A DNA stretch of 64,000 nucleotides from positions 1-64,000 of the forward strand of contig CASFPN010000031.1 of assembly GCA_949296425.1 (NCBI GenBank). Direction: 5' to 3'. The stretch comes from an uncultured bacterium. GTDB lineage: Bacteria > Cyanobacteriota > Vampirovibrionia > Gastranaerophilales > Gastranaerophilaceae. How positions within the stretch are numbered: position 1 is the first letter of the stretch; every line of letters starts with the position of its first letter. The position numbers and the translations under genes were made by a program. The notes under the pieces are model-generated. The model made no database searches and was not told where the DNA came from. It saw only the letters and a list, made by a program, of their open reading frames with translations. Shown one piece after another: positions 1 through 64,000 of this stretch.

Positions 1-186
1 CAATCATTAATATATTTGTCCGTCCCTGCGCTCCCGTTTTTTACCCTCTTTGTCAACTATCTTGTTATTATTAATATTTTTGTCCGTCGCTGCGCTCCCG
101 TTTTTTACCCTCTTTGTCAACTATCTTGTTATTATTAATATCTTTGTTCGTCGCTGCGCTCCCGTTCTTACCCTCTTTGTCAATTT
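1..186. repeat. Tandem array A: three ~64-bp units
   Basis: Three near-identical direct repeats with a 64-bp period; the GTCCGTC/GTTCGTC segment recurs at 18, 82 and 146. Each unit contains a CTGCGCTCCCG block followed by TACCCTCTTTGTCAA. Read on the minus strand a unit carries AAAGAGGGT, which resembles a ribosome binding site, so the array may be the leader of a minus-strand gene lying left of the window. Unit length, order of blocks and much of the sequence match the array upstream of lpxA at 24941-25134. The first copy is cut by the window edge. Confidence 0.9.
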
Positions 187-282
187 TTTATTGTAATTCT
201 ATCATATCGGGCGGTTTTTATCAAGAGGTAAATAAAAGTTAATAAATGGGATTTACGGCTTTTTGTATGATAGAATTAATTT

Positions 283-816
283 ATGGACACAGGTATTTTA
301 ACCGTTAAAATAAAACCTATGCAAAAATCTGATATTGATGCCGTTGAATCAATTGAACAGAGGGCTTACGGACAACATCACTGGTCAATGGATTCTTTTA
401 TGAGCGAACTTTCAAATGAGCTTGCAAAATATTTCAGCGCGTTTAATGAAAACGGAGAACTTATTGCCTATGCAGGGTGCTGGCAGATTCTTGAAGAAGC
501 TCATATTACAACTCTTGCTGTTGCCCCGGAATACAGAAGAAAATCTTTGGGGGAAGCTATGCTTATTACACTTTTAAAACAGTGTTATAAAGATATGATT
601 AAATATATTACTCTCGAAGTCAGAGTCAGCAATAAGGCTGCTGTTTCTCTTTATAAAAAATACGGGTTTAAGTCACTGGGTGTTAGAAAAGGTTATTATC
701 AGGACAACAATGAAGATGCTTTAATTATGTGGACAGAAAATATTTTTTACGATAAATTTAAATCGGAATATGAACATAATATCGCTGCTTTGAAGGGGAA
801 AATTAACATTTTATGA
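283..816 (+). CDS. rimI: RimI-like ribosomal-protein N-acetyltransferase
   Basis: GNAT-fold acetyltransferase of 177 residues, most like RimI, which transfers acetyl from acetyl-CoA to the N-terminal alanine of ribosomal protein S18. The acetyl-CoA loop is visible as VAPEYRRKSLGEAML (about residues 80-95), followed by the conserved LEVRVSN.AAVSLYKKYGF segment and a C-terminal GYY motif typical of RimI. Length is slightly above the usual 150 because of a charged tail. No Shine-Dalgarno precedes the ATG; a TATGAT box at 266-271 lies only 11 nt upstream, so a very short leader is likely. Its stop overlaps the next start (ATGA), so it is cotranscribed with bioY. Family assignment is firm, the exact substrate less so. 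Confidence 0.85.
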   Translation: MDTGILTVKIKPMQKSDIDAVESIEQRAYGQHHWSMDSFMSELSNELAKYFSAFNENGELIAYAGCWQILEEAHITTLAVAPEYRRKSLGEAMLITLLKQCYKDMIKYITLEVRVSNKAAVSLYKKYGFKSLGVRKGYYQDNNEDALIMWTENIFYDKFKSEYEHNIAALKGKINIL

Positions 817-1472
817 TAAAAGCTGCAGTACCGAGAATTAAAGTTATAAAAAAACAGATTGAAGGTATCAGATTGACATTTGGAAGTATGTTATTGATTT
901 TATGCTGTACTTTTCTACTGATACTTGCAACTTTTGTACAGCTTGACGTTACTCATTTTACCATTCCCAAAGCAGCTTTTTCCGGAGCTGATTTACAATT
1001 AAATGATTTTATTCACACATATAAACTTATTCCGCAAATCCCTGTGGTGATGTTTGTGGGGGCATTTCTGGGAAGAAAATACGGAATTATGAGTATACTT
1101 ATATATATCCTGCTCGGACTTTTTGTGATTCCTGTTTTTGCACTTGGAGGCGGTCCGAAATACATATTAGAATATGGTTTCGGGTATATTCTTGCTTATA
1201 TTCCGGCTGTGTTTTTTGCAGGGTCAATCCTGAAAAGCGGATTTACTAACCGCAATATGCTGCATGCCGTGTTAGTCGGAGTGTTAACCGTTCATTTAAT
1301 CGGAATCTTGTATATGTTGTTTATTGCCGGATTGAAACATGACGGTGCGTCATTCATGTGGGGATGGTTTTGCGCGCAAAGCGGTGTTAAAATTATTTAT
1401 GATTTTATATTCAGTTTTGCGGCTGTTTTTGCGGCTAAATATGCAAAAATTCTTTTATGGTTTTTTATGTAG
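813..1472 (+). CDS. bioY: BioY-family biotin transporter
   Basis: Integral membrane protein of 219 residues with about six hydrophobic segments, of the BioY family, the substrate-binding S component of ECF-type biotin uptake systems. The QIPVVMFVGAFLGRKYG segment (about residues 73-90) and the later glycine-rich GGGPKYILEYGFGYILAYIPAV stretch are characteristic of BioY. The N terminus carries about 25 extra, mostly basic residues before the first membrane helix. No energy-coupling AT module (EcfA/EcfT) is present nearby, so it would rely on a shared module or act alone. It overlaps rimI by 4 bp (ATGA) and is followed after 12 bp by the amidohydrolase gene. Confidence 0.85.
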   Translation: MIKAAVPRIKVIKKQIEGIRLTFGSMLLILCCTFLLILATFVQLDVTHFTIPKAAFSGADLQLNDFIHTYKLIPQIPVVMFVGAFLGRKYGIMSILIYILLGLFVIPVFALGGGPKYILEYGFGYILAYIPAVFFAGSILKSGFTNRNMLHAVLVGVLTVHLIGILYMLFIAGLKHDGASFMWGWFCAQSGVKIIYDFIFSFAAVFAAKYAKILLWFFM

Positions 1473-1484
1473 AGGAGTTAAAAT

Positions 1485-2567
1485 ATGAAAATTCAATCAG
1501 TTAATTTTTACAACCCGTCTTTTACAAGTGACAGACGGAAATTTGATGTTCAAGGGCATATAGGCTCAACCTATGATGGTTTGTGGAAAAGAGATTCGCA
1601 CTACACCCCGCAAAATCTTATTGATACTGCACAGAATAATAATGTTCAAAAAATTCTTGTCAGCACTCTTTCAGGTTTAAACCCTCAGGGCAGCACCTTT
1701 TATAAATCTGAACAGAACGCTGCTGATGAAATGATTAATCTTAAAGGAAACGGTAAAGTTACATTCTATCCATTACTTTCCTGCCAGCCGGGAATTTCTC
1801 AAAATACGGATACTGCAAAAGCTCTGCTTGAAAAACATAAATTTTACGGCTTGAAATTTCATCCCACAATGACTGAAATGCCTATTGCAGATAATTTTGA
1901 AATTTATTCCGATTATATGACACTTGCACAAAATAAGGGACTACCTTGTGTTTTTCATTCAATAACGGACGGGAAATCAAACCCTGCTCAGATAATTGAA
2001 CTTGCTGAAAAACACCCCAAACTGCCTGTTGTTTTGTATCATGTTGATTTAATGTCTGCTCCAGGACAGATGGCTGAAACTATTGATAATATTTCTTCAT
2101 CAGTTAAAAACGGAAGGTCAAATCTTTTTGTTGATATATCATGGCTTACGGATTTTGACGGAAAAGGTGAAGAAAGCAAAAATACTATTAGGCAGCTTCT
2201 TGAAAAGATAGGAGCCGACAGAATTCTTTTCGGTTCTGACGCCCCCATAGGCGAGATGGGAGATAAGGATAAATACAGACAGTTTACGGATTTTGTTGAG
2301 AATACAGTTAAAGAATTTTATAAAGACAAGCCTGATGAGGCTGAAAATGCTTTGAACAAGATTTTTTACGATAATGCCGAGGAAGTTTTTATTAACAAAA
2401 AATGGTACAATGAGTATTTAAAAAAAGCAAAAAAATTGTCAGGTAAAACAATTGCAATGATCGCTGCAGGAGTTGTTGTTGCTGCTGCAATTATTGCAAA
2501 AATCGTAACTGATAAATCCAAAAAAAATACTGATAACAGACCGTCAAGAATTATGCATAATGCTTAA
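1485..2567 (+). CDS. Amidohydrolase-2-type metal-dependent hydrolase with C-terminal membrane anchor
   Basis: A 360-residue protein preceded by the binding site GAGGAG. The core (about residues 20-300) looks like the amidohydrolase/TIM-barrel superfamily: an early DVQGHIG, then GLKFHPT, CVFHSITDG, VVLYHVD and a late RILFGSDAPIG, the usual positions of metal ligands and the catalytic Asp. The substrate cannot be told. Two features are unusual: the C terminus has a hydrophobic helix (about residues 323-343, AMIAAGVVVAAAIIAKIV) followed by a basic tail, predicting membrane attachment, and the N terminus begins with a short aromatic tag (VNFYNPSFTS) resembling tags on other proteins in this window. 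It is the last gene of the rimI-bioY group and converges on holB. Confidence 0.7.
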   Translation: MKIQSVNFYNPSFTSDRRKFDVQGHIGSTYDGLWKRDSHYTPQNLIDTAQNNNVQKILVSTLSGLNPQGSTFYKSEQNAADEMINLKGNGKVTFYPLLSCQPGISQNTDTAKALLEKHKFYGLKFHPTMTEMPIADNFEIYSDYMTLAQNKGLPCVFHSITDGKSNPAQIIELAEKHPKLPVVLYHVDLMSAPGQMAETIDNISSSVKNGRSNLFVDISWLTDFDGKGEESKNTIRQLLEKIGADRILFGSDAPIGEMGDKDKYRQFTDFVENTVKEFYKDKPDEAENALNKIFYDNAEEVFINKKWYNEYLKKAKKLSGKTIAMIAAGVVVAAAIIAKIVTDKSKKNTDNRPSRIMHNA

Positions 2568-2574
2568 AAAATTT

Positions 2575-3444
2575 TTATAAAATTAATTTGAAGCTTAAAG
2601 TTTCAACTACCGTCTGGATATTCATATTCAGGCGGGCTTCTTTTTTAGCGGTTTCTGTTGATTTTAAATCATTTATCAGTTTTACCTTCAAAGGAAGGTT
2701 GTCAAGGTTTGATTTTAACAATGCTTCTATATAATTCTGCATCTGTGTAAATACAAATTCCGGTTCATATTCTCTTGCAAGTTCCAAAATTTTGTCATTA
2801 AAGTCAAGAACTTCGTTGCGATTAAGTTCCAAATAACCGTCCATCGCCTCTTTTACAATGGAAAAATCTTTATCTTCATCTTTCATTGACGGTACATAAA
2901 AACACTGTGCACGTGAAACAACCGTATTAATCATGTCTGATTTGTCTTTTGTCAGGAAAATAAATGTTGTATTGGATGGCGGTTCTTCAAAAGTTTTTAA
3001 AAGCGCATTTGCCGCATCAGGTTGAAAATTTAATTGATTTAGTCCCTGAACGTTTCCTTCTTTATCTTTGTCGCAAAATATTAAAACTCTGTGATAATCG
3101 GAGGTGACAAGCAGATCACTTTTAATCATTCTTGCCTGATCAATAGAAATAACTGTTTTAGATGTATCATTAGAGGGCTTATTATCTACTTTGGAAATTG
3201 TCATAACGGCAGGATGGTTATTTTCTCTTATCCACCGGCAATTAAGGCATTGACAGTTTTCTGTATGATTTTCGCTGCAGTTAAGCATCCTTGCAATTTC
3301 AAGTGCCAGATCATACTGCGCCTTAATATCAGAACCGTAAAACAAAATACTGTGCGAAATTTTTTTACTATGTTTATTTATTCCGCTGTTAAAATATTTC
3401 ATTAAAAAAGGATATTGTTCTTTTATTGTTAACCCTTCAGCCAT
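2575..3444 (-). CDS. holB: DNA polymerase III delta-prime subunit
   Basis: A 289-residue AAA+ clamp-loader subunit. The four-Cys zinc-binding cluster (NCSENHTENCQCLNC, about residues 55-70), the LLKTFEEPP motif and the VSRAQC motif (sensor 1/SRC region) identify HolB. As usual for delta-prime, the Walker A position (LFYGSDIKAQ) lacks the GKT needed for ATP hydrolysis. It lies 32 bp downstream of holA on the same strand, so the two structural clamp-loader subunits are probably made together. It acts in the replisome, helping load the beta clamp. The C terminus is shorter than in Escherichia coli. Confidence 0.9.
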   Translation of the reverse strand: MAEGLTIKEQYPFLMKYFNSGINKHSKKISHSILFYGSDIKAQYDLALEIARMLNCSENHTENCQCLNCRWIRENNHPAVMTISKVDNKPSNDTSKTVISIDQARMIKSDLLVTSDYHRVLIFCDKDKEGNVQGLNQLNFQPDAANALLKTFEEPPSNTTFIFLTKDKSDMINTVVSRAQCFYVPSMKDEDKDFSIVKEAMDGYLELNRNEVLDFNDKILELAREYEPEFVFTQMQNYIEALLKSNLDNLPLKVKLINDLKSTETAKKEARLNMNIQTVVETLSFKLIL

Positions 3445-3476
3445 TAAACCTTTAAACCTTTCAAGTCCTTAATTTT

Positions 3477-4433
3477 TCAACGAAACAACGCATTTTCTAC
3501 CTCTTTTTCAACATCAAGCGCAAGTCCTGATTTGATTCTGTATTCAGCATCCGTTAAATTCTCTTTTAATTTTACCAGTTCTTTTAAGTTGTTTTTTTTG
3601 AGTTTTTGCAAGGTCAATTTTACTACATACTCATGCATTCCGGTGAGTTTTGCAAGTTCAAACGGTGTGCTGTTATGAGCTTTTGCTTTTAAAATTATCC
3701 AGCGTCTGAGCATTGTCTGTAATGTTGACAGAATTTCAAGCGGATATCTTGTATCAAGAAGTTTTCTGTATTCCAGAAGCGCTTTGTCTTTTTCATTTTC
3801 CATCAGAAAGTCAGAGAATGCGAATAAATCTTCATTGGAAATACAAATCTCTTTTACCATATCTTCAGTGACTGTATCGCTTGGATATGCAAAAAGTTTA
3901 AGCTTATTAAGTTCTGAATCAATCTGCCTGAGATTGTTGCCGATTTGGGAAATAATAGCGGTAAGGGCATTTTTTCCAAATTTTATTCCTTTTGTTTTCC
4001 CTTGTTTGACAATCCAGCTTTCCAGCTCGGCAGTTTTGTAGGTCGGAATCAAGTTACATTCAACTGCGTTGTATTTTTTCAAAAGCTTAAAGAATTTTTT
4101 ACGGCTGTCTAATTTTTTCCCCTCGTTTCTCGGAAGCTGCGCAACAAAAACTATGTCAAGGTTTTCATTATTCCCTTCAAGAGCGGATTCTATTTCTTTA
4201 ATTTCTTTGTCTTCAAAGGTTTTTGAAAAGTAGTCAAGGCAATTGATTATTATCAGCATTTTGCCGAACATCATCGGCTGTGAACGAAGAATTGAAATCA
4301 AATCAGGAAACTTAGGGTTGTTATATATTTTGAAAGACATTTCAAGAAAATTTTTATCGAGCCCTTTTTTGAGTTTTTCGATTTCCTGTTCAATATTAAA
4401 ATCTTCTTCGCCGTAAAAAAAATATACTGACAT
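3477..4433 (-). CDS. holA: DNA polymerase III delta subunit
   Basis: A 318-residue protein with the layout of HolA: an N-terminal domain beginning VYFFYGEEDFNIEQEI, a middle part with the DIVFVAQLPRNEGKKLDSRKK segment (about residues 94-115), and a helical C-terminal collar domain. The delta subunit opens the sliding clamp during loading. It is immediately upstream of holB on the minus strand, 32 bp apart, which supports both assignments. The ATG at 4433 gives the expected start with the conserved YFFYGEE directly after it. Sequence divergence from model organisms is high but the fold-typical N terminus is clear. Confidence 0.88.
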   Translation of the reverse strand: MSVYFFYGEEDFNIEQEIEKLKKGLDKNFLEMSFKIYNNPKFPDLISILRSQPMMFGKMLIIINCLDYFSKTFEDKEIKEIESALEGNNENLDIVFVAQLPRNEGKKLDSRKKFFKLLKKYNAVECNLIPTYKTAELESWIVKQGKTKGIKFGKNALTAIISQIGNNLRQIDSELNKLKLFAYPSDTVTEDMVKEICISNEDLFAFSDFLMENEKDKALLEYRKLLDTRYPLEILSTLQTMLRRWIILKAKAHNSTPFELAKLTGMHEYVVKLTLQKLKKNNLKELVKLKENLTDAEYRIKSGLALDVEKEVENALFR

Positions 4434-4504
4434 ATAATTTATCTTTTATTTTTATCCTTTTGAACTTATTAGATGGTTGATAAAAATAAAAAATTTCTCC
4501 TTAT

Positions 4505-5458
4505 TTAGCTTTCAATCAATAAACTTGCACCTATAACGCCTGCAGTATTCCCGAGTTGAGCCGGAACAACTTCAACAGCCGAGCCTGCGACTTTCATTGC
4601 ACGTTTATATAGCGCTTCTTTTAAAGGGCTTAAGAGTAAATCACCTGCATCAGCAACCCCGCCGCCTACAATAATTCTTTCAGGGTTAAGAAGATTTACA
4701 ACACTTGCCATACCTATTCCGATATATTCACCCATAATTGCAAAGATTCTTTGGGCAACGGGATCGCCGGCTTTAGCTGCTTCGCATACAATATATGGGG
4801 TAATTATACCGCCTTCAGCCATTTCACGGAATTTGGCGGATTTTCCGCCTTTGATATAATCGTTTGCCATAGCTACAATTGAAGGACCGGAGGCAAATGC
4901 TTCCAAACACCCTGTATCACCGCAGCCGCATATCGGGCCGTCTTTCATTTGGAGTTTAATGTGTCCGATTTCGCCTGCAGCATTTGAAGCGCCTCTTACA
5001 AGTTTGCCGTTTATAATTAATCCGGAGCCTATACCTGTGCCGACCGTAATACAAATAAGGTTTTCACATCCTTTGCCTGCCCCGTAATTAAGTTCTCCGA
5101 GAGCTGCACATCTGACATCGTTGTCAACACGTGTCGGGATATTAAATTCGTCTTCAATCAATTTTGCAATCGGTACTTCAACCCATCCCGGAATATTAGG
5201 GGCGTTTCTGACAACTCCTGCCTTGTAATCTACCTGTCCGGGGAAACCGAAACCGATACCTTCAATATCTTTTGTGGTTAATTTAGTTTCTGTCATTAAG
5301 TCATGGATAGCCTGTTTTATATTGTTAACAGTGTATTCATAACCCATTTCCGCACGTGTCGGAACCGAGTTTGAATAAATTATATTTCCTCTGTCGTCTA
5401 CCAGAGCAATTTTAACGTTTGTTCCGCCTACATCTATACCAATTCTATTCTTTCCCAT
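4505..5458 (-). CDS. glk: ROK-family glucokinase
   Basis: A 317-residue sugar kinase of the ROK family. The phosphate-binding GIDVGGTNVKIALVD is at residues 7-21, the catalytic Asp sits in RVDNDVRCAALGE, and the ROK zinc cluster CGCGDTGCLEAFASG is intact (about residues 177-191). The GTGIGSG and GGGVADAGD glycine loops are present. Glucokinase phosphorylates glucose with ATP for entry into glycolysis. The gene is divergent from the PPi-dependent phosphofructokinase, 123 bp apart, so the two share an upstream region and probably act in the same pathway. The 5' end has AGGGAGAAAAAA before the ATG. Other ROK substrates cannot be excluded. Confidence 0.88.
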   Translation of the reverse strand: MGKNRIGIDVGGTNVKIALVDDRGNIIYSNSVPTRAEMGYEYTVNNIKQAIHDLMTETKLTTKDIEGIGFGFPGQVDYKAGVVRNAPNIPGWVEVPIAKLIEDEFNIPTRVDNDVRCAALGELNYGAGKGCENLICITVGTGIGSGLIINGKLVRGASNAAGEIGHIKLQMKDGPICGCGDTGCLEAFASGPSIVAMANDYIKGGKSAKFREMAEGGIITPYIVCEAAKAGDPVAQRIFAIMGEYIGIGMASVVNLLNPERIIVGGGVADAGDLLLSPLKEALYKRAMKVAGSAVEVVPAQLGNTAGVIGASLLIES

Positions 5459-5581
5459 TTTTTTCTCCCTTTATCTGAATATAATTATTATATTACAAAC
5501 AAGATGATTTTTATGTAAAAATATCTTTTTTATTGTAGAATATTATTGTAAATAGTATTACTCAAGAAAAGGAAGAGAAAT

Positions 5582-7264
5582 ATGGAAAAACTTTCACCGT
5601 TGCAAATCGAAAGATTAAAGTACCAGCCAAAACTTCCGTCAAGCCTTGCTAACGGAATTAACAATCTTGAAATGGCTGAAGGTTCCGCAACTCAATCAGT
5701 CAGAGATCAGGAACAAATCCAAAATTTATTCAAAAATACATACGGCAAACCCGTTGTAACTTTTAAAACAACTTCTTCTTCAAAAACATCAGAAGTAAAA
5801 AATGTAGGCGTAATCCTTTCGGGCGGTCAGGCTCCCGGAGGCCACAACGTAATTGCAGGTTTGTATGATGCTTTGAAACAGGCAAACCCTTCAAACAGAC
5901 TTTACGGCTTTTTAGGCGGCCCATCTGGTATTATTGACGGAAAATATGTTGAATTTGATGACAAATTTATCAACGCTTACAGAAATACCGGCGGGTTTGA
6001 TATTATAGGCTCCGGAAGAACAAAGCTTGAAACTGAAGAACAGTTCCAAAAATCATGGGAAGTTTGTAAAAAATTAAATATTTCCGCTGTTGTAATAATT
6101 GGCGGGGACGATTCTAATACCAATGCAGCTCTTTTAGCAGAGTGGTTTGTTAAAAATAATGCAGGTATTCAGGTTATCGGCTGCCCGAAAACTATTGACG
6201 GCGATTTGAAAAACGACCAGATTGAAATTTCTTTCGGTTTTGATACAGCTACAAAAACATACGCAGAACTTATCGGAAACATTGAACGTGATGCAAATTC
6301 CGCTAAAAAATACTGGCACTTTATCAAAATTATGGGAAGAAGTGCTTCTCACGTAGCACTGGAAGCTGCTTTACAGACTCAGCCGAACATAACTTTGATT
6401 TCAGAAGAAGTTGAAGAAAAGAAAATGTCTTTAGAAAGCATAATTAGCTATATGTGCGATATTATTGTTAAACGTGCCGATATGGGGAAAAATTTTGGTA
6501 TTGTAATCGTTCCTGAAGGTTTAATCGAATTTATTCCTGAAATGAAATCTATGATTGCAAACCTTAACGATATTATGGCATCACTTGAAAATGATCCGGA
6601 TTTTGTTAATGCAACTACAATTCGTGACAAATTCGACATTGTTGAAAACAGGCTTGAGCCTGCAAATGCAAAAGTTTACAACTCGCTGCCGGCATTAATT
6701 AAAGGCCAATTATTAGCTGACCGCGATCCGCATGGCAATGTTCAGGTTTCTAAAATTGAAACTGAAAAATTGTTAATCGAAATGATTTCAACAAGACTTG
6801 ATGAATTAAAATCTCAAGGAGATTATATCGGCAAATTCAATGCACAATCACATTTCTTCGGTTATGAAGGCAGATGTGCATTCCCGTCAAATTTTGATGC
6901 TGATTACTGCTACTCATTGGGCTTTAATGCTTTTGCATTGATAAGCTTTGGTTTAACAGGATATTTATCATCAGTAAGAAACCTGACAGAACCTGCTGAC
7001 AGATGGATTGCAGGCGGTGTGCCTTTAACAATGATGATGAACATGGAAAAGCGTCACGGCGAAATGAAACCTGTTATCCAAAAAGCACTTGTAAAACTTG
7101 ACGGACCTGTGTTCAAACAGCTTGAACAAAACAGAGAAGACTGGGCGTTAAATGACAGATATTTATTCCCGGGTGCTATCCAGTACTTTGGCCCGTCTTG
7201 TGTATGCGATGTAACAACTTGTACTCTGCAGCTTGAAAAATCAAAAGAACTCGCAAGTGTATAA
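5582..7264 (+). CDS. pfp: Pyrophosphate--fructose-6-phosphate 1-phosphotransferase, long type
   Basis: A 560-residue phosphofructokinase of the long, plant-beta-like PPi class; ATP enzymes are about 320 residues. Visible motifs are [11 protein letters not shown] (about residues 81-91), [15 protein letters not shown] (the second Asp marks PPi specificity), [10 protein letters not shown] (the Lys also marks PPi use) and [11 protein letters not shown]. It interconverts fructose 6-phosphate and fructose 1,6-bisphosphate with pyrophosphate and is reversible, saving ATP in fermenters. The start has a strong binding site, GGAAGAGAAAT. It is divergent from glucokinase and ends in a clear terminator at 7283-7310, so it is probably transcribed alone. 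Confidence 0.93.
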
Positions 7265-7282
7265 GTTATAAACTTTAGTTAA

Positions 7283-7310
7283 AAAACCGGTCAAGATTGA
7301 CCGGTTTTTT
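7283..7310 (+). terminator. Rho-independent terminator of pfp
   Basis: An eight-base-pair GC-containing stem (CCGGTCAA/TTGACCGG) with a two-base loop, followed directly by TTTTTT, 22 bp after the pfp stop. Confidence 0.9.
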
Positions 7311-7326
7311 ATTTTAATTAATATAA

Positions 7327-7355
7327 TTGCCATTGAATATTGAACTAAATATAAT
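7327..7355 (+). promoter_or_regulatory. Sigma-70-type promoter, predicted leaderless transcript
   Basis: TTGCCA at 7327-7332, a 17-bp spacer and a perfect TATAAT at 7350-7355. The kinase ATG begins at 7362, seven bases after the -10 box, exactly where transcription should start. No Shine-Dalgarno is present, consistent with a leaderless mRNA. Confidence 0.7.
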
Positions 7356-7361
7356 ATAAGT

Positions 7362-9020
7362 ATGAGGAAGTTTGATTTTTTCAGACAGTTTAGGGATGCT
7401 GTTTTAATTTTGAACAAAAAACAGGAGGTTGTGTACAGAAACCACACATTTAAAAGGTGGTTTAAAGATTTTGCAAATCTGAAAAAATTTTCACACAATA
7501 CAGGTTTTGACATCTGTCCGCTGGATCTGGAAAATATAGAAGTTTATTCTCCTATTAATCATGCCGTAAATTCCAAAGAAAATTTTTTCGCGAGAATTTC
7601 TTACCAGTCAGAACTTAACCGGATTTTTTACTATGATTTGCAGGCAGTTAAAAGAGGGAATTACACTATAATATTTTTTACTGATGTAAGTGCACAGAAT
7701 AAACTTAATGATATTTATAAGGAAAATGAAAAGTTAAAGGAAAAAAATAAAAAACTCCTTGATGAGAATGAAGACCTCCAAAAAATTAAACAAAAGGCAC
7801 AGAGTCAAGCTATCCGAATTGCCCTCATAAACAAGGTTTCAAACTCAATCCGAGAAAGTATTGATATCTCACAAATTCTTTATTCGGCACTGAAAGAACT
7901 TGCAATAATGTTCAGTGCTTATAAAGCTTATTACGCAAAAGCAGAAGAAAATTTTTTTGTAATAGAAGAAATATATGGACAGAAAAAAAATAGATCATTA
8001 AAAGAAATAATTTTTGATAAAAAGACAACGGAAACTATTGCGGCAAAAGAGATTGCCGTGTCTAATACTTTAACAGAATATATAAATGCAAAACCATTTA
8101 AGCAGCCTGTTTTGCGAATTGTGATTCCGGTCTACCATTTGCAAAACCTTATGGGAGTCATAGTTTTACTCAGCTATCAAAAGCGCGAGTTAACAGAAGA
8201 AATTGAAATTCTTGAAGCAATATCATCCCAATTGTCTAACGCAATTGCACGTGCACAGCTTTATCAAAAAAATGTTCAAACTGTAAAAGAACTTCAAAAT
8301 GCTTTGAAGGAATTGAAAGAAACTCAAATACAGCTTATAAATTCTGAAAAAATGGCGTCACTTGGGCAGCTTGTAGCAGGTGTTGCACATGAAATTAATA
8401 CACCTGCAGCTTCGATAAAATCAAACAATGCTATTGCCGCAAAGCTTCTTCCATCAATAGAAGACGCTGAATTAAAAGAGATGCTGATTGATTTGAATAA
8501 TATTGATAAAGAAGCTGTAAACCGTATAAGCAGCATTGTAACTTCCCTGAAAAAATTTGTTCGTCTTGATGAAGCCGAGCTTCAGGAAGCTGATATAAAT
8601 AAAGAACTGGATTTGACTCTGAAGCTTATCAGACATGAAACAAAAAACAGAATAAAAATAGTAAAAAATTACGGTGAAATCCCCGCTGTTAAATGTTTTC
8701 CAAATATGCTTAACCAGGTGTTTACAAATATTTTAATCAATGCATGTCAGGCAATAAAAGGAGAAGGTACTATTACCATAACAACAGGATACAAGGATAA
8801 AAACCTTATTGTAAGGATAAAAGATACGGGCTGTGGAATACCGCTAAATCAGCTTGACAAGATATTTACAGCCGGATTTACTACAAAATGTTCGGGAGTC
8901 GGAACAGGACTCGGACTTGCAATTTGTTCAAAGATTATAGAAAAGCATAAAGGGAAAATTACTGTTAACAGTGAGGTTGGCAAGGGCAGCGAGTTTATTA
9001 TTACCCTCTGTGGTGAGTAA
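7362..9020 (+). CDS. Sensor histidine kinase (PAS-like, GAF, HisKA, HATPase)
   Basis: A 552-residue soluble histidine kinase with no membrane helix, so it should sense a cytoplasmic signal. Order: a PAS-like N terminus (1-115), a charged coiled coil (about 120-150), a GAF-like domain (about 155-305), a second coiled coil, then HisKA with the phosphorylated His343 in GQLVAGVAHEINTPA and an HATPase domain with N box (NILINACQAI), G1 (DTGCGIP) and G2 (GVGTGLGLAI). The H-box type is that of kinases acting with CheY-like or NtrC-like receivers. No response regulator gene is adjacent, so the partner lies outside this window. Translation probably begins without a leader, from the promoter at 7327-7355. 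Confidence 0.88.
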   Translation: MRKFDFFRQFRDAVLILNKKQEVVYRNHTFKRWFKDFANLKKFSHNTGFDICPLDLENIEVYSPINHAVNSKENFFARISYQSELNRIFYYDLQAVKRGNYTIIFFTDVSAQNKLNDIYKENEKLKEKNKKLLDENEDLQKIKQKAQSQAIRIALINKVSNSIRESIDISQILYSALKELAIMFSAYKAYYAKAEENFFVIEEIYGQKKNRSLKEIIFDKKTTETIAAKEIAVSNTLTEYINAKPFKQPVLRIVIPVYHLQNLMGVIVLLSYQKRELTEEIEILEAISSQLSNAIARAQLYQKNVQTVKELQNALKELKETQIQLINSEKMASLGQLVAGVAHEINTPAASIKSNNAIAAKLLPSIEDAELKEMLIDLNNIDKEAVNRISSIVTSLKKFVRLDEAELQEADINKELDLTLKLIRHETKNRIKIVKNYGEIPAVKCFPNMLNQVFTNILINACQAIKGEGTITITTGYKDKNLIVRIKDTGCGIPLNQLDKIFTAGFTTKCSGVGTGLGLAICSKIIEKHKGKITVNSEVGKGSEFIITLCGE

Positions 9021-9347
9021 TAATTATTAAGAAATATTACAAATTTGATTAATATATAATTGAAAGACACTTTTTATTAATAAAACAATCAACATGTTTT
9101 TTTCTATTTCTTATCTTTAACTGGCGGAAGATTGGAAAGTATGTTATAGTATTAATATAAAGTGTTAGTTTTACCCTTAAAATTATTTAAACGCATAACT
9201 GCACTTCTCTTAAGTAAAAAGACAATCATTTAAAAGTATATGTTAACAAAAATTAATATAAGTAAGTAAAAAAGGCAATATTTTATTCACAAAATTTTTA
9301 ATATATAAGTGTAGTGTAATTTAATATTGTGCGTCGGAGGAAAGCGA
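9021..9347. other. Intergenic region, 327 bp, AT-rich
   Basis: No convincing gene or RNA. It contains the 19-base string GTTAACAAAAATTAATATA at 9242-9260, which is repeated exactly at 55911-55929 upstream of an XRE regulator. The binding site CGGAGGAAAG for the next gene lies at its end. Confidence 0.5.
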
Positions 9348-10208
9348 ATGACAATTAGTGTGAACAGCAAGAAAAAACAAGTGAAAAAAACTTTTGATGA
9401 ATTATTGGTTGATTTGAAAACAAGTAATTCAGAAAAGGTCAGATATAATGCTGCGCGTGTTTTAGGCGAAATGGGCGATTCTAAAGCTGTTGAGCCCCTT
9501 ATTGATGTTTTGAAACACGATAAAAACGGATCTGTTAGACTTTATGCAGCTCGAGCTTTGGGTGAATTAGGCGATTCTAAAGCTACAATTCACTTAATTG
9601 AATCTTTACGCGAAGACAGAAATGTTGATGTTAGAGTCCGTGCAGCCCGCGCTTTAGGACGTTTGGGCGGTGAAATTGTTGTTGAACCGCTTGTGGAAGC
9701 TTTGAATGATGAAAATCCGCAGGTTTGTATTACTGCAACTGATGCTTTGATTGAAATCGGCGATGTTGCTACAGATGCCTTGATTGCTTCTTTGGATCAT
9801 GAAAAAGTTAACGTAAGATGTGATGCAACAAGAGCACTAGGTGAAATTGGAAACAAAAAAGCTGTTGATAAGGTTATCAATATGTTGTATGACGAATGGG
9901 TTAACGTAAGAATTTATGCGGTAACTTCACTCGGTAAATTGAATGATACTAAAGCAGTTCCGGCATTGATAGATGTTATGAAAAACCGCAATGAAAATGA
10001 ACTTGTAAGAGCAGGTGCGGCAGCAGCATTGGGTGTCCTCAGAGATCAACGTGCCCTGCTTCCTTTGAGAGAATTGATTATGGAAGCTGAAGAACTCGGT
10101 GAACTTGAAGATACTGCTTTGAAATCTTTTAAGAAAATTATGGCAGCTAACTGGCAGTCAATTCCTGGTGCTACAGCTCAGAAGAAACCTGCAAATACTT
10201 TTGCATAG
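9348..10208 (+). CDS. HEAT-repeat protein, PBS-lyase type
   Basis: A 286-residue protein built almost entirely of about eight HEAT repeats of roughly 31 residues with the pattern VR..AARALGELGD..A...LI..L.D (for example residues 33-63, 64-94, 95-125). This is the PBS-lyase HEAT-like type known from CpcE/CpcF and from many scaffold proteins. No catalytic residues are seen, so a binding role is likely; a phycobilin lyase role is not implied, since no phycobiliprotein genes are here. The ATG at 9348 is chosen because CGGAGGAAAG lies just upstream; an in-frame TTG 21 bp earlier would bury that site. A strong terminator follows at 10248-10283. Confidence 0.85.
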   Translation: MTISVNSKKKQVKKTFDELLVDLKTSNSEKVRYNAARVLGEMGDSKAVEPLIDVLKHDKNGSVRLYAARALGELGDSKATIHLIESLREDRNVDVRVRAARALGRLGGEIVVEPLVEALNDENPQVCITATDALIEIGDVATDALIASLDHEKVNVRCDATRALGEIGNKKAVDKVINMLYDEWVNVRIYAVTSLGKLNDTKAVPALIDVMKNRNENELVRAGAAAALGVLRDQRALLPLRELIMEAEELGELEDTALKSFKKIMAANWQSIPGATAQKKPANTFA

Positions 10209-10247
10209 AAACAACTTAATCTTTTCATAAACTCAAACAAAAAGGAT

Positions 10248-10283
10248 AAAACCGGCTTCTAACTCCTAAGCCGGTTTTGTTTT
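10248..10283 (+). terminator. Rho-independent terminator after the HEAT protein
   Basis: An 11-bp stem AAAACCGGCTT/AAGCCGGTTTT with a nine-base loop, followed by a T-rich stretch. Confidence 0.85.
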
Positions 10284-10376
10284 GTATATAATCGTCCTCT
10301 TATCATTACCTTATAAGGAAAATAAGATGTTTTTTAATTATAATCAGCTTCCCCAAATTTGTCGGCTGATTACAGT

Positions 10377-11162
10377 CTACTTAAAATAGTATTCAATTTC
10401 TGTATCAAGATCAAGTTTTTTTGCCCCGGAGCGAAAGATTTTTGATTTTAAACCCATTTTGGCAAAACGGTATTTCAGGCTGACAGCCAGAACACCGAGT
10501 CCGTATTTGCATGAGCGTATGAAGTTTATTGATGAGGCTTCTTTAAAATATTTTGTCGGGCACGAAACTTCGCCGATTTTAAAATTGTTGTAAAACAATA
10601 ATGCAATCATTTCATTATCAAAAATAAAATCGTCGTCGCATTCGCCAAGCGGCAGTGTTTCCAGAACTTCTTTTGTAAAACCTCTAAAACCAGTATGATA
10701 TTCTGTTAAATTTTCTCCCGTAAGCAAATTCTCAAACCATGTTAAAAATTTGTTTGCTATAAATTTATAAAGCGGCATTCCGCCTTTAATAGCGGAATTG
10801 CCAAGCATTCTTGAGGCTAAAACAGCGTCATATTGACCGAACGCCATCATGCAAACTATTGCAGGGATAAGTTTCGGGGTATATTGATAATCTGGGTGAA
10901 GCATTACGACAATATCCGCTCCTGCTTTGAGGGCTGCTTTATAGCAGGACTTTTGATTGCCGCCGTAGCCTTTATTTTCTTTGTGAACAATAGTTGTTAT
11001 ATTTAGTTCTTTTGAAACAAGTTTTGTATTGTCTTGTGAGTTGTCATCGACCAGAATAACTTCGTCAACAAACGGCTTATAAATTTCTTCATAAGTTTGT
11101 TTAAGTGTTTTTTCTGCGTTATAAGCCGGCATTATAATAATTACTTTTTTGTTGTTTATCAT
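10377..11162 (-). CDS. Family 2 glycosyltransferase, polyprenyl-phosphate sugar transferase type
   Basis: A 261-residue GT-A fold glycosyltransferase with no membrane helices. The N terminus has VIIIMPAYNAEKTLKQTYEEI, then the metal-binding Asp region VDDNSQDNT, KGYGGNQKSCYKAAL and VVMLHPDYQYTPKLI, where dolichol-phosphate mannose synthase-like enzymes carry DADLQ. That aspartate motif here reads HPDYQY, a variant known in related bacterial proteins. A role in cell-envelope glycan or lipid-linked sugar synthesis is likely, but the donor and acceptor are unknown. It stands alone between two terminators, convergent with the HEAT gene and 149 bp upstream of hpf on the same strand. Confidence 0.85.
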   Translation of the reverse strand: MINNKKVIIIMPAYNAEKTLKQTYEEIYKPFVDEVILVDDNSQDNTKLVSKELNITTIVHKENKGYGGNQKSCYKAALKAGADIVVMLHPDYQYTPKLIPAIVCMMAFGQYDAVLASRMLGNSAIKGGMPLYKFIANKFLTWFENLLTGENLTEYHTGFRGFTKEVLETLPLGECDDDFIFDNEMIALLFYNNFKIGEVSCPTKYFKEASSINFIRSCKYGLGVLAVSLKYRFAKMGLKSKIFRSGAKKLDLDTEIEYYFK

Positions 11163-11185
11163 TTTTAGATTCCGTATACTAAAAG

Positions 11186-11210
11186 GTCATGTTGAACTTG
11201 TTTCAACATC
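11186..11210. repeat. Degenerate copy of the palindromic CTGAACTTGTTTCAG repeat
   Basis: GTCATGTTGAACTTGTTTCAACATC forms a short hairpin and matches the repeat family whose better copies lie at 33314, 36544, 52371 and 52693. Confidence 0.6.
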
Positions 11211-11283
11211 ATATTATATTTTTACTTAAGTTATAGGCGAGTGCCTGAAACACGTACAACATTTTTTATTATTTTAATATAAA

Positions 11284-11306
11284 AAGAGGTGTATAGACAC
11301 CTCTTT
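11284..11306 (-). terminator. Rho-independent terminator of hpf
   Basis: Stem AAGAGGTGT/ACACCTCTT, 5 bp past the hpf stop, with a T-rich tract on the minus strand after it. Confidence 0.8.
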
Positions 11307-11311
11307 AAATT

Positions 11312-11674
11312 TTATTCTTCAACAACTTCGGCGGTTTCTTCCATATTAGCTTCTGTTCTGATGGAAGATTTATCCGAGCCTATACTTTTGTCTTTAAATT
11401 TTTGTACCTGTCTTGCGAGTTTATCAGCCAGTAAATCAATACTTTCATACATAGATTCACCTGCTTCTTCGCAGCGTACAACGCCAGTATTCATTTTACA
11501 GCTGACTTCTGCAACGTGTTTGCCGGAAGCGGACGGATTTTTAATTACTGATAAAACGACGTCAATACCTTGAATTTGATCATAGTGATTAGCCACTTTG
11601 CCAAATTTTTCTTTCACATAAGCTTTGATAGCGTCCGTGATTTCGATGTTTCTTCCGTTAACATAAATGTGCAT
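11312..11674 (-). CDS. hpf: Ribosome hibernation promoting factor, short form
   Basis: A 120-residue protein of the HPF/YfiA family that binds the 30S decoding centre and silences or dimerises ribosomes in stationary phase or stress. The N-terminal sequence MHIYVNGRNIEITDAIKAYV and the VLSVIKNPSASGKHVAEVSC strand are characteristic. It lacks the long C-terminal dimerisation domain, so it is the short type. The ATG at 11674 is chosen because AGGAGG lies 8 bp upstream; an in-frame start 33 bp earlier has no binding site. The gene stands alone and ends with its own hairpin terminator. Confidence 0.9.
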   Translation of the reverse strand: MHIYVNGRNIEITDAIKAYVKEKFGKVANHYDQIQGIDVVLSVIKNPSASGKHVAEVSCKMNTGVVRCEEAGESMYESIDLLADKLARQVQKFKDKSIGSDKSSIRTEANMEETAEVVEE

Positions 11675-11779
11675 GCTTAAACCTCCTATAACATAATGCT
11701 TATACATTATAACATATATTTTCGGATTTTTAAAGCCTTTTCAGCACATTTTTGCAAAATTACATAAAAATTATGTATA

Positions 11780-11983
11780 TTAGTCTTCAATAATAAATTG
11801 CTGTAATTCTACATTCGGAGTTCCGATAACACGTACAAGCTCAAGAACTGAAGCTTTCATCTGGCATTTTTGTGATGAACCGCTGAAAAAATCTCTATAG
11901 AAGCAACCTTCGCAGTTGCACCCTCTCTTATAGCATTCCAAAGCTGTTGGTGTCCATCTTCTTACTGCAACAGCTCTGCCCAT
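11780..11983 (-). CDS. Small cysteine-rich protein of unknown function
   Basis: A 67-residue protein, not recognised. It has a central Cys cluster, CYKRGCNCEGCFYRDFF, with a further Cys in SSQKCQMK; the C-x4-C-x-C-x2-C spacing could bind zinc or an Fe-S centre. The flanks WTPTALE and LELVRVIGTPNVELQQF look like short helices, suggesting a compact DNA- or protein-binding fold. The ATG at 11983 is chosen for its match to the conserved-looking part, though an in-frame TTG exists at 12001. A 366-bp AT-rich region with several inverted repeats precedes it. It is likely a real gene, because the protein is well ordered and non-repetitive. Confidence 0.6.
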   Translation of the reverse strand: MGRAVAVRRWTPTALECYKRGCNCEGCFYRDFFSGSSQKCQMKASVLELVRVIGTPNVELQQFIIED

Positions 11984-12349
11984 ATCCCTACTTCTAAACA
12001 ATTTATTAAATCTCCAGTTAAAATATCTTACCCAAGTATGGCAACCGTGGCAGGGCTAACCCTGTCAAAATCCCCATTAGAGATGTGTTTCACCTCTTTA
12101 ATTTAATTATAGAAAATAAGTAAATTATTTCAAGGGCAGAACATGAGAATATGAACATTTGTAACAATCATTGCAAACTCCGCAGTACAGCCTTTTCCCG
12201 GAAGTCAATCATGGTAAAAGTCAATTGCTTACATGGTTTTGCGATTTAAAAACATGCAATCATGCTCATGCCATGGTTTTTCATGGTTTAAATATTTATT
12301 AAGAATTGTAAATTATTTAGTATCAGTGCCTGTTTTGGCATGCCAAAGA
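11984..12349. other. Intergenic region with several inverted repeats
   Basis: No gene seen. Segments CATGGTAAAAGTCAATTGC, CATGCAATCATGCTCATG and the palindrome TTGGCATGCCAA (near 12333) can pair. Nearest the small Cys-rich gene, on the minus strand, GACAGGGTTAGCCCTG (about 12048-12065) forms a small hairpin in what would be its leader. I do not recognise a riboswitch class. Confidence 0.45.
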
Positions 12350-12889
12350 TTAAAACAATCCCTTTATTCCTAAAATCAACAGTATAAGACCGCCTGTAAT
12401 TTCAAGCGATTTTGAAGGAAGTTTTTTAAAAAAAGTTCCGAGCCAAAAGCCTATTAAAGACATTATTATAGACCCCAGACCAATAAGCACTGCCGAATGT
12501 AAAAGCGGAGTTTTGGTCAAATGCAGATTTATACCTGAGCCGAGTGCGTCAATACTTGTTGCCAGACCAAGACCTATCAAGCATTTTAAACCAATGCAGC
12601 AGATTGTCTCTTCTTTTTGTTGAAATGCTTCATGAATAAATTTTATTGCAAGTGCCGTAAATATAGTGAAAACAATCCATTTAGAAAACGGTTCAATATA
12701 TGTACTTACAATTCCAGCAGCAGCATAACCGATACAAGGCATTAAAGCTTGAAAAAAGCCCATAGTGAATGCAAGTGCGGATGAATTTTTTATTCTTGAC
12801 GATGTAAATATCAAGCCCTGAGAAAACGATACAACAAGGCAATCAATACCGAGTGCAGCAGACAAAAATATCACATCAGTTAAGTTCAA
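12350..12889 (-). CDS. mntP: MntP-like manganese exporter
   Basis: A membrane protein of about 180 residues with six hydrophobic segments. The two inverted halves carry the family aspartates: LGIDCLVVSFSQGL in helix 1 and GLATSIDALGSGIN in helix 4, matching the D-containing motifs of MntP, which exports Mn2+ from the cytoplasm. The related YtaF family is an alternative. The start is uncertain: I choose the TTG at 12889, next to GAGGTGG, because it gives the usual 12 residues before the first motif; a GTG at 12874 is possible. It overlaps the end of the DUF4127 gene, so the two are translationally coupled. Confidence 0.75.
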   Translation of the reverse strand: MNLTDVIFLSAALGIDCLVVSFSQGLIFTSSRIKNSSALAFTMGFFQALMPCIGYAAAGIVSTYIEPFSKWIVFTIFTALAIKFIHEAFQQKEETICCIGLKCLIGLGLATSIDALGSGINLHLTKTPLLHSAVLIGLGSIIMSLIGFWLGTFFKKLPSKSLEITGGLILLILGIKGLF

Positions 12890-14240
12890 CTTCCACCTCA
12901 AACAGTCTGTTCCAAGGGAACTTATATGATGTATTATAATTTACGTCTAATTCTTCAAAAATCTTTTTTTCATATGGTTTCATAAGAGTTTTAATTGAAT
13001 TTTCATCAGGTTTTTCAAGCATTTGTCTTACATTTGCCTGATAAGCCCAGTCGTCAAGAAATCTGATGACCTGCAATTTTTTAAAGAGTGATGAGTGAAT
13101 GGGGGAAAGATTTGAATAGTACTTTATAACTGCTGCGCAGATAAGGCTTCCGAGTGTATTTGCGGAAGTATTCCATCCTGAATACCCGTAAAAATTGTCA
13201 TCAAAGTCACCTTCAAATAACTTTTCAACAAAAGCGTTGTCCGCACCGTTTGCAAATCTGACATCCGCAATCATATAAGGTTTTTCAGGGGAAAACCATT
13301 GACCTGAAAACGATTTAGTTGGGACTTTCATGACTATTTCACCCTGATGCTCTTCGAAGTTATTAATATATAACAGAATATCAGCGTTTTCGGGTTCACA
13401 AATCCGGCATCCGGCGAGTTCTAATTGTCCTTTTACCGAGTTTTCGATTGAAACATCTTCGTAATTTGAGATTAAATCTTTGCATTCGGGAACAAGAAAT
13501 ATCGGCGCTATTTTTAGTGAAGAAAGTGTTATAGAGGTTGTATAAAACTCGTTCACAGCCCGTGCCAGAAGCGTCAACGGGATTTCATCTGCTCCTGTCT
13601 TTACAAATCCTCCGAGTTTTTCAATCTCCTGCGCTTCTTTTACATTAAGACCGTATTGCGAACAATCATCTTTTGAAAATACAAGAGTATTAAATAATCC
13701 TTGTTTTTGAAATTCCAGATAAATTTTGTTTATCTCAAAATTTCTTTTTCTTGTTTCAAGATAGTCATTCAAAATATCAGACGGGATATCAGTTTCAAAG
13801 TGCCCGTATTTGTGTGTATTGTAAGAGTATTCAAATATCTTTTTACCCCAGATATTCCAGTATTCTTTTTCTTCTTCATTAATATTGTTATTTGAAATTC
13901 GCATTATACTTGAAAACGCATAGATTTTAGCATGTTTGGCTTCAAGAATACCTTTGAGTTTATGTACTCTTTGTTTTATAAAATCAAAACTTTCAGGGCA
14001 TCTTCTTGATGAAATTAAACCGCCGTATGATAAAGTATCCAGACTTAAAATTACTGCGTCAATATTATTTAAATTTTCAAGCCAGCTAAAAATTTTATCA
14101 GCCTCAGCGTACTTTGTCAGATCACCAAGCCATTCTCTCGGCGGAATATAAAGATTTATTCTGCTATCTAAAGCACAAATCTGCTCGGGAAGGGTATAGC
14201 ACACAGGTCTGTTATCTATCGGAATAAAAGCTATGTTCAT
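12876..14240 (-). CDS. DUF4127 family protein
   Basis: A 454-residue protein of the DUF4127 family, whose biochemical role is unknown. It begins with the family signature MNIAFIPIDNRPVCY, followed by PPREWLGDLTKYAE (about residues 36-50), SLDTLSYGGLISSR and, near the end, SGWNTSANTLG, all typical conserved blocks with Asp, Arg and Asn residues that suggest an enzymatic pocket. No signal peptide or membrane helix is seen. The ATG at 14240 is preferred because the family signature starts directly there, although an in-frame codon exists 45 bp upstream. It overlaps the mntP-like gene by a few bases and is divergent from ubiE. Confidence 0.8.
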   Translation of the reverse strand: MNIAFIPIDNRPVCYTLPEQICALDSRINLYIPPREWLGDLTKYAEADKIFSWLENLNNIDAVILSLDTLSYGGLISSRRCPESFDFIKQRVHKLKGILEAKHAKIYAFSSIMRISNNNINEEEKEYWNIWGKKIFEYSYNTHKYGHFETDIPSDILNDYLETRKRNFEINKIYLEFQKQGLFNTLVFSKDDCSQYGLNVKEAQEIEKLGGFVKTGADEIPLTLLARAVNEFYTTSITLSSLKIAPIFLVPECKDLISNYEDVSIENSVKGQLELAGCRICEPENADILLYINNFEEHQGEIVMKVPTKSFSGQWFSPEKPYMIADVRFANGADNAFVEKLFEGDFDDNFYGYSGWNTSANTLGSLICAAVIKYYSNLSPIHSSLFKKLQVIRFLDDWAYQANVRQMLEKPDENSIKTLMKPYEKKIFEELDVNYNTSYKFPWNRLFEVEVELN

Positions 14241-14288
14241 AATTTCATTATATGTTAAGATTAAATTTAAGCAAAAAGGTAACAATTT

Positions 14289-14957
14289 ATGACTTTTGAT
14301 AAATCACCGCAAAAAATACAGGCAATGTTCAATCTCATTTCAGACAGATACGATTTTATAAACAGGGTTATGTCTTTTGGCACCCAGCAATATGTAAAAT
14401 ATATGAGTATAAAGAATTTGCGGATTAAAGCGCATGATAAAGTAATAGACCTTTGCTGCGGAACAGGCGACCTTGCAATAATTATAAAGCAGATTCAGCC
14501 TGATGCTGATGTTATCGGAGTTGATTTTTCGGATAAAATGCTTGAAATTGCAAGAAGCAAAAGCAAAAATATTGAATACTTACAAGTGGATGTAACTAAT
14601 TTGCCCTTCGCGGATAACACATTTGATTTTGCAGTAATGGGTTTTGGTTTAAGAAACATACAAAATGCAGAGAAAGCAGTTGAAGAAGTGTATCGTATAT
14701 TGAAACCGGGTGGTTACTATATGCATCTTGATTTTGGAAGAAAAAATTTATTAAGTAAAATTTTTGATTTTATAATACCGGTTTTGGTGCGTTTATTTAC
14801 GGACAACTATTTTGCTTACTCATATTTGATTAAATCAAAACAACTTTTTCCTGCCCCTGACGATTTGATTAGGGATTTTGGAAAAAAGGGATTTAAGCTG
14901 AAAAAGCGTAAGGATTTTCTTTTCGGTGTAATTTCAATGCAGATAATGATTAAATAA
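14289..14957 (+). CDS. ubiE: UbiE/MenG-type quinone methyltransferase
   Basis: A 222-residue SAM-dependent methyltransferase. The start MTFDKSPQKIQAMFNLISDRYDFINRVMSFG, the SAM loop VIDLCCGTGDLA (about residues 55-66), the FAVMGFGLRNI motif and LKPGGYYMHLDFGR are diagnostic for the UbiE/MenG family, which methylates demethylmenaquinone or the ubiquinone intermediate. No other quinone genes are nearby, so the quinone type cannot be told. AAAGGT lies 8 bp before the ATG. It is divergent from the DUF4127 gene and convergent with the dehydrogenase. Confidence 0.9.
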   Translation: MTFDKSPQKIQAMFNLISDRYDFINRVMSFGTQQYVKYMSIKNLRIKAHDKVIDLCCGTGDLAIIIKQIQPDADVIGVDFSDKMLEIARSKSKNIEYLQVDVTNLPFADNTFDFAVMGFGLRNIQNAEKAVEEVYRILKPGGYYMHLDFGRKNLLSKIFDFIIPVLVRLFTDNYFAYSYLIKSKQLFPAPDDLIRDFGKKGFKLKKRKDFLFGVISMQIMIK

Positions 14958-14991
14958 ATTTTTTTTATTAAACTTGCCTTTATTTCCCTCC

Positions 14992-16020
14992 TCAATATGT
15001 TCTATACTCATTCCCGCCTTTTATGCAGTCAAGAATACCTTTAAATGAAACTTCCAGAATATAATCTATTGCATCCTGCGTTTCATAAGCTATATGAGGT
15101 GTTATTATAACATTATCCATTTTAGCAAGTTCTTTGACAATTTTGGCTTCTTCAAAACAAATAATGTCGTTATTAAGCTGTTTTGAAAGCTGACTGCATC
15201 TGAAACTTGCCTGTTCACACATAACAACATCAAGTGCGGCACCCGCAAGTTTTTTATTTACTAAAAAATCATACAATGCAAAAGTATCAAGAATTTCACC
15301 GCGCGATGTGTTAATTATGTATGCTGAATCTTTCATTAATTCAAATTCTTTTTTTGAAAACATGTGAAAATTGTTGCCTGTATAGGGTGTGTGAATAGAG
15401 ATAATATCAGAAACTTTCAATAATGTATTAAAATCAACATATTTTATGTCATATTTAGAAGTAAGTTCTTTTTTTTCTGTCAAATCATAAGCAATAACAT
15501 TCATATTGAATGCACAGGCAATTTTGCATACAGTGGAACCTATTGCACCTGTTCCGATAACCCCGAAAGTAAGCTTTGAAAGATCATGTCCTAAAAAATT
15601 TGAACAAGAGCCGTGTTTATCTTCCGTAATATAACGTGATGCAGGTATAATGCGTCTTACAAGCGCCAGCATTAGCCCTATTGTGAATTGCGCTACTGAT
15701 TTTGAGCCATAGCCTTCAACATTAATAACCGCAATATTTTTTGCTGCTGCTGCTTTCAAATTAATATGGTCAACCCCGGTTGAACGGGCGGAAATAATTC
15801 TCAGATTTTTAAATGCATTAATAACGTTTTCAGTTACTTCAGAATCAATAAACACACTTATTGCATAAGCACTTTCTAATTGGTCCTTTGAAAGATTTTT
15901 GACAGTATCTTCGTTTAAGCTTTCACTGTAAAAAGTTATATCAAAATGTTCAAATTTATTGCTGCCGAAGAAATTTCTTTCGCTTTCACGGTAATCAAAA
16001 ACAAGTATTTTTATTGCCAT
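14992..16020 (-). CDS. D-2-hydroxyacid dehydrogenase (D-lactate dehydrogenase-like)
   Basis: A 342-residue NAD-dependent dehydrogenase of the D-isomer 2-hydroxyacid family. The Rossmann loop GVIGTGAIGSTVCKIACAF lies at about residues 153-171, the substrate Arg is in INTSRGEI, and the catalytic His is in VIITPHIAYET near the C terminus. The SARSTGVDHI segment and the FEEAKIVKEL stretch before the His resemble fermentative D-lactate dehydrogenases, so reduction of pyruvate to D-lactate is the most likely role. The start has AGGAGGAAACTT upstream. It is a single gene with a convergent neighbour and a long upstream region containing the unidentified RNA on the opposite strand. Confidence 0.85.
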   Translation of the reverse strand: MAIKILVFDYRESERNFFGSNKFEHFDITFYSESLNEDTVKNLSKDQLESAYAISVFIDSEVTENVINAFKNLRIISARSTGVDHINLKAAAAKNIAVINVEGYGSKSVAQFTIGLMLALVRRIIPASRYITEDKHGSCSNFLGHDLSKLTFGVIGTGAIGSTVCKIACAFNMNVIAYDLTEKKELTSKYDIKYVDFNTLLKVSDIISIHTPYTGNNFHMFSKKEFELMKDSAYIINTSRGEILDTFALYDFLVNKKLAGAALDVVMCEQASFRCSQLSKQLNNDIICFEEAKIVKELAKMDNVIITPHIAYETQDAIDYILEVSFKGILDCIKGGNEYRTY

Positions 16021-16160
16021 CTAAAGTTTCCTCCTTACGGTATTATTATTTAAATAAGTATTTATTCTATTACACAAAAGTACATAATTTCAGAATAATT
16101 AATAAGCAAAAAGTTGAATGAAAACATATAGAAAAAATTTTAGAATATAAATGTAAACAA

Positions 16161-16452
16161 CTTCGTATCTCAAAGCCGGATCATCCGGGATATTTCCGGG
16201 CCCGGAGAACACAGCCTTTAAGGTAATGTACATCTGTGTTCATATTCGAAGCAGGTGACAGTGATAACCTGCACCATTTCCGGGAAATAAGCGGCGGGAT
16301 ACGGACGATTACCCGACGGGTAAAACTTTTCTTGAAAAAACTTCCGAATATATTTTATTAGTGCGGATAAAGAAAAGCTTGGCGCATCGCCGCAATCCTG
16401 ATATGACGGTAATCGACGGACACGGAGAATAATTTTATTCTCCGTGTTTTTT
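16161..16452 (+). ncRNA. Candidate structured non-coding RNA, about 290 nt
   Basis: A noticeably GC-richer stretch in an AT-rich intergenic region, rich in complementary segments and ending in a strong terminator on the plus strand. Helices I can draw: CGTATCTC (16164-16171) with GGGATACG (16296-16303); TATTTCC (16191-16197) with GGAAATA (16283-16289); GAACACAG/CTGTGTTC (16207-16214/16234-16241); GCAGGT/ACCTGC (16251-16256/16267-16272); CTTTTCTT/AAGAAAAG (about 16327-16376); GGCGCATCGCC (16381-16391). There is no long ORF. The 3' part of the first domain resembles the end of 6S RNA, but the fold does not convince me; RNase P, tmRNA and SRP RNA signatures are absent. Confidence 0.55.
16420..16452 (+). 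terminator. Strong Rho-independent terminator of the candidate RNA
   Basis: A twelve-base-pair stem (ACACGGAGAATA/TATTCTCCGTGT), a four-base loop and TTTTTT immediately after on the plus strand. The minus strand has no U tract after the stem, so it ends a plus-strand transcript. Confidence 0.9.
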
Positions 16453-16456
16453 AATT

Positions 16457-17812
16457 TTATCCCGTTACATGTTGTATCAATTTCTTGACATCTCTGTTCC
16501 AGACACCGTTCCAGTTGCGGATAATTATGTCGGCAGGAGTTATACCGTTCAGGGTATATTCTTTTATCGGTTCAACAAATTTTTCTTCCCCTGAATCCAT
16601 ACCTATCAGAGATTTTTCCGCAATATATAAAATTTCTTTTGCAATATCTTTTATATAATGATGAGCAATTTTAGCATTTAATGCGCTTTTGGGAACATTA
16701 TACCGCAATTCCGAAAAATCTCTGTATTCATAAGGTTTGAAAAGTTCTTCTATCTCATCCATGGCACTTTGGCTGTATAAAATTCCTTTGTATATCGCAA
16801 GAATTGCATACTGTAAATCTTTACCTACACAGTCATGATTTCGTATTTCTACAAAGTTCCGCAGGCGTACTTCAGGAAAATAAAGATTTGCATGAAGTTT
16901 AAAATCATTTATATCAGCCTCAAGTCCTTCAAAACCTTCTCCCATAAATTGATTAAACGTAATTTTCCCGTTAACGGGTATTGCACCTGATTCACGGTTT
17001 ATAAATATCATCGGTGCATCAAGAACATAGTCAACATATTCTTCAAAAGAAAAGTGATTATCAATCTGTCCGACAAAACCGCAGCGATCATTATCAGTGT
17101 TAAGCCAGCTCAATGCTCTGAAACTTTTATATCCTGTTTCCACGCCGCCGCGGATAGGTGAATTTGCAAACATAGCAGTCATAAAAGGAACAAGTTTGTT
17201 TGCAATTTTAAACTTGCGCATTGCATCTTCTTCACTTTTAAAATCTATGCAGCACTGAATACCTGCTGTTTCCCTCATCATAACATCGGATAAAATTCCC
17301 CAGAGATATTTTGCCATTATTTTATAGCGTTTTTTAGGAATAAGGTTTATTGATTTATGTGTTGACAGAGGTGAAACACCGTAATTTAAAAGTTTTATAT
17401 TGAATTTATTAAGTACGGGTTTTAATTTTTTGTCTAAATTTTCAATTTTTAATTTTAATTCATCAATTGTATTTTGAGGTTCCAAACTCATCTCTATCTG
17501 GCATCCGGGTTCAAGTGTAATTGTGTCATGCCCCTGTTTTAGCCCGATTATGTTATAATCATCCATTATATAGTCCCAATTTTCTTCCCGGGCAAAATTT
17601 CTTAAAAAATTACAAATACCGAATTCGGATGAATAATCTACAGCTTTTGACGTAACCGGAAACACAGGGAGTCTTTCGTATTCGATTCCAATTTTATGTG
17701 TTTTTGCCGGTTTGCAGCCTTCTTCAAAGAGTTTTAGAATTTCTTTTTTGTCTAACTTTGTTCTGGTTTGTACGTTGTTCACAAGTGACCCCCTATCTAT
17801 TATACCATCCAC
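16457..17812 (-). CDS. gshA: Glutamate--cysteine ligase, GCS2/cyanobacterial type
   Basis: A 451-residue carboxylate-amine ligase of the GCS2 family, which joins glutamate and cysteine in the first step of glutathione synthesis. The ATP/substrate-binding motifs are KIGIEYERLPV (about residues 41-51), ITLEPGCQIEMSLEP (98-112) and the later RNFVEIRNHD. The type is that of cyanobacteria, plants and alphaproteobacteria, about 450 residues, rather than the long enterobacterial enzyme. No glutathione synthetase is in the window, so gamma-glutamylcysteine may be the product used. It is divergent from ksgA and meets the RNA terminator at its 3' end. Confidence 0.85.
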   Translation of the reverse strand: MDGIIDRGSLVNNVQTRTKLDKKEILKLFEEGCKPAKTHKIGIEYERLPVFPVTSKAVDYSSEFGICNFLRNFAREENWDYIMDDYNIIGLKQGHDTITLEPGCQIEMSLEPQNTIDELKLKIENLDKKLKPVLNKFNIKLLNYGVSPLSTHKSINLIPKKRYKIMAKYLWGILSDVMMRETAGIQCCIDFKSEEDAMRKFKIANKLVPFMTAMFANSPIRGGVETGYKSFRALSWLNTDNDRCGFVGQIDNHFSFEEYVDYVLDAPMIFINRESGAIPVNGKITFNQFMGEGFEGLEADINDFKLHANLYFPEVRLRNFVEIRNHDCVGKDLQYAILAIYKGILYSQSAMDEIEELFKPYEYRDFSELRYNVPKSALNAKIAHHYIKDIAKEILYIAEKSLIGMDSGEEKFVEPIKEYTLNGITPADIIIRNWNGVWNRDVKKLIQHVTG

Positions 17813-17872
17813 AAAATTAACAAAAAAACTTTATTAAAACATTTGCCTGTGTGTGGTATTATTATAGGTAAG

Positions 17873-18703
17873 ATGAACTACTTCGACAGAGCAAGATATT
17901 TCAGAACAAAAAAAAGACTCGGACAAAATTTCCTGATAGACGGTCAGGTAATTTCTGATATCATTGATTATGCAGATATCAAGCCTGATGATACGGTTGT
18001 AGAAATTGGCCCGGGGGTAGGATTTGTAACAGAACAGCTTGTCAAACATGCAAAACATGTCTTTGCAATTGAACTTGATGAGGAAGCCGTAAAAGAACTT
18101 GAAAAAATCGACGCAACAAATCTTACAATTATTCATAAAGATATTTTAAAAACGGATTTGTCAGAGCTTTGCGAGGGCAAAATAAAAATAGTTGCAAATA
18201 TTCCTTATTATATTACAAGCCCGATTATTGCCCATCTGCTGGGAGAAATCGATGATTTAAACAACAAAAACAGAAATAAAATAACAGATATTATTCTTAT
18301 GGTACAATACGAAGTTGCACAACGAATGTCTGCAAACGAAAATTCTCCTTCCAAGCAGTACGGACTTTTGACAATATTGTCGCAATTCTGGGCTGATGTT
18401 GAAATTTTAAGATTAGTTGGAAGAAAAGCCTTTTATCCCGCGCCAAAAGTTAATTCCGCCCTTGTAAAATTAACGGTTAGAGAAAAACCATTGCTTGAAT
18501 TAACAGACTACACACATTTTAGAAAAACAGTCAAAGCAGGATTTGCCCAGAGAAGAAAAACTTTGAAAAATTGTCTTTTATCAGGCGGCTTTTCAAAAGA
18601 GAAGATATTGGAGGCTTTTTCAAAACTTAATATTGACGAAAACATAAGAGGAGAAAAACTTTCAATAGACATGTTCGGAAAATTGTCGGAGGCCTTAAAA
18701 TGA
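17873..18703 (+). CDS. ksgA: 16S rRNA dimethyladenosine transferase
   Basis: A 276-residue SAM-dependent enzyme that dimethylates the two adjacent adenosines near the 3' end of 16S rRNA. The conserved N terminus ARYFRTKKRLGQNFL, the SAM motif VVEIGPGVGFVTEQL, the NIPYYITSPI catalytic motif and the RRKTLKNCL tail are all present. The ATG at 17873 is chosen over an in-frame codon at 17843 because it gives the normal family N terminus. Its last four bases overlap the ispE start (ATGA), indicating coupled translation; ksgA and ispE are commonly adjacent in other bacteria. Confidence 0.93.
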   Translation: MNYFDRARYFRTKKRLGQNFLIDGQVISDIIDYADIKPDDTVVEIGPGVGFVTEQLVKHAKHVFAIELDEEAVKELEKIDATNLTIIHKDILKTDLSELCEGKIKIVANIPYYITSPIIAHLLGEIDDLNNKNRNKITDIILMVQYEVAQRMSANENSPSKQYGLLTILSQFWADVEILRLVGRKAFYPAPKVNSALVKLTVREKPLLELTDYTHFRKTVKAGFAQRRKTLKNCLLSGGFSKEKILEAFSKLNIDENIRGEKLSIDMFGKLSEALK

Positions 18704-19509
18704 CCATAAAAATTAAGTGTCCTGCAAAAATTAACCTGACATTAAAAGTTCTTGGCAGACGTCCTGACGGGTTTCATAATATTGAAAGTATTATGCAGAC
18801 CATAAGTCTTTATGACTATTTAACAGTTTCTGCAGATGCGGCAGAAAAATTTGAAATAAACCTTTCCGGAAACAGTAAGGAAATCCCTTATGACGAAACA
18901 AATCTTGTTTATAAAGCTGTCATGCTCTTTATTGAAAGGACAAACCTTACACCACACAAAATTGATATTTATATAGAAAAAAATATTCCCGTATCAGCGG
19001 GACTTGCCGGCGGAAGCACAGATGCTGCCGGAACTTTGTACGGTTTAAATAAAATATTTAATGAACCGTTATCAAAACCAGAACTTCATTCTATCTGCGC
19101 AAAACTCGGATCTGATCTGAATTTTTGTCTTGAAGGCGGAAGGCAAATGGCATCAGAAAGGGGAGAAATTTTAAAACCGCTTGAATTTGAAAAATTTTCA
19201 TTATCTTTAATTAAACCTGAAAATCTTGGTATCAGTGCGAAAGAAGCTTACACAAAATTTTCGGATAAGTTAAATAAGGGATTTGAGTCAACATTCGGCA
19301 AAAGAGAAGATTTTCAAAATGATCTTGAATGGGCTTTAATAGATGATTATGAAGAATTAAAGGCCCTAAAAAAGTTATATCCTGAAGCTGTTATGTCCGG
19401 TTCAGGCTCGTCTTATTTTAGTGTTAATAAGGAGTTTACCCCGATTGAAAACTATTGGATAGCAAATAACCTGCAGTCAATAGCTCAAGGTGTTTGTGTC
19501 CTTGATTAA
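18700..19509 (+). CDS. ispE: 4-diphosphocytidyl-2-C-methyl-D-erythritol kinase
   Basis: A 269-residue GHMP kinase of the non-mevalonate isoprenoid pathway. The ATP loop PVSAGLAGGSTDAAGTL (about residues 92-108) and the N-terminal KCPAKINLTLKVLGRRPDGFHN, including the catalytic Lys and Asp region, are intact. Dxr, another enzyme of this pathway, is encoded at 51424-52581, so isoprenoids are made by the MEP route. It shares an ATGA overlap with ksgA and ends at a strong terminator. Confidence 0.93.
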   Translation: MTIKIKCPAKINLTLKVLGRRPDGFHNIESIMQTISLYDYLTVSADAAEKFEINLSGNSKEIPYDETNLVYKAVMLFIERTNLTPHKIDIYIEKNIPVSAGLAGGSTDAAGTLYGLNKIFNEPLSKPELHSICAKLGSDLNFCLEGGRQMASERGEILKPLEFEKFSLSLIKPENLGISAKEAYTKFSDKLNKGFESTFGKREDFQNDLEWALIDDYEELKALKKLYPEAVMSGSGSSYFSVNKEFTPIENYWIANNLQSIAQGVCVLD

Positions 19510-19545
19510 AAAGACCTCCCTTATAAAGGGAGGTCTTTTTTTTTT
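19508..19545 (+). terminator. Rho-independent terminator of ksgA-ispE
   Basis: Stem AAGACCTCCC/GGGAGGTCTT with a short loop, followed by at least nine T residues. Confidence 0.92.
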
Positions 19546-19552
19546 ATTGAAG

Positions 19553-21274
19553 TTACTTGGTTTCTACAAGTTCCGCTCCGGTTTCTTCCTGTATTTTTCT
19601 AAGTGCTGCATCGCGCTCTTCTCTTGTTTTATACGTACCTATTATATTTCCTTGGGTATCTTTTATAAAGTACAAGCCGATACTGCAATTATAATCTTGT
19701 TCTTTTAGTTCTGTTTTTGTTTGTACTCCTGGATCTGTGCCATTCCATACTTGTGTCGGAGTTCCATACTCACCTGTGTATTTTTCAGTTACATTGGCAT
19801 TGCAGTTAACTTGGTATGTTTTACCGTTGACTTCGTGATATAGTCTTAAGGTTTTGAGAGGTATATAATCCAAATTTTTCGGAATGTTATGCATTTCTTT
19901 TAAGCCGTTGTAAACTTCTTTGACTTCACTCCAAGAAAGAGGAGAACCGTCTGTGTGTCTGTATGTTGCCTGAACAATACCGTACCATAAGTCATCTTTT
20001 TTTACTTCATAAGGACAAAAATCCATGTTTGTTGTAACTTCTTTCTGTACTTTAATTGAAATATCTTTTTCAATTTCATCTTTAGATATTTGTAAAGGTC
20101 CTATAGGTGTAGGCTGAACAGGTGTCGGTTTAGGCGGTTGTTGTGGATCATAAACCGGATGTTCTTTGTTACCCGGGTCATCAGGTGCTAGAGCGTAACC
20201 TATAGCAGCACCGACAACAGCTCCTGCTGCGCCCAGGTCAACCTCAACAGAACCCGGAGTTACTCCTGCTGCTGCACCTGACCCTGCAGTTCCGCCTGCA
20301 CCTTGAGCACCTGCCCCGGCCTGAGCTAATGAACCGCCAGTTGGTGTTTCAGTGCTTAGCATGTTGCCTGCAGCTCCGCCTATTGCTGCACCGGCTATAG
20401 CACAGCCTATTTTTATCATTTCAGTATTATCTTTTTCAAAAGCACCGCCGCCGTTTTTAACGATATCGGAAATTGTGTCGTCATCACAGCCGAATTCTGC
20501 TGCAAGTCTGCGTCTTTCTGCCAAACTTAAATAAGCGCTTCTTGCTTCGCCTTCCTGTGAATTTCTGTCTGTAAAGCCGAATACAACTTCTTTATATTTG
20601 TCGCTTGAAAAATTACCGGCTTCATCGTAGAATAAATCTTTGTGTTTTTCTATAAAATCAATTCCGCCTCTTTTATTAGACAACAATTTGTTTTCACCAA
20701 GTACGGTATCAGCTAATTTGTTTGCTTCACGTCTTCCTTTGCCTTCGTTTCTGTACTTCTGAACCAATTCTTTTTTCTTTGCCTCACGTTCTTTTTGTGC
20801 TGCTTCAAAAGATTCTTTGTCTATAAAAGTTGTTGTTGTTTCAATTTTATGCTCACGTCTTAAATTTTCGATATATCTTTCAGCCATCTTTTTAGCTTCT
20901 TTTTCATCTTTCACTTCAAGACCGTTTGCCGTACCGTATTTTAATAACATATTTTTAACTTTTTCTGTTTGTTCATTACGGTAATCTTTGTCTCTTTCCA
21001 AACGCACCATATCGAATTGTTTTTTTACTTCTTGTGCTTGCTGTGCATCATATTGAGTTATTCTGTCTGTATGAATGACATTGCTTGATGCCGATTTTTC
21101 CACAGCCAGCCCTTTGTTTTCATCTTTCTTTTCTGTTTGCCCAATTGGTACGGTAACATTAGATGATGAATTTAAATCTTTCATTCTTTGATCTGCACGG
21201 ATTGATGCCTCATAACTTTGTTTGTTAAAATCTGCGGCATAATCACGTGTAAAACCGTAAATTGATGATACCAT
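19553..21274 (-). CDS. Hypothetical protein with glycine-zipper region and LysM-like C terminus
   Basis: A 573-residue protein, not recognised as a whole. Residues 1-270 are charged, helical and probably coiled coil. Residues about 285-370 are Gly/Ala-rich with glycine-zipper stretches (AGAAIGGAAG, AAGAVVGAAIGYALAP), which could insert in or lie against a membrane. A proline-rich linker follows (about 372-395), then a region around KKDDLWYGIVQATY and SWSEVKEVYNGL with the look of a peptidoglycan-binding LysM module. There is no signal peptide. The ATG at 21274 is chosen because AAAGGGGA precedes it. A surface or envelope role is my guess. Confidence 0.65.
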   Translation of the reverse strand: MVSSIYGFTRDYAADFNKQSYEASIRADQRMKDLNSSSNVTVPIGQTEKKDENKGLAVEKSASSNVIHTDRITQYDAQQAQEVKKQFDMVRLERDKDYRNEQTEKVKNMLLKYGTANGLEVKDEKEAKKMAERYIENLRREHKIETTTTFIDKESFEAAQKEREAKKKELVQKYRNEGKGRREANKLADTVLGENKLLSNKRGGIDFIEKHKDLFYDEAGNFSSDKYKEVVFGFTDRNSQEGEARSAYLSLAERRRLAAEFGCDDDTISDIVKNGGGAFEKDNTEMIKIGCAIAGAAIGGAAGNMLSTETPTGGSLAQAGAGAQGAGGTAGSGAAAGVTPGSVEVDLGAAGAVVGAAIGYALAPDDPGNKEHPVYDPQQPPKPTPVQPTPIGPLQISKDEIEKDISIKVQKEVTTNMDFCPYEVKKDDLWYGIVQATYRHTDGSPLSWSEVKEVYNGLKEMHNIPKNLDYIPLKTLRLYHEVNGKTYQVNCNANVTEKYTGEYGTPTQVWNGTDPGVQTKTELKEQDYNCSIGLYFIKDTQGNIIGTYKTREERDAALRKIQEETGAELVETK

Positions 21275-21470
21275 AATTTCCCCTTTCAATTTTCCCCGTG
21301 TTTTGGAGTTATTTTTTTCCCTATACTTTTATAAAAAATTTTTGTTCCTGAAAATTGCATGTAATTATAGGGTTTTCATGTGTAATAAGACCTGTAATAG
21401 TTATTATTACTGAATTTCGATGAATTTATATTCTCTTAACATTTGTTAACAAAAACAGCCGTGATGACTA

Positions 21471-21499
21471 TTCACATATTTTTAACTATCATATATTAT
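21471..21499 (+). promoter_or_regulatory. Promoter of the ABC ATPase gene, predicted leaderless
   Basis: TTCACA at 21471-21476, a 17-bp spacer and TATTAT at 21494-21499. The ATG at 21506 is seven bases beyond the -10 box and has no Shine-Dalgarno. Confidence 0.55.
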
Positions 21500-21505
21500 A
21501 TAGTT

Positions 21506-22456
21506 ATGGCGATTTTAGATGTAAAAAATTTAAATCTCGGTTTTGTTTTTGAAAACGGATTCAGGCAGGCTCTTTTTGATGTGTCATTTTCACTTGAAAA
21601 AGGCAGAATGCATGCACTTGTCGGAGAGTCCGGCTGCGGGAAAACGATTAGTGCAATGAGTATTTTAAGGCTTTTGCCAAAGACTGCACTGATTAAATCC
21701 GGCGAAATTATTTATAAGAAGGAAAATCTCTTGAAGCTGCCTCTAAAAGATATGCAGAAAATAAGAGGAGCAAAAATTGCTTTGATACCGCAAGATCCGA
21801 TGACATCGTTGAATCCTTTGTATACTGTAGGCGACCAGCTTTTGGAGGTTATTAAAATTCATCAGGGATTAAGCGGCAAAGAAGCTTTTAAAAAAGCTGT
21901 AGAAGCTTTAGATGCTGTCCAAATTCCCTGTGCGGCAGAAAGAATGAAAGCTTATCCTCATGAATTTTCAGGTGGGATGAAACAGCGTGCAATAATTGCG
22001 ATGGCGCTTTCTTGTAATGCGGAAATTTTGATAGCAGATGAACCTACCACTGCTCTTGATGTTACAATTCAGGCACAGATTATGAATATATTAAATGAAA
22101 TTAAAACATCTAAAAATACCTCAATACTTTTAATTACGCATGATCTGGCACTTGTCGGAGAAAATGCCGATTATGTATCTGTTATGTATGCAGGACGAAT
22201 TGTAGAAACAGCACCTTCCAAAGAATTCTTTTCAAACCCGAAGCACCCTTATTCAACAGCTCTTTTGCGTTCACTGCCTTCTAACAGGGATTTAAAACTA
22301 GAAACAATTCAAGGCCAGCCTCCATCAATACAACAAGATATAACAGGCTGTAGATTTCATCCAAGATGTACAAGATGTATTGATATTTGTATAAATGAAG
22401 TTCCCGAGCTTGATAATGTTGGAATAAACCATTACAGCGCCTGTTTCAGGAATTAA
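21506..22456 (+). CDS. Oligopeptide/dipeptide ABC transporter ATPase (OppD/DppD type)
   Basis: A 316-residue ABC ATPase. The Walker A GESGCGKT (about residues 37-44), Q-loop IPQDPMTSLNP, signature FSGGMKQR, Walker B ILIADEPTTALD and H-loop THD are all intact. The C-terminal CRFHPRC..C......C cluster is the extension specific to oligopeptide and nickel ATPases of the OppD/DppD class. It would energise import of peptides across the inner membrane. No permease, binding protein or second ATPase gene is adjacent, so it is an orphan here. The ATG at 21506 is chosen because upstream in-frame codons give a hydrophobic extension unlike the family. Confidence 0.88.
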   Translation: MAILDVKNLNLGFVFENGFRQALFDVSFSLEKGRMHALVGESGCGKTISAMSILRLLPKTALIKSGEIIYKKENLLKLPLKDMQKIRGAKIALIPQDPMTSLNPLYTVGDQLLEVIKIHQGLSGKEAFKKAVEALDAVQIPCAAERMKAYPHEFSGGMKQRAIIAMALSCNAEILIADEPTTALDVTIQAQIMNILNEIKTSKNTSILLITHDLALVGENADYVSVMYAGRIVETAPSKEFFSNPKHPYSTALLRSLPSNRDLKLETIQGQPPSIQQDITGCRFHPRCTRCIDICINEVPELDNVGINHYSACFRN

Positions 22457-22465
22457 AATAATACA

Positions 22466-22819
22466 TTAATAACGATAAATAGACTGCCTTACGTCCTGTT
22501 CAAGCTTTGCCTTTTCGCCCATTTTTCTGAAAAGTTTTTCGTTTGGAGTTTTAATCCTGAACAAATTTAAAAACCACACTTTTAACATATTAAGCCCCAT
22601 TCTGGAAAACAGCGAAACTTTTTTAGTTGCAAATTTCGGAACAAATGACATAAGATTATAATTTTCAACCGCTATGTCTGCATACTCAATAGAATTTTTT
22701 CGGAATTCTTTATAATTACCTGTGAGTGCTGAAATAGCCAAATTTTCTCTCAGATTTGTTAATTTCCTGATAGTTTGCTTGGCTCCTTCGTTTAAAGTAA
22801 TTTTGGGTACACCTGCCAT
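22466..22819 (-). CDS. Hypothetical protein of 117 residues
   Basis: A basic, helical protein, not recognised. It has no signal peptide; a moderately hydrophobic stretch (LNMLKVWFLNLFRI, about residues 75-88) could be amphipathic. The second of two near ATGs, at 22819, is preferred because AAGGAG then lies 8 bp upstream, the usual distance. It follows the M29 aminopeptidase gene on the same strand by 52 bp and converges on the ABC ATPase, so it may be cotranscribed with the peptidase. Confidence 0.6.
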   Translation of the reverse strand: MAGVPKITLNEGAKQTIRKLTNLRENLAISALTGNYKEFRKNSIEYADIAVENYNLMSFVPKFATKKVSLFSRMGLNMLKVWFLNLFRIKTPNEKLFRKMGEKAKLEQDVRQSIYRY

Positions 22820-22871
22820 AATCATTTCTCCTTAGGACTCTGATATTATAACGGATTATATCAGTTGTCAA

Positions 22872-23978
22872 CTAAATTAGGAATTTTCCGTTTTCATAAA
22901 TAAGGATGTTATCGGCGTAGATTTGGGAATTGTTTTTCATGTTTTTAATCATATCCCAGTGTACTCCGGAGATATTTTTTCCGCCTGTTTCAGGGTAAGA
23001 TGCGCCGACTGCCATGTGGATTGCTCCGCCGATTTTTTCATCGAAAAGAATATTTCCGGTAACTTCCTGAATTTCGTCATTTGTTCCGATTGCAATTTCT
23101 CCGATTCCTTTTGAGCCTTCATCGGTATTGAGCATTGCTTCAAGAAAGTCGCGGCCTGTATCTGCGTCAAATTTTACTATTTGTCCGTTTTCAATCCATA
23201 GATGAACCCCGGTTGAGCTGTTACCGCGGTAGTTTTGCGGAAAATCAAAATAAATTTCACCGTTAATATCATTTTCAACAGGAGAGGTGAAAACTTCACC
23301 GTCAGGATAGTTGTTAATTCCTGAGCAGCTAATCCATTTTCTGCCTTCTACATTGAATGTTATATCTGTTTTTTCTCCTGTTATGCGTAATTTTTTTACT
23401 CCGTTTAAGTAATTTGCCCATTTGGTTTGTTTTTTGTCAAGTTCTTTTAATTTTGCAACAGGATCATCCAAATCAAGGTAGCAGGATTTGAAAAGAAAAT
23501 CTGAGTATTCATCAAAAGACATTTTAGCTTCCTGAGCGAGAGCATGTGTCGGAACATCTGCTATTACCCATTTTGCTTCTCCGTTTGCGGTTCTGTCCAT
23601 AAGAAGTTTAGACAATCCTTGAGATGCTTTTGTACGGCGTGCGAGTTTTGTCATATCCGCACGTGCCATGTTTTTTGTGTTCATTGGTGCCCCGATTGAA
23701 ATAAACTTATTAATTGTTTCGTATTCAAATTTTATAATCGGGTCAATATAATCAAGTTGTTCGTCTGATGCGTATTTGATAAAAATATCCGACATATCTT
23801 CAAAAGATGTTCTCAAAATCGGATGTGCGCCTTTTTCAAGAACTCTTTTGTAAACGGCTTTAACAAGCTCTTTTGCATAGATGCTAGTTGCCCTTATTTG
23901 TACAAGGTCGCCCTTTTGAACGTTTGTTGAATAATCAACAAGAACTTCGGCATATTTTTCCCAGATTGTTTTTTGCAT
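22872..23978 (-). CDS. Aminopeptidase, M29 family
   Basis: A 368-residue metallo-aminopeptidase of the M29 (AmpS/PepS/aminopeptidase T) family, which removes N-terminal residues from peptides in the cytoplasm. Family features are the N-terminal YAEVLVDYSTNVQKGDLVQIRA, the GEVFTSPVENDINGEI segment with its Glu ligands, and EIAIGTN and GAIHMAVGASYPETGG near the C terminus, with the metal-binding Glu and His. The ATG at 23978 is chosen because AGAGGTATTAT precedes it; an upstream in-frame codon would give a poor start. It lies downstream of lpxA on the same strand, separated by a repeat-rich 149 bp. Confidence 0.87.
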   Translation of the reverse strand: MQKTIWEKYAEVLVDYSTNVQKGDLVQIRATSIYAKELVKAVYKRVLEKGAHPILRTSFEDMSDIFIKYASDEQLDYIDPIIKFEYETINKFISIGAPMNTKNMARADMTKLARRTKASQGLSKLLMDRTANGEAKWVIADVPTHALAQEAKMSFDEYSDFLFKSCYLDLDDPVAKLKELDKKQTKWANYLNGVKKLRITGEKTDITFNVEGRKWISCSGINNYPDGEVFTSPVENDINGEIYFDFPQNYRGNSSTGVHLWIENGQIVKFDADTGRDFLEAMLNTDEGSKGIGEIAIGTNDEIQEVTGNILFDEKIGGAIHMAVGASYPETGGKNISGVHWDMIKNMKNNSQIYADNILIYENGKFLI

Positions 23979-23994
23979 ATAATACCTCTTTTTT

Positions 23995-24121
23995 CCCTCA
24001 CCCATTTTTCAAATGCTCATCCTTCGCATTGAAAAATTTCCCTCTCCCGCAAGCCACTCGCTCTAAATAAATAAAATTGCCTAATCTTAGTCCTCTACTT
24101 GTTCGTTCGGGCGAGGGGAAA
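23995..24121. repeat. Rearranged relic of the priA-type CCCTCTCCC repeat
   Basis: Between lpxA and the peptidase gene lie CCCTCACCCA, a hairpin (TTTTTCAAATGC...GCATTGAAAAA), CCCTCTCCCGCAAG and GGGCGAGGGG. The pieces match successive segments of the 36-bp terminal repeat found in priA, here split by a second hairpin insertion. Confidence 0.6.
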
Positions 24122-24127
24122 TTATAT

Positions 24128-24934
24128 TTAATTATCTTCTAGAGATTCGTGGCCTGACTTGTGGGATTTTAAAAGCACCCCGCGTTTTGATGTATGAATA
24201 AATTCAATCATTTTCTCAATATACTCATTCATCGGAATTTCAGCTTTAATTTTTTCAATTGCCTGAGTTGTATTGTATTCTTCAGAAATCAACAGTTTGA
24301 AGGCTTCATTTACATGAGTTCTGACGTCCTGCGGCACTCCGCGGCGTTTCATTGCAATTACGTTTAACCCGCGCGGAACAGGGGGTCTGCCTTCGCCTTT
24401 GGAATAAGGTAAAATATCCTGACGTGATGCAGAAAATCCGCTTATGATAGCCATATCGCCTATTCTTATATTCTGATGGAATACGCTCATGCCGCCCACA
24501 AATGCCCCGAAACCTACATGAACATGTCCGCCTAAGGTTACGAGGTTTGCTAAGATTACTTCATCTGCTAAAACACAGTTATGAGCGACATGTGAGCCTA
24601 CCATTAAAAGACATTTTTTACCTATTCTTGTTGTAAAATCTCCGCAGGCAGCGCCTCTGTGAACGGTTACATTTTCTTTTATAATTGTGCCGTCGCCTAT
24701 AACAACTTTTGTTGGTTCTCCTTTGTAGCCTAAATCCTGAGGTTCTGAACCTATTGTTGCAAACGGAGAAATTGTACAGTCATCACCGATTTCTGCAAAC
24801 TCAATATGAGCATTTGAAATAACTCTTGTTCTGTGTCCGATTGTAACATTTTCACCTATAACTACATATGGTCCTATGATTGCGTCATCTGCGATTTTAG
24901 CTGATGGATGAATAATTGCGGTTTTGTCTATCAT
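24128..24934 (-). CDS. lpxA: UDP-N-acetylglucosamine acyltransferase
   Basis: A 268-residue left-handed beta-helix acyltransferase performing the first step of lipid A synthesis. Many hexapeptide repeats are visible from IHPSAKIADDAIIGPYVVIGENV to about residue 190, with the catalytic His in GSHVAHNCVLAD and the conserved GFSASRQDILPYSKGEGRPP loop. The start is preceded by AAAGAGGATAAAAAAA, which is itself the last part of the tandem array at 24941-25134. In cyanobacteria and relatives lpxA follows fabZ directly; here an unrelated gene stands between them. Confidence 0.93.
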   Translation of the reverse strand: MIDKTAIIHPSAKIADDAIIGPYVVIGENVTIGHRTRVISNAHIEFAEIGDDCTISPFATIGSEPQDLGYKGEPTKVVIGDGTIIKENVTVHRGAACGDFTTRIGKKCLLMVGSHVAHNCVLADEVILANLVTLGGHVHVGFGAFVGGMSVFHQNIRIGDMAIISGFSASRQDILPYSKGEGRPPVPRGLNVIAMKRRGVPQDVRTHVNEAFKLLISEEYNTTQAIEKIKAEIPMNEYIEKMIEFIHTSKRGVLLKSHKSGHESLEDN

Positions 24935-24940
24935 TTTTTT

Positions 24941-25134
24941 TATCCTCTTTGCCGATTTTTGTGTTACTTCTTATTTTTTTGTCAGAGGCTTTGCCTCCTT
25001 TTTTATCCTCTTTGCCGATTTTTGTGTTACTTCTTATTTTTTTGTCAGAGGCTTTGCCTCCTTTTTTATCCTCTTTGCCGATTTTTGTGTTACTTCTTAT
25101 TTTTTGTCAGAGGCTTCGCCTCCTTTTTTATCCT
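24941..25134. repeat. Tandem array B: three ~63-bp units upstream of lpxA
   Basis: Direct repeats beginning TATCCTCTTTGCCGATTTTT at 24941, 25004 and 25067, with a fourth start at 25129; the third unit is 62 bp. Each contains the hairpin GAGGCTTTGCCTC and, on the minus strand, GGCAAAGAGGATAAAAAA, which serves as the lpxA binding site in the copy nearest the gene. There are no unique spacers, so it is not a CRISPR array. It is related to array A at 1-186. Confidence 0.9.
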
Positions 25135-25226
25135 CTCTCTAAATTTAGGTGTTTTAAAAACGGATGAGGGGTAAGCCCTCTTTATTAATTATAGTACAAA
25201 TCTGGCTTAGCCACAATATTTTTATA

Positions 25227-26831
25227 TTATTTTAATATGAAACCTTTTGATTTATTATGAAAATCATAAGCTATTTCGAATGCATTATCAAGAGCTTCAT
25301 TTATTATATTAATTAATTCTTCATTCCGGCTTTCTGCTGCAAACATGGCTAAATGTACAAAATCCTGCTGGGCTTCTTCTGTATATTGAGTTTTATAAGC
25401 GCCATTTACGCCTGTATTTTTGTATACGATAACGCTGGCTAAGTCTAATAAATCATTATATGCCTTATTACTTTTACCAGGTTTTAGCTTTAAATCCTTA
25501 AGTGCTGCCCCAATACTAAGTGTAGCCAATTGATAAGTATCCGCCATAAGATTATTAATACCTTTAATATCGGTGTATTTTGTAAATATTTCATTAGATT
25601 GTTCATCTACTGAACTATATTTTGTATAAGGATTAAATACAGTGTCAACTTTTAATGTACCCGGTTCCATTCCTGCTTGTTTCTCAACAAATCTAGTTAA
25701 TTGGGTAGGCGCTGTTCTTACAGTAAAGAAAGTTTCATTTTCTTCTTTTACTTTTCTCCATGCATATTTCATATTTTTTGAAAAAGCTTTTCGCGCCCAG
25801 TCATTCAATCCCCAAAATGCTCTCATTGCTTTTGACTGTTCTTGATTTAATTTTTCAGGAGATGATTCAAGGTCAAATGCTTCAACTTTACGACCTTTTA
25901 AAAATTTTGACAATGCAATTTTTATTCTGTCTGCGGACGGCAGCTTCCATGCTTTTTTTAATACACGGGATAGTTCTTCCGACTTTTCAGGGTTTTGTCT
26001 GTAAAACTCTTTTTGTCTTTCAGACATTTCATAAATTCTTTCAGGGTTTTCTTCATAGAAATGTTTTAATGCTTCAGAAATTTTCTTTTTATGTTCGGCA
26101 GACAGCGGACCGCGTTTGATATATACAGGTTCTCCCTGTTCTAACTGTGCTTTTCTGTCAAGTGTTGCAAGACGTTTTTCTGTCATTTCGCGCGTTAAAC
26201 GTTCGTTGTATTCAGGATCCGAAAATTTTAAAATATGGCCGTAATCTCTGCTTACAGTCGGGATATTTAGCTTTTTCATTGTATGGTACAAATCCTGCCC
26301 GTCTGCATAACGTTTCAAATCGTTCAAAGAAAAGCCTTCTCCCCAGTATAATTTTATCAGCTGAACACTTAAATCTTCATCATTATCAAAGTATTCAAGT
26401 TCGCCTTTGCGGAATTTGTCTATAATTGAACCTGCTTTTGTTTCTACATCTTCTGATGAAATAACGTCTTTAAATTCCGGAAATTTTTGTTTAATTTCTT
26501 CTAAGCTGAAGCATTCTTTAAGATATGCAAAATATTCTTTGTGAATGTCGATTAGAGTGTCTTTTGCTTTGTTGCCGTCTTCCAGAATTACTTCAGCCCA
26601 TTCTCTTATATTTGGAGGGAATATGGATTTTTTTTCGGCAAGTTTGTCAAGCTGCTGAATAGTTTTAGTAAGATCAAGGCTGTAGCCGCCTGTGAATGCC
26701 AAATACTGTGCGGTTGTCGGGAGTTGTGTATTTGACGCTTCAGGCATTTGCTGTTCATTTTGAATAGGGCGGGATGCATATTTATAAGTGTTTAATTTTG
26801 GGGTATAATATTGTATATTTGTAATTTTCAT
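25227..26831 (-). CDS. Hypothetical protein with NUMOD3-like motif
   Basis: A 534-residue protein of unknown function. Around residues 247-262 the stretch RGPLSAEHKKKISEALK matches the NUMOD3 DNA-binding module found beside homing endonucleases, and it is followed by further helices of similar flavour (SERQKEFYRQNPEK, IKIALSKFLKGRK). No nuclease catalytic motif (GIY-YIG, HNH) is visible. The N terminus (ITNIQYYTPK ... LAFTGGY) carries a short tag resembling other proteins in the window. The gene sits alone between a fabZ terminator and array B, splitting the lipid A operon. No signal peptide or membrane helix is seen. The function remains unknown; DNA binding is an inference from one motif. 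Confidence 0.6.
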   Translation of the reverse strand: MKITNIQYYTPKLNTYKYASRPIQNEQQMPEASNTQLPTTAQYLAFTGGYSLDLTKTIQQLDKLAEKKSIFPPNIREWAEVILEDGNKAKDTLIDIHKEYFAYLKECFSLEEIKQKFPEFKDVISSEDVETKAGSIIDKFRKGELEYFDNDEDLSVQLIKLYWGEGFSLNDLKRYADGQDLYHTMKKLNIPTVSRDYGHILKFSDPEYNERLTREMTEKRLATLDRKAQLEQGEPVYIKRGPLSAEHKKKISEALKHFYEENPERIYEMSERQKEFYRQNPEKSEELSRVLKKAWKLPSADRIKIALSKFLKGRKVEAFDLESSPEKLNQEQSKAMRAFWGLNDWARKAFSKNMKYAWRKVKEENETFFTVRTAPTQLTRFVEKQAGMEPGTLKVDTVFNPYTKYSSVDEQSNEIFTKYTDIKGINNLMADTYQLATLSIGAALKDLKLKPGKSNKAYNDLLDLASVIVYKNTGVNGAYKTQYTEEAQQDFVHLAMFAAESRNEELINIINEALDNAFEIAYDFHNKSKGFILK

Positions 26832-26879
26832 TTTTTTTTCTCCGAATCATATAAGTATCATAAAAATTTTTTTTGACAA

Positions 26880-26915
26880 TAAAAAAGTAAATCTTTACAT
26901 TGATTTACTTTTTTA
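26880..26915 (-). terminator. Rho-independent terminator after fabZ
   Basis: Stem AAAAGTAAATC/GATTTACTTTT with an eight-base loop, T-rich on both sides, so it can end transcription in either direction. It separates fabZ from the 534-residue gene. Confidence 0.8.
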
Positions 26916-26958
26916 AATGAAGCTTGATTAGTATTGTTATAGAGTTATAGACTTTTTA

Positions 26959-27411
26959 TTATTTTAACGCAAAAGTCATATCAGCTTCCACACAGATTTT
27001 GCCGTCAACTTTGCCTATACCATGAGCTTTGCAAACTGGGCCTTTGACTTTTGTCAATTCTACTTCCATTTCAAATTTGTCGCCTGGTCTTACGATATTT
27101 TTGAATCTTACGCCGTCAACTCCTGCGTATAATGTCAATTTCCCGTTAAATTCCGGCATTGTCATCAAAATTGGAGCTGAGCACTGTGCCATAGCCTCCA
27201 ATTGTAAAACACCCGGCATAATCGGGTTATTCGGAAAGTGCCCCTGGAAAAATTCTTCATTCATTGTTAAATTTTTATAACCTTTTGCACTTTTGCCCGG
27301 AATACATTCAGTTATTCTGTCAACTAATAAGAACGGATATCTGTGCGGAATCATTTTCATGATATCCATAATGTCAAAACTTAAAGCTTCTGTTTTTGTT
27401 TCTTCTGTCAT
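26959..27411 (-). CDS. fabZ: 3-hydroxyacyl-[ACP] dehydratase FabZ
   Basis: A 150-residue hot-dog-fold dehydratase of fatty acid elongation. The catalytic His lies in QGHFPNNPIMPGVLQLEA and the Glu in the same helix; DIMKMIPHRYPFLLVDRI is the typical N-terminal segment. It follows lpxC by 11 bp, as in many Gram-negative bacteria, balancing fatty acid supply for phospholipid and lipid A. The start has AAGGAGAGAAAAT upstream. Confidence 0.94.
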   Translation of the reverse strand: MTEETKTEALSFDIMDIMKMIPHRYPFLLVDRITECIPGKSAKGYKNLTMNEEFFQGHFPNNPIMPGVLQLEAMAQCSAPILMTMPEFNGKLTLYAGVDGVRFKNIVRPGDKFEMEVELTKVKGPVCKAHGIGKVDGKICVEADMTFALK

Positions 27412-27422
27412 ATTTTCTCTCC

Positions 27423-28241
27423 TTATTTACATTCTACTAATTTATCTTTTAACAATTTTGCGGTTTTTATATGAACTGCATGACCTGCTTCTTTGACTAA
27501 TATCTGGCATTTCAAATTCAACGGGTTTACACCTGTCAAATATAAATCGCCTATCAGATCCAGAATTTTGTGTTTTATGGGTTCATTTTCAGAGCGCAAT
27601 TGTGATGTATAGCCATTGTCTTGCAGACCGAGTGTATTTTCAATTGTTACCCCTTGAGCGAATCCCAGCATCTGAAATTTTCTCAAATCCTTGTAAAAAC
27701 CGAAAGTTCTTGCCTCAATGATTTCTTGTTTGTTTTTCGGGTTATATACTGCCCAGCGCCTTGTAAGATCCGGATGGTCATAATTTACTGAATAAGAGAT
27801 GTACAGTTCTTTATCCGGCAGAATAACTAAACTTGTTTTTCCGTTCAGATAATAAACAGGTTCAGATACCGTGAAGTATTTTTGTTTTTCAAACAAATGT
27901 TTTTCAATTCCCGCTTTTTCAAATAATTCAACCCATTTTTTAGAACTTCCGTCTAATGCCGGAACTTCTGTTTCGTCCATGCATATATCTATGCTGTCAA
28001 TTCCGCAGAAAGCCAGAGCTGCCGTCAAATGTTCTGTGAGCATTGCTTTTGCTTCCTTATTTCCTAAAACTACACAGTGGTCTGTTGACAGAACATTTTC
28101 AACGCAAGCTTCAAAAGCTTCTTTACCTTTTACGAAGTATCGTATTTTTCCTGTTTTGGACGGGAAAAAATTAACAGTACATGGTTTATTTTTCATCAAA
28201 CCGTTACCGCAGACAGAAATTTCTTTAAGAATTGTGGTCAT
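27423..28241 (-). CDS. lpxC: UDP-3-O-acyl-N-acetylglucosamine deacetylase
   Basis: A 272-residue zinc deacetylase, the committed step of lipid A synthesis. Zinc-ligand regions are visible: [19 protein letters not shown] (first His), [18 protein letters not shown] (second His and Asp) and [13 protein letters not shown] (catalytic His). It overlaps the end of lpxD by 17 bp and is followed by a separate fabZ, not fused as in Bacteroidetes. The overlap predicts coupled translation. Confidence 0.94.
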
Positions 28242-29328
28242 GGTTTATATTGTCCTCAAATTCTTTTAATAACGGTTCATATTTACGGAATTTTGCAAAA
28301 ATTTCCTGAGCGTCTTTTAAAGTTTTCAATTGTTTGATGAAATCTTTTCTCGGCATTGCAGGAATACCTACAACAATTGATTTTTCAGGGAATGATTTTG
28401 TAACCCCTGCTTTTGCCGTGATAATAGTATCAGAGCCGATTTCAATATGATCTGCCAGACCTGCCTGACCTGCAATTGTTACTCTGTCGCCGATTACGCA
28501 GCTTCCTGCTATACCAACCTGTGAAACAATAAAACAGCCTTTACCTATTTTGCAATTGTGTCCAATCATTACAAGGTCGTCAATTTTTGTGTCATCACCG
28601 ATTGTGGTATTTTCGATAGTGCCTCTGTCGATTGCTGTATTTGCGCCGATTTCTACATTATTGCCGATTACAACAGAGCCGATAGACGGAATTTTAAAAA
28701 TAACCTGTTTTGTCAACGCTTCTTTAATTTCTCCGTCTTTTCTTGCCTGTTCAATGTTATCAGGATTTTCAGTTACAAAACTGAAACCGTCGGCACCTAA
28801 AGATACGCCGTGGTGGAGAATAACATCATTTCCTACTTTTACTCTGTCGCCGATATTTACGCCGGGGTGGAAAAAGCAGTTTTTACCTATTACTGCCCCG
28901 CCGCCTACATAGCAGTTGGCAAGAATTTTTGTATTGTCACCTATTACCGCATCATGTGAAATTACTACGTTAGGGCCGATTTGAACGTTCTCTCCCAATT
29001 TTGCCGTTTCGTGAATCACGGCTGTCGGGTGAACGCCTTTATTAACTTCAGGAGCGGTATAGAATAAATTAAGAAGTTTCATCATGGCAAGACGTGGTCT
29101 TTCAACTTCGATTGTTGAGAATCCGTCAAGCTGCACTCCTAAAGGCACAAGTGCTGCTTTTGCTTTTGATTTTGCAAGATTTGTGATTTCTTCTTCTCCG
29201 AGCGCAAGAGCAAGTGTGTTTTCATCAGAAAGCAGGGGCGGTGCAATTTGCGTAATTTTTACATCCTGAACTTTTGTCAGCATGCCGCCTGTAATGTGTG
29301 TGATTTCTTCCAATGTAAAGGTTTTCAT
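28225..29328 (-). CDS. lpxD: UDP-3-O-(3-hydroxyacyl)glucosamine N-acyltransferase
   Basis: A 367-residue acyltransferase catalysing the third step of lipid A synthesis. An N-terminal uridine-binding domain (1-100) precedes a long hexapeptide-repeat beta-helix with the catalytic His in [16 protein letters not shown] (about residues 250-265) and the family segment [22 protein letters not shown] charged C-terminal extension (about 335-367) is longer than usual. The start is preceded by AAAGGAGAAG. It heads a cluster lpxD-lpxC-fabZ and follows a GIY-YIG-like gene by 31 bp. Confidence 0.94.
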
Positions 29329-29359
29329 ATATCTTCTCCTTTGTGTTAATAATTCTAAT

Positions 29360-29692
29360 CTATGTTGCTTGATCTATATTATTTGATTTTAGTGAGTCTC
29401 CCCAAATTTTTAAAATTGTATTGTGCATATCTTCCCAATGCGGGTTATCCCGTGTTATTAGAGATGTCAAATCTTCTTTTTTCAATTCGTCAAGTTCTTT
29501 TTTTCTTATAATGGCTTCATCAAGTTCGTTGTATTTTTCGTAATATGCAAGTTTGTTAGTAGAAAATTCGTTTTCATAAATTTTTGTAAGTTTATTTTTG
29601 ATTTCATGCATGTGCATCAACAGATTTGAGGTTACGCCGATTATTAAGTTTTCATCAGGTTTATTAAACAATATGTATACATAAGCGCTCAT
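29360..29692 (-). CDS. GIY-YIG-like protein, catalytic residues apparently lost
   Basis: A 110-residue protein with the layout of the small YhbQ/UvrC-like GIY-YIG nucleases: YVYILF at the N terminus, then [32 protein letters not shown] and DNPHWEDM. The second tyrosine of the motif is Ile here (LIIG instead of LYIG), the arginine usually found after TSNL is Met, and the catalytic Glu of the REKQ-type helix appears to be Lys (RKKEL). I infer it is not an active nuclease and may only bind. It lies between rfaE2 and lpxD on the same strand with short gaps, so it is transcribed with envelope genes. Confidence 0.7.
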
Positions 29693-29707
29693 AAACCGCT
29701 CTCCATT

Positions 29708-30172
29708 TTATTTACTTTCTATTTTTTCAATAATTTTTGTGGTGGATTTTCCTTTTACAAATTCTATAAATTCAACTCTTGTACCGTTTTTTTTCATAAT
29801 ATCAGCTTCGGGAAGAGTTTCCATATTGTAATCGGCACCTTTTGTATACACATCCGGTTTAATTTCATCCAAGAGATTTTTAGGACTGTCTTCATCAAAT
29901 AATACCACATAGTCAACATATCTCAAAGCGCTTAATATTTCGGAACGGTCATTTTCGTTATTAATCGGTCGTGACGGTCCTTTTATACTTTTTACGGATT
30001 TGTCGGAGTTTAACAAAACTATTGAATAATCCGCAAAAGACTTTGTTTTTTGAAGATATTTTACATGTCCTGCATGAAGTATATCAAAACATCCGTTTGT
30101 ACAAACAACGGTTTTACCTGATTTATGAATAATATCAACTAAAGTTTTTATATCTTCTCTCTTTATTAACAT
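29708..30172 (-). CDS. rfaE2: D-glycero-beta-D-manno-heptose 1-phosphate adenylyltransferase
   Basis: A 154-residue nucleotidyltransferase of the HldE C-terminal/RfaE2 type, which makes ADP-heptose for the LPS inner core. The motif VVCTNGCFDILHAGHVKYLQ contains the HxGH signature, and later NENDRSEILSALRYVDYVV and VYTKGADY are family-typical. It is stand-alone, not fused to a kinase. It begins a run of same-strand envelope genes: rfaE2, GIY-YIG-like, lpxD, lpxC, fabZ. AAAGAGAGAAG lies upstream of its ATG. Confidence 0.9.
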   Translation of the reverse strand: MLIKREDIKTLVDIIHKSGKTVVCTNGCFDILHAGHVKYLQKTKSFADYSIVLLNSDKSVKSIKGPSRPINNENDRSEILSALRYVDYVVLFDEDSPKNLLDEIKPDVYTKGADYNMETLPEADIMKKNGTRVEFIEFVKGKSTTKIIEKIESK

Positions 30173-30257
30173 ATCCTCTAACCTTAGTTTATAAAGCTTA
30201 TTTTAGCAAAAATATTCCTAAAAGTACCTAAAAGTTACCTTTTGTTAAGCATTAATA

Positions 30258-30286
30258 AATAAAACCCGCCTTAGCGGGTTTTATTT
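30258..30286 (-). terminator. Rho-independent terminator after the 45-residue ORF
   Basis: Stem AAAACCCGC/GCGGGTTTT with a short loop and T-rich flank, immediately past the stop of the small ORF on the minus strand. The stem could also act on the other strand. Confidence 0.85.
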
Positions 30287-30424
30287 TAAGCAATTTGTAA
30301 TGTCTGATCAAGATAGTCACATGTTAATCTCGGAAGATCTACATTGATTTCAGAACCCTTGTCTGGTTTGTTAAGTTTTTCTGATTTTGCTTCCTGATGT
30401 TTTTGATTTTTAATTTTTTCCATA
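30287..30424 (-). CDS. Small ORF of 45 residues, unknown
   Basis: The peptide begins MEKIKNQKHQEAKSEKL, is highly charged and lysine-rich in its first half, then changes to EINVDLPRLTCDYLDQTLQ with a single Cys. AAGGGG lies 11 bp before the ATG and a good terminator follows the stop, so it forms a complete small transcription unit. I do not recognise it. The two-part layout (charged leader, conserved-looking hydrophilic core with Cys) resembles small regulators or modified-peptide precursors, but no maturation enzyme is adjacent, so no function is assigned. Confidence 0.6.
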
Positions 30425-30542
30425 ATAATTTATTCCCCTTAGCTTTGTTCCATATTTTTATAAAAACATTTATTATAAAAATATTGCTATTTCGGCCAAA
30501 TTTTATTAAGTTTTGTAAACTAAGATATCCTTAGTATATTTA

Positions 30543-31568
30543 TTATATACATGAAAAAAGTTGCATTTCAACAATTTTTTTACAAATCCTTACAGTATTT
30601 AATGCAGCTCCTATACGAAGGTTGTCTGCAACGCACCAGAGAGATATGCCATGTTCAAAAGCCAGATTTTTTCTTATTCTTCCGACAAAAACAGGGTTAA
30701 CACCTGATGCATCGTATGTTGTAGGATATTCAAAATTGTCGGGATTGTCAATAACCTGTATGCCGAATGAATTTTTTAATATTTGACGCACTTCATCAGG
30801 TGTAATTTCGTTTTCAAATTCAATATCAACGGCTTCCGAGTGTCCGTTGTAAACAGGAACGCGTGCTGCCGTACAGGATATCGGCAAATCATCAGGCAAA
30901 TGAAGAATTTTTTTTGTTTCATTCACAACTTTCATTTCTTCTTTTGTGTAGCCGTTTTCACAGAAGACGTCAATTTGCGGGATTACATTAAAGGCAATTG
31001 GTTTTTTGAAGCATTTGTTTTCAAAAATTTTACCTTCAAGCTTTGATTTTGTATTTTCCGTTAATTCGTTAATAGCTGCAAGCCCTGCTCCTGATACTGC
31101 CTGATAAGTCGATACAATAAGTCTTTTCATCGGATTTTTATCAATTAGAGGTTTTAAAACAAGCATTAATTGAGAAGTTGAACAGTTTGGATTAGCGACA
31201 ATACCTTTATGCCACTTTAAATCATCATCATTAACTCCTGCAATAACAAGCGGAACATCTTTGTCCATTCTGAAAGCTGACGAATTATCAACAAGAACAC
31301 CGCCGCGTTTTACAATTTCCGGTGCAAAAATTTTTGATGTGGAAGCGCCTGCCGATGCCAGAACGATATTTATTCCGTCAAAGCTTTCTGGTTTTGCTTC
31401 TTCAACAATATAGGTTCTGCCTTGAAATTTCAGTTTTGTTCCTGCTGATTTTGCACTTGACAGAAATTTTATTTCATTAAAATCGACTTGTAGTTCGTCA
31501 ATAATTTTTGTAATTTCTCTGCCTACAACTCCTGTTGCGCCTAAAATTGCTATGTTTGGTTTTATCAT
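30543..31568 (-). CDS. asd: Aspartate-semialdehyde dehydrogenase
   Basis: A 341-residue NADP-dependent dehydrogenase converting aspartyl phosphate to aspartate semialdehyde for lysine/diaminopimelate, threonine and methionine. Visible are the Rossmann loop ILGATGVVGREI (residues 8-19), the catalytic Cys in VANPNCSTSQLM and AYNVIPQ-type IAFNVIPQIDVF. DapB, a later enzyme of the branch, is encoded on the same strand at 32531-33277, with a prepilin gene between them. The start has GGGAGGGGATAATG context. Confidence 0.93.
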   Translation of the reverse strand: MIKPNIAILGATGVVGREITKIIDELQVDFNEIKFLSSAKSAGTKLKFQGRTYIVEEAKPESFDGINIVLASAGASTSKIFAPEIVKRGGVLVDNSSAFRMDKDVPLVIAGVNDDDLKWHKGIVANPNCSTSQLMLVLKPLIDKNPMKRLIVSTYQAVSGAGLAAINELTENTKSKLEGKIFENKCFKKPIAFNVIPQIDVFCENGYTKEEMKVVNETKKILHLPDDLPISCTAARVPVYNGHSEAVDIEFENEITPDEVRQILKNSFGIQVIDNPDNFEYPTTYDASGVNPVFVGRIRKNLAFEHGISLWCVADNLRIGAALNTVRICKKIVEMQLFSCI

Positions 31569-31651
31569 TATCCCCTCCCAATTTGCATGAAATATATAAG
31601 CACAAATAAATTACGAGGTTAAGCTTATGTGAAGAAATTTAACTTGTTTTT

Positions 31652-32496
31652 TTATTCCATAATATATAAAGGGGAGCATCCCCATCCAGAGCCTGTTTCA
31701 CAGTCCTCTTTATAATTATCACGTGTGATAAGGGTACAATAATTAGGACAGCTGCATCCGTTTGCACTATTGCCTGTGTCGTTTGTCCAGAAAACAGGTG
31801 CAAATTGATTGTCTTTTATAAAGAAATAAAATATATCTCTGCCAACAGTATTAGGTTTTTTATATCCGTTTACGTCTATAAAAACTTCATGTGTACAATT
31901 AAAATTTATCATTGCACCGTCGGGCAATAAAAATGTAAGAAGTCCATAGCCTTTTGTTCCGCCATTCAATCCTAATGGTTTTCCTGTTTTATCAAACCAT
32001 TCATTAGTGGCATGCCAGTGAATATCTTCATTTTTGGGAAAATTTGATGATGATAATGTATAATCGGCATTGTTTGATATTTCATTGCATTTTAATCCTG
32101 AGTCGACGGCTTTGAGTTGTTCGCCTATTTTGCAGACATAGTATATCATTTTTTCCCAGCCATACTCCTGAGGATTAATATTTTGGCCTTCTTTAACGGA
32201 AACCATTTGCAATGCCTGAGCAATAACCGAGTATTGTTTTTTGAACATTGCCTTGAATTGCCTGTCCTGAGTTTTAGTAATGACTGATGGCAGTGTCAAT
32301 GCCGCAACAACCCCGATAATTCCGAGGGTGATTAAGACTTCGGCAAGTGTAAATCCAAATTTACGGCATATAAAGTGATGTTTCATATCACAATTATGAT
32401 ATATTTTAAAACTCCTGTCAAGCAAACAGTCAAAAAAGTTAGTTCCTCCTACCTTTTCGGGGGGGGGGCAACTTTCAGCTTTTTATTCTCAACCAT
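31652..32496 (-). CDS. Type II/IV pseudopilin with poly-C tract; frame interrupted (phase-variable candidate)
   Basis: Prepilin-like protein with the core GFTLAEVLITLGIIGVVAALTLPSV, a G/F prepilin-peptidase site and Glu5, and a Cys-rich globular C terminus (NYKEDCETGSGWGCSP). A strong start, AAGGAG 8 bp before ATG at 32496, is separated from the core by a run of exactly ten C (minus strand) at 32459-32468. With ten C the reading stops after 15 codons; with eleven or eight C it runs unbroken into the pilin, giving about 281 residues with a long leader. An internal ATG at 32386 (11-residue leader) could still give some product. A paralogue at 52744-53501 has the same structure. The gene lies just downstream of dapB. 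Confidence 0.75.
32459..32468 (-). repeat. Poly-C/G tract, 10 nt, contingency-locus candidate
   Basis: Ten consecutive G on the plus strand (C in the coding strand), within the leader-coding part of the prepilin gene. Nothing like it occurs elsewhere in this AT-rich window except at 53465-53474 in the paralogous prepilin gene. Confidence 0.9.
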
Positions 32497-32530
32497 AGTT
32501 AAAACTCCTTTTTTATTTATTATTTACAAT

Positions 32531-33277
32531 TTACATTATAATGTCAAGTCCGTAAACAAAGTCGTTATTTTTATAAATATGCTTAACCGCAAGCAGCACA
32601 CCCTGCATATAGCATTTTCTGTCCATTGAGTCATGTCTGATTGTCATAATCTGACCCGAAGAACCAAAAATAACTTCCTGAGATGCAATATAACCGGGCA
32701 TCCGGACAGAATGAATATGAATATTTGAGTAAGAAGTTCCGCCTCTCGCACCTTCAATTGTTTCGGTTTCGGGACAATTTCCTTTTGTAAAATCGCCTTT
32801 GACCTCCGCCATCATTGCGGCTGTTTTAATGGAAGTTCCTGACGGCGCATCTTTTTTCTGATTGTGGTGAAGCTCTATGATTTCCGCATTATCAAAATAT
32901 TTGGATGCCTGACGGGCAAACATCATCATCAAAACAGCTCCGGTTGAAAAATTCGGGGCAATAAGGCAGCCTGTATTTTTGTCTTTTGATAAACTCTTTA
33001 ATTCCGCGATTTGTTCATCTGACAGGCCAGTTGTGCCGATTACGATTTTAATTCCGTTATTTAAGCAGTATTTTGCATTTTCAAAAATGGATTTCGGCTG
33101 GGTAAAGTCAACTAATATATCTATCTGACAGGATTTATTCGCTTCTTCAATAGTTTTGAATTCTCCGCCTGCAATATCAATTTGTGCCGTTAGTTCAGTA
33201 TCCGGGCAATCATGTACTGCCTGAACAACTTCTTTTCCCATTTTTCCTAAAGCACCGCAAACCGCAACTTTTATCAT
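32531..33277 (-). CDS. dapB: 4-hydroxy-tetrahydrodipicolinate reductase
   Basis: A 248-residue reductase of lysine and diaminopimelate synthesis. The nucleotide loop VAVCGALGKMGKEVVQA is at residues 4-20, the catalytic HHNQKKDAPSGTS motif (about residues 142-154) is complete, and VIGTTGLSDEQ is family-typical. AAGGAGAAAAATTT precedes the ATG. It is followed after 34 bp by the prepilin gene at 32496, so the two may share a transcript. Confidence 0.93.
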   Translation of the reverse strand: MIKVAVCGALGKMGKEVVQAVHDCPDTELTAQIDIAGGEFKTIEEANKSCQIDILVDFTQPKSIFENAKYCLNNGIKIVIGTTGLSDEQIAELKSLSKDKNTGCLIAPNFSTGAVLMMMFARQASKYFDNAEIIELHHNQKKDAPSGTSIKTAAMMAEVKGDFTKGNCPETETIEGARGGTSYSNIHIHSVRMPGYIASQEVIFGSSGQIMTIRHDSMDRKCYMQGVLLAVKHIYKNNDFVYGLDIIM

Positions 33278-33313
33278 AAATTTTTCTCCTTAGTTTAATT
33301 TTTTGTTTTCTGT

Positions 33314-33378
33314 CATCCTGAATTTATTTCAGGGTCTCAATAAGATTCTGAAACGAGTTCAGAATGACAATTATAGAC
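33314..33378. repeat. Palindromic GTCATCCTGAA repeat, double copy forming a long hairpin
   Basis: GTCATCCTGAATTTATTTCAGGGTCTC is followed by GATTCTGAAACGAGTTCAGAATGAC. The two halves are themselves inverted, so the whole forms a cruciform-like hairpin between dapB and the PC4-like gene. Confidence 0.75.
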
Positions 33379-33509
33379 AGGAAATTTCAAAATATATAAA
33401 TATATTCTTAACTTTATCATAAACAAAATTTTTCTGTGATAAAATAAAGGTACTAAGTTTTTAAGGCGTAAAGACACTAAGTTAAATAGAAAATTAAGGA
33501 GAGAAAATT

Positions 33510-33743
33510 ATGGCAGATGCAAAACTTTTAGCAGCTATTGAAAGAAGCGACACAGAACAGTTACAGATTTCTGTAAGCGAATACAAAGGCAAAAGCTATC
33601 TAAATATGAGAATATTTTACACAACAGACGGCGGATCTACCTGGCTTCCGACTAAAAAAGGTGTAACATTCACTCCGGATCAGCTTGATTTACTGGAAGA
33701 GGCAATACAGGATGCACGTAAGGAGTTCATGGCAGAAGAGTAA
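33510..33743 (+). CDS. PC4/YdbC-like ssDNA-binding protein
   Basis: A 77-residue protein of the transcriptional coactivator PC4 (YdbC) family. The pattern LQISVSEYKGKSYLNMRIFYTTDGG (about residues 19-43, not contiguous in function) and TKKGVTFTPDQLDLLEEAI at the C terminus is characteristic of these small dimeric single-stranded-DNA-binding proteins. It probably acts in DNA or RNA metabolism. AAGGAGAGAAAATT precedes the ATG. It lies 52 bp before priA on the same strand, consistent with a shared transcript and a role near replication restart. Confidence 0.85.
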   Translation: MADAKLLAAIERSDTEQLQISVSEYKGKSYLNMRIFYTTDGGSTWLPTKKGVTFTPDQLDLLEEAIQDARKEFMAEE

Positions 33744-33795
33744 GCAAAGCCTGCTCTTCTAATCTGATTAGCCAGTTTACTTTAAAGGAGACAGT

Positions 33796-36441
33796 TTGAG
33801 TAAATACGCATCGGCACTTGTTAATATAAAAGCTCTCGGGGTTAAGACATTCAGCTACCTTATACCTGATGAGATGCAAAATAAAATTCAAATCGGACAG
33901 GCTTTGCTTGTCCCTTTTGGCAGACAGGGGTTGATTAATGCTTTTTGTGTAGGGTTTTCGGATTATTTGCCGGGGGATTTTAAGGTTAAAAAAATTAACA
34001 AAATCCTTGATGAAACCCCTCTTTTTTCTATTGATTATTTAAAACTTTTGGAATGGACTGCAAATTATTATTGCTGCGATTTAATTACTGTTTTGAATGC
34101 CGCAATACCGCTGAAACTTATTGAAAAGGCTTCAAAAACGGAACAGCTTGTGGAATTTGTAAAATTTGACGGAGCAACAAAACGGCAGGTTCAAGTTCTG
34201 GAACTACTTGAAAAATCAGGCAAAATGCCTTTGATACTATTTGAAAAGTATGCAAAGACAACCCGCACGACACTTAAAAAACTTGAACAGCTCGGTTGTA
34301 TTAAGTTTTCTCAGGAAGAATTATACAGAAACCCGCTTGATATTTTGCATATAACTGAGCGCGAACCTTTGTTCGAACTATCAGGCGATCAAAAGGCTGT
34401 TTATTACGGCATCAAAAATAAGATAGGATTAAACCCCTCATCCCAGCCCTCTCCCGCAGGGGGAGAGGGAGCTTTGAAAGCTTCTCATTATTATACAAAA
34501 GAGTCTCTGGCCTATTCAAAAGAGCTTCGTAAAAATATGACAGATACTGAAAATTTGTTATGGTATTATCTTCGCGACAGACAGCTAAATGGCTGTAAAT
34601 TCAGACGACAGGAGGCTATTGATAATTATATAGCAGATTTTGTATGTTATGAAAAAAAACTGATTATTGAACTTGATGGCGGGCAGCATAATGAAGATGA
34701 AAATGTAAAAAAAGACAGGAATCGTCAAAAATATTTGGAAGATAATGGATTTAAAGTTTTAAGATTTTGGAATAACGAAGTAAATGAAAATATAGAAGGG
34801 GTATTGAATAGTATATTGGAAAACTTACAATATCACCCTCTCCCCTTGCGGGAGAGGGTTGGGGTGAGGGGTGAAGCCGCCGAACTGCTTCTTCATGGTG
34901 TAACAGCGTCAGGTAAAACAGAAGTTTATTTCAAACTGATTGACGATACTATAAAATCCGGTAAAAATGTACTTTTTCTCGCTCCGGAAATTGCTCTTGC
35001 TTCCCAGTTAACAAAAAGACTTGCTAAAAAATTCGGAACAAAAGATGTTGCAATCTGGCACAGCAGTATTTCTGACGGTGAAAGATACGATGTGTGGCGC
35101 AAACTTTATAAAGACGAAATAAAAATACTTGCAGGCGCCCGTTCTGCCGTGTTTGCCCCGCTTAAAAATATAGGTTTAATTATTATTGATGAGGAACATG
35201 AAGGAGCATATAAGCAGACAACGCCGGCACCCAGATATGATGCACGTGTTGTGGCACGGAAATTGGCGGAATTTCATAAATGTCCTTTGCTTTTAGGGTC
35301 AGCAACGCCTGATATTTCTACATATTACAGGGCTGTTAATTCAGGTAATCTTTTTGAATTAAAACACAGATATAATAATGCTAAAGTTCCGCCGGTTGTT
35401 GTTATAAATATGCAGGAATACGGAAGAGGGGCGTATAAAAATGTTATTTCAATACCATTGCAGACGGAAATTAAGGAAACTCTTTCAAAAGGACAGCAGG
35501 TAATTTTGCTTATTAACCGCAGAGGATTTTCAACGTTCACCCAGTGCAAGGCATGCGGGCATGTTGTTGAATGTCCGAACTGTGCAATTCCTATGATATG
35601 GCATGCACGCGATAATATGTTAAAATGCCATTACTGCAATCATGTTGAATATTTCCCTGATTTTTGCCCCGAATGCGGTTCAGATGCTTTAAGAACAAGC
35701 GGTACGGGCACACAAAAAATTGAGCAATATATAAAGGATTTGTTTACTGAGAATAACATAGAACGTATTGACAGTGATATTCTTGTAAGAAAAGGCGAGC
35801 ATATAAGACTACTTGAAAAATTCCAGCGCGGCGATATTGATATTTTAGTCGGAACGCAGATGATTGCAAAAGGATTAGATAACCCGAATGTTACACTTGT
35901 CGGTGTAATTTCCGCTGATGCAAGTTTTAACCTGCCTGATTTCAGAGCATCAGAAAGAGGTTTTCAGCTTCTGACTCAGGTTGCGGGGCGTGCAGGCAGA
36001 GGAGAGTTTGCAGGAAAAGTCCTTTTTCAAACTTATAACCCTGATTTTTACGCGCTTGAAAGTGCCAAATCACAAAATTACGGAGAATTTTATGCCGCGG
36101 AAATTGCCGCACGCGAAGAATTTGATTATCCGCCTTTCAGCCAGATTGTAAGACTTGTATTGAGTTCTATTAATAATTTTCGTGCTGAAAAATCCGCACA
36201 AGAAATTGCTTTGCGGCTTTGTACAATGATTGAAAAATACGGAATATCCGAGCGTCTTGAGGTGTTAGGGCCGACTCCTTGCGTAATAGAGAGAATTAAC
36301 AGCCAGTACAGGTTTCAAATTATTATAAAGAATAAGATGGGTGAAAAGGGGCATAATTTTATTTCAAGTTTTTTAAATAAAATTACCCTGCCTAAGGATA
36401 TTAAAATGGTTGTGGATGTAGACCCGCTGGATATTCTGTAA
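33796..36441 (+). CDS. priA: Primosomal helicase PriA carrying an in-frame DUF559 insertion
   Basis: An 881-residue PriA, about 146 residues longer than usual. The N-terminal fork-binding and winged-helix part (1-212) is normal. Residues 213-359 come from a foreign element (see 34434-34871) holding a DUF559 nuclease-like domain. The helicase resumes with LLLHGVTASGKTE (Walker A, 368-375), DEEH (465-468), eight zinc-binding Cys (CKACG...CPNC, CHYC...CPECG) and the C-terminal GRAGRGEFAGKVLFQT motif. Removing the element restores a normal join, IGLN-EAAELLLHG. The start is a TTG with AAAGGAGACAG upstream. PriA restarts stalled replication forks and is usually essential for fitness, so the insertion must be tolerated at the protein level. 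Confidence 0.92.
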   Translation: MSKYASALVNIKALGVKTFSYLIPDEMQNKIQIGQALLVPFGRQGLINAFCVGFSDYLPGDFKVKKINKILDETPLFSIDYLKLLEWTANYYCCDLITVLNAAIPLKLIEKASKTEQLVEFVKFDGATKRQVQVLELLEKSGKMPLILFEKYAKTTRTTLKKLEQLGCIKFSQEELYRNPLDILHITEREPLFELSGDQKAVYYGIKNKIGLNPSSQPSPAGGEGALKASHYYTKESLAYSKELRKNMTDTENLLWYYLRDRQLNGCKFRRQEAIDNYIADFVCYEKKLIIELDGGQHNEDENVKKDRNRQKYLEDNGFKVLRFWNNEVNENIEGVLNSILENLQYHPLPLRERVGVRGEAAELLLHGVTASGKTEVYFKLIDDTIKSGKNVLFLAPEIALASQLTKRLAKKFGTKDVAIWHSSISDGERYDVWRKLYKDEIKILAGARSAVFAPLKNIGLIIIDEEHEGAYKQTTPAPRYDARVVARKLAEFHKCPLLLGSATPDISTYYRAVNSGNLFELKHRYNNAKVPPVVVINMQEYGRGAYKNVISIPLQTEIKETLSKGQQVILLINRRGFSTFTQCKACGHVVECPNCAIPMIWHARDNMLKCHYCNHVEYFPDFCPECGSDALRTSGTGTQKIEQYIKDLFTENNIERIDSDILVRKGEHIRLLEKFQRGDIDILVGTQMIAKGLDNPNVTLVGVISADASFNLPDFRASERGFQLLTQVAGRAGRGEFAGKVLFQTYNPDFYALESAKSQNYGEFYAAEIAAREEFDYPPFSQIVRLVLSSINNFRAEKSAQEIALRLCTMIEKYGISERLEVLGPTPCVIERINSQYRFQIIIKNKMGEKGHNFISSFLNKITLPKDIKMVVDVDPLDIL
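34434..34469 (+). repeat. Left 36-bp terminal inverted repeat
   Basis: Begins CCCCTCATCCCAGCCCTCTC and continues with CCGCAGGGGGAGAGGG; internally it can also fold (CCCTCTCCC/GGGAGAGGG). Confidence 0.9.
34836..34871 (-). repeat. Right 36-bp terminal inverted repeat
   Basis: The reverse complement matches the left repeat at 33 of 36 positions. It begins CCCTCTCCCCTTGCGGGAG on the plus strand. Confidence 0.9.
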
Positions 36442-36741
36442 AATAGAAATATTATGGGAAATAAATTAAGCAAAGAAAGAAAAACGCGCTGACCGTTTAA
36501 TCTGCACTAAATTCAACTCGTGCGAATGAACTCGCTATATATTTGTCATCCTGAACTTGTTTCAGGGTCTCTCTTTACCGCTCAAACAACATCCATTTTT
36601 TGCTGTTTCGTTGAACAGTAATTGCTATTACCACTCATCCTAACACTCTCCCACAAGGGGCGAGGGGAATTATTTTTCGTGCGCTTTGCGCACCTTAAAG
36701 AACTTAACGTCCTATGGTCTTATCGTCTTTCGATTAAAATA
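36442..36741. other. Repeat-rich intergenic region between priA and miaB
   Basis: No gene seen. It holds a TCATCCTGAACTTGTTTCAG palindrome (36544-36570), a degenerate copy of the priA terminal repeat (36632-36667) and a TTTGCGCACCTTAAAGAAC/GTCTTATCGTC stretch that resembles AAGGCGTAAAGACACTAAG at 33462-33480. Three repeat types thus flank priA. Confidence 0.6.
36632..36667 (+). repeat. Degenerate solo copy of the priA-type 36-bp repeat
   Basis: CACTCATCCTAACACTCTCC followed by CACAAGGGGCGAGGGG aligns end to end with the terminal repeat in priA, with several mismatches. It lies about 190 bp downstream of the priA stop. Confidence 0.7.
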
Positions 36742-38067
36742 TTACTTTATTTCACCCTGAAGATACCAGGTTTTTGTGCCCGTAATTTTTACGTTTACAA
36801 ATTCTCCTGTCAAATCTTTGTCGCATGGAATATGAACGGTTTTAAAATTTCGTGTTTTGCCGGTGTTTATCATTTTACCTTTATGCTCGTAAAAGTTTTC
36901 AATGAGAACTTCCATTTCGCGTCCGACATATTTAAGATTTGATTTCAGACAGTTTTCCTGAACTTTTTTATTCAAGCGCTGAAATCTTTCATTTTTTATA
37001 TCTTCCGGAATAAATTTGTCAACCCATTTTGCGGCAACTGTTTTTTCTCTTGGAGAATATGCGGCAAGATTTGAGTAATCAAGTTCAAATTCATCAATAG
37101 CGGTAAGTGTTTGCTGAAATTGTTCTTCAGTTTCTCCGGGAAAACCTGCGATAAAGTCGCTTGTTATAGTTACATCGGGCACCATTTTGCGAACTTTTTC
37201 AACAATTTTGGCATAGGCTTCTCTTGTATAGCGTCTGTTCATGGCTTTTAAAACTTCAGAACTTCCTGATTGCATAGGAATGTGGAAGTATTCGCAAACC
37301 TTATCAAGTTCAACAACTGTTTTTATAAGTTCATCGCTTATGTCTGTCGGGTAAGATGTTACAAAACGTATTCTGAATTTACCTTCTATTGCATTAAGCT
37401 CTCTTAAAAGATCGGCAAGTCTGTAATTTCTGTCCTTAAAATCTTTACCGTAACTGTCAACATTCTGCCCGAGAAGCGTAATTTCTTTGAAACCTGCATT
37501 CAAAGCGTCTTTTGCTTCTTTAATAATTGTTTCCGGCAGTCTGGAGCGTTCCCTGCCGCGCGTATAAGGCACTATACAGTATGTACAGAAGTTGTTGCAG
37601 CCTTCCGTAATCGGAATCCAGGCATTTACCCCTTTTACTCTTTTTATATCATATTTAACAGCCTGTTCATCTTCTGTTGAGTTGGTTTCCGTGCATTCAC
37701 AAATTTTTTCTCCTGTGTTAATTTTTTCAATAATTTCAGGGAGTGCATAGATTTTATGAGTTCCGAGAACAAAGTCCACATAGGGTGCACGTTTGAAAAT
37801 GCTTTTAGCTTTTTGCTGGGCTACACAGCCTGCTATGCCGATTTTCAGTTCAGGTTCTGTTTGTTTCCGTTTACCCCAGACGCCAAGCTGGCTGAAGGCT
37901 TTATCTTCACTTAATTGTCTGATTGAACATGTGTTAACAATTAAAAGGTCTGCCTGTTCAGAAGTTTTTGTTTCTTCATAACCCATATATTCCAGCATTC
38001 CGAACATTCTTTCGGTATCGGATTTGTTCATCTGGCATCCCATTGTTTCTATGTAAACTTTTTTCAT
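36742..38067 (-). CDS. miaB: tRNA-2-methylthio-N6-dimethylallyladenosine synthase
   Basis: A 441-residue radical SAM methylthiotransferase acting on A37 of tRNAs. Order: an UPF0004 domain with MGCQMNKSDTERM and further Cys (NTCSIRQ, GCVAQ), the radical SAM motif CNNFCTYCIVPYTRGRERSR (about residues 157-176), and a C-terminal TRAM domain (about 375-440). Both Fe-S clusters are complete. The ITLLGQNVDSYG motif confirms MiaB over RimO. It stands alone, convergent with priA and divergent from the acyl-CoA ligase. Confidence 0.94.
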   Translation of the reverse strand: MKKVYIETMGCQMNKSDTERMFGMLEYMGYEETKTSEQADLLIVNTCSIRQLSEDKAFSQLGVWGKRKQTEPELKIGIAGCVAQQKAKSIFKRAPYVDFVLGTHKIYALPEIIEKINTGEKICECTETNSTEDEQAVKYDIKRVKGVNAWIPITEGCNNFCTYCIVPYTRGRERSRLPETIIKEAKDALNAGFKEITLLGQNVDSYGKDFKDRNYRLADLLRELNAIEGKFRIRFVTSYPTDISDELIKTVVELDKVCEYFHIPMQSGSSEVLKAMNRRYTREAYAKIVEKVRKMVPDVTITSDFIAGFPGETEEQFQQTLTAIDEFELDYSNLAAYSPREKTVAAKWVDKFIPEDIKNERFQRLNKKVQENCLKSNLKYVGREMEVLIENFYEHKGKMINTGKTRNFKTVHIPCDKDLTGEFVNVKITGTKTWYLQGEIK

Positions 38068-38190
38068 CTTAAAAATTCCCGCTATTTATATCAACTGTTT
38101 AAATTATAATACAAAAATACTTAATACTCTTGACTTTCACTAAAAAAAATTATATTCTGATATCATAATGGTGTGAAAGGTGTTTATTTT

Positions 38191-39864
38191 ATGGGATTAT
38201 GTAAAAAGAATGTTTTATTTCTGCTTCAGGAACGTACTGAAAAATACGCGGATAAAGTTGCTTTAGGTATGAAAAACAAATACGGGTGGAGAGAATTTAC
38301 TTACCGCGGCATAGGTTTGATGTCACGAAAAATTGCACATTATCTAATTAATGAGCTTGGGGTTAAAAAAGGCGACAGAATGGCAATTTTGTCTGAATCC
38401 AAACCAGAATACGGAGCATGTGTTTTTGCCTCGGTAATTTCCGGCATGACTGCTGTCCCTCTTGATGTTAAGCTTACCGAATATGAACTGAAGTCAATAC
38501 TTTCGGATTGTGAACCTTCTGTTATTATGGTTTCTGAAAATAATATTAAAATGGCAAGATATTTAAAAGATGTAATCCCTTCCATAAAAGAAATTATATT
38601 GATGGATGAGCCGTCATGCGTTGCCCAAGAAAAAAATATATATGAACTTCCTGACAATTATGATTATAAATGGCGTTTTAGAAGTTCAAATTCTACGGCA
38701 TTTATAATTTATACTTCAGGTACAACGGGAGCGCCAAAGGGTGTAGAAATTACTTTTGCAAATATGATGGCACAGCTTGAGGATTTAAAATTTGCACTTG
38801 ACCAAATTTTACCGTACAGGCATGTAAATATTTTGTCGATTTTGCCTATGAATCATCTTTTTGAGATGACTGTAGGCTTTTCTACATTTTTAAACTTCGG
38901 TTTTTCCGTATATTACACTCCGAGTTTGAAGCCTAAAGACGTATTGAGTATTATGCGTGAAAAGCAGGTAGAATTTATGATTGTAGTGCCCGCATTTTTG
39001 AAACTCTTAAAAACCGGGATTGAAACTGAACTGAATAATTCATCCAAAACTGTTCAAACTGTGTTTGCAATGATGTTTAAACTTGCAAAATTTATTCCTT
39101 CATACAGGATAAAAAAATTAATGTTTAAAAAAATTCATGCAAAATTCGGCGGGCATTTTTCGGGCTGTATTTCAGGCGGAGCGCCTTTAGATGTTTCTGT
39201 TGGCAGATTCTTTGAAAGGATAGGCATAAAAGTTTATCAAGGCTATGGCTTGTCTGAAACAAGTCCTGTTGTATCTGTTAATACTGACAGACGCGGAGAT
39301 ATTGCATCTGTTGGCAGACCGTTGAAAAGTTTTGAAGCAAGAATAGATGAGCAGACCGGTGAATTAATGCTTAAAGGCCCTTCTGTGATGAAAGGCTATC
39401 ACAATCATCCCGAACTTACTGCTGAAGTAATTGAACCTGACGGATGGCTGCATACCGGTGATATTGCAAAAATAAGCAAGGAAGGTCATATTTACATAAC
39501 CGGAAGAATTAAAAATATGATAGTTTTATCCGGCGGGAAAAAAGTTTTTCCGGAAGAAGTTGAATCAGTGATTGAAAAAAGTCCTTATATTGCGGAGACT
39601 TGCGTACTCGGTACCTCCAGAACTTTCGGAGCAAAAGACGGGACAGAAGAAATTACGGCTGTTATAGTCCCTTCTGATGATGTTATTCAAAAATATGACT
39701 GGGATATTGTAGACAAACTTATAAAAGACGAGGTTAAAAAATTATCTTTGAGGTTGACTCCGTACAAAAGACCGATTAATATAATTGTAAGTAAAAATCC
39801 TTTACCGAGAACTACAACAAGAAAAGTTAAACGTAAAGAAGTAAAAGAGCTTGTAAATGTATAG
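38191..39864 (+). CDS. AMP-binding acyl-CoA (fatty acid) ligase
   Basis: A 557-residue adenylate-forming enzyme. The P-loop IIYTSGTTGAPKGVE lies at about residues 174-188, followed by YQGYGLSETSPV, the hinge GWLHTGDIAKI and the C-terminal TTTRKVKRKEV with the catalytic Lys. This pattern fits long-chain fatty acid CoA ligases or acyl-ACP synthetases. The ATG at 38191 is preferred because AAAGGTG precedes it and the N terminus then matches the family; a GTG exists at 38173. It is followed after 9 bp by a small secreted-protein gene. Confidence 0.88.
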   Translation: MGLCKKNVLFLLQERTEKYADKVALGMKNKYGWREFTYRGIGLMSRKIAHYLINELGVKKGDRMAILSESKPEYGACVFASVISGMTAVPLDVKLTEYELKSILSDCEPSVIMVSENNIKMARYLKDVIPSIKEIILMDEPSCVAQEKNIYELPDNYDYKWRFRSSNSTAFIIYTSGTTGAPKGVEITFANMMAQLEDLKFALDQILPYRHVNILSILPMNHLFEMTVGFSTFLNFGFSVYYTPSLKPKDVLSIMREKQVEFMIVVPAFLKLLKTGIETELNNSSKTVQTVFAMMFKLAKFIPSYRIKKLMFKKIHAKFGGHFSGCISGGAPLDVSVGRFFERIGIKVYQGYGLSETSPVVSVNTDRRGDIASVGRPLKSFEARIDEQTGELMLKGPSVMKGYHNHPELTAEVIEPDGWLHTGDIAKISKEGHIYITGRIKNMIVLSGGKKVFPEEVESVIEKSPYIAETCVLGTSRTFGAKDGTEEITAVIVPSDDVIQKYDWDIVDKLIKDEVKKLSLRLTPYKRPINIIVSKNPLPRTTTRKVKRKEVKELVNV

Positions 39865-39873
39865 GAGTGACTG

Positions 39874-40320
39874 ATGAAAAAATTATTATTAGCGGCATCG
39901 TTTTTGTTAATCGGTATTCCGGTTTGCTGTGCAGATGTAACCGAACAAGCTGATATCCCAAAATCCGAGGTAATTCCGGCACAGGATATTATTAAGCCTG
40001 CAGACCCGGTAAGAGAAGAACTTCCGCCGCAATGGTCGGAGTTTTGTGAAGCCGGATACGAAAATGCCGTTTATAGAGACAGCCATGACATTTTTAATAT
40101 TTTTAGTTTTGTAAAATCCGAACGAGTTAAAAAAAATTACTGGGCAGAGCGTCGTGTGAGTTTTGAAAAATATTTAAAAACCTGTGAAAATCTTGACAGC
40201 ACAGCAAAATCCGAATGCTATGCAAAACTCAGGGATATGGAAACTCAAAAGAATGACCTTTACAAAATAAAAAGCAGACAGCTTTTGTACGAAAATAATG
40301 TGGATATCCACAGGAGATAA
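39874..40320 (+). CDS. Putative secreted protein, unknown function
   Basis: A 148-residue protein with a Sec-type signal peptide (MKKLLLAASFLLIGIPVCCA, cleavage expected near residue 20). The Cys pair at 18-19 could suggest a lipobox-like site, but the context is weak. A proline-rich linker follows, then a charged helical region with Cys (FCEAGYENAVY, LKTCENLD, SECYAKL) that may form disulfides. It is coupled to the acyl-CoA ligase gene (9-bp gap, AGGAG before its ATG). The role is unknown. Confidence 0.7.
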   Translation: MKKLLLAASFLLIGIPVCCADVTEQADIPKSEVIPAQDIIKPADPVREELPPQWSEFCEAGYENAVYRDSHDIFNIFSFVKSERVKKNYWAERRVSFEKYLKTCENLDSTAKSECYAKLRDMETQKNDLYKIKSRQLLYENNVDIHRR

Positions 40321-40322
40321 TT

Positions 40323-40511
40323 TCAGGTATTTTCAGTAATTATGTCGATTTCCTTGACTGCAAGTTCAAGGATTTCGAATATATTGCCGATTTTGTTATT
40401 ATCAATCATTTCGTTTTCGGTATAGGCTTGTAAAACATGCAGATAACTGGAAAGTTTTGTTGCATGTTCTGAAATAACTTGAAGCTGATTAAAATAAGAT
40501 TTATTATTCAT
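40323..40511 (-). CDS. Small helical protein of 62 residues
   Basis: Not recognised. It is predicted to be almost fully helical (FNQLQVISEHATKLSSYLHVL, then NIFEILELAVKEIDIIT), without Cys or membrane segments. AAGGAT lies 7 bp before the ATG. It is divergent from the AbrB-like gene, with a palindromic operator-like region between them, so it may be controlled by that regulator. It converges on the secreted-protein gene with only 2 bp between stops. Confidence 0.55.
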   Translation of the reverse strand: MNNKSYFNQLQVISEHATKLSSYLHVLQAYTENEMIDNNKIGNIFEILELAVKEIDIITENT

Positions 40512-40521
40512 TGCTATATCC

Positions 40522-40549
40522 TTACTATTTAATAGTAATTAAATAGTAA
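40522..40549. promoter_or_regulatory. Operator-like repeats between two divergent small genes
   Basis: A perfect 17-bp palindrome TTACTATTTAATAGTAA (40522-40538), followed by a second AATAGTAA half-site at 40542, an 11-bp direct-repeat period. It lies between the start of the 62-residue gene and the AbrB-like gene, as expected for an autoregulator binding on one face of DNA. Confidence 0.6.
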
Positions 40550-40596
40550 TTTTTTGTCAAGTTATTATGTTACTATAAAATTATAATATTATTATA

Positions 40597-40773
40597 ATGG
40601 ATGGCAATATGGTAAGAAAATCTTTAAGACCAATAGGTGGCAGTTACGGCATAATAATTCCTAAGCTTTACCTTGAAGAAATGGGGATTAACCCTGTTTT
40701 GCATGATGTGGACATTGAGGTAAAAGACAAAATCTTAACGGTTAAAAAACTCGAAAAAGAAAAAGATAAATAA
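40597..40773 (+). CDS. AbrB/MazE-like small DNA-binding protein
   Basis: A 58-residue protein (54 if the ATG at 40609 is used). KSLRPIGGSYGIIIPKLYLEE is the swapped-hairpin AbrB/SpoVT DNA-binding motif, where the IP pair after a Gly-containing strand is conserved, and DIEVKDKILTVKKL completes the fold. Such proteins are transition-state regulators or antitoxins. TATAAT boxes at 40582 and 40593 put transcription close to the ATG, and no Shine-Dalgarno is seen. A terminator follows directly. No toxin gene lies downstream; the only partner candidate is the divergent 62-residue gene. Confidence 0.75.
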   Translation: MDGNMVRKSLRPIGGSYGIIIPKLYLEEMGINPVLHDVDIEVKDKILTVKKLEKEKDK

Positions 40774-40774
40774 A

Positions 40775-40802
40775 AAAAGGCACCTTTAAAAGTGCCTTTT
40801 TG
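40775..40802 (+). terminator. Rho-independent terminator of the AbrB-like gene
   Basis: Stem AAAAGGCAC/GTGCCTTTT with an eight-base loop and a T run. Confidence 0.88.
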
Positions 40803-40822
40803 GTTGTTGATTATGACATCAA

Positions 40823-41365
40823 TTATGAAAAATATCTTTTCAAAAGTCCGTCAAAACCTCTGCCATGACGAGCTTCATCTTTAGCCATTTCATGTACTGT
40901 GTCGTGGATTGCATCATAGCCTAATTGTTTTGCTCTTGCTGCAATTGCAAGTTTGCCTTCACATGCACCCTGTTCAGCTTCTGCTCTCATTTCAAGGTTT
41001 TTCTTAGTTGAATCAGTTACAACTTCGCCTAACAATTCTGCAAATTTAGCAGCGTGTTCAGCTTCTTCAAAAGCATATCTTTTGTAAGCTTCTGCAACTT
41101 CAGGATAGCCCTCTCTTTCGGCAACTCTTGACATAGCAAGATACATACCTACTTCAGTGCATTCTCCGGTGAAGTGTGCTCTCAAGCCGTCCATAACTTC
41201 TTTATCTTCAACTTTTCCGTCGCCGACTTTATGTTCACAGGCATAAACTTTACCTTCTGCCGTATTTATTTCTTTGAATGTAGTTGCACCGCATAGAGGG
41301 CATCTTTCAGGTGCCTTATCTGCTTCTGTTGACCAGCCGCATACTGTACATACAAATTTTGCCAT
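40823..41365 (-). CDS. Reverse rubrerythrin-type peroxidase
   Basis: A 180-residue protein with an N-terminal rubredoxin domain (CTVCGW ... CPLCG, about residues 5-23) followed by a four-helix di-iron domain with ligands in [30 protein letters not shown] and DEARHGRGF. This domain order, opposite to classical rubrerythrin, marks the reverse rubrerythrins, which reduce hydrogen peroxide in anaerobes. The ATG at 41365 is chosen because AAAGGTGG lies just upstream. It stands alone and fits an anaerobe exposed to occasional oxygen. Confidence 0.9.
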
Positions 41366-41599
41366 TTTTACCACCTTTCTTAATCACAAAAATGATCTCT
41401 CTTTTTCTACATATTTTATAATACAACATAAAGTTTTATTTGTAAAGTAGGAATAATTATTATTTTTTCTGAAAATTATTCTTATAAAAGAAAAGACCTT
41501 GTATTATCAAGGTCAAGGTTGGTTATTTTGGTTATGTTATAGTAATTATGATTAAGTTTCGCTTTACATTGTTTTATAATTACCCTGAAAGTCAAGATT

Positions 41600-41608
41600 T
41601 GCTATGAT
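41600..41608 (+). promoter_or_regulatory. Extended -10 promoter of the YkgJ-like gene
   Basis: TGCTATGAT: a TGn extension and a -10 box TATGAT, 40 bp before the ATG; no good -35 box. Confidence 0.45.
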
Positions 41609-41648
41609 GAGTTAAAATGTTTACAAAACTTTATGTTAATATATTGGT

Positions 41649-42080
41649 ATGTTTGAAAAGTTGAAAAAATTTTTTCTGTCAAAGATATTACGTCGTAAGT
41701 ATTATCGAACAGGTAAATGCAAAGCCTGCGGCAAATGCTGTACGCAAATTTATGTAAAACATTACAAACATGTTGTGCAGGATGAAAAAGAGTTTGAGAA
41801 ACTTCAATATTTGCACAGATTTTATACTTATTTAAAAATAATTGGAAAAGATGATATAGGATTAATTTTTGAGTGTCAGAATCTTGATCCTGTCACACAT
41901 AAATGTAAGATTCATAAAACGCGTCCCGGGATTTGCAGGAGATATCCGCAGGAAGAACTGTTTTCAATGGGCGGAGCATTGTCGGAAGATTGCGGTTATA
42001 AAATGGAGCCTATTGTCTCATTTTCTGAGGTATTGGCAAAAGAAAGCAAAAAAAAGATTAAATATAAGTCAGACAATTAA
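41649..42080 (+). CDS. YkgJ-family cysteine cluster protein
   Basis: A 143-residue protein with the eight-Cys arrangement of the YkgJ/CxxCxxCC family: CKACGKCCTQIYV (about residues 24-36), CQNLDPVTHKCKIHKTRPGIC and a final DCGYK. These are thought to bind zinc or iron; the function is unknown. The N terminus is strongly basic. It is followed by a small secreted protein gene after about 70 bp. Confidence 0.85.
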   Translation: MFEKLKKFFLSKILRRKYYRTGKCKACGKCCTQIYVKHYKHVVQDEKEFEKLQYLHRFYTYLKIIGKDDIGLIFECQNLDPVTHKCKIHKTRPGICRRYPQEELFSMGGALSEDCGYKMEPIVSFSEVLAKESKKKIKYKSDN

Positions 42081-42151
42081 ACTTTCCGGTAATGAAAAAT
42101 TATAAATAGTCGGTTAAGCTTATAATATGGAATTATATGAAAGGTGAAAGT

Positions 42152-42475
42152 ATGAAAAATATAATATTAATTATAAGCGGGATGTTTATTATTGTTACGC
42201 CTGTTTATGCTGTATGCAGTATTACAGGCGGTGCTTGTACGGCTAGTTCAAATTGGGAGTCAAAACCTTTAGAACAGCGGCTTGTGCCGGATAATTTGCA
42301 AGAACTTCAAAGAACAGATGCCTTCCGGCCTGCTTATATAACTCCTTACTATGACATGTTAATAAATACTGAACAAGATGTTTTACCTCCTGAAAACAAC
42401 TATAATTCAAACTGCCAGTTTGGGGTTTGTATGCCCGGACAGACAACCGGAGCCGGTGCGGAACTGACCGAATAG
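42152..42475 (+). CDS. Small secreted cysteine-containing protein
   Basis: A 107-residue protein with a signal peptide (MKNIILIISGMFIIVTPVYA, cleavage near residue 20). The mature part has four Cys in two pairs, VCSITGGACTA near its N terminus and CQFGVCMPGQ near the end, likely disulfides outside the cytoplasm. It is rich in Asn, Pro and Tyr. The ATG at 42152 is chosen because AAAGGTGAAAGT precedes it. A strong terminator follows. It is not recognised as a known family. Confidence 0.65.
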   Translation: MKNIILIISGMFIIVTPVYAVCSITGGACTASSNWESKPLEQRLVPDNLQELQRTDAFRPAYITPYYDMLINTEQDVLPPENNYNSNCQFGVCMPGQTTGAGAELTE

Positions 42476-42505
42476 AGCATGTTTTTGTTTTGCAGGTTAA
42501 GCAGA

Positions 42506-42550
42506 AATATTTTCCCTCTTATTATTTGGGAGGGAAAATATTAATTTTTT
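42506..42550 (+). terminator. Long hairpin terminator before dnaK
   Basis: A 13-bp stem AATATTTTCCCTC/GAGGGAAAATATT, then AATTTTTTGTTT. It separates dnaK from the upstream small genes. Confidence 0.88.
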
Positions 42551-42635
42551 GTTTATTTTTTTAAGATTTGAAAAAAAAAGTGTTATAACATAAATATAAT
42601 TAATGGAAGGTAATAATTTACAGTAAAGGAGATAA

Positions 42636-44483
<1,848 letters not shown>

Positions 44484-44510
44484 GTATAATTCTTATAATC
44501 TAAACACCTT

Positions 44511-44546
44511 AAAAACCGGACTTTAATTTATAAAGTCCGGTTTTTT
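44511..44546 (+). terminator. Rho-independent terminator of dnaK
   Basis: Stem AAAACCGGACTTT/AAAGTCCGGTTTT with a T-rich tail. Confidence 0.92.
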
Positions 44547-44574
44547 ATCTTTATAAATAATAAAATTGTTCTGA

Positions 44575-45255
44575 TTATTCCCAAACATCACGCAACATTT
44601 CGGCTGTACTTTTTCCGCCTTTTTCCGCCCGTGAACAAACACTGTCAGCAGAAAGCCAAACCCGCTTTTCATTACCGTACCATATCAGAGAAAATATATC
44701 ATAGCCCCATTTATTAGGTTTTTTTTGTCCGTTTGTATCAATATATATTAAAGGACCGTAATTCGTTTGGTTGTATTTATACCAACCTATTATGGTCCCG
44801 TCTTTTAGCACCCAGGTTTCATTTTTATTAAGAATACTGCTTTCTGTAAAACCGGGGCAGTTTTTTAGCGGAACTGATATATCCGCATCCGGATTATCTT
44901 CTAATATAACAGTGTCTATTCCCTTATATTTTGGAATGCAGCCTTCTGTATATGCATTGCCTTCACATATTTTTATCGGATTTAGTATATTTTTCAAATG
45001 CTCTTCCATAGCTTTACAGTCAATCTGGGTAGTGAGAGCAGTTCCTGAATAGTAATAACATGCGTAATAGCTGCCGGTATCTGCGTAAATACGCAGTTGA
45101 GCATTTTGTAAAGTACTATAAGCTTTTTTAAACTGCTGTTTAAGAATGTAACCCTCAGTCTTACTTACTATAGATGGAAGTGTTATTGCTGCAGCAACCC
45201 CGATTATACCAATAGTAATCAACGTTTCTGACAATGTAAAAGCTCTTTTATTCAT
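44575..45255 (-). CDS. Type II/IV pseudopilin, no poly-C tract
   Basis: A 226-residue prepilin-like protein with a short leader MNKRA directly before FTLSETLITIGIIGVAAAITLPS, including Glu5 of the mature form. The residue before F is Ala, acceptable to prepilin peptidases but less usual than Gly. The globular part has several Cys pairs and a YIDTNGQKKPNKWGYDIFS motif near its end, also seen (VNGYKKPN.GRDIF) in the two poly-C pilins. These pseudopilins could form a secretion or attachment fibre. The ATG at 45255 is chosen from the leader; a longer in-frame extension is hydrophobic and unlikely. Confidence 0.8.
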   Translation of the reverse strand: MNKRAFTLSETLITIGIIGVAAAITLPSIVSKTEGYILKQQFKKAYSTLQNAQLRIYADTGSYYACYYYSGTALTTQIDCKAMEEHLKNILNPIKICEGNAYTEGCIPKYKGIDTVILEDNPDADISVPLKNCPGFTESSILNKNETWVLKDGTIIGWYKYNQTNYGPLIYIDTNGQKKPNKWGYDIFSLIWYGNEKRVWLSADSVCSRAEKGGKSTAEMLRDVWE

Positions 45256-45347
45256 GATATTTCCAAACATGTAATATATTATTATTAATATCAATATATT
45301 GATTATAAAAGACATTATATTCTCTTATGTAGAATTTGTCAAGATTA

Positions 45348-45353
45348 TATAAT
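45348..45353 (+). promoter_or_regulatory. -10 box, predicted leaderless transcript of the XRE gene
   Basis: TATAAT ends seven bases before the ATG at 45361. No Shine-Dalgarno lies between, so transcription should start at or next to the A of the ATG. Confidence 0.55.
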
Positions 45354-45360
45354 TTGTTTA

Positions 45361-45582
45361 ATGAAAGATGATATTAAACATAAATTGGGACGTAATATAA
45401 AAGTTGAAAGAATAAGAAAATATCTTTCACAAGAAGAATTTGCCGAAAAAATTGATATGAGCTTGAGTTATATAAGCAAGCTTGAGCAAGGATTGACTTC
45501 TCCTACTGCAATCGCATTATTTAAAATGTCAAAAGTTTTGGATATCCCTATGGAAGAGTTTTTTAAAGGGATTGATATTTGA
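45361..45582 (+). CDS. XRE-family transcriptional regulator, 73 residues
   Basis: A single helix-turn-helix domain of the Cro/CI (XRE) type: LGRNIKVERIRKYLSQEEFAEKI, then SLSYISKLEQGLTSP as the recognition helix, and ALFKMSKVLDIPMEEFF. There is no partner domain, so it binds DNA as a dimer, probably as a local repressor. The predicted transcript is leaderless. The neighbours are a divergent pseudopilin gene and a repeat-rich 389-bp region. Confidence 0.85.
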   Translation: MKDDIKHKLGRNIKVERIRKYLSQEEFAEKIDMSLSYISKLEQGLTSPTAIALFKMSKVLDIPMEEFFKGIDI

Positions 45583-45858
45583 ATTCATTTAATATTTTTT
45601 ACCTTTTCCATGAGTAATACTGGATATAAGGGAAAAAGGCGTATAAGCAGGTTGTAAGTTACTCTCTCTAACTATTTACGTGTGAGAGAGGATACTTAAC
45701 TATTTTTCCTCCCTAGTCAGAAAGGGAAATTAAACCGTTACTCATCTAAACCTTCCCCTAATCAGGGAAGGTTTAGTCTGCAATATTTTAATAATTAATA
45801 GGTGTGAGATTCCCAATGTAACGAAATGTAAAAACGAATTTAAAAAGGCCGAAACCCT

Positions 45859-45867
45859 TGCTATAAT
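45859..45867 (+). promoter_or_regulatory. Extended -10 promoter of the repeat-protein gene
   Basis: TGCTATAAT, a perfect extended -10 box, 105 bp before the ATG at 45972. The predicted start of transcription, near 45874, falls inside the ATAGG repeat. Confidence 0.6.
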
Positions 45868-45871
45868 TCTC

Positions 45872-45893
45872 ATAGGATAGGATAGGATAGGAT
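45872..45893 (+). repeat. Pentanucleotide repeat (ATAGG)x4
   Basis: Four exact copies of ATAGG plus AT, placed at the predicted transcription start of the following gene. Copy number could vary by slippage. Confidence 0.85.
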
Positions 45894-45971
45894 GTCTTGC
45901 GCCTGTAGCAAATTTTTGACATATTGTACTTTAATAAATTGTGGGTAATTAACAAACGAAGGGAAAACAAT

Positions 45972-46991
45972 ATGCCGATAGATAAAGTAGGTTTTTCAGG
46001 ACTAGACCATACATTGTCGCTTTCTTCCTCCCAATCCAAAAGGGATAAAGTGCCGAATGAACTAACAGAATCCTCTGATAATGAAATTTCCAATGCTTCA
46101 AAATATATGATAGGTGCAGCCGCATTAGCCGGCGTAGTAGCACTTGGTATCATCGGTCATAAGAATAACTGGTGGCGTAAAGCCTCTCAAGCAGCAGAAG
46201 ATTTGAAACCGAAAATACCGCAAGAATCGCCAGAACCACAGAAACTTCTGGAATCTCATAAGGAACAAAAACTTCTGGGACCTCATGTAGAATCTCCTTG
46301 TGGCTCCGGCGGTAGCCGCGGTGTTGATGAAGTTGATAATATTAATAACCCGCAAGTTAATAATAACAATGCTTCTAAAGTTAAGTCAAAGAGTTCAGCT
46401 GCCGATTCCGGCAACCCAAAACCTTCCGAACAGGCACAGGCACCTGAAGCAGAAACAGGCAACCCAAAAACTGCCGAGCAGGCACCTGAAGCAGAAACAG
46501 GCAACCTAAAACCTTCCGAACAGGCACAGGCACCGGAAGCAGAAACAGGCACCCCAAAACCTTCCGAACAGGCACAGGCACCGGAAGTACAAACAGGCAA
46601 TCCACATAATGTAGATACGCAGGTTGATTATTCAGATATTAGTAAAATCGAAGGAGAGCGTTTTAAGTATCCAGATGGATCTGTTGCAATAACACAGACA
46701 GACAAATCAGGTAATGTAGTCAGAGAATTTTATTCACAGGATGGCACGACTGTAAGTTCTGTCACTGACTACAACCCTACAACGGGTATGCCAACAAAAC
46801 GTACCTCATATATTAATGATGACACGGTTGGTAATGTTAATGTCGCTGAGTACAATCCCCAAACAGGTGAGTTAGCAAAATGTACCTTCTATATGGATGA
46901 TGGCAGGATTATTATTTACCATTACGATTCAGAAGGCAGAGGCATTTTAGATAGGATTGAAAAGCGTGAGGCAAGTCTGTCCCATTTTTAA
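45972..46991 (+). CDS. Repeat-containing membrane-anchored hypothetical protein
   Basis: A 339-residue protein. Residues 1-12 carry a tag (KVGFSGL), a membrane helix follows at about 45-62 (YMIGAAALAGVVALGIIG), then a Ser/Asn/Pro-rich linker with four Pro-rich repeats of 14-16 residues (GNPKPSEQAQAPEAET type, about 147-208). The C-terminal part has TD.SGNVVREFYSQDG, YNPTTGMPTKRTSYI and YNPQTGELAKCTFY repeats resembling YD/RHS-like or MORN-like beta repeats. The arrangement suggests a stalk and an exported head, but no signal peptide is seen. The ATG at 45972 is chosen because GAAGGGAAAAC precedes it. The function is unknown. Confidence 0.7.
   Translation: MPIDKVGFSGLDHTLSLSSSQSKRDKVPNELTESSDNEISNASKYMIGAAALAGVVALGIIGHKNNWWRKASQAAEDLKPKIPQESPEPQKLLESHKEQKLLGPHVESPCGSGGSRGVDEVDNINNPQVNNNNASKVKSKSSAADSGNPKPSEQAQAPEAETGNPKTAEQAPEAETGNLKPSEQAQAPEAETGTPKPSEQAQAPEVQTGNPHNVDTQVDYSDISKIEGERFKYPDGSVAITQTDKSGNVVREFYSQDGTTVSSVTDYNPTTGMPTKRTSYINDDTVGNVNVAEYNPQTGELAKCTFYMDDGRIIIYHYDSEGRGILDRIEKREASLSHF
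46410..46595 (+). repeat. Coding tandem repeat, four units of 48/42/48/48 bp
   Basis: Units begin GGCAACCCAAAACCTTCCG or close variants. The second unit lacks six bases, in frame. Units encode G.PK..EQAQAPE..T and are nearly identical in DNA, a sign of recent duplication. Confidence 0.9.
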
Positions 46992-47043
46992 GAAATCAGA
47001 AACACAAAATTATGAATAACTGTTATCGTCTTATAAAAATTTA

Positions 47044-47052
47044 TGCTATAAT
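47044..47052 (+). promoter_or_regulatory. Extended -10 promoter, short or no leader
   Basis: TGCTATAAT with the ATG at 47062 only nine bases later, so the transcript has at most a few leader bases. It may drive the fragment gene and rmlA together. Confidence 0.55.
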
Positions 47053-47061
47053 TTTTTTAGG

Positions 47062-47307
47062 ATGATGAAGATTGATATAAGTAAACAAACAAAGATAGTT
47101 ATTGTTGCAGTTGTTATATTGGCATTAGCTCCTTTTGTTATATATTTAAAAGTTCTCCCTGCAGTTGTGTCAAATGGTCATGTAATTAGTTTTGTAGAAA
47201 GGACATTGCATGAGATTGCCGGTTTAGAGTTTAGTATAAAAAATTCTGTTTTAAAAACGGGAATTGTAAATCGGTCTTATTTTCCCGATAATATGAGGTA
47301 TTTATGA
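47062..47307 (+). CDS. Short membrane protein, possible N-terminal remnant of an AsmA-like protein
   Basis: An 81-residue ORF with one hydrophobic helix ([18 protein letters not shown], about residues 12-29), then [33 protein letters not shown]. This pattern, a single N-terminal anchor followed by a conserved V...I...I..Y.G..... stretch, is what I would expect at the beginning of large AsmA/TamB-like envelope proteins, so this may be a truncated copy. It ends in ATGA overlap with rmlA. The alternative is a genuine small membrane protein. It has a good promoter immediately upstream. Confidence 0.45.
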
Positions 47308-48227
47308 AAGGTATTGTATTAGCAGGCGGTGCCGGAACTAGGTTACATCCGACAACTGTTGCGGTTTCAAAGCAGCTTCTTCCTATTTATGACAAACCCA
47401 TGATTTATCATCCGGTTTCTGTTTTAATGCTTGCAGGTATCAGAGATATTTTGATTATTTCAACTCCTGTTGATTTGCCGAATTTTAAAAGGCTTCTTGG
47501 TGACGGAAGTCAGTTTGGTGTAAAATTTTCCTATAAAGAGCAGCCATCGCCCGGGGGACTTGCTCAGGCATTTATTATAGGGGAAGAATTTATCGCGAAT
47601 GATAATGTGGCATTAATATTGGGCGACAATATTTTTTATGGCGGCGGATTTTCTGGTAGATTGAAAAAGATTGTTGAAAGAACCGAAACAAGCGCAGGTG
47701 CAACAGTTTTCGGATACCCAGTTAAAGACCCGCAAAGATTTGGCGTTGTAGAGTTTGCACCATCCTTGAATACAGAAATTTCAAACCTTTCTAAAACCGG
47801 AGACAGTGACTTTCGTGTCATTTCAATTGAAGAAAAACCGGAAAAGCCAAAATCTAACTATGCAGTAACAGGTCTTTATTTTTATGATAATAAAGTTGTT
47901 GAATATGCCCGAAGTTTAAAACCTTCTCAACGCAATGAACTTGAAATAACTGATTTAAACAATATTTATCTCAAACAAGGTAGGTTGAATGTGGAACTTC
48001 TCGGCCGCGGGTTTGCATGGCTTGATACAGGAACGCATAATTCACTGCTTCAGGCAAGTCAATTTGTAAAAACAATTGAAGAAAATCAAGGGATAAAAAT
48101 AGCCTGTCTTGAAGAAGTTGCATATCGTATGGGATTTGTGACAAAAGAAGAATTGAAAAAAACAGTTGCAAATTACAATAATAATGAATATTTTAACTAT
48201 GTAAAAGATATGCTTAACAAATTGTAA
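47304..48227 (+). CDS. rmlA: Glucose-1-phosphate thymidylyltransferase
   Basis: A 307-residue nucleotidyltransferase making dTDP-glucose, the precursor of dTDP-rhamnose and other deoxysugars. The signature [17 protein letters not shown], then [31 protein letters not shown] and [12 protein letters not shown] are complete. It has the typical length of about 290-300. No rmlB, rmlC or rmlD is in the window. It overlaps the preceding small gene by 4 bp and is followed by glyA after 55 bp. An AGGTATTT precedes the ATG, giving a weak binding site. Confidence 0.95.
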
Positions 48228-48282
48228 GTTTTTTAATTTTCGCTTATAATAATTTGGCAGAACTTGTCAGGGAGGGCGGAAA

Positions 48283-49524
48283 ATGAATATAGAGCATATA
48301 AAAAAAGTTGATCCGCAGGTTGCGGCAGAAATAGAAAATGAATTTGACAGACAACAGAATACAATAGAGCTTATTGCAAGTGAAAATATTACCTCTGAAG
48401 CTGTTATGGAAGCGTGCGGAAGCGTTTTGACCAATAAATATGCCGAAGGTAAACCGCATAAACGTTTTTATAACGGCTGCGACCATGTTGATGTTATAGA
48501 AGAACTTGCACAAAAAAGGGCATGCGAACTTTTCAAAATGGATCATGCTAATGTTCAGCCCCACAGCGGAGCACAAGCAAATATGGCTGTATTTATGGCT
48601 GTTTTAAAACCCGGTGACAAGGTTTTGGGGATGGATTTGTCTAATGGCGGACACCTTTCACACGGTTCGCCGGTCAATTTTTCGGGCTTGTACTTTGATG
48701 TAAAAAGTTACGGTGTGGATGAATACGGTAATATAGATTATGAAAATGTTCGTAAAATGGCACTTGAGCATAAACCGAAATTGATTATTTGTGGAGCAAG
48801 CAACTATTCTAAAATTATTGATTTTAAAAAGTTTAGAGAAATAGCTGATGAAGCCGGAGCTTATTTGCTGGCTGATATAGCGCATATTGCAGGACTTGTT
48901 GCAGCAGGACTTCATCCGTCACCAGCAGGGTACGCACAGTTTGTAACAACAACAACGCATAAATCTCTCAGAGGGCCGAGAGGCGGAATAACAATGTGCG
49001 ACGCGCAATTTGCTCAGGTCATTGATAAAGCTGTTTTCCCCGGCATGCAAGGCGGGCCTCTTGAACATATTATTGCAGGTAAAGCTGTTGCGCTTTTGGA
49101 AGCTTCTAAACCTGAATTTAAAGAGTATGCAGAACAAATTTTAAAAAATGCAAAAGCGCTTGCTAAAGGTTTAATGGATGAAGGGATGGATATAGTAGGC
49201 GGAATGACAGAAAATCATTTGATGACACTTGATTTGCGTAAAACCGGAAAAACAGGTAAAGATATGGCAAATGTTCTTGAACGTGTCGGGATTACCGCAA
49301 ACAAAAACACAGTCCCGAATGATCCGCAGAGCCCTTTTGTTACCAGCGGCATAAGATTAGGGGTGCCTGCTGTCACAACACGAGGTTTTAAAGAAGACGA
49401 TATGACAGAAGTTGCAAAAATTATTGCATCTGCAATATTTTCATCAGATAATGAATTGGGATTGCAAAATTTAAGAGAACGTTCTCTAAAACTTTGTAAA
49501 AAATACCCGATATACAAAAACTAG
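48283..49524 (+). CDS. glyA: Serine hydroxymethyltransferase
   Basis: A 413-residue PLP enzyme converting serine and tetrahydrofolate to glycine and methylene-tetrahydrofolate. The PLP lysine lies in [15 protein letters not shown] (about residues 224-238), with [10 protein letters not shown] and the QPHSGAQAN motif near the N terminus. GGAGGGCGGAAA precedes the ATG, a strong binding site. It feeds one-carbon units into purine synthesis (purB in the window) and other pathways. It is followed by wecA after 111 bp. Confidence 0.97.
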
Positions 49525-49635
49525 AAGCCAAGATGGCAGGATGTCAGGAAGGCTGTTATCGTAAAATAAACATTTTGAGTGAAATTAGCTTGACCTCCCT
49601 CCGTACTTCTGAACTTCTAATTAAAAGGAATAATA

Positions 49636-50667
49636 ATGCTTATAAAACTAACACATGCGCATGTAATCGGAACAGTAATAGCTTATTTGATAGGTGTTTG
49701 TCTGGTGCCTCTTGTTATAAGTTTTTCTAAAAAAGAAGGACTTGTTGATGTTCCAAATGAAAGGAAAATACATACCAAACCTATATCAAGAATTGGCGGA
49801 GTTGCAATCTGGGCAAGTACAATGCTTACTTTTTTGTGTCTTGTATTTATGAGCTATTATCCTTATGGTAGTTTGTTGTCAGGTATTTTGCTCGGCGGTT
49901 CTTTGATGTTTTTATTAGGGCTTGTCGACGATATTTATAATTTAGATGCTAAATTTAAACTGTTTTTACAAATATCAATAGCAACACTTGTATATTTGTT
50001 GGGTGTGCAGATTAACAATATTCCGTTTATCGGGGATATCGGAATTTTTTCATATCCTATAACCCTGTTGTGGATTGTGGGTATTTCAAATGCCTTGAAC
50101 TTTATAGACGGTGTGGACGGGCTTGCAGGGTCTGTCGTAACCATAAACGCCGTTACTCTTGCAATTATTGCGGTCGCAATGACACCTCCAAATCCTATCA
50201 GTGCATTGATAGGGTTTATTCTGGCAGGTTCAATGCTTGCGTTTTTGACTTATAATTTTAATCCGGCAAAAATTTTTATGGGTGACAGCGGAGCCCTGTT
50301 TTCAGGATTTTTGCTTGCAACTATATCTATAACAGGAGTTATGAAAGCTGCAACACTGGCTATTTTATTGCCGTTTTTGGTTCTGGCTGTTCCTATAATG
50401 GATATAACTTTTTCATCATTAAGAAGAATTGCCAAAGGCAAATCTCCTTTTGTAGCTGATGCCGAGCACATTCATCATAAACTGCTGCATGCCGGATTTT
50501 CACAAAAAAAGACTGTTATGATACTTACATCGGTTGCAATTATTGCGGGTGCACTTGCTTCATTGTTTATGGGCAGCCAGACAATAAAGCACTATTTTAT
50601 TTATATTCTTGTAATAGTTGTAATCATGTTGTTGTTAAACTTCATAAAGGTCTTGACAAAAAAATAA
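49636..50667 (+). CDS. wecA: Undecaprenyl-phosphate sugar-1-phosphate transferase (WecA/TagO type)
   Basis: A 343-residue membrane enzyme with about ten helices, of the MraY/WecA family that transfers a sugar-1-phosphate from a UDP-sugar to undecaprenyl phosphate. Motifs are KIHTKPISRIGGVAI (about 42-56), LGLVDDIYNLDAKFKL (Asp-Asp, metal), NALNFIDGVDGLAGSV, AKIFMGDSGALFSGF and the WecA-type HIHHKLLHAGFSQ that separates it from MraY. It starts O-antigen or other envelope polymer synthesis. AAAGGAATAATA precedes the ATG. A strong promoter for the next gene lies inside its last codons. Confidence 0.93.
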   Translation: MLIKLTHAHVIGTVIAYLIGVCLVPLVISFSKKEGLVDVPNERKIHTKPISRIGGVAIWASTMLTFLCLVFMSYYPYGSLLSGILLGGSLMFLLGLVDDIYNLDAKFKLFLQISIATLVYLLGVQINNIPFIGDIGIFSYPITLLWIVGISNALNFIDGVDGLAGSVVTINAVTLAIIAVAMTPPNPISALIGFILAGSMLAFLTYNFNPAKIFMGDSGALFSGFLLATISITGVMKAATLAILLPFLVLAVPIMDITFSSLRRIAKGKSPFVADAEHIHHKLLHAGFSQKKTVMILTSVAIIAGALASLFMGSQTIKHYFIYILVIVVIMLLLNFIKVLTKK

Positions 50668-50681
50668 TTATGTGTTATCAT
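50653..50681 (+). promoter_or_regulatory. Consensus sigma-70 promoter within the end of wecA
   Basis: A perfect TTGACA (50653-50658), a 17-bp spacer and TATCAT (50676-50681). Transcription would start near 50688, giving a leader of about 158 bp before the gene at 50846, with the hairpin GTTAAACTTGTTTTAAGTTTAAC at about 50777-50800. Confidence 0.8.
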
Positions 50682-50845
50682 CCCTCATGGATTTAATTAC
50701 TCAGTTTTGAGCCATGTCGTTTTCACGGGATAGAAGTTCAAAATATTTAAGTGTAAGTCCGCCTATATAGTTTCAGAGTTAAACTTGTTTTAAGTTTAAC
50801 AGTGTTAGACATTACGTGTATTAGTTAAGTAAAGGTTTATTAGCT

Positions 50846-51373
50846 ATGACAGTAAGTGCAGTTGGACAAAATGAAAATTCTCGTTTGAATACTATTGTAA
50901 AGGCTACGGCGTTAGGTACGGCAGGCGGATATGCCCTTAAATATTTATGGCCTGTAACCTCTCAGGAAAATGATTTTAATCGTCGTACGGTAATAAATTA
51001 TTGCCGTAAAGTGACAAACAAAAATTGTATAGCCGAATTTAAAAAAAATAAAACTTTATCGTCTGCTCAGGACATGTTTGTAAAGCTTATTGAAGTTGAA
51101 GAAAAAACAAACAAAAACGCGTTTAGTTTTGATGATATAAGCGAGAAAGTAAAGGTACTCGGCGGAGAGGATTCTGCTGCCGGTAAGGAATTCAGAAATA
51201 TTATTCGTTATGTAAATGAAACATCAAAGAATATGACAAGGAAATTTGCGACTGCATATCATTTGATGTTGAAACTTAAACGTCCGGCTATTCCGTTTCT
51301 GGTGGCAGGTGCCGGCATTGGTTTCTTTACAGGTTTTGCGCATAATGTCATGAAAGATGACTATAGTGCATAA
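50846..51373 (+). CDS. Hypothetical protein with two hydrophobic ends
   Basis: A 175-residue protein, not recognised. A glycine-containing weakly hydrophobic stretch lies near the N terminus (TALGTAGGYALKYL, about residues 21-34) and another near the C terminus (IPFLVAGAGIGFFTGFAHNVM, positions about 149-168); the middle is charged and helical (DMFVKLIEVEEKTNK). The pair of small-residue helices suggests membrane association. It has its own strong promoter with a long leader, which suggests regulated or high expression. A hairpin terminator follows. Confidence 0.65.
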   Translation: MTVSAVGQNENSRLNTIVKATALGTAGGYALKYLWPVTSQENDFNRRTVINYCRKVTNKNCIAEFKKNKTLSSAQDMFVKLIEVEEKTNKNAFSFDDISEKVKVLGGEDSAAGKEFRNIIRYVNETSKNMTRKFATAYHLMLKLKRPAIPFLVAGAGIGFFTGFAHNVMKDDYSA

Positions 51374-51398
51374 ATTTATATTTTTTCACCAAAAAAAT

Positions 51399-51432
51399 AT
51401 AAGGTCGAATTGATTCAATTCGGCTATTTTTT
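51399..51432 (+). terminator. Hairpin terminator between converging genes
   Basis: GTCGAATTG/CAATTCGGC stem followed by TATTTTTTTG on the plus strand; it overlaps the end of dxr. Confidence 0.75.
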
Positions 51433-52581
51433 TGTAAATTGTGCAATATAATCTTTTGTTTTTTGGCGGGTTTGTTCATCTGCTGCAAAAATTTCGTCTA
51501 TTGTCGGATTTTTCACAACTTCATGTTCATCACACATTTTTTTTGTTATTTCATAAATATCGAAAAGTTTTATTTTTCCGTCAAGAAATGCAAAAACCGC
51601 TTCTTCATTTGCTGCATTCATGCAAACAGTTGCAGTGCCGCCTGTTCTGCCCATTTTATAAGCAAGTTTTACAGTGGGGAATTTTTTGTAATCGGGTTTT
51701 TCGAAATCCAGCCTTGCAATTTCAGCAAAACTGAAACTTTTTGATTTAATCCCCTCAAACCTTTCAGGATAAGTAATGGCATATTGGATGGGAATATGCA
51801 TACTGGGAAGCCCCAATTGAGCTATAACACTACCGTCAACGTATTCTATTGCCGAATGCACGATACTTTGAGGGTGAACAACAACATCAATATCATCATA
51901 ATCAAATCCGAATAAATGATGTGCTTCAATAATTTCAAGCCCTTTATTCATCAAAGTCGCACTGTCAACCGTAATTTTTTTACCCATATTCCATCTTGGA
52001 TGGGCTAAAGCCTGTTCAACCGTGGCATTTTTCATATCTTCAACGGCTTTATGAAGAAAAGGACCTCCTGATGCTGTAATGATAAGCTTGTCAACCTGAT
52101 TAATATCTTTTATACACTGGTGGATTGCGCAGTGTTCACTGTCAACAGGGATAATATTTACACCGTATTTTTTTGCTTCCGACATTACAATATCGCCGGC
52201 CATAACAAGGGTTTCTTTGTTGGCAAGTGCGATATCAATACCGTTTTTTATGGCGGTTAACGTTGGACGAAGCCCTATTTTGCCTGAACAGGCAACAAGG
52301 ATAATGTCGTTTTCTTTGTTGGAGCAAATTTGCTCTAACCCTGCCATTCCAGTTAGAATTTTTGCATTGTGAGATCCTGAAACAAGTTCAGGATGACTGT
52401 TACAAGACACAAATTCCGGCTGATATTTTTCAGCCTGTTTTTTTAAAAGTTCAACATTATTACCGCCTGCAAGGGCGATAATTTCAAACTTGTCACCTAA
52501 TTTTTCGATAACTTCCAAAGCCTGCCGCCCGATAGAACCGGTGGAACCGATTATGCTTATTTTTCTCTTCTTAATTTCCAT
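51424..52581 (-). CDS. dxr: 1-deoxy-D-xylulose 5-phosphate reductoisomerase with in-frame repeat insertion
   Basis: A 385-residue enzyme of the MEP isoprenoid pathway (with ispE at 18700). The NADPH loop ISIIGSTGSIGRQALEVI is at residues 8-25, ALANKETLVMAG and the metal-binding PVDSEHCAIHQCI are intact, and ASGGPFLHK follows. The ATG at 52581 is chosen because the family N terminus follows it. Residues about 61-73 (NSHPELVSGSHNA) are encoded by the palindromic repeat at 52371-52397 and are not part of the normal enzyme; they sit in a surface loop of the NADPH-binding domain. The active-site motifs suggest the enzyme still works. Confidence 0.94.
   Translation of the reverse strand: MEIKKRKISIIGSTGSIGRQALEVIEKLGDKFEIIALAGGNNVELLKKQAEKYQPEFVSCNSHPELVSGSHNAKILTGMAGLEQICSNKENDIILVACSGKIGLRPTLTAIKNGIDIALANKETLVMAGDIVMSEAKKYGVNIIPVDSEHCAIHQCIKDINQVDKLIITASGGPFLHKAVEDMKNATVEQALAHPRWNMGKKITVDSATLMNKGLEIIEAHHLFGFDYDDIDVVVHPQSIVHSAIEYVDGSVIAQLGLPSMHIPIQYAITYPERFEGIKSKSFSFAEIARLDFEKPDYKKFPTVKLAYKMGRTGGTATVCMNAANEEAVFAFLDGKIKLFDIYEITKKMCDEHEVVKNPTIDEIFAADEQTRQKTKDYIAQFTKK
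52371..52397. repeat. Palindromic repeat copy inserted in frame in dxr
   Basis: GAGATCCTGAAACAAGTTCAG plus GATGAC, a copy of the family seen between genes at 33314, 36544 and 52693. On the coding strand it reads SHPELVSGSH. Confidence 0.85.
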
Positions 52582-52651
52582 AAGTTTATTATATGACAAA
52601 AAGAAGTTTTGTGCCAGAACAGTCATTCGGGCTTTATATTGTCTAGTAAAA

Positions 52652-52722
52652 ATGACATGCTGAACTTGTTTGACAAAGCGAACCAAAATTTTTGTCATCC
52701 TGAATTTATTTCAGGTGGTGAC
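52652..52722. repeat. Two palindromic repeat copies upstream of dxr
   Basis: ATGACATGCTGAACTTGTTTGACA (52652-52674, degenerate) and TGTCATCCTGAATTTATTTCAGG (about 52693-52715, good copy), between the dxr start and the pilin gene. Confidence 0.75.
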
Positions 52723-52743
52723 AATTTTCTAATATAGTTCAGG

Positions 52744-53501
52744 TTATTCCATAATATATAAAGGCGAGCAGCCCCAGCCGAAGCCTGTTTCACAGTCTTC
52801 TTTGTAATTATCTCTTGTAATTGCTGTGTGATAACCTGATGTACAGCCGTTTATATTATTTCCGCTTGTATAATCAAAGAAAACCGGAGAATAATTATTT
52901 TGGGTCAGTCCGAAATAAAATATGTCACGTCCGATAGTATTGGGTTTTTTATACCCGTTTACATCTATAAAAACTGTTTTCCAGCAGTTGAAGTTTATTA
53001 AAGCACCATCAGGCAAAAGAAACGTAAAATTTTTATAACCCGGATTGAGTCGCATTGGTTCTTTCTTTTTATTAAACCATTGATCATTTTTATGCCAGGT
53101 TATATCTTCATTAAATTTTGTATTCCCAGCCATTACGGCTGACATGTTTTCATCTGTACATATGACTCCTGCTTTTAAATACTTCAGTTCTTGACCAAGT
53201 TTACAAATAAAAGGCTGCATTACTTTGATATAAGTTGCTGTTGAAAATGAGCTGCCTAAATTTAAATTTTCCCCGTCTTTTGCGTATACCATCTGTAAAG
53301 CCTGTGCAATAGTTGAATATTGCTTTTTAAACATAGCTTTAAACTGTCTGTCCTGCGCATCATTAATTACTGCCGGCAAAGTTATAGCAGCAATACCCCC
53401 TATAATTCCAAGTGTAATTAAAACTTCAGCTAGTGTGAAACCACTTCTCGTACGCGAGTTTTTCGGGGGGGGGGCACTTCTAAAGCTTTATTGAATAACA
53501 T
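52744..53501 (-). CDS. Type II/IV pseudopilin with poly-C tract; frame interrupted (phase-variable candidate)
   Basis: A paralogue of the pilin at 31652-32496, with the same C-terminal blocks (NGYKKPNT.GRDIFYF, NYKEDCETG.GWGCSPLYIME). GGAGGT lies 6 bp before the ATG at 53501. Nine codons later comes a run of ten C (coding strand, 53465-53474). With ten C the frame ends after 23 codons. With eleven (or eight) C it gives a classical prepilin: a 21-residue leader ending RTRSG directly before FTLAEVLITLGIIGG, then 232 more residues. No alternative good start exists inside, so expression should depend on the tract. It lies just upstream of dxr and next to the hydrogenase gene. Confidence 0.8.
53465..53474 (-). 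repeat. Poly-C/G tract, 10 nt, contingency-locus candidate
   Basis: Ten consecutive G on the plus strand, in the leader-coding part of the pilin gene; same length and position as in the paralogue at 32459-32468. Confidence 0.9.
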
Positions 53502-53514
53502 TTTCAGACCTCCT

Positions 53515-54993
53515 TTATCCTTCTTTTACTTGCTCTTTTATTGATTTACTTTCATTAACGTAATTTGTAACCTGTTTTAAAGCCGGTTTGAAGGCGTTAA
53601 CGGTTGAATTTCCGCCTAAGCAGCCGCCTGTACAAGCCATAACTTCAATAAGGTTGCCGAGTTCACACATTCCGTTTTTCGCGTATTTTTTCAAATCTCT
53701 GACACTTTGTTTTGTAAGTCCGTCAATTATAACAGGATGTGCCGGGATTTCTTCAGGCAGCAGCGTTTGAACAGCTTTTGCAACTCCGCCCGTTACGCAA
53801 TAATTTCTGGCTTCTGCTGATGCTTCCGTTTTAAATTCGCTTTCAGAGCATTCTGCAACCTGAATTCCCAGTGCAACCATCCAGGCGCCGATTTCTTCGT
53901 AATTTAAAACGTAATCAACATTCGGATTTTGCAATGCTTCGCGTTTTTTAGCAACGCACGGGCTAAAAAATACGGTTACAGCATCGGGATTTTCACGCTT
54001 TACAATTTCTGCCGTGTAATAAAGCGGAGTTTTTGTATCTGAACGGAAAGGTTTCATATCCGGAATATGTTTGTCTACAAGTTCGTTGTATCCTGCACAG
54101 CAGGAAGTTGTCATAAATTCCGCACCTTTCATTAATCTTTCTTCAAACTCAGCAGCTTCTGTTTTTGTTGTAACATCAGCACCTTGAGCTACCTCGTAAA
54201 CATCTGCAAACCCTAGTTCCATAATAGCTTCTTTAAGCTGCTGCGGTTTGCACGGAAGCTGGCCGAACATTGCAGGAGCTACCATTGCGATTGTTTTTTT
54301 GCCGGTTTTTATATTTTTTAAAACATCAATAATCTGGCTTTTTTCATGAACGGCACCAAAAGGACAGGCTGATGCACATTTGCCGCAGGAAATACATTTG
54401 TCAAAATCTATTTTTGCATGACCGTTTTCATCTTTTGCAATTGCACCGACAGGACATGCACTTTCGCACGGAACAATAATTTTTTGTATAGCCTGATAAG
54501 GACAAACTTGAACACACATTCCGCAGTTCTTACATTTTTCCGGATCAATAACGGATTTACCGTTTTGAATTGAAATGGCACCGAATTTGCAGGTATTAAC
54601 ACACGGTCTTGCAACACAGCCCTGGCACAAATCTGTTACGTAAATTCTTGAAGGTACGCAGCCTTTGCAGGCGGTTGTAAGAACAGTCAGAGGGTGTTTG
54701 TCAGGGACTTCTCTTTTCTCGGCTTTGTTTGCCAGTTCTGACAATAAAACACTGTCATCAGTATCTTCAATGGAAAATCCCAGCCCTGCAATTGCTCTGT
54801 CCCTTAAAATAGCACGCTCTTTAAAAATACAGCATCTGTAATTGGGCACATCGCTGTTTTTAGGACGCATTGCAAAAGGAATGAGCCTTGTATTTTCTTC
54901 AAAATTATCACTTAAATATGATTTTATAAGCCGTACTAAAATCTCTCTTTTTAAATGTGATGTTTCTTTTGGAGTGCTGGTATTCATTGCCAT
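53515..54993 (-). CDS. [FeFe] hydrogenase, group B (ferredoxin-type)
   Basis: A 492-residue iron-only hydrogenase. The N terminus has the group B segment YRCCIFKERAILRDRAI and CQGCVARPC, then several [4Fe-4S] motifs (CKNCGMCVQVCPY, CISCGKCASACPF). The H-cluster motifs are TTSCCAGY, FFSPCVAKKREA and VMACTGGCLGG, with the four cluster Cys intact. The layout fits a monomeric cytoplasmic enzyme using ferredoxin for H2 production or uptake during fermentation. The maturase HydF is encoded at 62371-63543. It is transcribed toward the pilin gene. Confidence 0.9.
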   Translation of the reverse strand: MAMNTSTPKETSHLKREILVRLIKSYLSDNFEENTRLIPFAMRPKNSDVPNYRCCIFKERAILRDRAIAGLGFSIEDTDDSVLLSELANKAEKREVPDKHPLTVLTTACKGCVPSRIYVTDLCQGCVARPCVNTCKFGAISIQNGKSVIDPEKCKNCGMCVQVCPYQAIQKIIVPCESACPVGAIAKDENGHAKIDFDKCISCGKCASACPFGAVHEKSQIIDVLKNIKTGKKTIAMVAPAMFGQLPCKPQQLKEAIMELGFADVYEVAQGADVTTKTEAAEFEERLMKGAEFMTTSCCAGYNELVDKHIPDMKPFRSDTKTPLYYTAEIVKRENPDAVTVFFSPCVAKKREALQNPNVDYVLNYEEIGAWMVALGIQVAECSESEFKTEASAEARNYCVTGGVAKAVQTLLPEEIPAHPVIIDGLTKQSVRDLKKYAKNGMCELGNLIEVMACTGGCLGGNSTVNAFKPALKQVTNYVNESKSIKEQVKEG

Positions 54994-55095
54994 ATATCTT
55001 TTTTCCCTCTTTACTATTCTCTATAAATATATTATGGCATGAACATAAAATTTTTCAAAATAAATTTCCCCTCTTTTAAAAGAGGGGAAATTGTT

Positions 55096-55764
55096 TTACT
55101 TCTGTAACCGTTTATGATCTTGATATTTTTCTTTTGTCAGGGAATCTTGAAGCTGAAGTTCTTGTTCACTTATACCTTCACCCTCAACTTGAACATTTCC
55201 AATATCACCTTGCACTGTTTCTCCGTTCGTTTCAACTCCGACTTGGTTATACCAAATCGTTGTTTCATCTTTCTCATCCATATGAACTGTATTATTTTCA
55301 GTATTTGGACCTAAGTCAACGTAGTCTTTTCGCATATTTCCGTTTACAAACAAACTTTCTTTTTTATCTACAAATATTTCATTGCCTGCGGATGCTCCAT
55401 GTAAACCAATATAGTCTGATTTATTAGGATCTCCGTATATTTTTGCATTTTCCAAATCTGTTATGTGAATATTTGACTCATCAGGATTGTACCATTCGTT
55501 TCTCAGCCCTATACTTTCAACAACCGGAGTTTTATTAGTATCGGTCTGATCAGGGAAATCAATACGAACTCCTGGTTTTATAAAAACAGAATTAATTTTG
55601 CGGCCGTCCTTCATATAAGAACGTGTTTTGTCTTCATCAATTTGATTTTTATCAAATGTTACCCCGCCAATATTAACTTTTGTTGATTCTTCGTTCATGG
55701 GCTTTACCGATGAAGCTTTTTCATAGTTTGTTTTACCATTAACAGGTCTTACTGATTCTGACAT
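55096..55764 (-). CDS. Hypothetical protein, hydrophilic, beta-rich
   Basis: A 222-residue protein, not recognised. It has no signal peptide, Cys or membrane helix, is rich in Asn, Asp, Lys and Glu and contains many short beta-type segments (VNIGGVTFDKNQID, YIGLHGASAGNEIFVDKKESL, DLGPNTENNTVHMDEKDETTIWYN) that may form a parallel beta solenoid. It is flanked by the hydrogenase gene and an XRE regulator on the opposite strand. AAGGAGATTG precedes the ATG. Its place beside the hydrogenase may be chance. Confidence 0.6.
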   Translation of the reverse strand: MSESVRPVNGKTNYEKASSVKPMNEESTKVNIGGVTFDKNQIDEDKTRSYMKDGRKINSVFIKPGVRIDFPDQTDTNKTPVVESIGLRNEWYNPDESNIHITDLENAKIYGDPNKSDYIGLHGASAGNEIFVDKKESLFVNGNMRKDYVDLGPNTENNTVHMDEKDETTIWYNQVGVETNGETVQGDIGNVQVEGEGISEQELQLQDSLTKEKYQDHKRLQK

Positions 55765-55910
55765 AATTCAATCTCCTTAATATCTTGTATATTGTATTGC
55801 AATTGCACATCTTACTTTTATATAAAAACATTTTGAGTATAGAAATTGTCTGAATTTTAGATATATCTTATAGAAATCTTATAAAATATAGATATTGCTT
55901 GCCGTTTCAG

Positions 55911-55929
55911 GTTAACAAAAATTAATATA
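55911..55929 (+). promoter_or_regulatory. 19-bp upstream element shared with 9242-9260
   Basis: GTTAACAAAAATTAATATA, identical to the copy upstream of the HEAT-repeat gene. TTAACA could serve as a -35 box, with TATAGA about 18 bp further on. Confidence 0.5.
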
Positions 55930-55980
55930 GTATGATATAGAATATCATATTTATAAAAAAATTCGATGTATAAGGTTTAT

Positions 55981-56310
55981 ATGGATTTTAAAAAATCTTT
56001 TGGAGAAAAAGTTAAAAGAGTGAGAAAAAAACGCGGACTGACGCAGGAACAGTTGGCAGAATTAATTGATATTTCTCCAAGAAATTTGAGTAAAATTGAA
56101 GTTGGCGAATGTTTTGTAAAAGCCGAAACGCTTGAAAAAATTCTGAAAGCATTAAATATTTCATCGGAAGATCTGTTTGCGACTGATCACATAAAAGAGG
56201 CTGATGAACTGTTAAACTTGATTTACAGTATTTTAGACAAAGTCAAAGATGATAACAGAATGCTTGAAAAAATTTATAAAATGACCAAATTTTTAACAGA
56301 TGAAAACTAA
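55981..56310 (+). CDS. XRE-family regulator with C-terminal helical tail
   Basis: A 109-residue protein. The XRE helix-turn-helix domain covers residues 5-60: FGEKVKRVRKKRGLTQEQLAELI, then PRNLSKIEVGECFVKAETLEKIL as recognition segment, followed by a helical tail (ADELLNLIYSILDKVKDDN) probably for dimerisation. The ATG at 55981 has AAGG five bases before it; an in-frame ATG at 55966 has none. It lies between the hydrogenase and phosphatase genes on the opposite strand and may regulate one of them. A long palindromic hairpin serves as terminator. Confidence 0.83.
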   Translation: MDFKKSFGEKVKRVRKKRGLTQEQLAELIDISPRNLSKIEVGECFVKAETLEKILKALNISSEDLFATDHIKEADELLNLIYSILDKVKDDNRMLEKIYKMTKFLTDEN

Positions 56311-56386
56311 AAAACCATTTTATTATTGAGATCCTGAAACACGGAGGTCAATCCGACGTTCAGAATGAAATAATAAAATGGTTTTT
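56306..56386. terminator. Long bidirectional hairpin containing palindromic repeat copies
   Basis: AAAACCATTTTATTATT and AATAATAAAATGGTTTT form an outer stem, with GAGATCCTGAAACACGGAG and CCGACGTTCAGAATG, a variant of the palindromic repeat family, inside. It ends the XRE gene and separates it from the converging ferredoxin-like gene. Confidence 0.75.
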
Positions 56387-56405
56387 GAAATATTAGTTAA
56401 AAAAA

Positions 56406-56663
56406 TTATTTTAATTTTTCATCAATTGCTTTGAGAACTTTTTCAACAGTTGCTTCTTTGATTACTTCGTCATCAACTTTTACGTAAGGAGCTTTTGAAA
56501 ATTCCCAGTCAATTGAGCACAAACCTAAACATGGAACCCCTGAAACTTCCACTTTGTCACCGTATTTTTTAGGTACCATTTCTATTAATTCTTGCAAGTT
56601 GGATGAACCCATAACAAAACATGTTGTTCCTAAACATACTTTAACACTTACTTTTTCACTCAT
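56406..56663 (-). CDS. Thioredoxin-like [2Fe-2S] ferredoxin (NuoE/HydC-like)
   Basis: An 85-residue protein with the thioredoxin-like ferredoxin fold. Cys ligands are CLGTTCFVMG (C-x4-C) and GVPCLGLCSIDW (C-x3-C), the spacing of NuoE-type [2Fe-2S] proteins. It would carry electrons between hydrogenases and partners. It forms a same-strand group with the phosphatase and sensory hydrogenase genes upstream. A second protein of the same kind is at 59702-59947. Confidence 0.87.
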   Translation of the reverse strand: MSEKVSVKVCLGTTCFVMGSSNLQELIEMVPKKYGDKVEVSGVPCLGLCSIDWEFSKAPYVKVDDEVIKEATVEKVLKAIDEKLK

Positions 56664-56734
56664 TTTCCTTTTTACCCTTTCTATTAACCTTCGTTATACT
56701 TTTTATATTATTTATTGTTTTGATTTTAATCTTT

Positions 56735-57898
56735 TTACATATATTGTATATTGACTTTTTTAAAATATTTTTCTTCAAGCACTTTGGCTATTTTTTTAAT
56801 TATATTTTTCCTGATTTCAATTTCTATAGGTAATGCAGGATCGTAATGTGCTTGATTTAATTTGGCGCCAACCATAAAATATATGCAGTCGCTATCTAAT
56901 AAAAATTTTACCAGCTTTCCTGCTGCGTTGTCAATATCGGGTGTATTTGCTTCCAGATATTCTAATGTTTTGGTTAATGTCAAAATCCCTTCTGTAACAA
57001 GGTCAACGCCTTCCATATAGGAACATGACGGAAGTTTTCCGATACTTATTGTAGTATCCATTGTTATTGGTCTGTTGAGTTCTCTTGAAATCAAATTTGC
57101 TGTTGTTCCGCCGCAGATTGCTTTTTTGCCTTTGAATTTTTCAAACATCTGGGCGTATTCTTTATCCTTTTCCTGATGGAAAGGAGGCCCCGTAAAAATT
57201 AATGCTTCTCGGGGTTCTCTGAAATACAGCACGCATGCTGAAACATCATCTTTCGGAAGTCTGTCAGTTTCAATGTTTCTTGCCTGATTCACAATATATT
57301 GTGACAGTTCCGTGCTTGAAATATCGGGATGTTCATTTAATTTGTCCTGTAAAAGAATAATCAAACCTTCACGACGCAGTCCAAGTTTTAATCTGCCGCC
57401 GCCGAGTCCTGCCTGAGTTACTCCGTCAGAGCAGAATATCAATCTGTCGCCGAGTTGTAATTTTATTTTATAAACTTTTAAACACCGGTTTTTGAAGGTT
57501 TTGGAAGGAATTGATTTAAATTGCGGTTCCAAAACTTCGTTATTTCTCATCCAGATAAATTTTGGATTTCCTTCTTCGACTATTTTGGCGTTTCCGTCAT
57601 CGTCAACTTCTATGGCGGAAAAAGTCGAGTAGCTTATTTTTCTTACCTGACATACAGGAAGCGAGTTCATAATTATTTCCGCTGCTTTGCTTATGGGAAT
57701 TTGGTCGCCTTCTATAAATTTTAAAAGCATTGTTGCAGTCATACAGGAAAGTATATTAGCTTTAATACCGCTTCCCAGACCGTCTGAAAGCACTGCAATC
57801 AGCTTTGCTTCATCAGGGTATCTTTTGGATATAAAGTAATCCCCGTAAGCATTTTGATTATATTTTTTCATTTGGCTGCAATCAATGTCAATAAACAT
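56735..57898 (-). CDS. SpoIIE-type PP2C phosphatase associated with sensory hydrogenase
   Basis: A 387-residue protein. The N-terminal PP2C/SpoIIE domain (about 1-215) has the metal-binding pattern AVLSDGLGSGIKAN, FCSDGVTQAGLG and PKDDVSACVLYF. The C-terminal part (about 220-387) has ICGGTTANLISRELNR and SIGKLPSCSYMEGVDLVTEG, a domain seen in proteins encoded beside sensory [FeFe] hydrogenases. It would dephosphorylate a regulatory protein in response to H2. It is next to the sensory hydrogenase (56 bp) and on the same strand as the two [2Fe-2S] proteins. Confidence 0.85.
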   Translation of the reverse strand: MFIDIDCSQMKKYNQNAYGDYFISKRYPDEAKLIAVLSDGLGSGIKANILSCMTATMLLKFIEGDQIPISKAAEIIMNSLPVCQVRKISYSTFSAIEVDDDGNAKIVEEGNPKFIWMRNNEVLEPQFKSIPSKTFKNRCLKVYKIKLQLGDRLIFCSDGVTQAGLGGGRLKLGLRREGLIILLQDKLNEHPDISSTELSQYIVNQARNIETDRLPKDDVSACVLYFREPREALIFTGPPFHQEKDKEYAQMFEKFKGKKAICGGTTANLISRELNRPITMDTTISIGKLPSCSYMEGVDLVTEGILTLTKTLEYLEANTPDIDNAAGKLVKFLLDSDCIYFMVGAKLNQAHYDPALPIEIEIRKNIIKKIAKVLEEKYFKKVNIQYM

Positions 57899-57953
57899 TT
57901 TTTGTCAAAGTTAAAGGTGAAGCGAGAATAAAATTATCTTCACATTTCACACT

Positions 57954-59663
57954 TCACTCTTCACTCCTTTCGTCAAAATCTTCTGCAATTGAACTTAGAA
58001 GCGTTTCTGTTTCTACCATGTGTTCGCCGAGCAGGCAGGCAATTTCCTGTACAATTGATATATTTTTTGAAATAACTTCATGTGCTTTTTGGGAAATTTT
58101 TTCTCTGTTGGTTTCTGCTGTGGTAACATCTGTTATTACAGCACCTACAATTTCATTTTCTTCAATCGTAAAGGCTGAAATATCATACAGGCGGTTTTTT
58201 ACGTGGTATCGTTCTTTGTGGAGATCTTTGCCTGTTTTCAGTATTGTTTTGAAAATATCCGCAAAATCGACAATTCTGTCGATTGCTGCGCCTTTAAGTC
58301 CTTCGGGACGGGTTTTGAATACCTCGTACATGTCACCTGTAAACATTTTCATAAAGCTGTCATTAGCTTCCATAATATTCATATTGTTATCAACCATAAC
58401 TACTGCTGCCGGCATGCATCGAATCATTGCGGCCGCTTTTCTCATGGCTATTTTTCTCATATAAGAAACACACATTGATGGCTCTGCATCGCCGTCTAAC
58501 AAAGCTTTTGCAAGATCCCGGCATGTTGCATATCCGCAGCCGCCGCAGTTTAATTCGTCATCAACAGTATGCTTGCCGATTTTTTTGAGTGTTGCAAGAA
58601 TATCTTCAAGCGGATAATCCGAATGGACAACTTTTTTGGGTTGAATATTATAATCCACAACAACTTTAGGAGCAGCAGGAATTTTGTCGCGTTTCTTTTC
58701 TTTTTTCAGAATATCGGAAACCATTACAATTCCGGCTTTATCGGATGATATGCAAGGACCGCCTACACATCCGCCTTCGCATGCCAAAGCTTCTATAAAA
58801 ATTGTTTTATCAAGTTTTTTTACATCAAGGTTTTTTAACGCCCGCTGTAGAGAATGCAGACCGCAAACCTCTAACAACTGCACATTGTCATTAACACCGG
58901 ATTTTTTAATAGTTTCGTTCATCCCTCCGTCTATCGGATATAATGTACCTTCATAGGCGGATTCCGGCACAAACTGGTATCTTTTGTCTTTTGCAATAGT
59001 AGATATATCTATAATTTCGTCATTAATCCACATTCTGAGTTCTTCAAATGTAAGGGCGACATCAAACAGCCCTGAATATGTAACTTCATTTTTCTTGCCG
59101 ATACAAGGACCTATAAACACAATAGAAATATCATCTCCGTAAGTTTCTTTAAGCAGTTTTGAATGCGTCATCAAAGGCGAACCTACAGGAGTAATATATT
59201 TAGTAAATTCCGGCATATAAAGCCTTATATAATCAACTATGACAGGACAGGCACTTGAGATAAAAAGTCCGTGTTCCGTGTTATTTAATATTTGGGCAGT
59301 TTTAATAGAAACTTCCTGAGCTCCGAGAGCTGTTTCCGATACTTCTTTAAAGCCGAGTTGTTTTAAAACGGCAATCATTTTTTCAGCCGAATTTTCAAAT
59401 GAAGCACGCCATGATGGAGCTAGTGAAACATACACATCTTTTTGTGCGAGTATTAGGTTTTTTGCTTTATCAATGTCATTTCTGACGCGTTTTGCATTTG
59501 AAGGACAAGCTTTAACACAATTCCCGCAGGCAATACATTTTTCCGGAATAACCGAGGCATGACCATTTTCAATTTTTATAGCTTTAACCGGGCATTCTCT
59601 TATACATTTATAGCAATCGTGGCATTCATTTACTAATGTATATACCGGATATTGTTTGTTCAT
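57954..59663 (-). CDS. Sensory [FeFe] hydrogenase, group C (HydS-like), with PAS domain
   Basis: A 569-residue protein. The N terminus has two [4Fe-4S] motifs (CHDCYKCIRECPV, CIACGNCVKACPS). The H-domain motifs are altered in the sensory manner: SSACPVIVDY in place of TSCCP, so the usual proton-transfer Cys is missing, then FIGPCIGKK and LACEGGCVGGPC. A CGGCGYATCRDLAKALLDG [4Fe-4S] motif and a PAS domain (about residues 437-530) follow. It probably senses H2 and signals through the neighbouring phosphatase. It forms an operon-like group with the phosphatase and the [2Fe-2S] protein. Confidence 0.9.
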   Translation of the reverse strand: MNKQYPVYTLVNECHDCYKCIRECPVKAIKIENGHASVIPEKCIACGNCVKACPSNAKRVRNDIDKAKNLILAQKDVYVSLAPSWRASFENSAEKMIAVLKQLGFKEVSETALGAQEVSIKTAQILNNTEHGLFISSACPVIVDYIRLYMPEFTKYITPVGSPLMTHSKLLKETYGDDISIVFIGPCIGKKNEVTYSGLFDVALTFEELRMWINDEIIDISTIAKDKRYQFVPESAYEGTLYPIDGGMNETIKKSGVNDNVQLLEVCGLHSLQRALKNLDVKKLDKTIFIEALACEGGCVGGPCISSDKAGIVMVSDILKKEKKRDKIPAAPKVVVDYNIQPKKVVHSDYPLEDILATLKKIGKHTVDDELNCGGCGYATCRDLAKALLDGDAEPSMCVSYMRKIAMRKAAAMIRCMPAAVVMVDNNMNIMEANDSFMKMFTGDMYEVFKTRPEGLKGAAIDRIVDFADIFKTILKTGKDLHKERYHVKNRLYDISAFTIEENEIVGAVITDVTTAETNREKISQKAHEVISKNISIVQEIACLLGEHMVETETLLSSIAEDFDERSEE

Positions 59664-59701
59664 TTGTTATTTACTCCATTATAAAAGATGCATTTAATAT
59701 T

Positions 59702-59947
59702 TTACTGGTTGGTTAATTTTGCCAAAATTTCACCAAGTTTTTTTTCATCAACACCGTTGTATTCAACTCCGTTAATTGTAATATTAGGTCCTGTTGCGCA
59801 TTTATTTTCACAGCGTGCACCTGCAAGATCTATATCAGCTTCAAGATCATGAGCTTTCATAAAGGCTTCAATAAACGCTAAATTCTGTTGATTTCCGCGT
59901 GCAAAACAAGAACTTCCCATACAAACAGTAATTTTGATTTTTGCCAT
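59702..59947 (-). CDS. Thioredoxin-like [2Fe-2S] ferredoxin, second copy
   Basis: An 81-residue protein similar to the one at 56406-56663. Cys ligands are CMGSSCFARG (C-x4-C) and ARCENKCATG (C-x3-C), as in NuoE-type [2Fe-2S] proteins. It lies directly upstream of the sensory hydrogenase on the same strand (38 bp), so it probably delivers electrons to or from that protein. The start has GAGGAATTAAT upstream. Confidence 0.87.
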   Translation of the reverse strand: MAKIKITVCMGSSCFARGNQQNLAFIEAFMKAHDLEADIDLAGARCENKCATGPNITINGVEYNGVDEKKLGEILAKLTNQ

Positions 59948-59990
59948 TATATTAATTCCTCGTATGATTTATATTTTACAGTATGTCCGC

Positions 59991-61286
59991 TTATAAATCA
60001 AGTATTCTTTTATAAATTACGTTGATATTTTTCAGAAATTCTTCTTTGTTAAAAATTTCGTCAATTTCTAAAGGAGTTAACAGTTTTGTCACATCTTTAT
60101 CATTTAAAAGATTAACCCTGAAATCACCGTCATTTTCAAAAGCATCTATGGCGTTGTGCTGAACAAGTCTGTAGGCTTCTTCTCTTGTTATGCCTTTTTC
60201 AACAAGTTTTAAAAGAACTTTTTGAGAGAAAATTATTCCGCCGAACTTTTCGGTGTTTTTCAGCATATTTTTTTCATGGACAACCAGATTTTCAACAATC
60301 CCTTTGAAACGGTTAAGCATAAAATCTACAAGTGTTAAGCTGTCAGGAAATATAATTCTTTCTGCGGAACTGTGAGAAATATCGCGTTCGTGCCACAGCA
60401 CAATATTTTCCATTGCAACCATGGAATTTGCTCTGACAACGCGTGCAAGCCCGCATAAATTTTCTGATAAAACCGGGTTTTTCTTATGTGGCATTGCAGA
60501 TGAGCCTTTTTGATTTTTCCCGAAACCTTCTTCAACTTCCAACACTTCTGTTCTCTGCAAATGTCTGATTTCTGTTGCAAATTGTTCTATTACACTTGCT
60601 ATCAATGCTAAAGACTGCATAAAGTAAGCATGATAATCTCTTGCAATAATTTGTGTGGAAATTTTTGCGGGTTTAAGCCCTAAATTTTTGCAGGTAATTT
60701 CTTCAACTTCCGGTGGTATGTTGCTATATGTGCCGACAGGGCCTGAAATTTGTCCGACTTTTATTTCTTCAAGAGCATGGATAAAATCTGCCCTTCTGCG
60801 TTCAAGAATATCAATCCAGCTGCAAACTTTTACTCCGAATGTCATAACTTCAGCATGAACCCCGTGTGAACGTCCTATACATATGGTATTACGGTGTTTG
60901 TTTGCCAGAGTTTTCATTGCCTGAATTGTTTCGTCTATATCTTTGACTATAAGTTTTCCGCTATCCTGAATTTGCAGGGCAAAAGCCGTATCAATAACGT
61001 CAGAACTTGTCATTCCGACATGCATGTATTTTGCCAGATCGCCGAGACTCTCGTTAACGCATGTTAAAAATGCTATTACGTCATGTTTAACTTCCGCTTC
61101 AATCTCGTCAATCCTTTGTACATTAAATTTGGCTTTACGTTTTAATTCTTCAATATCGTTTTTCGGGAAAGTTCCTAGTTCGGCATAGGCTTGTGCCACT
61201 GCAATTTCTACATTAAGGTAATATTGGAATTTGGATTCCAGCGTCCAAATTCGTGCCATTTCTTCTCTTGAATATCTGTCAATCAT
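59991..61286 (-). CDS. purB: Adenylosuccinate lyase
   Basis: A 431-residue enzyme of the fumarase/aspartase superfamily acting twice in purine synthesis (SAICAR and adenylosuccinate cleavage). The signature GSSAMPHKKNPVLSENL is at about residues 264-280, with HVGMTSSDVIDTA and GRSHGVHAE carrying the catalytic His. It has the bacterial short-form length. It lies upstream of the hydrogen-sensing group on the same strand, but its function is unrelated. Confidence 0.95.
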   Translation of the reverse strand: MIDRYSREEMARIWTLESKFQYYLNVEIAVAQAYAELGTFPKNDIEELKRKAKFNVQRIDEIEAEVKHDVIAFLTCVNESLGDLAKYMHVGMTSSDVIDTAFALQIQDSGKLIVKDIDETIQAMKTLANKHRNTICIGRSHGVHAEVMTFGVKVCSWIDILERRRADFIHALEEIKVGQISGPVGTYSNIPPEVEEITCKNLGLKPAKISTQIIARDYHAYFMQSLALIASVIEQFATEIRHLQRTEVLEVEEGFGKNQKGSSAMPHKKNPVLSENLCGLARVVRANSMVAMENIVLWHERDISHSSAERIIFPDSLTLVDFMLNRFKGIVENLVVHEKNMLKNTEKFGGIIFSQKVLLKLVEKGITREEAYRLVQHNAIDAFENDGDFRVNLLNDKDVTKLLTPLEIDEIFNKEEFLKNINVIYKRILDL

Positions 61287-61403
61287 AAATTTATTTTAGC
61301 ACAAATAATATACATTATGTTTTTACAAATCTTAACAAAAATGGCAATAATTTTGGGCATATATACTTTATATATATAAGAGTATAAAAATTAGAGAATT
61401 GCT

Positions 61404-61889
61404 ATGAGTAAAGTAAATCAGACACAGAAAATATTAACCGAGCAGGAATTCAATAAAAGTCCGCTTAAAAATATAATGTCTTATCAGGATTATTTTGGTA
61501 AAGCATTAAAATTAGGTTCTGCATTTACACTTGCACGAGCAGTGGTTTTGCAAAATGCTGAAGATACTCAGGAAAACATAAAAGATTCAGTAAACGGCTA
61601 TTACGTTGAGAAAGAACAAAACAAAGCAGAAGCCGAAGAAAAATATTATGCAGCCCTTGCTCAGTATGAGGCCATGAAGTCGGCGCAAACTTCAGCATTA
61701 AAAGATTTACAATATGCAACATCAATGTATGGAGAAGGAACATCACGCTACAATGATGCCTTAAAAAAGTATAATTTATCTAACAAAACTCTTTTTAATT
61801 CAGACATAAATCTTTCTGCTGCCCGTGATCAATTCAATTTTGCTAACACATCGGCATTTAAGGCTTATTTATCAACACAGTTAACGTAA
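61404..61889 (+). CDS. Hypothetical coiled-coil protein
   Basis: A 161-residue protein, not recognised. From about residue 45 it is almost wholly alpha-helical with heptad-like spacing (ENIKDSVNGYYVEKEQNKAEAEEKYYAALAQ..., split here by function), rich in Ala, Glu, Gln and Lys. There is no signal peptide or membrane helix. An upstream CTTAACAAAAATGG (about 61331) resembles the shared element at 9242 and 55911. Short upstream sequences give no strong Shine-Dalgarno. The role is unknown, perhaps structural or secreted through a pilus-like system. Confidence 0.55.
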   Translation: MSKVNQTQKILTEQEFNKSPLKNIMSYQDYFGKALKLGSAFTLARAVVLQNAEDTQENIKDSVNGYYVEKEQNKAEAEEKYYAALAQYEAMKSAQTSALKDLQYATSMYGEGTSRYNDALKKYNLSNKTLFNSDINLSAARDQFNFANTSAFKAYLSTQLT

Positions 61890-61902
61890 AGTTACAATTA
61901 GC

Positions 61903-61930
61903 TTGCAATTTTTCCTTTATGTATTATCAT
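61903..61930 (+). promoter_or_regulatory. Promoter of rpsO
   Basis: TTGCAA (61903-61908), a 16-bp spacer and TATCAT (61925-61930). The leader of about 48 bp before the ATG could hold the S15 autoregulatory structure, which I cannot prove. Confidence 0.65.
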
Positions 61931-61985
61931 GCAGCTTGTAGAGTGCTTACGCCAATAATCACTCAACAAGTAAAGGAAAGTTAAT

Positions 61986-62249
61986 ATGAACTTAAAAAAC
62001 AAACAGGAAATAGTCAAAAAATACGGTAAAAATGAAAAAGACACAGGTTCAACAGCCGTTCAGGTTGCTATGATGAGCCAAAAAATTACTGAACTTACCG
62101 AACACCTCAAATCAAATCAGAAAGATTTCGCTACAAAAAGAGGTCTTTTGATGATGGTAGGTAAAAGAAAAAGACTGCTTTCTTATTTGAAATCTCAAAA
62201 TCTTGATGAATACAGAGAATTAATCAAGAAATTGGGTATCAGAGGCTAG
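61986..62249 (+). CDS. rpsO: 30S ribosomal protein S15
   Basis: An 87-residue primary 16S-binding protein of the small-subunit platform. Conserved segments are [34 protein letters not shown] and the C-terminal [14 protein letters not shown]. Its length matches the family. AAAGGAAAGTTAAT precedes the ATG, and a promoter and a terminator frame it, so it is monocistronic. Confidence 0.97.
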
Positions 62250-62271
62250 TTTAAAGCTTGTGAAAAATTTT

Positions 62272-62299
62272 AAAAGGCTGTCAAATGACGGCCTTTTTT
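62272..62299 (+). terminator. Rho-independent terminator of rpsO
   Basis: Stem AAAAGGCTGTC/GACGGCCTTTT with a four-base loop and T tail. Confidence 0.9.
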
Positions 62300-62370
62300 A
62301 ATATTTTATATAAACTTTTTCTTTCCTTGAAAAGGGATTGGTACCGCGTAAGCAGCGGAGGAATTTTATC

Positions 62371-63543
62371 ATGAAAACTTTAAAATCAATGCGGTTGCAA
62401 ATAGGTGTTTTCGGCAGAACAAATGTCGGAAAATCTTCTTTTTTAAACAGAATAACAAACCAGGAAATTTCAATAGTTTCTGATATTGCCGGAACGACTA
62501 CAGATGTAGTTGAAAAATCAATGGAGCTTTTGCCTGTCGGCCCTGTAACTTTTCTGGATACTGCGGGGCTTGATGACAGTACAGAACTCGGCGAAAAACG
62601 CATTGAAAAAACAATGAAAATAGTCAACCGTATTGATGTTGCCGTAGTTGTATGTGATTTTAGCGGTATTGATGATTATGAAAAAGAACTCATAAAAAAG
62701 TTTGAAGCATTAAAAATCCCGTACTTAATCATTGAAAATAAATGTGATATTAAAAAAGTTGATATCTCAGGTTATGATAATGTTTTGTATACATCTGTGA
62801 AAGATGATGAAAATCTTGTATTTAATTTTAAGGAAGCACTTGTTAAATTACTGCCTGACGATTTTGTAAATTCTCCAAAAATTGTCGGAGATCTTGTGCC
62901 TGAAAAAAGTACTGTGATTCTTGTTGTTCCGATTGACAAAGAAGCCCCGAAAGGCCGGCTAATCTTACCTCAGGTTCAAACAATAAGAGATTTACTGGAC
63001 AGTAATTGTATGCCTTATGTTGTGAAAGAAACCGAATTAAGGCAGGCACTTGATAATTTAAAGACACCACCTGCTCTTGTTATAACTGATTCTCAGGCAT
63101 TTAAAAAAGTAAGTGAACTTGTACCTGAAAATATTTTGCTTACATCATTTTCAATTCTTTTTGCGCGATTGAAAGGTGATTTGGATGAATTTGTAAAAGG
63201 TGCCAGGGCAATTGAAAATCTAAAAGACGGTGATTGCGTTTTAATTCTTGAAAGCTGTACTCATCATGCAATAGAAGACGACATCGGACGGGTAAAAATT
63301 CCGGCTCTTTTGCGTAAAAAAACAGGTAAAAATCTTATAATTCATAATTATGCCGGGCATGATTTTCCGGATATAAGTGATTACAAATTGATAATTCATT
63401 GCGGAGCCTGTATGACAAACAGGCGCGAAGTTTTGTCGCGTATATTAATTGCAAACCAAAAGGGTGTTCCTATAACAAATTACGGTATTGTAATTTCTTA
63501 TTGTCTGGGTATTTTGCCAAGAGCTGTTAAGATTTTTTCGTAA
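62371..63543 (+). CDS. hydF: [FeFe] hydrogenase maturation GTPase HydF
   Basis: A 390-residue protein. The N-terminal GTPase has GVFGRTNVGKSSFLN (P-loop), a switch with AGTTTD, the DTAG motif and NKCD. A dimerisation domain follows, and the C-terminal Fe-S domain carries CTHHAIEDD, then IHCGACMTNRREV, the HydF cluster ligands (Cys, then Cys-x2-Cys type). HydF is the scaffold that delivers the diiron subcluster to HydA; HydE and HydG are not in the window. The ATG at 62371 is chosen because GGAGGAATTTTATC precedes it. It fits the hydrogenases at 53515 and 57954. Confidence 0.95.
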   Translation: MKTLKSMRLQIGVFGRTNVGKSSFLNRITNQEISIVSDIAGTTTDVVEKSMELLPVGPVTFLDTAGLDDSTELGEKRIEKTMKIVNRIDVAVVVCDFSGIDDYEKELIKKFEALKIPYLIIENKCDIKKVDISGYDNVLYTSVKDDENLVFNFKEALVKLLPDDFVNSPKIVGDLVPEKSTVILVVPIDKEAPKGRLILPQVQTIRDLLDSNCMPYVVKETELRQALDNLKTPPALVITDSQAFKKVSELVPENILLTSFSILFARLKGDLDEFVKGARAIENLKDGDCVLILESCTHHAIEDDIGRVKIPALLRKKTGKNLIIHNYAGHDFPDISDYKLIIHCGACMTNRREVLSRILIANQKGVPITNYGIVISYCLGILPRAVKIFS

Positions 63544-63970
63544 TTTTATTTTTTAAATTTTCAAATGCTTCAAAAAGCCATTTAGCTAGATTTTGAGGAG
63601 ATTCGTTTGTATTAAGATAAAATCCTGCCGTATTTTTATTATCGTCACCGATTTGAAGGCTCAGGTTTTCTCTTGAGAATACAGGATGGTATTCAACACG
63701 GTAATTTTTTTGGTCTGTATATACTTTTGTTTTGTAAGTCCCTGTCCTTATGTAATTTGCTCTGATTGGCGGCATAACATCTAGAACATATTTGCCGTCC
63801 TCGGTTTTTTGTGCAAGTTTGGATTCCAGAAGAGTAAATGTGTCTTGAAAAATTTTTCTTTGTTCAGGGTACATTGACTTCATTTTTTTGACCAGTTCGG
63901 GTGTTTTTTCGAGATGAACAGCCTGAAAAGTAACAGAATTGTTTTTGTAAAGATTGAGGTTAGTTTTCAT
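63527..63970 (-). CDS. Hypothetical protein with N-terminal aromatic tag
   Basis: A 147-residue protein, not recognised. It begins MKTNLNLYKNNSVTFQAVHLEK, with an aromatic/F-Q-A tag resembling those at 1485 and 25227. The rest is mixed alpha/beta, with an amphipathic C-terminal helix (NLAKWLFEAFENLKNK). There is no signal peptide. AAGGAGTTTAAATT precedes the ATG. Its stop overlaps hydF by 17 bp in the opposite direction. No function can be assigned. Confidence 0.65.
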   Translation of the reverse strand: MKTNLNLYKNNSVTFQAVHLEKTPELVKKMKSMYPEQRKIFQDTFTLLESKLAQKTEDGKYVLDVMPPIRANYIRTGTYKTKVYTDQKNYRVEYHPVFSRENLSLQIGDDNKNTAGFYLNTNESPQNLAKWLFEAFENLKNKITKKS

Positions 63971-64000
63971 AATTTAAACTCCTTAGATAATACTTTTTAA

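Follow-up and report, generated by a model that had tools for sequence, protein, structure and literature searches.

Systems in which homopolymeric tracts or silent copies vary surface fibres are known from several bacteria. In Neisseria, a poly-G tract near the start of the type IV pilus gene pilC switches expression by frame, while the pilE/pilS system works by gene conversion from promoterless donors among many pilin copies. The pilin family described here resembles pilC in its tract near the start and its putative frame switch, but pilC comprises one or two tip-adhesin genes whereas here tens of pilins carry the tract. It resembles pilE/pilS in having many copies of which few are presumably expressed, although the pilS donors lack promoters and here each copy has its own start. 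In Bifidobacterium breve, sortase-dependent pilus genes carry a G-tract slippage switch, with G10 and G11 occurring as population mixtures (Penno et al. 2022, PMC9187656). As far as the available part of that report describes it, the likeness is close, with G10/G11 in pilus genes of a gut commensal, an annotated length that is out of frame and a one-base slippage that fuses two frames. That part deals with two loci, in a Gram-positive organism, whose pili are of a different type from the type IV pilin family here, and contains neither a two-orientation repeated motif nor an internal leaderless promoter, which are present here, the latter as a candidate (PMC9187656). In Campylobacter jejuni, the tract lengths are G8 257, G9 214, G10 431, G11 77 and G12 9 (PMC4965091). 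The likeness is that tens of G/C tracts, 8-12 long, lie within genes, many of which are surface genes; the C. jejuni tracts are spread over 28 varied genes with a wide range of lengths, whereas here one family has about 90% at exactly 10, a comparison of colonies with paralogues that serves as a rough yardstick only (PMC4965091).

On present sequence evidence, the family appears to be a known kind of switch that is unusually large and uniform, with a motif present in both directions and, as a candidate, a leaderless bypass. If this is right, few single families known to us have as many putative tract switches; these act on pili, and each cell of these uncultured gut Gastranaerophilales would obtain its own combination of surface fibres.

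The target gene lies in the window, the whole 64-kb stretch of DNA analysed here. An AAGGAG Shine-Dalgarno element, an ATG at 32496, nine codons and a C10 tract follow one another on the minus strand, 3′ of dapB. Frame reading bears out the sequence-only reading as to the AAGGAG, the ATG, the C10 at 32459-32468 and the need for 11 (or 8) C to reach the pilin core. The features, all on the minus strand, are as follows.

32531-33277: dapB, the upstream neighbour.
32519-32547: candidate upstream promoter, TTGACA (32547-32542), 17-nt spacer and AATAAT (32524-32519), matching 11 of 12 consensus positions.
32505-32510: Shine-Dalgarno element AAGGAG of the upstream start, from the sequence.
32469-32496: upstream ATG (32496-32494) with the first nine codons (MVENKKLKV) and one further base, by translation.
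32456-32480: orientation-independent DNA motif AGCT-N6-TG-C10-GAA, by motif comparison.
32459-32468: C10 tract, where 11 (or 8) C would fuse the upstream start with the pilin core, by frame reading.
32449-32451: TAG closing the 10-C frame 7 nt past the tract, giving a 15-residue product.
32354-32458: insert between tract and core, open in the 11-C frame only, by frame reading.
32393-32421: candidate internal promoter, TTGACA (32421-32416), 17-nt spacer and CATAAT (32398-32393), by promoter scoring.
32375-32391: dyad GTGATATGAAACATCAC covering the internal start, kept in paralogues on comparison, a candidate repressor operator.
31652-32386: pilin from the internal ATG, with leader MKHHFICRKFG, core FTLAEV... 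and a 233-residue mature part, by translation.
30543-31568: downstream neighbour of the semialdehyde dehydrogenase family, probably asd.
52744-53501: paralogue of the same layout, with ATG at 53501, C10 at 53465-53474 and no start codon between tract and core.

With 10 C, the upstream frame has 15 codons and ends at the TAG at 32451-32449; with 11 (or 8) C, it is open into FTLAEVLITLGIIGVVAALT and through to the stop at 31652. The pilin core, FTLAEVLITLGIIGVV, begins 105 nt past the tract. The upstream candidate promoter overlaps the end of dapB, and promoter-like sites in the target-gene region overall are no commoner than in shuffles. C runs of 8 give six matches in the 64-kb window against 0.18 expected, and none of 100 shuffles reached six. 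An AGGAGG at 32449-32444 was rejected as the ribosome binding site of a TTG start at 32425, the spacing being about 18 nt as judged by eye. The relative that had been credited with an identical ten-C tract, one base short, is found at 53 kb; the target mature pilin is 58-61% identical to it, and its syntenic copies in two other genomes (G023 and G008) also have C10 and are one base short. A dapB-linked gene in a further genome (G031) has C10, one base short, without an internal start. Both loci of the sequence-only reading are thus real, but they are not a pair, being 2 of about 60 pilin genes so built.

The target protein matches PF07963 (N_methyl) above the cut-off and has the type IV prepilin methylation motif, with a G/A-F cleavage site and glutamate at +5; FTLAE is invariant or nearly so across 21 relatives. 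The AlphaFold2 model of the target pilin (mean pLDDT 70.7) predicts an N-terminal helix of 53 residues (14-66) and six strands, and a fold search of the PDB at E 0.001 with this model of moderate quality matched no solved pilin structure. The 11-residue leader from the internal ATG would fit the short basic leader of type IV prepilins.

The promoter-like site before ATG 32386, repeated in many paralogues, supports the suggestion that this ATG may allow some constitutive pilin with a leader of 11 residues. TTGACA-N17-CATAAT ends 6 nt before this ATG and the predicted +1 falls on its A, which would give a leaderless mRNA. When promoters were scored at gaps of 0-30 nt before in-frame ATGs, a gap of 6 was found in 11 genes of this genome and 17 of a second one (G025), and any other gap in at most one gene; the paralogues share ancestry, so this peak reflects conservation and not independent origin. 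The second His codon near the internal start is CAC in 23 cases and CAT in 5, whereas CAT makes up 80% of the His codons in pilin bodies, which suggests a constraint at the DNA level. The dyad at the internal start region is GTGATATGNNAYATCAC, and the reversed pattern, taken as a control, has no matches in four genomes. ATA replaces ATG in a few of the internal-promoter copies, so the internal start is not universal. At the target gene ATG 32386 is probably real, and a promoter-like site exactly 6 nt upstream, repeated in paralogues, makes a tract-independent short-leader product plausible; the tract of this gene probably adds a long-leader form and does not decide all expression.

The genome that holds the window is a Gastranaerophilales MAG of 2.0 Mb, 99.95% complete, with 97 N_methyl pilin cores and 73 exact-C10 runs. 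A tract lies within 900 nt upstream of the core in 59 of the 97 pilins, and the gene order is constant, with a start, about 8-20 codons, the tract, an insert of 10-631 nt and the core. Tract genes occur in either orientation, the mRNA containing C10 (as in the target gene) or G10. When both types are read along the C strand, they have an AGCY in common, placed about 8-12 nt ahead of TG-C10-GA. It is present in 24 of 25 C-type genes (0.5 in shuffles) and in 66 of 73 G-type genes (3.9 in shuffles). Since the codon phase of AGCY is not constant, the constraint acts on the DNA rather than the protein. Of 60 tract genes of this genome, 26 have no possible start in the insert and, on their sequence, would depend wholly on the tract. 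Of the genomes searched, TG-C10-GAA is present in 27 of 33 from the genus and absent from all 25 outside it. A separate search, of named genomes, located the motif in Candidatus Gastranaerophilales MAGs and in 'Fusobacterium sp. CAG:439'. The tract-pilin pattern is confined to this genus. Scans of viral contigs matched neither the motif nor the pilin, so there is no phage link, and a search of the available literature on pilins or phase variation in Gastranaerophilales found nothing relevant. If the switch reading is right, most pilins of the genus will probably be missed or cut short by gene callers.

Several features can be read directly from the DNA: how the genes are laid out, how tract lengths are distributed, the register of the frames, the selection on the fused frame and the promoter spacing. 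In two genomes sampled by C-run alone, without length bias (this one and G025), 89 of 98 tracts have length 10 (53/58 and 36/40), and 79 of the 98 have length 10 and are ON at 11 (46 and 33 per genome); five of the eight tracts of 11 are in frame. Across the 21 same-genus genomes common to three length searches, 243 tracts have ten, 22 eleven and 8 nine bases. The offset of the tract to the second frame is constant, with 129 of 142 genes from 22 genomes ON at lengths 2 mod 3, a set in which many loci were found with C10 patterns, so that lengths are biased and registers are not, and in which the genes are related rather than 142 independent events; yet the insert lengths vary widely and the register holds. 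Between tract and core, the ON (11) frame of the two genomes has 3 stops over 4,737 codons, where the other two frames have 394 and 418 (this genome, 3 in 3,532 against 307 and 247; G025, 0 in 1,205 against 87 and 171). A sister species (G002) has 0 in 782 against 37 and 74. An ON frame so nearly free of stops shows that selection has acted on the fused protein. The stop of the 10-frame sits close past the tract, at a median of 11 nt, while the median for the other closed frame is 25 nt. The register pattern breaks in the sister species, where tracts are mostly 11-16 and occur in all three frames; of its 22 genes, 14 need -1, 4 are in frame and 4 need +1. The close paralogues L136/L151 and L051/L108 differ as 10 versus 11, which changes the frame. 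MutS and MutL are both present, and loss of mismatch repair was rejected as the cause of the tract pattern.

With somewhat better than even confidence, we favour a genus-wide slippage-switched pilin family that is OFF at 10 and ON at 11, with an internal bypass promoter in a subset. Translation from the upstream Shine-Dalgarno element and ATG would run across ten C, or ten G in genes of the opposite orientation. At the resident length of 10 it would meet a stop about 15-17 codons in (OFF), and replication slippage to 11 would join the start to the core and yield a long-leader prepilin (ON). Since most of the about 60 such genes would be OFF at a given moment, the small set of pilins expressed would differ from cell to cell. 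In the subset that includes the target gene, a second promoter in the insert, overlapped by the operator-like dyad, would produce a leaderless mRNA from the internal ATG and a short-leader prepilin at any tract length; in these bypass genes the tract would add the long-leader form rather than decide all expression. Slippage in living cells would change expression, both starts would be used and the candidate operator dyad may bind a repressor. Selection for sparse expression may be what maintains 10 as the OFF length. An assembly consensus records the commonest length, so a uniform 10 need not mean uniform cells.

Slippage is preferred because of the lengths of 11-16 in the sister species, the paralogues that differ by one base, the absence of frameshift stimulators and the B. 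breve analogue. Tracts of 11-16 in three frames are what slippage predicts and what a single programmed shift does not. The narrow tract lengths weigh against slippage, as does the presence of MutS and MutL, which should damp one-base changes. These two points speak for programmed recoding, as do the requirement for +1, which is the same in either orientation and across some 20 species, and the closed-frame stop directly past the tract, which could mark a fixed recoding site. Here RNA polymerase would add a base at a fixed 10-mer, or the ribosome would slip back by one, in a small fraction of events, and every pilin would be made at a low level with a long leader. We consider this rather unlikely: an upstream Shine-Dalgarno-like stimulator is found in only 3 of 79 genes, the downstream fold has a median z of 0.04 (no excess structure), 14 of the 22 genes of the sister species need the opposite change, and the in-frame length of 11 recurs in scattered genes. 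We also hold it unlikely that the fixed C/G ten-base tract in its orientation-independent motif is a genus-wide RNA-level recoding signal by which about fifty pilins per cell are made at a low level, with leaderless internal starts in a subset. Because the tracts are uniform in length and share one register although mismatch repair is intact, slippage equilibrium and recoding can be separated directly. The sequence-only reading had offered a shared slippage equilibrium as one of two options, and this is the better of them in modified form, 10 being the usual length genus-wide and the flanks being kept so that 11 is ON.

Its other option, a systematic base-calling error, is barely credible in the wider form of a sequencing or assembly error with true tracts of 11. 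One more base would indeed put nearly all genes in frame, but the same assembly also has calls of 9, 11 and 12, assemblies from several independent projects agree on 10, and the sister species reports 11-16. A quite improbable reading makes the out-of-frame genes a silent store from which sequence passes by recombination to a few expressed pilins, with AGCY-TG-C10-GA as the recombination site. One DNA motif in both orientations, mosaic and shared insert modules and the many paralogues are consistent with such donors, but each copy keeps its own start, a Shine-Dalgarno-like site and an open fused frame, none of which a silent donor needs. The sequence-only reading also foresaw that the tract might be irrelevant, with the protein always made from ATG 32386. 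The strong internal promoter match with its +1 on the ATG favours this, yet we regard it as highly improbable, as the 11-frame from tract to internal ATG has no stops in 371 and 468 codons, many paralogues have no internal start at all, and the dapB-linked gene of G031, in the corresponding position, lacks one.

Beside these genes, C10 runs also occur in genes that have no pilin core by the core search (L066 at 1502, L061, L083 and L096), and the L066 run is in frame inside a long open frame. The near-identical minor-pilin-like genes L047, L051 and L108, near contig ends, have G10 or G11 and a CA deletion beside the tract, and their frames differ. The inserts of G-type genes (L105, L110, L064 and others) contain incomplete pilin cores repeated in tandem and in frame (GATHVDLPVSQRKYVFTLAK is one), together with intergenic repeat sequence, and are almost always free of stops. 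Several contigs (C6, C24, C25 and C40) break off no more than about 250 bases from a pilin core, and the repetition of the core is the probable cause.

Follow-up and report, generated by a model that had tools for sequence, protein, structure and literature searches.

The opa genes of Neisseria carry CTTCT repeats located in their leaders. Homopolymers occur in the pilC genes of Neisseria, whose tracts are given as G9-20 (PMC5953494). In Campylobacter, 53% of the tracts consist of nine G and 26% of ten G, with a peak at 9-10, and 5 to 81 genes are phase variable; interruption of the tract in homologues is a familiar sign of contingency genes, as seen for the phase-variable genes of that organism (PMC6321876).

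The window analyzed here, i.e., the whole stretch of 64,000 nucleotides, harbors two pilin genes with a run of ten C close to the start codon (Table 1). Direct reading confirmed the organization of pilin gene 1 given in the preliminary description, namely, a strong start with GGAGGT six bases before the ATG, then the ten-C tract, which starts 27 bases past the A of the ATG, and a frame that ends after 23 codons (MLFNKALEVPPPRKTRVREVVSH followed by a stop codon). As had also been claimed, the tract sets the reading frame: with 11 C, the start is joined to a leader of 21 residues, MLFNKALEVPPPPKNSRTRSG, followed by FTLAEVLITLG, and removal of two C likewise restores the pilin frame. That no other good start exists held true as well, since there is no ATG, GTG, or TTG in the pilin frame between the tract and FTLAEV, the earliest start codon in that frame being a TTG at 53379, within the hydrophobic helix. 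The report of a single pilin locus was correct for that gene but overlooked a second one in the window (31652-32496, minus strand; ATG at 32496), so that pilin gene 1 is one case of a larger pattern. Pilin gene 2 is related to pilin gene 1 and has the same arrangement, with a tract that starts 28 bases past the A of its ATG. Both have the features used to define type IV pilin-like proteins, i.e., a leader, an F preceded by G or A, Glu at position 5, and a hydrophobic helix, through FTLAEVLITLGIIG. The match to the N_methyl family PF07963 is weak and under the cut-off for pilin gene 1 and over the cut-off for pilin gene 2 (E 4.9e-5). The 64-kb window contains six C8 matches, which correspond to the two ten-base tracts, versus 0.18 expected. 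Elsewhere in the window, a frame of 355 residues (45924-46991, plus strand) has tandem repeats like QAPEAETGNPKPSE.

Table 1. Positions of the tract-bearing pilin genes and of a neighboring gene in the window
Feature	Position	Strand	Remarks
Pilin gene 1, ribosome-binding site GGAGGT	53508-53513	-	Direct sequence reading; spacer to ATG of 6 bases
Pilin gene 1, leader start, from ATG (53501-53499) through tract end	53465-53501	-	Direct sequence reading
Pilin gene 1, ten-C tract, G-C10-G	53465-53474	-	One base out of frame
Pilin gene 1, post-tract pilin-like frame, KNSRTRSG then FTLAEVLITLGIIGG...	52744-53464	-	239 residues, open to stop
Iron-sulfur gene upstream of pilin gene 1, hydrogenase-like (function predicted from sequence)	53515-54993	-	Ends 13 bases before pilin start
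Pilin gene 2, ribosome-binding site AAGGAG	32505-32510	-	Direct sequence reading
Pilin gene 2, leader start, from ATG (32496-32494) through tract end	32459-32496	-	Direct sequence reading
Pilin gene 2, ten-C tract	32459-32468	-	Likewise one base out of frame
Pilin gene 2, post-tract pilin-like frame, long leader then FTLAEVLITLGIIGV...	31652-32458	-	PF07963

The genome to which the window belongs (2.0 Mb in 46 contigs, window included) yielded 284 C8 and 100 C10 matches, overlapping ones counted separately. By combining a pattern search with regional sequence, a procedure that may have missed a few, we recovered approximately 84 distinct tracts of at least 8 bases, among which 71 have ten bases, seven have eleven, four have twelve, one has nine, and one has eight. 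These numbers are well above chance, as approximately 0.1 C10 or G10 run is expected in 2 Mb under a simple independent-base model. Most tracts start approximately 25 to 33 bases past an ATG with a good ribosome site, and they read as C in the sense of some genes and as G in that of others. The majority are located in prepilin leaders, and for most, the frame that opens at 11 bases, not at ten, extends over 200 to 400 residues with a prepilin motif. There are 88 matches to a degenerate FTLAEV-like pattern in the genome. In approximately half of 20 pilins for which no nearby tract was seen, FTLAEVL immediately follows a short leader of the ordinary kind, such as MKKG or MKNA, and tract-bearing leaders thus represent a special class. 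Many of the latter (L009, L063, L155, L139, and similar ones) have 70 to 148 residues, far above the usual length, and contain repeat-like TPELGRSQEVKKSSYLNLVRYYVTKALRSIV... sequences that are open in the pilin frame. The near-identical paralogues L033, L061, and L067 have GGGAATG-C10, GGGAA-C10, and GGGAA-C11, respectively, with insertions or deletions at the tract edge as well as within the run. Viral contigs of IMG/VR contain one C10 pilin of the same type (L264); three such contigs also share a gene with a C10 run near its start that is in frame at ten (L261, L262, and L263).

A protein-level search of genome contigs found only two relatives. The orthologue of pilin gene 1 in a Candidatus Gastranaerophilales genome (L157) has ten C, the same upstream neighbor with the same junction between the iron-sulfur gene and the pilin gene, and likewise lacks one base; in L158, a more distant relative, the leader is plain (MKRAFTLAEVL). 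The comparison of pilin gene 1 with L157 gave a dN of 0.092 and a dS of 1.02, hence a dN/dS ratio of approximately 0.09, showing that the gene is under strong purifying selection despite its out-of-frame state in the assembly. The number of repeats shifts the frame of a protein conserved by its dN/dS ratio, as in contingency loci, and a conserved site is combined with a fixed one-base deficit, as in programmed frameshifting.

At the nucleotide level, the motif TG-C10-G[ACG]A is present in 28 of the 33 species of the genus; elsewhere in the family, 2 of 25 genomes searched have it. Related genomes, in which a search for pilins with a C tract had been proposed, thus do contain pilins with a C or G tract in that position. 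The five species of the genus without the motif are G002, G013, G024, G027, and G029. Counting one genome per species, TG-Cn-G[ACG]A occurs in the genus 4 times with n = 8, 21 times with n = 9, 522 times with n = 10, 36 times with n = 11, and twice with n = 12, i.e., 89% of the copies have exactly ten bases. The proposal that expression is switched by a variable tract therefore fares unevenly: loci of 9 and 11 bases with the same frame relation speak for it, and the predominance of ten speaks against it. A fixed length, named at the outset as the finding that would overturn the proposal, is nearly reached, although lengths of 8, 9, 11, and 12 occur. The G that flanks the tract is near invariant in both coding senses and is associated with the exact length: in G026 stretches, 68 of 69 tracts bordered by G at either end have exactly ten bases, and in the genome of the window, 64 of 71 G-flanked tracts do, versus 5 of 13 others (p 1.2e-4).

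We scored the frame relation of every tract found by choosing the start from the ribosome site and start codon, independently of the downstream frame. Robust pilin loci numbered 157, from many species, and in 149 of them the start joins the pilin frame only at 11 bases modulo 3 (11 or 8 bases; binomial p ~2e-60 against one third, a value that is indicative only because related copies are not independent). This rule is true in both senses and for each of the three possible phases of the start-to-tract distance. It is also true irrespective of the actual length, as it was observed at 11 of 11 robust loci with nine bases and at 24 of 25 with 11. The phase of the genes is thus constant while the length of the tract varies around ten, because 11 (modulo 3) is needed at assembled lengths of 9, 10, and 11 alike. 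Lengths 9 and 11 were purposely overrepresented in this sample, so that its in-frame share does not estimate that of the population; the share derived from the genus counts is 7%. The joined pilin frames are open across leaders of 17 to 148 residues, which, together with the dN and dS values of pilin gene 1, argues that the tract-bearing pilins are not dead genes.

The tracts also obey a rule relative to replication. All those of one contig are on the same strand regardless of gene direction, save for one tract that lacks the motif; for instance, 45 of 45 ten-base tracts are on the same strand of a 397-kb contig of G026. Two contigs, G026:C3 and G025:C2, show one strand flip each, near a peak in cumulative G minus C such as a terminus would produce, although the skew is weak. 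The C tract is on the C-rich strand, which we take to be the lagging strand, and a gene therefore reads C10 or G10 according to its own direction.

Not all tracts are in pilin genes. G026 has approximately fifteen outside pilins. Eight of these non-pilin tracts have ten bases and are located well within an open frame; seven of the eight are in frame at ten, including those in genes for a family 2 glycosyltransferase, a PMT_2 mannosyltransferase, a matrixin-like peptidase, and others. Surface functions are thus represented by the pilin-like proteins and by the two glycosyl- and mannosyltransferases; some tract-bearing non-pilin genes are not surface genes. The glycosyltransferase gene (L265 to L268; G026:C1:76066) has G10 in three species and an equal-length GGGAGGGGGG in a fourth, and both the uninterrupted and the interrupted stretches keep the same frame. 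Ten is therefore the true count in that gene, and a systematic undercount in the pilins is not credible.

Given the tracts, their number and polarity, the uniform frame deficit of the pilins, and the length variants at constant phase, we consider it an even bet that they are slipped-strand contingency loci with a modal length of ten, which would be OFF for pilins and ON for other genes. Each tract would act as a switch placed where a type IV pilin-like gene encodes its leader. At ten bases the pilin start codon is one base out of frame, which would make OFF the default state, and insertion of one base or deletion of two brings leader and pilin into a single frame, which would turn the gene ON in a reversible manner. 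Since a genome has dozens of these genes, any one cell would express a small set of pilins drawn at random. The non-pilin genes, whose tracts are in frame at ten, would in turn be ON by default and switch OFF. The direction of replication may affect the slippage or the stability of the tracts. Also in favor of switching are the tracts in glycosyltransferases, one of which is interrupted in a single species as in phase-variable genes of Campylobacter (PMC6321876), and the similar peak length of the Campylobacter tracts. However, known contingency loci vary in length far more than these tracts do, and neither an invariant flanking G nor strict replication polarity is needed for plain slippage. 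In addition, MutS is present in 32 of the 33 genomes of the genus, which speaks against such switching; loss of mismatch repair as the cause is thus unsupported.

Since the near-fixed length, the invariant flanking G, and the polarity are not explained by ordinary slippage, slippage at the RNA level is a serious rival, albeit one that we regard as unlikely. The DNA would be fixed at ten, and either RNA polymerase would add a base or ribosomes would slip back by one, such that all pilins would be made at a low level in every cell. This would agree with the near-invariant length of ten and the uniform one-base deficit of the pilins across 28 species, and with purifying selection on a pilin that is out of frame in both compared assemblies. 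Slippage is possible on C as well as on G runs, and the RNA-DNA hybrid in the polymerase is approximately ten bases long, which also counts in favor of recoding. However, the well-known sites of transcriptional slippage are A/T runs, and seven bases would suffice for ribosomal slippage. Recoding moreover does not predict a polarity relative to replication, slippage could only be harmful to the several non-pilin genes whose tract is in frame at ten, and the 11 robust nine-base loci with intact frames would be dead. We therefore favor contingency switching over programmed slippage. The uniform length may be accounted for in one of two ways: in keeping with switching, assemblies of mixed populations may report the modal length of a slippage equilibrium at ten, or ten may be fixed and the pilins made via RNA or ribosome slippage.

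Another possibility, which we find improbable, is that G-C10-G is a dedicated element recognized by a protein or by the replication machinery, e.g., for toggling the tract length or initiating recombination between pilin genes, with a secondary effect on the frame. The near-invariant flanking G, in both coding senses and tied to exactly ten bases, and the restriction, in pilin genes as in others, to a single strand of each replichore would fit such an element, but no recognizing protein was identified, and the location of most copies in prepilin leaders with one frame relation would be needless for a purely DNA-level site. More broadly, G-C10-G might be a fixed-length, replication-polar element rather than a freely slipping tract, either a dedicated site at which a strand-specific mechanism toggles the length between 10 and 11 or a programmed-slippage signal through which dozens of pilins are produced from out-of-frame DNA, a proposal that we make tentatively and hold at somewhat below even chances.

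That the tract-bearing pilins are decaying copies, or hosts of a spreading selfish repeat, is highly improbable. Most are out of frame as assembled, paralogues are many, and some leaders contain dispersed repeat sequence; however, each gene has a start and a ribosome site of its own, almost all have an open joined frame, dN/dS is approximately 0.09, and unrelated genes share only the tract and a few flanking bases. A mobile or dispersed repeat was rejected as a class, as the copies are mainly in prepilin leaders with one frame relation. Least probable of all is an artefact in which assemblies have dropped one base from a true tract of eleven, an alternative raised in the preliminary description: C/G homopolymers are error prone and eleven would bring nearly all pilins in frame, but 28 separately assembled species agree, lengths 9, 11, and 12 were also assembled, the interrupted glycosyltransferase stretch is equal in length, and several non-pilin tracts are in frame at ten, which argues against systematic miscounting.

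The literature on Gastranaerophilales, Vampirovibrionia, Melainabacteria, and Cyanobacteriota, searched largely outside subscription journals, contained no description of such tracts, in agreement with the earlier statement that none was known for the pilins of this lineage. The loci resemble an extensive set of surface switches that are off by default, and no account of such a system in the lineage was found. If switching is true, an uncultured gut lineage related to Cyanobacteria would have pilins with a common default OFF phase, and to our knowledge these would form one of the largest single-family phase-variable repertoires. If recoding is true instead, ten-base C/G runs would be a new, family-wide class of frameshift signal. 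In either case, automated annotation is expected to miss or truncate the tract-bearing pilins, and the replication-strand rule offers a direct means of studying how the direction of the fork bears on the stability of homopolymers.

The arrangement has points in common with several described systems. As in the opa family of Neisseria, in which random subsets are expressed, paralogous surface genes each have their own repeat, but opa repeats are pentamers in 7 to 21 copies (PMC5953494) in approximately 2 to 12 genes, whereas the tracts here are single-base, of fixed length, and in many more genes. Well-known cases of slippage mainly involve A/T runs in single genes, in contrast to the C/G runs in dozens of paralogues, plus genes in frame at ten, found here. 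Programmed transcriptional slippage, in Shigella mxiE and others, likewise combines a homopolymer, a one-base deficit in the DNA, and a needed protein (cited in PMC3711429). Similarly, in pilC1 and pilC2 of Neisseria a C/G homopolymer in a pilus-related frame decides on protein production (cited in PMC5953494); these are two genes for a pilus-associated protein, whereas here dozens of pilin-like genes have tracts with a length almost fixed at ten. The poly-G phasome of Campylobacter likewise comprises many in-gene tracts of approximately ten G/C in an AT-rich genome, in surface genes and glycosyltransferases, with ON lengths set by the frame and with interrupted homologues. Its tracts are oriented by gene, only 5% of those within genes reading as C (PMC6321876), whereas here they are oriented by replichore and, unlike in that phasome, the pilins have one common, putative OFF phase.
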